A stretch of 23,371 nucleotides of DNA from a bacterium (GTDB taxonomy: Bacteria > SM23-81 > DAOVCL01): NCBI GenBank assembly GCA_029932675.1, contig JAOZPP010000045.1, forward strand, positions 1 to 23,371. Reading direction: 5' to 3'. Each line of letters starts with the position of its first letter. Position 1 is the first letter of the stretch. Below, one piece after another: positions 1 through 23,371 of the stretch. A program made the translations under genes and the position numbers. The notes under the pieces are model-generated. The model ran no database searches. It was not told the origin of the DNA and worked only from the letters and a program-made list of their open reading frames with translations.

Positions 1-30
1 TTGGGTAACTACCTGATATACCTTAATCTT

Positions 31-357
31 TCAATTTTTTTCCGGAACCTGGATTATAATAGATTTAAATCTCTTGGAAATTAAGATTCTTCTGAATTCT
101 TCTTTAAACGCCTCCACACTTGCCCGTTTTTCTACTTGTGCAAACAAACCTTGAGGGTTAGCGCGTTCAAGTTCACCCTCATCCATCAAAATTTTCATAA
201 TCTCAAAATCCTCTTTATTCCAAGGCTTAATCACTTCTCCAAGATCTAAACTTTCAGGAATGATTGAACTCACTTTATCAAAATAAAGAACCGCCCATTT
301 CGCCCATTCAGATGGAACAATAATTGTTGGGTAATAGATTATTTTTCTTTCCATCAT
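31..357 (-). CDS. Short hypothetical protein, DUF6236-like N-terminus
   Basis: This 108-residue protein has no function I can assign. Its first ~35 residues (YYPTIIVPSEWAKWAVLYFD, then the KVSSIIPE stretch) recall the start of DUF6236 family proteins. Those are usually much longer, as far as I recall, so this may be a truncated copy. The ATG at 357 is well supported by AAGGAGGG seven bases upstream. The last codons follow a run of seven A on the coding strand, a plausible slippage or indel site, but both other frames also stop within about 12 codons. The gene is next to a broken recombinase, which suggests accessory, decaying DNA. The family link is from memory of the motif, not a search. Confidence 0.5.
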   Translation of the reverse strand: MMERKIIYYPTIIVPSEWAKWAVLYFDKVSSIIPESLDLGEVIKPWNKEDFEIMKILMDEGELERANPQGLFAQVEKRASVEAFKEEFRRILISKRFKSIIIQVPEKN

Positions 358-395
358 GCTGTTTCCCTCCTTAAGGCAATGGCGTATAACTCGTT

Positions 396-421
396 TATAT
401 CCGCATCTAATTGCGGATATA
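396..421. repeat. Perfect 10-bp inverted repeat (hairpin)
   Basis: Bases 396-405 are the exact reverse complement of 412-421, around a 6-base loop. The hairpin lies between the recombinase remnant and the DUF6236-like gene. It has no U-run, so it is not a standard terminator. On the minus strand it also lies inside an open frame without a start codon (about 354-467) whose stop overlaps the next ATG as ATGATG. That frame may be the tail of a lost gene. Confidence 0.5.
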
Positions 422-435
422 CTTCCAATATGATG

Positions 436-672
436 TTACATCCGAAGCTTACTTCGAATATACATCTTTATAGCTGCTTCTCCTCTTAAATATGTATAAA
501 CTTCTGTAGTCTTTGAACTCTTATGACCTCATAACTGCTGAATATAACTGAGATCTGTTCCACTTTCCAGTAAATGTGTAGCATAGGAATGTCTGAGGGA
601 ATGCACACTTACATCTTTCTTTATTCCTGCTTTCTCTATAGTGTCCTCGAACACCTTCTGAAGGAGTTGTAG
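436..672 (-). pseudogene. Tyrosine recombinase (XerC/D-like), C-terminal remnant
   Basis: This is the catalytic end of a tyrosine integrase. It shows the box II arginine motif [20 protein letters not shown], then QQL-stop-GHKSSKTTEVYTYL, which contains the GH of the GHKS motif and the tyrosine nucleophile region. A TGA replaces the residue just before GH, where family members have Leu, Met or similar, so a single base change (TTA to TGA) explains it. After that stop the frame continues to TAA at 436-438. Upstream, homology stops where queH ends (about 672); the open frame beyond that point is an out-of-frame shadow of queH. The N-terminal domain is missing. It is a relic of an integrated element, not an active enzyme. 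Confidence 0.75.
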
Positions 673-673
673 C

Positions 674-1270
674 TTATTTCGCCCTTTCCCCTTTGTAATA
701 CCTGTCCATCTCGCTATAGATACACCCACAATACTGTTGGCGGTAGAGGCCGAGTTCCTTAGACACCTGGAGCCCCTCCTTCCACCCTTCCCGCCAATCC
801 TCAAAGAGGAAGGGGACCCCATACTCTGAGGCCAACTGCTTGCCAATATAGCCCAATGCCTCAAACTCCTGATGGTTGCTCTGCAGAAGTGTGGTAGTAA
901 AATAGTCAAACTTTCCCTTCTTGGCTACCTTCGCCGCCTCGGTAAGCCTCATTGCATAGCAGAACTTACATCTATCGGCCTCCCGATAGACAACCCCCCG
1001 GAGAAAACCAACCAGATCGTAATCGTCCCGGTAGATCATCCTCAGTCCTTTCTTCTCCGAGAAGAGCTTTACGGAATCAAGCCTTTTCTTGTATTCCAAA
1101 TAGGGGTGGATGTTGGGGTTATACCAGAAGCCTAAGAGGTCCGCTCCCGCTTCGGTGAGTAGCTTAAACGGGTAGGCTGCACAAGGGGCACAGCAGATAT
1201 GTAAGAGAACCTTTTTAGAGGATAGGTCTATCATTGGGCTCAGGGCAGACTTTAGGTAGTGATCGGGCAT
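674..1270 (-). CDS. queH: Epoxyqueuosine reductase QueH
   Basis: QueH reduces epoxyqueuosine to queuosine in tRNA, the last step of queuosine synthesis, and is the non-homologous replacement for QueG. The 198-residue protein shows the expected cysteine pattern: HICCAPC at residues 24-30, CKFC at 101-104 and CGC at 181-183. These fit an Fe-S cluster plus a nearby metal. The DYD and [13 protein letters not shown] stretches are also typical. The ATG at 1270 has AAGGAG upstream; an internal Met13 is possible. It lies 79 bases downstream of ruvB on the same strand, a common neighbourhood since other queuosine genes also accompany ruvAB. The last codons abut the recombinase remnant, so an old integration ended right behind this gene. 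Confidence 0.9.
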
Positions 1271-1288
1271 AATCCTCTCCTTAGTCCT

Positions 1289-1302
1289 CCCCCTTAAGGG
1301 GG
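1289..1302. repeat. 14-bp perfect palindrome between ruvB and queH
   Basis: CCCCCTTAAGGGGG lies between the ruvB stop and the queH ribosome site. It could fold in the transcript as a small hairpin. There is no U-run after it. It may be a processing or attenuating site, but no role can be assigned. Confidence 0.4.
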
Positions 1303-1349
1303 AAGGAGATCGGTTTCAAGGACCATTCCCTGGGTGAACCGGATTCTCA

Positions 1350-2369
1350 CTATAAAAGCCTCCCTTGAATGCCCGTTTTCCCCTCTACACCCAGATGTTG
1401 GTAAGCCAGGGCAGTGGCTTCCCTGCCGCGCAGGGTGCGATTAATGAAACCCTCCTGGATGAGGTAGGGTTCATAAACTTCCTCAATCGTCTCCTTCTCC
1501 TCCCCCACAGCCACAGCTAAGGAGTTTATCCCCACTGGCCCCCCATTGAACTTCTTAATAATAACCTCCAAAATCCTCTTATCCATTTCATCCAAACCCG
1601 ATTCGTCAACCTCCATCATCTTCAACGCCTGATTGGCTATCTTTCGGTCTATCCTCCCATCCCCCTTTATCTGGGCAAAGTCCCGCACCCTCCGCAGGAG
1701 GCGATTGGCCACCCTGGGGGTCCCCCTGGATCTCCGAGCTATCTCCTGTGCACCATCCTGGTCAATCTCCACTCCTAAGATCCTTGCTGATCGGGTAACG
1801 ATGTGGAAAAGCTCCTCAGGGGCATAATAGTCCAACCTCCCTACAACCCCAAACCTGGCCCGTAAGGGGGAGGTAAGGAGTCCCGCCCTGGTAGTAGCGC
1901 CGATAAGGGTGAAATGTTGCAGGTTTATCTTCACTGACCTTGCCTTTGGTCCCCTATCTATCATAATATCCAAGGTATAATCTTCCATCGCCGGGTAGAG
2001 ATATTCCTCCACCACCCTGTTTAGCCTGTGGATCTCGTCGATGAAGAGGATGTTCCCCTCTTGGAGGTCAGTAAGTAGACCGGCCAAGTCCCCTGGTTTC
2101 TCTAAGACCGGACCTGAGGTGGCCCTAATCTCTGTCCCCATCTCCTTAGCTATAATATGGGCTAAGGTCGTCTTCCCCAGGCCAGGAGGACCATAAAAGA
2201 GAACATGGTCCAAGGCCTCATTCCTCCCCTTGGCCGCTTGGATAAAGATGGTCAGATTTTCCTTGAGCTTCTTCTGACCAACAAAGTCGGAGAACTTCTG
2301 CGGTCTCAGGGTCTTATCGAACTCTAAATCATCGCCGGTGGGATCGGGGAGGGTTATCCTCTCAGACAT
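1350..2369 (-). CDS. ruvB: Holliday junction branch migration ATPase RuvB
   Basis: RuvB is the hexameric AAA+ motor that drives Holliday junction branch migration with RuvA. The 339-residue length is normal. Walker A is [11 protein letters not shown] at residues 60-70, Walker B is [10 protein letters not shown], the sensor I region reads [11 protein letters not shown] and the arginine-finger stretch is LRARFG. The C-terminal winged-helix domain is present ([16 protein letters not shown], then the [10 protein letters not shown] motif). The ATG at 2369 overlaps the end of ruvA by 8 bases, so translation is probably coupled. Confidence 0.97.
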
Positions 2370-2946
2370 ATTTCAATGCCTCCCTGATTAACTTCTCCAA
2401 AGAGATGGGGCCCTTGGCCTGATTAAGAGCCTTCTCCAAGGCCCTCTTCGCCTGGCCCTGCTTGTAGCCTAAGGATAACAGGGCAAGGAGAGCTTCCTCC
2501 TCAGGTTGTTTTTGTTCCTCTGGAAGGGACTCCACTAACTCCCTCCTCTCAAACCTCTCTTTAAGCTCAACTACTATCCTTTGGGCGGTCTTCCTCCCCA
2601 CCCCAGGGATACGGACCAGCGAATCTACATCACCATCCGCTACATATCTTTGAAAATCATCAACCCTTATCCCGGAGAGTATCCCTTGGGCCAGTTTAGG
2701 CCCAATGCCAGAGATGCCAATGAGGCTTTCAAATAGGCTTCTCTCCTCCTGGGTAGAGAAACCGTAAAGTTGCACAACATCCTGTCGGAGGTGAAGGTGG
2801 GTTAAGACCTTTACCCTCTCCCCTATCTTCCCCACCCTCTCATAAGTGGAGAGAGGGATCCTCACCAACCATCCTACGCCATTGACCTCCAAAACTATCT
2901 GAGTAGGGCTTTTCGCTTCCAATCTTCCCTCTAAATAGGAGATCAT
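2362..2946 (-). CDS. ruvA: Holliday junction DNA-binding subunit RuvA
   Basis: RuvA forms the tetramer that holds the four-way junction and loads RuvB. The 194 residues comprise an N-terminal OB fold ([20 protein letters not shown]), two helix-hairpin-helix motifs ([15 protein letters not shown] and [15 protein letters not shown]) and a C-terminal RuvB-binding domain ([20 protein letters not shown]). The ATG overlaps the ruvC stop by 4 bases (ATGA type) and the stop overlaps ruvB. It is the middle gene of a ruvC-ruvA-ruvB operon. Confidence 0.97.
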
Positions 2947-3419
2947 CTTTCCGTGGGTGAAAGGTTATGGGTATGACAGATGGCTACGGCAAGGGCATCA
3001 GCAGCATGGTCAGGCTGGGGGACCTCCTCCAACTTGAGGAGGTTCTTCACCATAAACTGAACCTGACTCTTAGATGCTCCCCCATATCCAACAACGGCCT
3101 GTTTAACCTGGCGGGGGGTGTATTCGCTAATCGGTATCCCAGCCAAGGAGGCCACCAGACCAATTATCCCCTTTACCTCCCCAATGGAGAGGGTGAATTT
3201 CACATTCCTCTGGTGGAAGACGCTCTCGATGACCAGATGCTCAGGGGCCCAATCCTCCACCAAATCCCTCATCCCCTCAAATACTTCCTTTAACCTTAAA
3301 GGGCGAGAAGAAGGAGTGGGGAGAACTCCAAAGCTCAGGGCCTGCAGTTCCCTTCCATTTGCCTCGATGAGGCCGAAACCAGTAGCCAAAAGGCCAGGGT
3401 CTATTCCCAATACCTTCAT
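2943..3419 (-). CDS. ruvC: Holliday junction resolvase RuvC
   Basis: RuvC is the RNase H-fold endonuclease that cuts Holliday junctions symmetrically. The 158 residues carry the four catalytic acids: D7 (GIDPGLLATGFG), E65 (LVIESVFHQ), D137 and D141 (PDHAADALAVA). They align with E. coli D7, E66, D138 and D141. It is the first gene of the ruvCAB block. The ribosome site ahead of the ATG is weak (GGATAAG), while the downstream genes rely on overlaps. It is separated from yebC by 275 bases of repeat-like sequence, so it may be transcribed from yebC or from a weak local promoter. Confidence 0.96.
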   Translation of the reverse strand: MKVLGIDPGLLATGFGLIEANGRELQALSFGVLPTPSSRPLRLKEVFEGMRDLVEDWAPEHLVIESVFHQRNVKFTLSIGEVKGIIGLVASLAGIPISEYTPRQVKQAVVGYGGASKSQVQFMVKNLLKLEEVPQPDHAADALAVAICHTHNLSPTER

Positions 3420-3443
3420 AAACTTATCCGCCGTGGCGAGTTT

Positions 3444-3530
3444 TTGACAGGATAACAGGATTTACCGAATTTTTATTCATCTCCTCTATTTATTGTAAGA
3501 GGAGGCGGATAGACATAAATGTCTGTCTCT
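3444..3530. repeat. Dispersed-repeat-like intergenic sequence
   Basis: The yebC-ruvC gap contains a degenerate repeat of ACAGGAT units (3446-3462), a perfect 7-bp hairpin at 3481-3504 (arms CTCCTCT and AGAGGAG) and an AGACAT/ATGTCT inverted repeat at 3511-3524. ACAGGAT-rich and GGACAGACAT-type sequences are common as scattered intergenic repeats in some bacterial genomes; that link is from memory. The small open frames here look like translations of such repeats rather than genes. Confidence 0.35.
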
Positions 3531-3656
3531 ACAAGACAAACACATAATACCTTAAATTTAAGAGGGTTATGCCAATTCGTTTCCAATTTGTGAATAATTC
3601 GGGTAAAAAGGGGATTTCCTGTGCTTTCGAGCCAAACGCCTCTTAAACCAATCGTC

Positions 3657-3683
3657 AAGATCTCCAGATCCCTGGGAGATCTT
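3657..3683 (-). terminator. 9-bp inverted repeat just after yebC
   Basis: Arms at 3657-3665 and 3675-3683 are exact reverse complements around a 9-base loop, starting 12 bases past the yebC stop in the direction of transcription. There is no U-run, so this may be a 3'-end stabiliser or a weak terminator rather than a strong intrinsic one. Confidence 0.4.
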
Positions 3684-3694
3684 TCCCCCTAAAC

Positions 3695-4441
3695 CTACTT
3701 TGAGCTTAACTCTTCCATTATAGATACATCTATATCGAAGTTGGAATAGACATTCTGCACATCATCATGGTCCTCTAAGGCCTCCATAAGCTTAAGGGTT
3801 TGCTCTGCCGCCTTACCTTCCAGCTTTACGGTTGTTTGGGGGATCCTGGTAACCTGAGCCGACTGACATGTTATCCCCCCCTCCTCCAACTTCTCCTTAA
3901 CCTCCCCCAACTTCTCTGGGGCAGTAATTATCTCATAACCGCCATCCTCTGGCTTCATATCCTCCGCCCCTGCCTCCAAGGCCAAAGCCAAAAGCTCATC
4001 CTCATTTGCCTCCTCTACGGTGATTACCCCCTTCTGCTCAAACATCCAGGCCACAGAGCCCGTCTCACCTAAGTGACCATTATGTTTGGAAAGTATGTAT
4101 CTTATATCGGATACTGTTCTCTTCTTGTTATCGGTTAAGGACTCTATAAGGAGGGCAACGCCCTGTGGCCCGTACCCTTCATAGATCACTTCCTCATAGA
4201 CGGCCCCAGGAAGCTCCCCTGTCCCTTTCTTTATGGCCCGGTCGATGTTGGCTTGGGGCATATTAGAGGCCTTGGCGTTTTGGATTGCCGTCCTCAACCG
4301 GGGGTTGCCTTCAGGATCTCCCCCTCCCTGACGGGCAGCAACGGTTATCTCCTTGATCAGCTTGGTGAAGATCTTCCCCCTTTTAGCATCCTCTTTCTCC
4401 TTCTTCCTCCTTATTGTGCTCCATTTAGAATGTCCAGACAT
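3695..4441 (-). CDS. yebC: YebC/PmpR-family protein
   Basis: This is the 248-residue YebC/TACO1-type protein. Family members have been described as transcription regulators and, more recently, as translation factors that help ribosomes through difficult stretches. It begins with the hallmark [20 protein letters not shown] and contains [40 protein letters not shown] and a [13 protein letters not shown] segment. The open frame extends 33 codons further upstream, but the family start and a strong AAAGGAGGAGAAG site in front of 4441 identify the true ATG. It is upstream of ruvC, the classical yebC-ruvCAB order. Its leader has three hairpins, annotated separately. Confidence 0.95.
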
Positions 4442-4457
4442 CTCTTCTCCTCCTTTC

Positions 4458-4537
4458 GAACTTAGCCCGCTACGCTCGCAAAGTTCTCCAGAGAGGTCTT
4501 CGCCCCTCTGGCGCTCCCAGTGGGTTTTATCACCCAC
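4458..4537 (-). promoter_or_regulatory. Structured leader of yebC (three hairpins in a row)
   Basis: Between the sugar-dehydrogenase stop and the yebC ribosome site the transcript can fold three consecutive stems. They are GTGGGT/ACCCAC (4520-4525 with 4532-4537), a 9-bp stem with one mismatch (4488-4496 with 4503-4511) and GAACTT/AAGTTC (4458-4463 with 4481-4486). The last lies just before the AAAGGAGG site. I recognise no known riboswitch class. Confidence 0.35.
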
Positions 4538-4573
4538 CAATTGGAAGGGAGACCATCTATTCCCGCAATTTCC

Positions 4574-5869
4574 CTATATCTTGGTTACTTTTTCCTCCCT
4601 TATCCCTCGGGTAGCGTTTCTGGTATCTACTACCAGCCGAGAGTGTTTGACTATCCATTCGTAGTTGTAGGATGAATGGTCAGTAACGATGACCACGCAA
4701 TCAGATTGGTGAAGGAGGTCCTCCTCAAGCTCCTCGGATTGGAGGCTGTGACCGTTGAGGGGCAGAGTGGGAACATAAGGGTCATTATAACTGACCTTAG
4801 CCCCCTTGGAGATGAGCAACTTGAGGACATCCAAAGCAGGCGATTCCCTTATATCCCCAATGTCCTTCTTATAGGCGACACCCAAGACAAGGATATGGGA
4901 ACCCTTAATCGAACGTTCTGCCCCATTGAGCACTTCCCCTACCTTCTCCACAACATAATAAGGCATCCGGGAGTTTATATCCCCCGCCAATTCGATGAAC
5001 CGGGCGTAGTAGTTGAGTGCCTTTAGCTTCCAAGAAAGATAATGGGGATCAATGGGGATACAATGTCCTCCCAACCCAGGACCAGGATAGAAGGGCATAT
5101 AACCAAAAGGCTTAGTCGCCGCCGCCTCAATTATCTCCCATACATCTATACCCAATCGGTCACACATCAGGGCTACTTCATTGACCAATCCAATGTTCAC
5201 GCTCCGAAAGGTGTTCTCCAAAAGTTTGACCATCTCTGCGGATTTGCTTGAGGAGACAGGAAAGACTTTCTCGATGAACTGCTGATAGAAGAGGGTAGCC
5301 ACCTCAGTGCACTTTGGGGTTACCCCGCCAACCACCCGCGGAGTGTTCTTTACCTTATAGACGGGATTACCCGGGTCTATCCTCTCTGGAGAGAAGGCCA
5401 GGAAGAAGTCCCTACCCGCCTGGAGGCCGGTTTCCTCTAATATGGGGAGGAGAAGTTCTTCCGTCGTCCCTGGATAGGTAGTTGACTCCAACACCACAAG
5501 CTGATTTGGATGCAGGTATTTCCTTATTTCCTTCACTGCATTGAGGATGTAGGAGACATCCGGATCCTTTGTCTTAGAAAGGGGGGTGGGAACGCAGATA
5601 TTCACTACATCGCTCTCTTTCAAGATGGCAAACTCCGTTGTTGCCTTCAAGAGACCCGATTTAACCAACCTGCTCAGTTCCTCTTCCTGCACATCGGCGA
5701 CGTCAGATTTTCCTGAATTGACCAGGTCAACCTTCTCCTCCTTGATGTCTATCCCCTTAACCTGAAATCCCACCTTGCTCAACTCCACAGCCAATGGGAG
5801 CCCAACATAACCCATCCCAATTACAGAGACTTTAGCCTTCTTAGTGCTTATCTTATCCCTTAAATTCAT
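4574..5869 (-). CDS. UDP-sugar 6-dehydrogenase (WbpA/WecC-like)
   Basis: This is a nucleotide-sugar dehydrogenase of the UDP-GlcNAc/UDP-ManNAc type. It would oxidise the C6 alcohol to a uronic acid with two NAD+ for polysaccharide synthesis. The 431 residues begin with a Rossmann NAD site (VIGMGYVGLPLAVEL, 16-30) and include the AFSPERIDPGNP motif, the central helix with AEMVKLLENTFRSVNIGLVN, and catalytic Cys270 in GPGLGGHCIPIDPHYLSWK. The third domain has VLGVAYKKDIGDIRESPAL. GGHCIPIDPHYLSW points to the WbpA-like branch rather than plain UDP-glucose dehydrogenase, but the exact substrate is uncertain. The ATG at 5869 follows GAAAGGAG and overlaps the nucleotidyltransferase by 17 bases. Confidence 0.9.
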   Translation of the reverse strand: MNLRDKISTKKAKVSVIGMGYVGLPLAVELSKVGFQVKGIDIKEEKVDLVNSGKSDVADVQEEELSRLVKSGLLKATTEFAILKESDVVNICVPTPLSKTKDPDVSYILNAVKEIRKYLHPNQLVVLESTTYPGTTEELLLPILEETGLQAGRDFFLAFSPERIDPGNPVYKVKNTPRVVGGVTPKCTEVATLFYQQFIEKVFPVSSSKSAEMVKLLENTFRSVNIGLVNEVALMCDRLGIDVWEIIEAAATKPFGYMPFYPGPGLGGHCIPIDPHYLSWKLKALNYYARFIELAGDINSRMPYYVVEKVGEVLNGAERSIKGSHILVLGVAYKKDIGDIRESPALDVLKLLISKGAKVSYNDPYVPTLPLNGHSLQSEELEEDLLHQSDCVVIVTDHSSYNYEWIVKHSRLVVDTRNATRGIREEKVTKI

Positions 5870-6611
5870 CGGAACTCCTTTCCTCCTTACGTGCCTTTCT
5901 GGCGGCCAGAAGGTTGGCCTCTAAGTAGGAGTCAATGGAGGCCCCCGCGTCTGCCCACCATCCTTTTAAGATATCAAACTTCATTTCTCCCCTTCTTATA
6001 TAGTAGTTGTTCACATCGGTTATCTCTAACTCTCCCCTAAAAGACGGCTTCAGCTGCCTAATCACTTCAAACACCTGGGCATCATACATATAGACTCCGG
6101 TCACCGCATACCGCGATTTGGGCTGGGAGGGCTTCTCCTCAACCCCCAGCAACTTCCTCCCGGCCAGAACTGCCACCCCATAGTCTTGAGGCCTCTTCAC
6201 CCTTTTTAAGAGTATGCGTGCCCCCTTCCTCTGCCTTCTAAACCTCTCCACTGAAGAACCTATCCCCCTTTCAAAGAGGTTGTCCCCTAAGATAACCACA
6301 ATTTTGCCCCCGCCAGAGAAGTGTTCAGCAAGGGCAAGGGCATGAGCAATTCCTCCCTCTTCTTCCTGATAGGCATAGTTCAAGTGGTTCAAACCAAACT
6401 CCCTTCCATTGCCCAAAAGCCTCAGAAAATCACCGGCGTTGTTTCCTCCAGTGACAACCATAATCTCTTTTATCCCTGCTTCTACCAAGGTAAATAGGGG
6501 GTAATAGATCATCGGTTGGTTGTAGATAGGGAGAAGATGCTTATTGGTAATCTTGGTAAGGGGGTAAAGCCTACTTCCCTTCCCCCCCGCGAGAACCACC
6601 CCCCTCAGCAT
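5853..6611 (-). CDS. Sugar-1-phosphate nucleotidyltransferase (RmlA/RfbA-like)
   Basis: The enzyme transfers a nucleotide to a sugar-1-phosphate, probably glucose-1-phosphate thymidylyltransferase. Residues 5-17 (VVLAGGKGSRLYP) form the nucleotide-binding signature, followed by LTKITNKHLLPIYNQPMIYY, VTGGNNAGDFLRLLGNGREF and YAYQEEEGGIAHALALAEHF, all very close to the short RfbA class. It ends at 252 residues, lacking the long C-terminal extension of classical ~290-residue RmlA proteins. It overlaps tsaD by 7 bases and the UDP-sugar dehydrogenase by 17, so the two sugar genes are translated together. No rmlB, rmlC or rmlD is nearby, so the product sugar cannot be deduced. Confidence 0.88.
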   Translation of the reverse strand: MLRGVVLAGGKGSRLYPLTKITNKHLLPIYNQPMIYYPLFTLVEAGIKEIMVVTGGNNAGDFLRLLGNGREFGLNHLNYAYQEEEGGIAHALALAEHFSGGGKIVVILGDNLFERGIGSSVERFRRQRKGARILLKRVKRPQDYGVAVLAGRKLLGVEEKPSQPKSRYAVTGVYMYDAQVFEVIRQLKPSFRGELEITDVNNYYIRRGEMKFDILKGWWADAGASIDSYLEANLLAARKARKEERSSDEFKG

Positions 6612-7615
6612 TTCCCCTCTCCCAGCTTACTGGTTGCCTCCGCCCTGAGGTCAAGGCCATCTTTAAACCCTCTCTCTATATAGAATAGGCCACAAGCAGC
6701 GACCATAGCCCCGTTGTCCGTGCAGAGGGGGGGAGGAGGATAGTGGACCTGGAGGCCATCCCTTTCCCCCTTCAGGCTTAGCCTCCTCCGCAGGAGGCTG
6801 TTGGCAGCTACGCCTCCGGCTAAGAGGATCCTCTCTGTATCCATTTCCTCGGCTGCCCTCAAGCACCTCTCCACAAGCACATCGATAACTGCCGCCTGAA
6901 AGCTGGCGCATATATCCTTTATCCTCTCCTGAACCCTCTTTGGCCCCAACTTCTCCAAGTAGTTGAGCACAGCGGTCTTTAGGCCACTGAAGCTAAAGTC
7001 AAAGCCATCATCGAGCCAGGCGCGGGGGAACTGATGGTAGTGGGGATTGCCCTCTGCGGCCAATTGGTCGATCTTTTTTCCCCCTGGATAACCCAGGCCA
7101 AGCATCACCGCTACCTTATCAAACGCCTCCCCTGCAGCATCATCTCTGGTCTGGCCCAAAAGCTTATACTCCCCTAACTCAGGGACGAAAAATAGCTCGG
7201 TGTGTCCGCCTGAAATGATGAGGCAAACAAAGGGAGAAGGTATCTTGGGGTTCTCAATGAAGTTGGCAAAGATGTGGCCCTCTAAATGGTTTACCCCGAG
7301 GATATCAACTCCCAATGAGTAGGCTATCCCCTTGGCTACCCCCAGGCCAACCAGAAGGGAGCCAATTAGCCCTGGACCGCGGGTCACTGCTATCGCATCT
7401 ATCCCCTCAAGCCCGATCCCCGCTTCCTGGAGGGCGCTCCTGATCACTGGTAGGATAGACCTAAGATGGGCACGAGAGGCTATTTCGGGGACCACCCCAC
7501 CGTAGCGTGAATGCATTAGTTGGGTAGAGACGACGTTGGAAAGAACCCTATAGTTCTCCTCGATTACCGCCGCCGCGCTCTCATCACAGGAGGTCTCAAT
7601 CCCCAGAACCCTCAT
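6605..7615 (-). CDS. tsaD: tRNA threonylcarbamoyladenosine synthesis protein TsaD
   Basis: TsaD is the ASKHA-fold enzyme that, with TsaB and TsaE, moves the threonylcarbamoyl group to A37 of ANN-decoding tRNAs. The 336 residues have the start MRVLGIETSCDESAAAVIE, the metal-binding HLEGH (His110, His114), the phosphate loops LIISGGHTELF and ILLAGGVAANSLLRRRL, and the PPPPLCTDNGAMVA motif near the end. The ATG at 7615 overlaps the YbbR gene by 20 bases and its stop overlaps the nucleotidyltransferase, so it sits inside a coupled operon. TsaB, TsaC and TsaE are not in the window. Confidence 0.97.
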   Translation of the reverse strand: MRVLGIETSCDESAAAVIEENYRVLSNVVSTQLMHSRYGGVVPEIASRAHLRSILPVIRSALQEAGIGLEGIDAIAVTRGPGLIGSLLVGLGVAKGIAYSLGVDILGVNHLEGHIFANFIENPKIPSPFVCLIISGGHTELFFVPELGEYKLLGQTRDDAAGEAFDKVAVMLGLGYPGGKKIDQLAAEGNPHYHQFPRAWLDDGFDFSFSGLKTAVLNYLEKLGPKRVQERIKDICASFQAAVIDVLVERCLRAAEEMDTERILLAGGVAANSLLRRRLSLKGERDGLQVHYPPPPLCTDNGAMVAACGLFYIERGFKDGLDLRAEATSKLGEGKC

Positions 7616-8540
7616 CTCCGCTCACCACCTTAAACTTCTCTGGAATTACCCTTATTAGCTTAATATTTGCAGGGAGATCGATCTTGGCCGTCAGGTTCTC
7701 CCTTCCCTTTATCCAGATCTGTCTGTAATCTACCGTTGCCTTAATATCTTCTGGCTGCAGCACCTCAATGAGTTTCTCTCCACCAATAACAGTAAGATCT
7801 ACCTTATCAGGCTCTAACCCTTTGCCGGAAGGGAAATGGGTCAACTGCAGGGGAACCCCTCTTATTTGGCGGGTTACCTCCCGTTGAATATCGACGAAAA
7901 CGCTTACCGATGGAGGGAGAATCTCTAAATGGGGGAGTGGGGGGATGAGCTTCACCACTTGGCTGATAGGAGTCTTCACCTCTAAGAGATCTAACTTTTC
8001 AGTCTTCACTGAGGTTATCCTCCTTACCTCTCGAGAGGGACCACTAATCATCACCTCGGTAGGGGTAAGAGTTATCTTCCCAATCTGAAGGAAGCCAGGA
8101 GCAGGTTTAGCCTCAACCTGAGAGATTACATCAACCTTCTTACTTACATACTTGTCAACCCGCAACTTCAGAATATGAGGGGAGAGGATTTCCACCCTAT
8201 GGGTTAGCGCACCAGTGGAGACCTTTACATCTTGGGGGGAGAGTTTATAATCCAACTTACCCGGTTTGGCCCCTTCCAAATCGAGGGAGACCTTTAACTT
8301 TTGGAAATAGAGGCCAATGAGGTTTTTCCCTTTTGCCCTTATCTTAATCTTTGCCTTAGGTGGGGGGGGCTGCACTAAGGTCAGATTGGGGGGAAGGTGT
8401 TCCACAATCAAAGGGACCTGGTAGTTGACCTCATAGGTTTTGTCTGTAGCCACATGAAGCCAAACTAATAGGGCCAGAACAAGGGCACCAACTTTGGTCC
8501 AGAGGTTCTTAAAAATTTTGGATCTCGTGGATGAGGCCAT
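7596..8540 (-). CDS. YbbR-domain protein, CdaR-like
   Basis: This is a membrane-anchored protein with repeated YbbR domains. In Firmicutes such a protein (CdaR) binds and regulates the diadenylate cyclase CdaA. The 314 residues have a short basic N-terminus, one transmembrane segment at about residues 14-30 (VGALVLALLVWLHVATD) and then three or four extracellular beta-rich repeats. Repeat signatures are VPLIVEHLPPNLTLVQPPP, VISQVEAKPAPGFLQIGKI and VPLQLTHFPSGKGLEPDKV. No cdaA is next to it here, which is unusual. Its ATG lies in one arm of a long inverted repeat, and the ribosome site is weak (AAGATAAGAG). It overlaps tsaD by 20 bases. Confidence 0.85.
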   Translation of the reverse strand: MASSTRSKIFKNLWTKVGALVLALLVWLHVATDKTYEVNYQVPLIVEHLPPNLTLVQPPPPKAKIKIRAKGKNLIGLYFQKLKVSLDLEGAKPGKLDYKLSPQDVKVSTGALTHRVEILSPHILKLRVDKYVSKKVDVISQVEAKPAPGFLQIGKITLTPTEVMISGPSREVRRITSVKTEKLDLLEVKTPISQVVKLIPPLPHLEILPPSVSVFVDIQREVTRQIRGVPLQLTHFPSGKGLEPDKVDLTVIGGEKLIEVLQPEDIKATVDYRQIWIKGRENLTAKIDLPANIKLIRVIPEKFKVVSGDEGSGD

Positions 8541-8785
8541 CTCTTATCTTACTTGTAAGATTGTCCTATTGTCTTTCCTAAGCTTATCTCTCCATTATCT
8601 ATTCTTATATTGAAACCACAGTCAGGGTTAGTACAGACCCAAGCCTTATAATGGATTGCTGCGCCCTCCCTCCCATAATCGGAGAGAGGGACTAAGACAC
8701 CTCGTTCGCATTTCTGACATTCTGGTAGTTTGATTTCCATAGCACTTCCCCTCCTCCCTTTTGTGCGACCTCATCCACGAAATCC
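8520..8785. repeat. 19-bp imperfect inverted repeat around the zinc-ribbon gene
   Basis: Bases 8520-8538 and 8767-8785 are inverted repeats matching at 17 of 19 positions. On the minus-strand transcript the two mismatches become G-U pairs, so all 19 positions can pair. One arm covers the end of the endonuclease V gene and its stop codon; the other covers the first codons of the YbbR gene, reaching into its ATG. The entire zinc-ribbon gene lies in the loop. A second small palindrome (8546-8561, 7-bp arms) covers the zinc-ribbon stop codon. It could be a long-range mRNA stem or the scar of an inserted unit. Confidence 0.6.
8549..8740 (-). CDS. Small zinc-ribbon protein
   Basis: This 63-residue protein of unknown function has four cysteines as CX2C (8, 11) and CX4C (36, 41), the spacing of a small zinc ribbon. 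The second half (WVCTNPDCGFNIRIDNGEIS) looks like a rubredoxin-like knuckle that could also hold iron. A strong GGGAGGAGGGGAAG site precedes the ATG at 8740. It lies between endonuclease V and the YbbR gene, on the same strand with short gaps (30 and 8 bases), and inside the inverted repeat described separately. Codon use matches the neighbours. It could be a nucleic-acid-binding accessory of the repair genes upstream, but nothing in the sequence shows this. Confidence 0.75.
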   Translation of the reverse strand: MEIKLPECQKCERGVLVPLSDYGREGAAIHYKAWVCTNPDCGFNIRIDNGEISLGKTIGQSYK

Positions 8786-9454
8786 CACTCTTAACTGATC
8801 AGCCGCCCGATGGGCAATTCTTAAAGGTTCAGGTATCCGATAACCCTTGAGCGAGTTGAGGACAACCTCGATGGCCACCTCTAAGTTTGTCTTATATCCT
8901 GGGGAAACCCAGAGGGGTTTCACCCCATCCCTCGTTCTCAGAATAACCCCGATTGGCTTATTTCCCTCCCAAAGAAGTGAATAGTTACCCTTCCCCTGGG
9001 GAGGAAGCTCCCCCTCCCCCCAAAGCCAGGACTTGGCACACCCAATGGTGGGGAGATCAAGCTCCAACCCTAAATAGGTGGCCAGACCAACCCCGCGGGG
9101 ATGGGCAATCCCTTGGCCATCAACGAGCATTATATCCACGGTGATAGAGAGCTTCTGAAAGGCACCCTTAATTACTGGCCCTTCCCGAAAGGCCAAAAGC
9201 CCTGGAATGTAGGGGAATTCTACTTCCCTCGCCTCTTGGACCACTTCAAGCTCTCGCAGTTGGGGATAACTTAATACGGCTACCGCCCCAAACACCCATC
9301 CCCCCTTATAGGAGGCATCAGCTCCCGCCACCCTTCTTATCACCTTATCCTCCCACTTCAGGGATACCCTCTCCCGTAACCTCTCCTGGATCTTTATTGC
9401 CTGGTGGGGAAGTAGCTTCAGATCAATTCCAGGGCTTCTATTCCCTGGCTCCAT
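8771..9454 (-). CDS. nfi: Endonuclease V (deoxyinosine repair)
   Basis: Endonuclease V nicks DNA one base 3' of deoxyinosine (and, in some organisms, RNA inosine). The 227 residues show the RNase H-like catalytic acids D46 (GADASY), E91 (LAFREGP) and D112 (MLVDGQGIAHPR), at positions close to D43, E89 and D110 of the Thermotoga enzyme. The PYIPGLL wedge (81-87), which senses the damaged base, is also present. The ATG at 9454 lies directly behind AGGAG and overlaps the radical SAM gene by 37 bases, so expression is coupled to it. Confidence 0.95.
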   Translation of the reverse strand: MEPGNRSPGIDLKLLPHQAIKIQERLRERVSLKWEDKVIRRVAGADASYKGGWVFGAVAVLSYPQLRELEVVQEAREVEFPYIPGLLAFREGPVIKGAFQKLSITVDIMLVDGQGIAHPRGVGLATYLGLELDLPTIGCAKSWLWGEGELPPQGKGNYSLLWEGNKPIGVILRTRDGVKPLWVSPGYKTNLEVAIEVVLNSLKGYRIPEPLRIAHRAADQLRVGFRG

Positions 9455-10590
9455 CTCCTATAGTCTTGCAGGTTAAAGCTCTTACGGAGGTTTTCCTCTC
9501 TCCCCATAGCCAATTCCTTTATCCCACAGATGGGATTTTTACAGGTCAAACAGGCCCCCGTGCAGGATGCTGCTGGTTGGAAGAGCCCGTCCCTGCGCAC
9601 ATAGATGGGGATATCTATCCCCTCACAGTTGGTTGAGCTCATAAACACCCGATTCAGCCCTATCGGCCGTCCATCCCTTAGCTCATATTCCATACAGAGG
9701 GCAAAAGTCACCCCCAGCCGGTCACAGATCTGGCGCAACTCACCAAATACCCTTTTGCGATAATCAATCCGGGCATGAAGAGAATTGCCAATCCTCTCGC
9801 GGTAAAGTTCCCTCAAAGGTTTCTCTATCCCTAAGGAGGAAAACTTAGCCCACACCTCCCTTGCCATACTCAAGGGTATGTCTAAGATGCTAGCCACTAT
9901 GTGACTGGCTCCGGAGTCAACTGCTCTCTGCACCAGTGCGGCCAGTTCCCTCTTCCCATCAGTAAGAAAGGGAATAATGGGATCAATTCTACAGACGGAA
10001 TGGAGGCCAGCCTTAGCCAATCTTCTCAGATTATCAAAGAGCTCATCGGTGGTTGCCCCTTCCTCCATCAGGCTTTGCCTCAGCCCCTCATCAAGGGTAA
10101 GGATGGAGACCTGACCAAAGGAGTGTTTCTGGGTGGTGAGAAGTTTTATAGCCCCTTCTGGTATTGGAGCCTTAGTGATAAACTCAATGGGTATATTTCT
10201 GCTCACAAACTCTCTAATTATCTTCAGGGAGAGGGAATATTTCGCCTCGATCCCTTGAAAGGGCTCAGTCACCGGAGAGAGGTAACCACAACTGACTACC
10301 CTCAGAGAGTCCAACTGCTTAGCCACCTCTTTATCAAAATCCCGGCAAACTGTGAGGATACCCCTCTCCCGGAAGAGCCGAAAATATCCCGGCAAGGCAT
10401 GGGCGTAGCAGAAGAAGCAGTTTACCGAACAACCGTTATATGGATTGAGAAGGAGCCTTTCTGCTGTGCACTCCCTCTTTCCCTCCCACCATCCATGCAG
10501 CTTCTTTTTCGACTCCACAAGGATATGTGGATAAGGTTGAGGAATGACTTGATGGTCACCTCTATCTCCCAGGGATAAGATTTGAGCCAT
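9418..10590 (-). CDS. Radical SAM protein, spore photoproduct lyase-like
   Basis: The enzyme uses a [4Fe-4S] cluster and S-adenosylmethionine. The CX3CX2C motif is at Cys54, Cys58 and Cys61 (NPYNGCSVNCFFCYAHALPG), which with FITKAPIPEGAIKLL and VSILTLDEGLRQSLMEEGA resembles the SPL/Rv2578c-type family. A cysteine cluster near the end (CTGACLTCKNPICG) could hold a further Fe-S cluster. I chose the ATG at 10590 (390 residues) because a good promoter lies directly before it; open-frame extensions to 10638 or 10764 would run through that promoter and, for the longest, the por terminator. Its fusion-like 37-base overlap with endonuclease V suggests a DNA or nucleotide repair role, but the substrate is unknown. 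Confidence 0.82.
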   Translation of the reverse strand: MAQILSLGDRGDHQVIPQPYPHILVESKKKLHGWWEGKRECTAERLLLNPYNGCSVNCFFCYAHALPGYFRLFRERGILTVCRDFDKEVAKQLDSLRVVSCGYLSPVTEPFQGIEAKYSLSLKIIREFVSRNIPIEFITKAPIPEGAIKLLTTQKHSFGQVSILTLDEGLRQSLMEEGATTDELFDNLRRLAKAGLHSVCRIDPIIPFLTDGKRELAALVQRAVDSGASHIVASILDIPLSMAREVWAKFSSLGIEKPLRELYRERIGNSLHARIDYRKRVFGELRQICDRLGVTFALCMEYELRDGRPIGLNRVFMSSTNCEGIDIPIYVRRDGLFQPAASCTGACLTCKNPICGIKELAMGREENLRKSFNLQDYRRWSQGIEALELI

Positions 10591-10595
10591 CACAT

Positions 10596-10625
10596 AAAAT
10601 AACCAAATATCTGCCCAAATGTCAA
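10596..10625 (-). promoter_or_regulatory. Promoter of the radical SAM-nfi unit
   Basis: TTGACA (10620-10625) and TATTTT (10596-10601) are spaced by 18 bases on the minus strand. The predicted start of transcription falls at or within a base or two of the ATG at 10590, so the message may be leaderless. It is the first promoter after the por terminator. Confidence 0.6.
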
Positions 10626-10689
10626 CCCTTTTCTCCATACTTTTTAGATTCAGATCGATGAAGGGAGGAAGAAATAGGCCTAAATTTAA

Positions 10690-10713
10690 GGGGGCGCCCC
10701 AAAGGGCGCCCCC
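10690..10713 (-). terminator. Terminator of the por operon
   Basis: A perfect 10-bp GC-rich stem (GGGGGCGCCC with GGGCGCCCCC) around a 4-base loop lies five bases after the porB stop. It is followed on the minus strand by a short T-rich stretch (TTAAATTTA). This is a convincing operon end. Confidence 0.85.
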
Positions 10714-10717
10714 TCTC

Positions 10718-11644
10718 TTAACCCTCACACCTTTTAAGGAGTTGTTCCCATTTGTAGTCCACATTTGCCTGAAGTTCCTCTATGATGTGCTTGTTTTCCT
10801 CCTTCATCAGGTGCCTGAACCTTCCCTGCCTCCCTATCCAGTCGGTAATTGGCCTCTTTTCCTTTGGCTTATAGGTTAACCTCCAGGTTCTCCTCTCCAC
10901 CTCGAAGAGGGGCCAGAAACAGGTCTCTACTGCCAGCCTGGCCATCTCTATCGATTCATTTTCTTTGAACCTCCATCCCCTTGGGCAAGGGGCCAATATA
11001 TTTATAAACGAAGGTCCATCTATGGAGAGGGCCTTCTGCACCTTCCCCATGAGATCCCTCCAATGGGAAGGAACAGCCTGGGCCACATAGGGGATATCAT
11101 GGGCAGCCAATATAGAGGTCAGATCCTTCCTAAACTCCCTCTTGCCAGGAATCTTCTTCCCTGCCGGGCTGGTGGAGGTGGCCGCTCCATGGGGGGTGGC
11201 ACCAGACCTCTGAATTCCAGTGTTCATATATGCCTCATTGTCATAGCAGATATAGAGCATATTATGGCCCCTCTCCATCGCTCCGGAGAGCGCCTGGATG
11301 CCGATGTCATAGGTTCCCCCATCACCGCCAAAGGCGATGAATTTGATCTCCCGATCTATCTTTCCCTGCTTCCTCAGTGCCCGGTAAGCAGCCTCAACTC
11401 CGCTGATCGTGGAGGCCACATTCTCAAATGCATTATGGATGAAAGGAATTCTCCAGGCGGTATAAGGATATATAGTAGTGACCACCTCCATACAGCCGGT
11501 GGCACATCCAGCCACCACAGGCACATCTGCGGCCAGTAATACCTGTCTGATGACGGTAGTGCCCGCACAGCCCGCGCAGGCCCGATGCCCACCGGAAAGG
11601 AGGTCCTTCTTCTGAGCTAACTCCTTCAGTCTTAAAGCCATCAT
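10718..11644 (-). CDS. porB: Pyruvate:ferredoxin oxidoreductase, beta subunit
   Basis: The beta subunit binds thiamine diphosphate and a [4Fe-4S] cluster and, with the alpha subunit, converts pyruvate and CoA to acetyl-CoA, CO2 and reduced ferredoxin. The 308 residues have the cluster cysteines CAGC (23, 26) and GCATGC (47, 51), a further Cys in APCPRGW, and the ThDP motif from GDGGTYDIG to CYDNEAYMNTG. The continuation GIQRSGATPHGAATSTSPAG favours pyruvate over branched-chain oxoacids as substrate. It is the last gene of the operon, 7 bases after porA, and is followed by a strong terminator. Confidence 0.95.
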   Translation of the reverse strand: MMALRLKELAQKKDLLSGGHRACAGCAGTTVIRQVLLAADVPVVAGCATGCMEVVTTIYPYTAWRIPFIHNAFENVASTISGVEAAYRALRKQGKIDREIKFIAFGGDGGTYDIGIQALSGAMERGHNMLYICYDNEAYMNTGIQRSGATPHGAATSTSPAGKKIPGKREFRKDLTSILAAHDIPYVAQAVPSHWRDLMGKVQKALSIDGPSFINILAPCPRGWRFKENESIEMARLAVETCFWPLFEVERRTWRLTYKPKEKRPITDWIGRQGRFRHLMKEENKHIIEELQANVDYKWEQLLKRCEG

Positions 11645-11651
11645 CGGCCTC

Positions 11652-12833
11652 CTATTCTCTAACTCCCAGATAGTTGATTCTCTCCTTCACTCCCCCCCTC
11701 TCTATGACTCCCTGCAGATCGGAGAATACACCTTCTATCTCCTCGAGACTGATATTTCTTCCACCCAGCCCATAGATATAGTTCAGGACCTCAACGGAGA
11801 TATCTGAGCCATAGAGGACAGATCTTACCTCGGTAAAGAGGGGGCCGCCGAAGCTCCCAAAGGAGTGGGACCTATCGAAAATGGCAACTACTTTAACCTC
11901 GCGTAAGGCCTCAAGGAGTTCCTCCTTGGGGAAGGGACGGAAAACCCTTAATTTGATCAGCCCCACCCTTTCCCCTCTCTCCCGCAAAGCATCAACCACC
12001 TGCTTTACCGTTCCAGCAGTGGAACCTAAGGCCACGATCGCCCTCTCTGCCCCTTCCATTTGATATTCCTCAAGGAACCCATAACCCCGTCCTGATAGCT
12101 TCTCAAACTCCTTGCCCACCTCGAGGATTACCCTCCTGGCCTCCTCCATAGCCAAAACCTGCTGTCGCTTGTGTTCAAAGTAATAATCAGGAAGGTCCAA
12201 AGGTCCAAAGGTAACTGGATGGTCAACATCTAAAAGCGTATGTGCGGGTTTATACTCCCCAACGAACCTGTGAACATCCTCCTCATCCAAGATTTCCATC
12301 CTCTCCAAGGTATGGCTCAGGATGAAACCATCGGAGGTAACCATTACTGGAAGGAGAACGTCCTTATTCTCAGCTATCTTTACTCCCTGAATGAGGTTAT
12401 CGTATACCTCTTGGGAGTTCTCGGAGTGAATCTGAATCCAACCCGCATCCCTCCCCCCCATTGAATCGGAGTGGTCGCAGTGGATGTTGATCGGGGCAGA
12501 GAGCGCCCGGTTGACCAGAGTCATTACAATAGGCAACCGATTGGAGGCGGCTATATAGACTATCTCCCACATTAGGGCAAATCCATTAGCTGATGTAGCC
12601 GTCATCACCCTTGCCCCTGCAGCCGCGGCCCCCACTGCAGCACTCATCGCGCTATGCTCTGATTCCACCAAAACAAACTCGGTATCTACCTCTCCATCTG
12701 CTACTGCATCAGCAAATTTGTGCATTAGCTCCGTCTGAGGGGTAATGGGGAAGGCCGCCACTACATCGGGCTTTATCTGTACCATTGCTGTTCCCGCGGC
12801 ATCATTTCCGGTTAAGGCCACTATCTTTCCCAT
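11652..12833 (-). CDS. porA: Pyruvate:ferredoxin oxidoreductase, alpha subunit
   Basis: The alpha subunit (393 residues) carries the pyrimidine-binding part of the ThDP site and the substrate-binding domain. Seen are the N-terminal GNDAAGTAMVQIKPDVVAAF, the family motif FPITPQTELMHKFA, the ESEHSAMSAAVGAAAAGARV segment with the catalytic Glu, the TATSANGFALMWEIVYIAA block and RALSAPINIHCDHSDSMGGR, typical of pyruvate-type enzymes. The C-terminal domain (IVALGSTAGTVKQVVDALRE) is the CoA-handling transketolase-like end. It begins one base after the porD stop. Confidence 0.95.
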   Translation of the reverse strand: MGKIVALTGNDAAGTAMVQIKPDVVAAFPITPQTELMHKFADAVADGEVDTEFVLVESEHSAMSAAVGAAAAGARVMTATSANGFALMWEIVYIAASNRLPIVMTLVNRALSAPINIHCDHSDSMGGRDAGWIQIHSENSQEVYDNLIQGVKIAENKDVLLPVMVTSDGFILSHTLERMEILDEEDVHRFVGEYKPAHTLLDVDHPVTFGPLDLPDYYFEHKRQQVLAMEEARRVILEVGKEFEKLSGRGYGFLEEYQMEGAERAIVALGSTAGTVKQVVDALRERGERVGLIKLRVFRPFPKEELLEALREVKVVAIFDRSHSFGSFGGPLFTEVRSVLYGSDISVEVLNYIYGLGGRNISLEEIEGVFSDLQGVIERGGVKERINYLGVRE

Positions 12834-12834
12834 C

Positions 12835-13137
12835 TCATACCCCCTTTCCTTCGCCTTCTAAGACCATCTCAATTGCCTTCTCCTTAGGGGGACACTCCTC
12901 TGCGCATATGCCACAGCCCTTACAGTGCTCTAAATCTATCCCCTTCATCTTCCCTTCCTCCACTATTATTGCCGAATCAGGGCAATAGATCCAGCAAAAG
13001 AGGCAATGGATGCACTTTCCCTCATCCCAGACTGGCCGGTAGGTCCTCCAGGAGCCGGTTTTGTATTGCTCGGCGTTTCCCGCATCGAGGATGAGTCCAC
13101 CGATGGGGATTTCCCTCCATCCTTTCAGTCCACTCAT
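12835..13137 (-). CDS. porD: Pyruvate:ferredoxin oxidoreductase, delta (ferredoxin) subunit
   Basis: A 100-residue 2[4Fe-4S] ferredoxin subunit that relays electrons from the alpha-beta core to free ferredoxin. The two cluster motifs are CX2CX2CX3C at residues 42, 45, 48, 52 (CIHCLFCWIYCPD) and 72, 75, 78, 82 (CKGCGICAEECPP). The N-terminal extension (SWRTYRPVWDEGKC) is standard for PorD. The ATG overlaps the porC stop by 4 bases. Confidence 0.95.
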   Translation of the reverse strand: MSGLKGWREIPIGGLILDAGNAEQYKTGSWRTYRPVWDEGKCIHCLFCWIYCPDSAIIVEEGKMKGIDLEHCKGCGICAEECPPKEKAIEMVLEGEGKGV

Positions 13138-13697
13138 TCTTCCTTCACCTCCTCATAAGCCCTCTTTATGGCCCGGATATTTCCCTCCGTAACCCTTTCA
13201 TCGAACTTCTTGCCAAATTTCCTCCTGATATCCTCATAGATGGTCTCTGGCTTGAGAAGCCCAGTTGTTCGAATAAAGGCCCCGATCATCGGCGTGTTGG
13301 GAATAGCCCTCCCAATCTCCTGGATGGAGATACCAGTGGCATCAACTGTATAGATCTTCCGACCAGTGATATGCAACTTCTCCCGGACCCAGCCTGGGTC
13401 CTGGGTGGTATTGACCAATAGGATCCCATCCTCCTTTAGACCCTCACCCACATCTACCGCATCCAGAAGGGTGGGATCAAGCACAATAACCACCTGAGGG
13501 CTAGCCACATCACAGTGGACCTTAATCGGTTGGTCATCAATCCGGGTGAACCCCTTCATTGGTGCTCCCATCCTCTCCGGACCATACTCAGGGAAACCTT
13601 GGCTATACTTACCCTCTTTTATCGCTGCCTCAGCCAAGAAGAGGGCTCCCGTCTTAGCCCCCTGCCCTCCCCGACCGTGCCATCTGATCTCGATCAT
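13134..13697 (-). CDS. porC: Pyruvate:ferredoxin oxidoreductase, gamma subunit
   Basis: The gamma subunit (187 residues) stabilises the complex and contributes to CoA binding. It starts MIEIRWHGRGGQGAKTGALF, the GRGGQG signature, and contains QGFPEYGPERMGAPMKGF. I use the ATG at 13697 because it follows AGGAGGGGATGAG; a longer open frame to 13736 would run into the promoter. It is the first gene of a porC-D-A-B operon, the order known from Thermotoga and many anaerobes. Its first ~57 bases and promoter have a second copy at about 16.9 kb. Confidence 0.94.
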   Translation of the reverse strand: MIEIRWHGRGGQGAKTGALFLAEAAIKEGKYSQGFPEYGPERMGAPMKGFTRIDDQPIKVHCDVASPQVVIVLDPTLLDAVDVGEGLKEDGILLVNTTQDPGWVREKLHITGRKIYTVDATGISIQEIGRAIPNTPMIGAFIRTTGLLKPETIYEDIRRKFGKKFDERVTEGNIRAIKRAYEEVKEE

Positions 13698-13720
13698 CTC
13701 ATCCCCTCCTTTTTGTGAAA

Positions 13721-13749
13721 AATATAACAAAGTCAAATCTGAAAAGCAA
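13721..13749 (-). promoter_or_regulatory. Promoter of the porCDAB operon
   Basis: TTGCTT (13744-13749) and TATATT (13721-13726) are separated by 17 bases on the minus strand, 24 bases ahead of the porC ATG. This fits a housekeeping sigma-70 promoter between recR and porC. Confidence 0.6.
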
Positions 13750-13765
13750 GTCCATCCCCAAGCCC

Positions 13766-14362
13766 TTAAAGTTCTGTTCTTCCCTCTATAGCCTTACTCA
13801 AGGTGATTTTGTCCGCATACTCCAGTTCCCCGCCAATGGGGATGCCCCGGGCTATACGGGTGACTTTTATCCTCAAGGGTTTTATCACCTTGGAGAGATA
13901 AAGGGCTGTGGCCTCACCTTCGGTCGTTGGGTTAGTAGCGAGGATTACCTCTTTGATCCCTTTCTTTAGCCTCGTTCCCAGTTCCTTAACCCTTAATTCC
14001 TCAGGTCCTACCCCATCTAAGGGAGAGATCACCCCACCCAAGACATGATAGAGTCCATTATAGCCTTGGGCCCCTTCGATGGTCAAGACATCCTTCGGTT
14101 CCTCCACTACACAGATAGTTGAACGATCCCTTTGCGGATCGGTGCAGATCGGGCAAGGGTCTTCCTCGGTCAGGTTAAAGCAGATCGAACAGAATCTGAC
14201 CTTCTCCTTTACCCCCCTGATGACCCCGGCCAGGGAGTGAACCTCTTCCGCGGGTAGGCTGAGAATATAAAAGGCCATCCTTTGAGCCGTCTTCCTCCCA
14301 ATCCCGGGAAATTTAGAGAGTTTTCCTACCAATTCCTCTACGCTCTGTAAGGTCGTCGCCAT
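13766..14362 (-). CDS. recR: Recombination mediator RecR
   Basis: RecR works with RecF and RecO to load RecA at gaps. The 198 residues show the N-terminal helix-hairpin-helix (LSKFPGIGRKTAQRMAFY), a zinc finger with Cys58, 61, 70 and 73, and the Toprim domain starting STICVVEEPKDVLTIEGAQG and LYHVLGGVISPLDGVGPEEL. I prefer the ATG at 14362, which follows GAGGG at a normal distance; a TTG five codons earlier would use that site as coding sequence. recR stands alone upstream of the por promoter. Most of it is duplicated as a broken copy at about 17.0-17.5 kb. Confidence 0.95.
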   Translation of the reverse strand: MATTLQSVEELVGKLSKFPGIGRKTAQRMAFYILSLPAEEVHSLAGVIRGVKEKVRFCSICFNLTEEDPCPICTDPQRDRSTICVVEEPKDVLTIEGAQGYNGLYHVLGGVISPLDGVGPEELRVKELGTRLKKGIKEVILATNPTTEGEATALYLSKVIKPLRIKVTRIARGIPIGGELEYADKITLSKAIEGRTEL

Positions 14363-14559
14363 TGATCTATCCCTCAAGCTATGAAGCTACAAGTTTAGAA
14401 ATCTATCTGGACAAATGTTAATACCCATTAGGTAAATCAGGGCTATGGTGTACCCTATCTGGCAAATTTTAAGTGGATAGGTTGTTCAAGGACCATTTCC
14501 CCCAAATAAATGGGGTGAGGAGAAAAAGTCAAGATGTAAATGGAAAAAAGAAATCATTT

Positions 14560-14577
14560 AAGTGAAAATTTTCACTT
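14560..14577. promoter_or_regulatory. 18-bp perfect palindrome, likely ArsR-family operator
   Basis: AAGTGAAAATTTTCACTT is perfectly symmetric. It lies 18 bases before the -35 box of the plus-strand regulator gene, in the otherwise gene-free 14363-14635 gap. ArsR-type repressors bind such AT-rich palindromes near their own promoters, so this is the best operator candidate, although it sits slightly upstream of the usual overlap with the promoter. Confidence 0.55.
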
Positions 14578-14595
14578 TCTAAGGGATAATTTTCC

Positions 14596-14623
14596 TTGAC
14601 AGCTCCTAATCCTTGAGTAAATT
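14596..14623 (+). promoter_or_regulatory. Promoter of the ArsR-permease cassette
   Basis: A perfect TTGACA at 14596-14601 is followed after 16 bases by TAAATT (14618-14623), with AATTAT at 14620-14625 as the alternative -10. It drives the plus-strand cassette. Confidence 0.6.
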
Positions 14624-14635
14624 ATATGCAAAAAT

Positions 14636-14998
14636 TTGAATATCTGCATTAAAGGAGGCAGGATTAAAGAGGTAATAAAGGTCTTCAAGGCCTTAAGCGA
14701 TGAGACGAGAGTGCGGATGCTCAAAATCCTCCTGGAGAAGGAAAGCCTCTGCGTCTGTGAGATCATGCAGGCCCTGAACATTTCCCAGACCAGAGCTTCC
14801 AGGAATCTTGGTATACTTAAGGAAGCAGGCTTCCTCAGGGCTGAACGAAAGGGAACTTGGGTCCACTATTCGGTTGACAAAACCAACGAATACTGTAAAC
14901 CCATAGAGGGACTACTCACCCGCTGGCTTAATGCAGATCCCCAGATATTGAAGGATAGAGAGAGGTTGAGTAAAGCAGTAAAATCGGGCAAGGGGTAG
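14636..14998 (+). CDS. ArsR-family metal-sensing repressor
   Basis: This is a winged-helix repressor of the ArsR/SmtB family. The start region KVFKALSDETRVRMLKILLE is typical, a CVC pair (Cys39, Cys41 of the longest form) lies at the beginning of the recognition unit where ArsR proteins bind As(III) or related metals, and the recognition helix reads SQTRASRNLGILKEAGFL. It is the first gene of a plus-strand cassette with a permease and a thioredoxin-like protein, so it probably represses that cassette through the nearby palindrome. The start is unclear: TTG at 14636 has no ribosome site, while AAAGGAGG at 14651-14658 is followed in frame by ATT at 14663. A 111-residue protein from ATT would fit the family start better. 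Confidence 0.85.
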   Translation: MNICIKGGRIKEVIKVFKALSDETRVRMLKILLEKESLCVCEIMQALNISQTRASRNLGILKEAGFLRAERKGTWVHYSVDKTNEYCKPIEGLLTRWLNADPQILKDRERLSKAVKSGKG

Positions 14999-15013
14999 GA
15001 GAGGGGCATAGGA

Positions 15014-16035
15014 ATGAGACTGTTGGCAGGTGGTGTGAGTGCATTGTGGGATTACCTATCCGCCCATGTGCTCTCCTGTTTGGTACCCGCTTTCTTCATC
15101 GCTGGCGCAATTAGCGTATTTGTCTCCCAAGCAGCGGTGCTCAAATATTTCGGGGCTCAGACGAGAAAATGGCTGTCCTACAGCGTGGCATCCGTCTCCG
15201 GAACAATACTTGCTGTATGCTCCTGCACGGTTCTCCCTCTTTTTGGAGGAATTTACAAAAGGGGGGCAGGTATTGGCCCTGCGGTTGCCTTCCTCTATGC
15301 AGGTCCGGCAATAAATATTTTAGCCATCGTCTATTCAGCCAGACTATTGGGATATGATTTAGGGGTGGCCAGGATTATTGGAGCGGTGACCTTTTCTGTG
15401 GTAATCGGGCTGGCTATGGCAACGATCTATAGGCAAGAGGAACAGGGGAAGATTGCCCAAGATTTGGCATTGCCGGGTGTGGATGGCCCGGGAAGAAGGT
15501 GAAAAACCCTCTTCCACCTCGTTTTGCTGGTGGCCATTCTGATCTTTGGCGCATTGCAACACTGGGTTATTACCGGCATCCTTATAGTAGTGCCGGTGGT
15601 TATCTTGCTTCACTGGTTCCCCAGGGAGGAGGTCATGGCCTGGCTAAGGGCTACTGGGGGTTTGCCAGGCAGATTTTCCCCTTGCTCCTCATTGGGGTGT
15701 TCAGCGCCGGGATATTGAAGGTGCTCATCCCTGAATCGATAATCTCCAATTGGGTGGGAGGAAATTGCCTCCGCGCAAATTTTTTAGCCACTATTTTCGG
15801 GGCGTTTATGTATTTTGCCACCCTCACTGAGGTCCCCATCGTGAAGGCATTTATGGAGCTTGGTACGGGGAAGGGACCAGCCCTAGCCTTACTTCTTGCT
15901 GGTCCAGCACTCAGTCTACCCAATATGCTCGTCATTCGGACCATAATGGGAAATGGAAAGACTTTAACTGACATTCTGCTGGTGATAATAATGGCCACAT
16001 TTACAGGGTTTCTCTTTGGCTTACTGACCTCGTGA
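15014..16035 (+). pseudogene. DUF318/ArsP-type permease, broken
   Basis: This was a ~340-residue membrane permease of the ArsP/SO_0444 type, thought to export arsenic compounds or Cu/Zn. The first half has the metal-binding CSC in ILAVCSCTVLPLFGGIYKRG followed by GPAVAFLYAGPAINILAI; the second half repeats the fold with FARQIFPLLLIGVFSAGIL, LTEVPIVKAFMELG and ALALLLAGPALSLPNMLVI. Two lesions break it: an in-frame TGA at 15500-15502, after which the same frame continues as transmembrane sequence, and a one-base deletion near 15645 that moves the rest to another frame. The alternative frame crossing the break is not hydrophobic, so it is not a second subunit. Start ATG at 15014 with GGAGAGGGG upstream. 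Confidence 0.8.
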
Positions 16036-16087
16036 GAACAGAAAGAACAGCACCCCTAATTCACTTGATTCAAGGGAGGAGGTTCCT

Positions 16088-16319
16088 ATGAAGATCGAGA
16101 TATTGGGTAAAGGATGCCCTAAGTGCCAAAAGGCCGCCGCCAATACAGAGCAGGCGGTCAGGGAATTGGGTGTGGAGGCCGAGATTTAGGAAGGTAGAGA
16201 AGATAGATGAGATTATGAGATACGGGGTGATACTCACCCCTGCCTTGGCTATCGATGGTGAGGTTAAATGTGTTGGGAGGATCCCTTCGGTGGAGGAGAT
16301 AAAAGGCTGGATCAGATGA
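16088..16319 (+). pseudogene. Thioredoxin-like redox-active disulfide protein, frameshifted
   Basis: Family members are ~77-residue thioredoxin-fold proteins that accompany ArsP-type permeases. The start MKIEILGKGCPKCQKAAANT holds the CPKC redox pair (10, 13). After GVEAEI one extra T (near 16187-16190) creates TAG; dropping it restores RKVEKIDEIMRYGVILTPAL and AIDGEVKCVGRIPSVEEIKG to a clean TGA at 16317. The ATG follows AAGGGAGGAGG. It is the third lesion in this cassette. Confidence 0.8.
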
Positions 16320-16541
16320 TTGAGGCCTGGAGGAGTGAGGGGTACTGACCCATAAACACAGCCCAGACCATCAGCTCTATTCCTAGCGAGCATGCTCCCC
16401 TGAGGCTTGCTTGTATTCCTTGCTCTTATACGGCACATCAAGTGCTAAATCTCCTTTTCAGAGGAGGTGAGAGATATGCGTTTTTCCAACCGCTCTATAT
16501 GACCACCAGGACAGTGCTGCAGTTCAGCAGTGCCAGGGGTA

Positions 16542-16754
16542 ATGAGAATAGGGCTCAAAGGAGGTGTTGAGGTAGGTATCTATGGGTTGGAGAAAATATT
16601 TCAGGAGGTTCAAGCCATGGGGGTGGGAGACGATATTCTCCTTAAAGGAGAGCTTCTCAAGAGGGTAAAGCTAAACACCTGGATTCCAAAGAGCCGGGAA
16701 GAAGAGTTTGGCGAAGCTATACTTAAAGCATTTAAGGAATTCTTGGCGGGATAA
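16542..16754 (+). CDS. Small acidic protein of the permease-thioredoxin cassette
   Basis: About 70 residues from the ATG at 16542, starting MRIGLKGGVEVGIYGLEKIF and ending with IPKSREEEFGEAILKAFKEF. I do not have a function for it. Its sequence recalls small uncharacterised proteins found beside thioredoxin-like genes. A GTG at 16530 is in frame, and the frame continues upstream through one TGA (16500-16502) to an ATG at 16476 with an excellent AGAGGAGGTGAGAG site. The stretch in between contains a CC pair. So the gene may once have been longer and be damaged, or translation may start weakly at 16542 (AGGGG only three bases away). Confidence 0.5.
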   Translation: MRIGLKGGVEVGIYGLEKIFQEVQAMGVGDDILLKGELLKRVKLNTWIPKSREEEFGEAILKAFKEFLAG

Positions 16755-16821
16755 GATCCCTAATGCTATGGATAAAACATCGGGTATCCAAGCCAATAAA
16801 CTTGGACTTTGTTGAAAGAAG

Positions 16822-16849
16822 AACTTGAAATCAAGTTTGTAAGCTTTTT
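16822..16849 (+). terminator. Candidate terminator of the ArsR cassette
   Basis: AACTTG (16822-16827) and CAAGTT (16832-16837) form a 6-bp stem with a 4-base loop, and a T5 run follows at 16845-16849. Weak stem, but in the right place after the last cassette gene. Confidence 0.4.
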
Positions 16850-16890
16850 ATAATTATTGACATAGAATCAAGATACATCAAGCCTTAGGA

Positions 16891-17540
16891 GAGGGCCCAG
16901 TCTTAGCCCCCTGCCCTCCCCGACCGTGCCATCTGATCTCGATCATCTCATCCCCTCCTCTTTGTGAAAAATCTAACCAAGTGGGTCCAAAAAATCAAGT
17001 AATTCCTGAAATTTTTCTGACTTAGCTGAGAATAGACCACCCTATAGCTCGGTCCACCCCTCTATGGCCTTGTTACCTTGTCCGCATACTCCAGCTCCCC
17101 CTGATGGGGATCCCCTTGGCTATACGGGTAACCCTTATCCCCAAGGGCTTCACCAACTTGGAGAGGTAAAGTGCGGTGGCCTCCCCCTCAGTTCCTTAAC
17201 CCTCAGCTCGTTGGACCCAACCACATCCAAGGAGGATATCCCCCCAATACATGGTAGACCCCATTGTAACCCTGAGCCCCTTCGATGGTCAAGACATCCT
17301 TCGGTTACTCCACCACACAGATAGTTGAACGATCCCTTTGCGGATCGGTGCAGATCGGGCAAGGGTCTTCCTCGGTCAGGTTAAAGCAGATCGAACAGAA
17401 TCTGACCTTCTCCTTTACCCCCCTGATGACCCCGGCCAGGGAGTGAACCTCTTCCGCGGGTAGGCTGAGAATATAAAAGGCCATCCTTTGAGCCGTCTTC
17501 CTCCCGATCCCGGGAAATTTAGAGAGTTTTTATTCCTCTA
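16891..17540 (-). pseudogene. Broken second copy of porC 5' end, promoter and recR
   Basis: This segment is a direct-orientation copy of 13641-14340. Part one (16891-~16975) nearly equals the porC start, its ribosome site and the first promoter bases. The middle (~16980-17276) matches recR only at roughly 80% by eye, with a deletion of around 60 bases and other indels. Part three (17277-17530) matches recR 14071-14324 with about three differences in 254 bases, constant offset 3206. The copy lacks the recR start (first ~8 codons) and its frame is destroyed, so RecR is made only from the intact gene. The TATATT -10 box is altered in the copy. Confidence 0.9.
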
Positions 17541-17865
17541 ATAATTTACGCGTAAGCTAAAAGCTACCAATAGCTGCTGTCTCACTTTTGGTGATGTGGA
17601 TATCCCTAACGTCCAAGATGACGGCAGATTGGGGAGGACCGTCGAAAATCTGTGAATAGCCCGGATATGGGATCCCCCCGTTGGCCCCCTCCAAATAAAC
17701 TGAAAGGGGAGGTAAAAGCCAGGCCAATAAATTTGACACAGGGGTATTAAAGCCGTGCACAACCGCACCTCACCCCCTCCCCTCTGCTCAGCCCCCCCAA
17801 CCTTGTCGTATCATAACTTGCAGGATCTGCAATTATCTCCTCAAGCCCGTAGGGGCGAGAACTCC
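17541..17865. other. No convincing gene; possible remnant ORF
   Basis: Between the recR copy and the ABC permease gene there is no gene I can support. A minus-strand frame of 67 codons (17557-17760) contains a hydrophobic LLAWLLPPLSVYL followed by AVILDVRDIHITKSE and might be a piece of a membrane protein, but it has no clear ribosome site and no family I recognise. The part next to 17760-17830 is very C-rich. Confidence 0.4.
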
Positions 17866-17871
17866 TTACGG
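17847..17871 (-). terminator. Hairpin over the end of the ABC exporter unit
   Basis: A stem of up to nine pairs (including two G-U) spans 17847-17871 and covers the stop codon of the ABC permease gene. No U-run follows, so this is a weak or non-canonical terminator. Confidence 0.3.
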
Positions 17872-18603
17872 ATTTCTCCTCCTTCTCTCCAAAGCCCGTT
17901 GGGAGGCCCAGAGCAAGAGGGCACATCCGGCCAGCATGGCCCCAACTGCTGGGAGAGGAGGGATGAGGTCCACCGAGCCCAGGAGGGCGTAGCGGAGCAG
18001 CTCAACCTCATAGGTGAGGGGGAACCAAAAGGCCACCACCTTCAGACCTAAGGGAAGGGCGGTGAGGGGGAGGAAGACACCCGAGAGGAAGATCATCGGC
18101 AGCCTCACCGCATTGGCAAGGGTCATTGCGTCGAACTCCTGCCTGACGATCAATGAGAGAAAGCAGCCGAAGCCGGAGAAGAGAAAACTGGAGAGCAAAA
18201 CGGCAAGCACCAGAAGAGCTGGGTTCACCAGGGTTGGCCTGAAGAAGAGGAACACAAGGGGAACCATCACCGAGGAAACCAAGAGGCCAAAGACGACCCC
18301 ACCCAGGATCTTGCCCAAGGCCACCCCCCACATCGTTACCGGAGCGAGGATGACCCTCTCGAAGGAGCCGATCCTCCGCTCGAACATAATAGATGCCGTG
18401 GACATCGAGGTCGTCCCGAAGATCAGGGACATAGCTATGAGGCCAGGAGCCAACTCGTGCGCCCCCTGGGGGTTACGCAGCAGGAAGGCCAAGGCAAAGA
18501 CGAAGGGGAAGAGGATCCCCCAGCTTATGGTGGGGGGCTTAAAGTAGTAGGCCCGCAGGTCCTTCAGGGCGATGAACCAGGCCTTGGTCAGCTCATCCCT
18601 CAT
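17866..18603 (-). CDS. ABC-2 type transporter permease
   Basis: A 245-residue membrane subunit of an ABC-2 exporter. The N-terminus (LTKAWFIALKDLRAYYFKPP) is cytoplasmic and about six hydrophobic segments follow, from ISWGILFPFVFALAFLL to VGAMLAGCALLLWAS. The segment MSTASIMFERRIGSFERVIL and the loop MIFLSGVFLPLTALPLGLKV are hallmarks of the DrrB/NodJ-like group. The substrate cannot be told from sequence. Its start overlaps the ATPase stop by 4 bases, so the two subunits are produced together. Confidence 0.88.
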   Translation of the reverse strand: MRDELTKAWFIALKDLRAYYFKPPTISWGILFPFVFALAFLLRNPQGAHELAPGLIAMSLIFGTTSMSTASIMFERRIGSFERVILAPVTMWGVALGKILGGVVFGLLVSSVMVPLVFLFFRPTLVNPALLVLAVLLSSFLFSGFGCFLSLIVRQEFDAMTLANAVRLPMIFLSGVFLPLTALPLGLKVVAFWFPLTYEVELLRYALLGSVDLIPPLPAVGAMLAGCALLLWASQRALERRRRNP

Positions 18604-19541
18604 CTCATCTTCTCCGCCTCAATTCCGGTAAGTTGGACAAAGGCCTCCTCCGAACTAGGCTCCTCGGTGTGAAGGGAGCCGATGAGAAGCCCTTTACCCT
18701 CAGCAAACCTGGTTATCTCCGTTAAAGCAAGGGGAAGGTCTCTGACGCTGAGGTGATAGTGGTCCCCCTGGGCGCGAACCCTATCAACCGAGGGAAGGGC
18801 TAAAAGTTCCGGTGCGAGCCCCTCGTTACGGTGGAAGCTTATCCTGATGCTGGGCTCTGCCGAAGCCTTGCTCCGGATGCCCTTAACAGTATCCAGGACC
18901 AAGATCTTGCCCCTGTTGATGATGGCGATCCTATCACAGAGCTTCCCTGCCTCGGCTATCTGGTGGGTGGTAAGGAAGATGGTTACCCCCTCATGGTTCA
19001 ACTCTTCTATCAAACGATGCATCATCCGTTTCGCCCTCACATCAAGCCCCAGGGTGGGCTCATCCAGGAAGAGCAGAGGGGGATTGTGGATGAGGGCGCA
19101 GGCAATCGTTAGCTTCCGCTTCATCCCCCGGGAGAGGGTGAGGAACTTCCTCTCCTTCTTCTCTAAAAGGCCAAACCTCTCCAGGAGCTCCAATGCCCTC
19201 GCCTCCCAATCCCGGCGGGGTACCCCATAGATCTGGGCAGAGAAGATGAGGTTATAGTAGCAGGTGAGGTCAGGGTAGAGGTTGGAGACATCCTGCACTA
19301 CGCCGATGTGGGCCTTTACCTCTTTGGTCTGGGTCTCCAGATCAAATCCCAGCAGGGAGGCTTTTCCCTCAGTAGGGGTGATCAACCCGGAGAGCATGCG
19401 CACAGTGGTCGTCTTCCCTGCGCCATTGGGCCCCAGGAAACCGAATATCTCCCCTTCCTTCACGGAGAAATGGATATGGTCCACGGCAACCAGATCACCG
19501 TAGCTGCGGGTGAGGCCATGGACTTCGATTGCCTGGTTCAT
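18600..19541 (-). CDS. ABC exporter ATP-binding protein (DrrA/CcmA-like)
   Basis: The ATPase of the exporter, 313 residues. Walker A GPNGAGKTT (37-45), a Q-loop region at VVQDVSNLYPDLTCY, the signature LSRGMKRKL (136-144; Arg replaces the usual Gly), Walker B LLFLDEPTLGLD (D160, E161) and His193 in TTHQ are all present. After ~215 residues there is a C-terminal domain of the DrrA type (IRISFHRNEGLAPELLALPS). Such pairs export drugs, lipids or polysaccharide; no neighbour narrows it down. Confidence 0.9.
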   Translation of the reverse strand: MNQAIEVHGLTRSYGDLVAVDHIHFSVKEGEIFGFLGPNGAGKTTTVRMLSGLITPTEGKASLLGFDLETQTKEVKAHIGVVQDVSNLYPDLTCYYNLIFSAQIYGVPRRDWEARALELLERFGLLEKKERKFLTLSRGMKRKLTIACALIHNPPLLFLDEPTLGLDVRAKRMMHRLIEELNHEGVTIFLTTHQIAEAGKLCDRIAIINRGKILVLDTVKGIRSKASAEPSIRISFHRNEGLAPELLALPSVDRVRAQGDHYHLSVRDLPLALTEITRFAEGKGLLIGSLHTEEPSSEEAFVQLTGIEAEKMR

Positions 19542-19582
19542 AAATTATCCCGGAAGGTACTCCTTGATTTTGTGGCTAAGAA

Positions 19583-19969
19583 TCACTTACTCTCTCCCCC
19601 TCCCCAGTGAGCACGGCTCTCATCGCAGGGCTCTGCTCCCCCAATCCTCCCCTCAAGATAGGCCTCCACTACATCCTTGACCTTACCGCTAACTCCTGTG
19701 ACCGGTTCGATGCCGAACTCCCTGAAGAACCGCACGGCCCGGTAGCCCATGCCTCCGGCGACGATCACCTGGGCACCCTGGTTGTTGATGAAATTGGGGA
19801 CTTGCCCTGGCTGGCCGTGCTCTTGGTAAAATGGATTAGCCACAGAGCTGGCTCCCTTGATCTTCCCCCTCTCCACATCCACCAGGGTGTAGTAGGGGCA
19901 GCGCCCGAAGTGGTGGCTCAGGAGGGCATCGAGCCCTCGGTCATCCTCGACAGCAACTGCAATCCTCAT
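19583..19969 (-). CDS. NifX/NifB-type (dinitrogenase iron-molybdenum cofactor) domain protein
   Basis: A 128-residue protein with the Fe-Mo cofactor-binding fold. MRIAVAVEDD is the first strand, LLSHHFGRCPYYTLVDVERG carries the SxHFGRCP motif, and VIVAGGMGYRAVRFFREFGI the GGMG loop. Outside nitrogen fixers these stand-alone proteins are thought to handle Fe-S or metal cofactors. There is no other nif gene here. The C-terminal tail has an extra Cys and His (CDESRAHW). The ATG follows GGGGAGGTAAGG, and the stop codon of a tiny upstream ORF lies between that site and the ATG. Confidence 0.88.
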   Translation of the reverse strand: MRIAVAVEDDRGLDALLSHHFGRCPYYTLVDVERGKIKGASSVANPFYQEHGQPGQVPNFINNQGAQVIVAGGMGYRAVRFFREFGIEPVTGVSGKVKDVVEAYLEGRIGGAEPCDESRAHWGGGESK

Positions 19970-19971
19970 CC

Positions 19972-20064
19972 TTACCTCCCCTTCCGTTTAAATGGAAAGC
20001 TCTCATTTGATTTACACCTGGCACAACTAAGAAGACCACATCCGGTAAAATCGGATTGACTCAC
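19972..20064 (-). CDS. Possible 30-residue cysteine-rich leader ORF
   Basis: Starting at GTG 20064 the frame reads MSQSDFTGCGLLSCARCKSN, then about ten more residues to TAA at 19972, two bases before the NifX-like ATG. Three cysteines in CX4CX2C spacing suggest metal binding. A GGGGGGAGG site overlaps the GTG, and a perfect TATAAT ends ten bases before it, so the message would be nearly leaderless. It could be a real small metal-binding protein, a regulatory leader peptide, or chance. Confidence 0.35.
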   Translation of the reverse strand: MSQSDFTGCGLLSCARCKSNESFPFKRKGR

Positions 20065-20073
20065 CTCCCCCCG

Positions 20074-20079
20074 ATTATA
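20074..20079 (-). promoter_or_regulatory. Perfect -10 box (TATAAT) ahead of the NifX-like gene
   Basis: TATAAT at 20074-20079 on the minus strand, with no good -35 hexamer at 16-18 bases (GTTTAG, GGTTTA or GGGTTT). The lack of a -35 would suit a promoter that needs an activator, or the nearby ArsR-type repressor. The predicted transcription start is about 20067. Confidence 0.4.
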
Positions 20080-20136
20080 ACCCGCTTGCTTTGCCCTAAA
20101 CCCCCACCTCCTTTCCGCAGGCTTATGGTACAGCAT

Positions 20137-20149
20137 TCCCCTTAGGGGA
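20137..20149. repeat. Small hairpin after the second ArsR gene
   Basis: TCCCC and GGGGA form a short stem over TTA, flanked on both sides by GCATTCC direct repeats. It lies just downstream of the ArsR stop codon, without a U-run. Confidence 0.3.
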
Positions 20150-20160
20150 GCATTCCACCC

Positions 20161-20526
20161 TCAGACCTGGCTGAAGATCTCCCGATCCCGCTCAGCTCTC
20201 CCCCTGAGGATATCAAGGGCCGTATCCAATAGGTTGAAGATGCGCTTATCTGCCACAGAGTAATACTTGCTTACCCCTTCCTTACGGGAAACGATCAGCC
20301 CTACCCCCTTCAGGATGGCCAGATGACGGGAGACGACGGAGATGTCCACCCGCAGCTTGGGCACCAGCTCGCAGGTGCACTTTTCCCCCTCCCGGAGAAG
20401 CTTCAATATGGCGATCCTCTGGTTGCAGGCCAAGGCTGCAAAGAGGTGGATTCTGGGGTCCTCTACATACCCTTGGAACCTCCCCCACCCTCCACCCCCA
20501 AATAGTTTTCCCAGCTTGGGCACCAC
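20161..20526 (-). CDS. ArsR-family repressor, second copy type
   Basis: A 121-residue winged-helix repressor. I start it at GTG 20526, preceded by AAAGGAG with six bases spacing; the longer frame begins at a TTG that is itself the -35 box of the promoter. DPRIHLFAALACNQRIAILK is the typical ArsR start, a CTC pair (Cys50, Cys52) at the beginning of the recognition unit, with Cys34 upstream, is the likely metal or redox sensor, and VDISVVSRHLAILKGVGLIV is the recognition helix. An unusual glycine-rich N-terminus (GGGGWGRF, 10-17) precedes the domain. Different in sequence from the plus-strand ArsR. It may control the NifX-like gene just downstream or the suf pair upstream. Confidence 0.85.
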   Translation of the reverse strand: MVPKLGKLFGGGGWGRFQGYVEDPRIHLFAALACNQRIAILKLLREGEKCTCELVPKLRVDISVVSRHLAILKGVGLIVSRKEGVSKYYSVADKRIFNLLDTALDILRGRAERDREIFSQV

Positions 20527-20554
20527 TTTTTGCTCCTTTGCATAACCATGCAAT

Positions 20555-20583
20555 AACGTAAAAAAAGGAAATTCCCCTGTCAA
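20555..20583 (-). promoter_or_regulatory. Promoter of the second ArsR gene
   Basis: TTGACA (20578-20583) and TACGTT (20555-20560) are 17 bases apart, with an AT-rich spacer. The predicted start of transcription is about 20548, giving a leader of ~20 bases before the GTG. Confidence 0.6.
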
Positions 20584-20648
20584 GGGATTTTTTGATGTTT
20601 CCCAAGAAAATCTGACGCGGTGTTCGGGGAAAGGGATGGGGAATCACG

Positions 20649-20660
20649 AAGCTATAGCTT
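20649..20660. promoter_or_regulatory. 12-bp palindrome upstream of the second ArsR promoter
   Basis: AAGCTATAGCTT is perfectly symmetric, 65 bases before the -35 box in the gene-free 20584-20809 stretch. It could be an operator, but a palindrome of this size has a fair chance of arising at random. Confidence 0.25.
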
Positions 20661-20809
20661 AGGGGCGTAGCCAAAAGATCCCACGGATGGAGTGTCCCCA
20701 GTACCGGCTTTAGTTGGGGTTACGCAGGTATTTGCCCTTTGAGGCTGTGACTTTGAACCTTCCACAGGCTTATGACCTGCCTAAGGGGGTGCTAAACATC
20801 CAAGGCTCC

Positions 20810-20836
20810 AAAAAACAGCGCTAAAGTGCGGTAGCG
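20810..20836 (-). terminator. Terminator of the sufC-sufD unit
   Basis: CGCTA and TAGCG (20832-20836 with 20819-20823 on the minus strand) form a short stem with an 8-base loop. CTG and then a clean T6 run (A6 at 20810-20815 on the plus strand) follow. It starts 31 bases after the sufD stop. Confidence 0.55.
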
Positions 20837-20866
20837 GCTCTTGCCGGTTAAGCCATTTGCTAAGGC

Positions 20867-21823
20867 CTATTTGAGTAGCCCCTTGACTACGGTCTCCACC
20901 GCCTCACCCTCGGTCAACCCCCTGGCCATCAGGGTCTGTACCTGCTTTTTGTCCACGCTCCCAATGGCCGCCTCGTGGGTAAGCTTGGCCGTGGGGTCCA
21001 CCACCTGCAAAAGGGGCACTGCCTTGGCTTTGGCTTCATTACCCTGAATTATCTCTAAACAGTCCACATGTCCCCGGGTATGAGCTCCATTGCCGATAAT
21101 CTCCCCTAAGACCTCGCTTTCTGCCCGTTCGGAGACTACAATCCTGCTTTTCACCAACCCCCGGGACCAAGGGCCGTTCAGATAGACGGACTCTTTCACC
21201 CTGATCTTATCCTCCCTCTTTCCGTAGACCTTGGTCTCCAAATCACAGACCGCCTTCTCCTCCAGCTCGGCCGTGAGCTCCAAATCCAGCTTTCCCACAG
21301 TGCCGCTCACCAATTTGAACTGGTTGTTAAAGACGCCCCCAGCCTCAACCCTCACCTCTGTTTTGGGAATGACTACTATCCCTCCCTCCTTCCCATGAAA
21401 GTGAGTCTCAGAATAGGTTAGCTCCGCTCCCCTGCCAATATGCACCTTGGCCTCCATAAGATGTCTCACCTCCAGGGCATGAGGGAAGGAACAGTGGGCA
21501 AGGAAATTTACCTTAGCTCCCTCGCCGATCTCAAATTCGGAGCTAATCTCCTGAAGCCCCTCCTCAGGGATTACTCCGAAACAGAGATGAACGGGGTAGG
21601 CCACTTGGGTCCTTGGTTCCACAATCACCTTAGCCCGAACCCCAGTTTGGGCCCCTTCACTTTCGATCCTCACTCCGGGAATGGAATTAGAAGCTAAAAC
21701 CTTATTCCCGCTTACTACCAGACTGGCGAATTTTCTGTCCAAGAGGGCAGCAGGGGAGCCTCCACTCTGTGCATAGGCTTGAGCAATGGCTTCAAACTCT
21801 TTGCTATAGTCAAATGTTTTCAA
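20867..21823 (-). CDS. SufB/SufD-family Fe-S assembly scaffold
   Basis: This 318-residue protein is a SufBD-type scaffold for Fe-S cluster assembly. The beta-helix core (CFGVIPEEGLQEISSEFEIG to KVHIGRGAELTYSETHFHGK) and the C-terminal block typical of the family are present: VVSERAESEVLGEIIGNGAH, then GHVDCLEIIQGNEAKAKAVP, then KLTHEAAIGSVDKKQVQTLM. It is shorter than E. coli SufB (~495) or SufD (~423), as expected for archaeal and anaerobic minimal systems with a single SufBD protein. Cys in HVDCLEI may be a cluster ligand. The ATG overlaps sufC by 14 bases. No sufS, sufE or sufU is present. Confidence 0.88.
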   Translation of the reverse strand: MKTFDYSKEFEAIAQAYAQSGGSPAALLDRKFASLVVSGNKVLASNSIPGVRIESEGAQTGVRAKVIVEPRTQVAYPVHLCFGVIPEEGLQEISSEFEIGEGAKVNFLAHCSFPHALEVRHLMEAKVHIGRGAELTYSETHFHGKEGGIVVIPKTEVRVEAGGVFNNQFKLVSGTVGKLDLELTAELEEKAVCDLETKVYGKREDKIRVKESVYLNGPWSRGLVKSRIVVSERAESEVLGEIIGNGAHTRGHVDCLEIIQGNEAKAKAVPLLQVVDPTAKLTHEAAIGSVDKKQVQTLMARGLTEGEAVETVVKGLLK

Positions 21824-22547
21824 TTAACTCCCCCTCTGGCTCGTTGATATGGGAACAGGTCCGACAATGAATGCTGAAGAACCGGGCCATCTCCTCTGCA
21901 TTGCCGGTCCTAATAATCATCCCGCTACAGAGACAAGAGGCCCGATCAGCAATTCTGGTTACCTGTTCCTGATGGGTGATAAGAATAACGGAGCTTCTCT
22001 CCTCTGCCAGGGTGCGAATAACTTCAATGATCTGGTCAAGTGAAGGGGCGTCAATCCCCGAATCCGGTTCGTCGAGAATGGCCAATTTGGGCCTCATTGC
22101 GAGCACTGAAGCCAGCTCTACCCTCTTCCTCTCCCCCCCACTAAGGGCTTGATCTACCGGACGGCTTAGGTAGAGGGAGGGGTTCAACCCCACCCGTTCT
22201 AAACAAGTCGCTGGCGAAAGTGAACCCTCCCCATTCCTCCGGCTGAGGAGCAGGTATTCCTGCACAGTGAGCCCTTCAAAACGGGCCGGCTCCTGCCAGG
22301 CCATAGTTATCCCCCTCCTCGCCCTTTCCCAGATCGGGAGGTCGGTGATATCCTCACCTTCAAAGATGATCCGCCCAGATGTTGGATGATACCCCTCTAA
22401 ACCCATAAGGAGATAGGCCAAGGTGGACTTCCCTGTTCCATTGATCCCTAAGATGGAGTGGATCTCCCCCCTCGAGATCCTCAGGTTAACCCCTTTAAGG
22501 ATGGGGCCACCGTTGAGGTTTAAGGATACATCTTCAATCTGTAACAT
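21810..22547 (-). CDS. sufC: SufC-like Fe-S assembly ATPase
   Basis: The ABC-type ATPase of the Suf system, 245 residues. Walker A GINGTGKST (34-42), signature LSGGERKRVE (135-144), Walker B LAILDEPDSGID (D159, E160) and His192 (ITHQ) are all intact, and GITMAWQEPARFEGLTVQEY carries the Q-loop. Unlike E. coli SufC there is a C-terminal tail with HCRTC (Cys228, Cys231) that could bind iron or a cluster, plus an acidic end. The ATG at 22547 has GGAGG eight bases upstream, next to a leader hairpin. Together with the downstream SufBD protein it forms the minimal two-gene unit sometimes described as the ancestral SMS system. Confidence 0.9.
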   Translation of the reverse strand: MLQIEDVSLNLNGGPILKGVNLRISRGEIHSILGINGTGKSTLAYLLMGLEGYHPTSGRIIFEGEDITDLPIWERARRGITMAWQEPARFEGLTVQEYLLLSRRNGEGSLSPATCLERVGLNPSLYLSRPVDQALSGGERKRVELASVLAMRPKLAILDEPDSGIDAPSLDQIIEVIRTLAEERSSVILITHQEQVTRIADRASCLCSGMIIRTGNAEEMARFFSIHCRTCSHINEPEGELIENI

Positions 22548-22746
22548 AGTTTAATCCTCCAGGTATCCCCTGCCTTCTGAACTCAGGGGATCAGGCTTAA
22601 CCTTTAACCGTTTGATCACCCCGAGCAGGAAAACTGGTTTGCCCTGGGCATAACGGCCAAATAGGGCAGGCCGCCCGAAGCCCAAATGGCATCAGTGGGG
22701 TAAGCTACAACCCCGCTTTGGAACTCCACCCTTCACGGGGCTGTGA
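22548..22746 (-). ncRNA. Candidate structured leader RNA of sufC
   Basis: About 200 nt separate the predicted transcription start (near 22746) from the sufC ATG, a long leader for this gene-dense genome. It can form an 8-bp stem (22736-22743 with 22708-22715), a nested GGGC/GGCC stem (22646-22649, 22655-22658 with 22669-22676) and a perfect 8-bp stem ATCCCCTG/CAGGGGAT (22584-22591 with 22565-22572) ending four bases before the GGAGG site. The ATCCCC arm can instead pair with GGGGTGATC at 22614-22622. Two exclusive folds beside a ribosome site is a riboswitch-like layout. I recognise no known class. Confidence 0.4.
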
Positions 22747-22752
22747 CTCTTT

Positions 22753-22780
22753 AATATAGCAGAAAATCGGGATAAGGCAA
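22753..22780 (-). promoter_or_regulatory. Promoter of the sufC-sufD unit
   Basis: TTGCCT (22775-22780) and TATATT (22753-22758) with a 16-base spacer on the minus strand. It is the only good promoter in front of sufC and implies the long leader annotated beside it. Confidence 0.6.
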
Positions 22781-23242
22781 GCGGGAATTGGAAACTGCCC
22801 CAAAATGATTTGATCCTCTGGAGCTGGAGACTCCAAGAATCGGCAATTTGGAAGTCTATTACTCAATGCGTTAAGCTTAGAGGCCTTGAATCTGCGCTAA
22901 AGCGCAGTAGAAGTTGGTCCCTCAAGCCCACGAGAAAAACTTTTCCCCAAAAGGGATCTCTGGCAGGATTGCAGGACAAACTACCTAAGTATCTTCAAAC
23001 CTATGAGTTTTCACCCTTTAGGCAAAGGGAAATGTTTAACCCCAATTGGTGTGACTCCCTCTATTTTGAGTATCCTGTGAGAATCTTACGATTTCTTGTT
23101 GCATATCTAATCCCTTAACTTGTTCAACCCAGGTCTTGACAAAGCAAATGGTTTTGCCTATCTTTAGAACATCAAAGCAAATTGGGAAGGGACTATATCC
23201 TTGGTTCCTGGTAATCCCCTGGTGAAATGGTTTTAAAGGGAA
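22781..23242. other. Gene-poor stretch
   Basis: No gene is supported here. A plus-strand frame of 102 codons (22810-23118) lacks a ribosome site, shows no family resemblance and is rich in rare-looking composition. The stretch contains a 7-bp perfect inverted repeat (22892-22907, arms CTGCGCT and AGCGCAG) and a plus-strand promoter-like pair, TTGACA at 23136-23141 and TATCTT at 23159-23164 (17-base spacer), that points toward the convergent gene end and could make a short antisense or small RNA. Confidence 0.45.
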
Positions 23243-23270
23243 GGGCCGCCGAGGGGGATCCCGACGGCCC
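23243..23270 (-). terminator. Strong hairpin after the right-end gene
   Basis: A stem of 11 pairs (two G-U) with a 6-base loop, rich in G and C, starts 12 bases after the stop codon of the gene entering from the right. It is followed on the minus strand by TTCCCTTTAAAA, a loose T-rich tail. Confidence 0.7.
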
Positions 23271-23282
23271 TGGTTGAGAAGT

Positions 23283-23371
23283 CTACTTGCTTACCTCTTG
23301 TGCGGTGTAGTAGACTTCTACCTTAGCCTTCACCCCTGGGGGAAACTCTGGGTCCTGCACCACGGTGAGGT
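23283..23371 (-). CDS. C-terminal end of an unidentified protein (partial)
   Basis: The frame enters from the right edge and ends with TVVQDPEFPPGVKAKVEVYY, then TAQEVSK and TAG at 23283-23285. The strand-like, polar sequence is too short to place in a family. It is supported by the strong hairpin directly behind the stop. Confidence 0.55.
   Translation of the reverse strand, partial: LTVVQDPEFPPGVKAKVEVYYTAQEVSK

Follow-up and report, generated by a model that had tools for sequence, protein, structure and literature searches.

Genes and repeats at the recR locus

The window analyzed here is a whole contig of 23,371 bp (C22) from a 3.03-Mb draft genome in 116 contigs. It carries an intact recR gene and, just downstream of it and likewise on the minus strand, the porC gene (Table 1). 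The segment at 13637-14338 (copy A), which includes the 5' end of porC, is repeated in the direct orientation 3.2 kb away, at about 16886-17539 (copy B). In self-BLAST and alignment, the match pairs 13637-14324 (extending to 14338) with 16886-17530 (extending to 17539), and the repeat is present in the genome as these two copies only. Copy B contains stops and frameshifts and has lost the start of recR, making it a pseudogene.

The ArsR cassette between the two copies is decaying, too: the permease gene carries a stop and a frameshift, and the thioredoxin-like gene, presumably of the TM0996/MTH895 type, carries a frameshift. The homologous operon in L101 is intact, with a permease of 414 aa followed by a thioredoxin-like protein of 80 aa.

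Table 1. Coordinates of the genes, repeat tracts, and pseudogenes around recR
Feature	Position	Strand	Remarks
porC, 2-oxoacid:ferredoxin oxidoreductase gamma	13134..13736	-	Pfam POR; 5' end inside the repeat; recR-porC order same in L019
Functional recR (copy A)	13766..14377	-	203 aa; HhH, Cys4 zinc finger, and Toprim intact; Pfam RecR_HhH, RecR_ZnF, Toprim_4, RecR_C
ArsR-family regulator, intact	14636..14998	+	Pfam HTH_5
ArsP-type permease pseudogene	15014..16035	+	In-frame TGA at 15500, frameshift near 15655; two ArsP_1 halves
Thioredoxin-like pseudogene	16089..16319	+	Frameshift near 16190 (frame reading)
Copy B: recR pseudogene and porC 5' end	16886..17539	-	Stops, frameshifts, 58-bp net deletion
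Copy B left near-identical tract	16896..16977	-	Matches 13647/13651-13728; 60 bp exact; 2 differences in 78
Copy B diverged, decayed middle	16978..17275	-	Matches 13729-14069; 70 differences in 272 aligned sites, 5 indels
Copy B right near-identical tract	17276..17530	-	Matches 14070-14324; 191 bp exact; 3 differences in 254
Degenerate interspersed repeat	17557..17660	+	Adjoins copy B on the right; further copies on C14, C95, C43, C102, and C9

Upstream of recR, a short segment at 14496-14546 is conserved at 79% in the same-genus species described below and has a G/C-flanked hairpin beside TTGACTTTT; it is possibly the recR promoter region. Elsewhere in the window, the intergenic interspersed repeats at 3499-3612 and 4440-4517 have dozens of copies in both the source genome and that of the same-genus species. 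Another repeat, at the contig end (23123-23371), has 82 to 92% copies on C101, C108, C14 (at the contig end), and C42 and is probably the reason why the contig stops. A C-terminal fragment of a tyrosine recombinase (Phage_integrase) is found at 529-909, in an ORF that overlaps queH and runs in the same direction. At the two copies, no match to a tRNA or RNA family was found, and the plasmid database PLSDB contained no match to 13600-17900.

Mosaic identity of the two copies

Base-by-base alignment revealed that identity between copies A and B is patchy rather than uniform. In the left tract (13651-13728), which corresponds to the porC 5' end, 76 of the 78 positions are identical, and in the right tract (14071-14324), comprising the 5' half of recR, 251 of 254 are. 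The middle (13729-14070) is only about 74 to 78% identical, and its five indels include the net 58-bp deletion. Its difference rate stands apart from those of the right tract (Fisher, 8e-19) and the left tract (Fisher, 8e-7). In a block scan, shuffled differences formed as strong a block in 0 of 300 trials, and the optimal boundaries of the diverged block were 13723-14070. The first-pass annotation had described near-identical ends around a diverged middle in the same orientation, with 17277-17530 differing at about three of its 254 bases and a deletion of around 60 bases in the middle; all of this is borne out by the alignment, in which the three differences are exact and the deletion is slightly shorter. 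The right tract thus represents a contiguous stretch with A-B identity far above that of the flanking paralogous sequence (3/254 versus 70/272 differences), as is characteristic of gene conversion.

Comparison with a species of the same genus

A single same-genus genome (G001, contig also L019, Candidatus Zixiibacteriota CSMAG_1030; referred to here as O) was available for comparison. It has the same arrangement of recR and por genes, with 82% identity across 3.7 kb, and contains one recR, whose product is 84% identical to that of copy A at the amino acid level, and no ArsR cassette. In the middle, the identities are 0.78 for A-B, 0.82 for A-O, and 0.80 for B-O; in the right tract, the respective values are 0.988, 0.787, and 0.787. 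Accordingly, the right-tract sequences of A and B resemble each other more than either resembles the orthologue, which is another mark of gene conversion, whereas in the middle they do not. In phylogenetic trees of the right tract, B groups with A, and trees of the middle do not separate A, B, and O (53%). Synonymous distances (dS) for the middle are 1.38 for A-B and 1.35 for A-O, compared to an A-B value of 0.04 for the right tract. The left tract is weaker in this respect, with 2/78 differences for A-B versus 10/78 for A-O (p=0.03).

The comparison of the diverged middle with recR of relatives, which had been suggested on first reading, thus places the B middle as far from A as O is. Together with the dS values, these distances indicate that the B middle split from A at about the time of the species split or earlier and that the ends are of recent common source.

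Decay of copy B and order of events

Branch arithmetic for the middle yielded 13 changes private to B at 147 first and second codon positions and 2 on the A branch. The right tract has 1 A-B difference at 169 such positions (p=4e-4 versus the B middle). All five indels are found in the middle, with none inside the two tracts. The B-branch changes in the middle are biased toward third positions, yet much less so than those on the A branch. Third positions still change most, so constraint has been only partly relaxed; B functioned under selection during part of the time since the split and decayed afterwards. The ends lack the decay seen in the middle; they are therefore younger than the pseudogene and were renewed after the middle had decayed.

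This order of events counts against a simple recent duplication. It also bears on a variant that we consider unlikely, a recent duplication of the whole of 13637-14338 followed by replacement of the middle of A or B through homologous recombination with DNA from a related species. Such a scenario would produce the near-identical ends in one step and accommodate a B middle that is not sister to A, as well as a GC3 of 0.46 in the A middle versus 0.635 in the right part of A, although GC3 values as low as this are not unusual, occurring in 20% of genome windows. However, it predicts a B middle as undecayed as the ends, unless the donor was already a pseudogene, and the contrast between 13/147 changes with five indels and 1/169 with none does not agree with that prediction.

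Probable gene conversion from copy A to copy B

These data are probably best explained by an old, long-broken copy B, most likely xenologous, whose ends have recently been converted from the functional recR. On this view, the recR/porC-5' region would have long existed in two copies, of which B is most likely a xenologue contributed by a related species; alternatively, B could be a paralogue that arose around the time of the split within the genus. Ectopic gene conversion between the direct repeats, which lie 3.2 kb apart, would then have recently overwritten both ends of copy B with copy A sequence and left the indel-riddled middle untouched. We infer the conversion process and the xenologous origin from the patterns described above and the A-to-B direction from the fact that A is functional. 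If the copies crossed over, recR would lose its first ∼17 codons and its promoter, and B-to-A conversion would introduce stops into recR. Since copy B lacks the start and promoter side of recR and either event would break the gene, only A-to-B conversions would be expected to survive selection.

This explanation requires two separate tracts, the left one being short and set apart from ordinary conservation only weakly (p=0.03 versus A-O), and with one same-genus genome, its direction and the origin of B fall short of proof. Of the two readings offered by the first-pass annotation, re-homogenization of an old duplication by gene conversion fits best, as the B middle is decayed and diverged at the species level and the ends are near identical and undecayed. 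That recR functions in recombination seems incidental.

Origin of copy B and alternative explanations

The GC3 of the B middle is 0.75, versus 0.585 ± 0.055 in the neighboring native genes, in which 0 of 309 windows were as high. Over 360 kb of the genome, 2.9% of windows reach this value, so the high GC3, suggestive relative to the local genes, was rejected as proof of a foreign B middle. A related, somewhat GC-richer donor for B is plausible from sequence composition.

The other initial reading held that the recR region of a related strain entered together with the ArsR cassette and recombined by homology, so that one copy is of donor and the other of native origin. A related lineage is indeed a plausible source of the B middle, given the predominance of third-position changes, the GC3 of 0.75, and the lack of a sister relationship between B and A. 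Joint arrival with the cassette found no support: the cassette has a native-like GC3 of 0.51 to 0.59, belongs to an operon type that is found elsewhere in the phylum, and is itself decayed. Such Campbell-like integration, which we judge quite unlikely, could account for the direct repeat on both sides of the cassette and for copy A being complete at the left while B is truncated in porC, as a single crossover yields. However, alone it predicts even divergence between donor and native copies, so that the near-identical ends would need later conversion, and the cassette was not joined to recR in any other searched genome of the phylum. The right flank of B does resemble the upstream region of recR in copy A, but this similarity is weak (2/500 shuffles) and confounded by the interspersed repeat, and homology of the two regions was not accepted.

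Next to copy B, a pair of ABC transporter genes (17866-19541) has GC3 values of 0.71 to 0.79, among the highest in the genome, and no close relative in O, the best match being 39 to 40% at the amino acid level for the ATPase. This pair was likely acquired. The following gene pair (Nitro_FeMo-Co and ArsR) is native to the genus and is found elsewhere in O without the ABC genes.

An assembly artefact, with copy B derived from a co-occurring strain or from a misjoin at the 191-bp exact repeat, is very unlikely. The assembly is a draft in 116 contigs, and the exact repeat is expected to exceed typical assembly k-mers, but differences outside the 191 bp fix both copies, a swap of partners at the repeat would ruin recR and leave a circle, and the decayed B middle and cassette are unique sequences joined to B without a repeat. 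We give next to no credence to the remnant being a repair reservoir for recR, in which recurrent, favored or regulatory, conversion or template switching between the copies would keep the ends similar. A DGR template/variable pair was rejected because all four bases change, without the required adenine bias and with indels, and the sole RT gene found is on C109. A mobile integrative element with a gene-restoring repeat was likewise rejected, as there is no integrase beside the copies and the tyrosine recombinase fragment is 13 kb off.

Comparison with known systems

Conversion of the ends of copy B from the functional recR would require no new mechanism, as ordinary gene conversion is a known phenomenon. 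It is well documented between bacterial duplicates, such as the rRNA operons of E. coli (PMC8022953), and long-lasting concerted paralogues have been described in prokaryotes (PMC6053082). A literature search found no case of such gene conversion involving recR. The locus offers a clean case, with readable relative ages, of apparent ectopic conversion acting on the pseudogene of a repair gene in an uncultured bacterium. It also serves as a warning that a duplication cannot be dated by the pairwise identity of the repeat, and such repeats are a hazard for short-read assembly.

In contrast to the ectopic conversion and concerted evolution described previously (PMC8022953, PMC6053082), the recipient here would be a pseudogene of a single-copy repair gene located beside decayed genes, and only its ends appear to have been refreshed. 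Similarly to decaying xenologous or duplicated fragments that remain after homologous integration, the locus has accessory DNA enclosed by directly repeated housekeeping-gene sequence; unlike such fragments beside a native gene, however, it displays patchy divergence that later conversion is likely to have produced.
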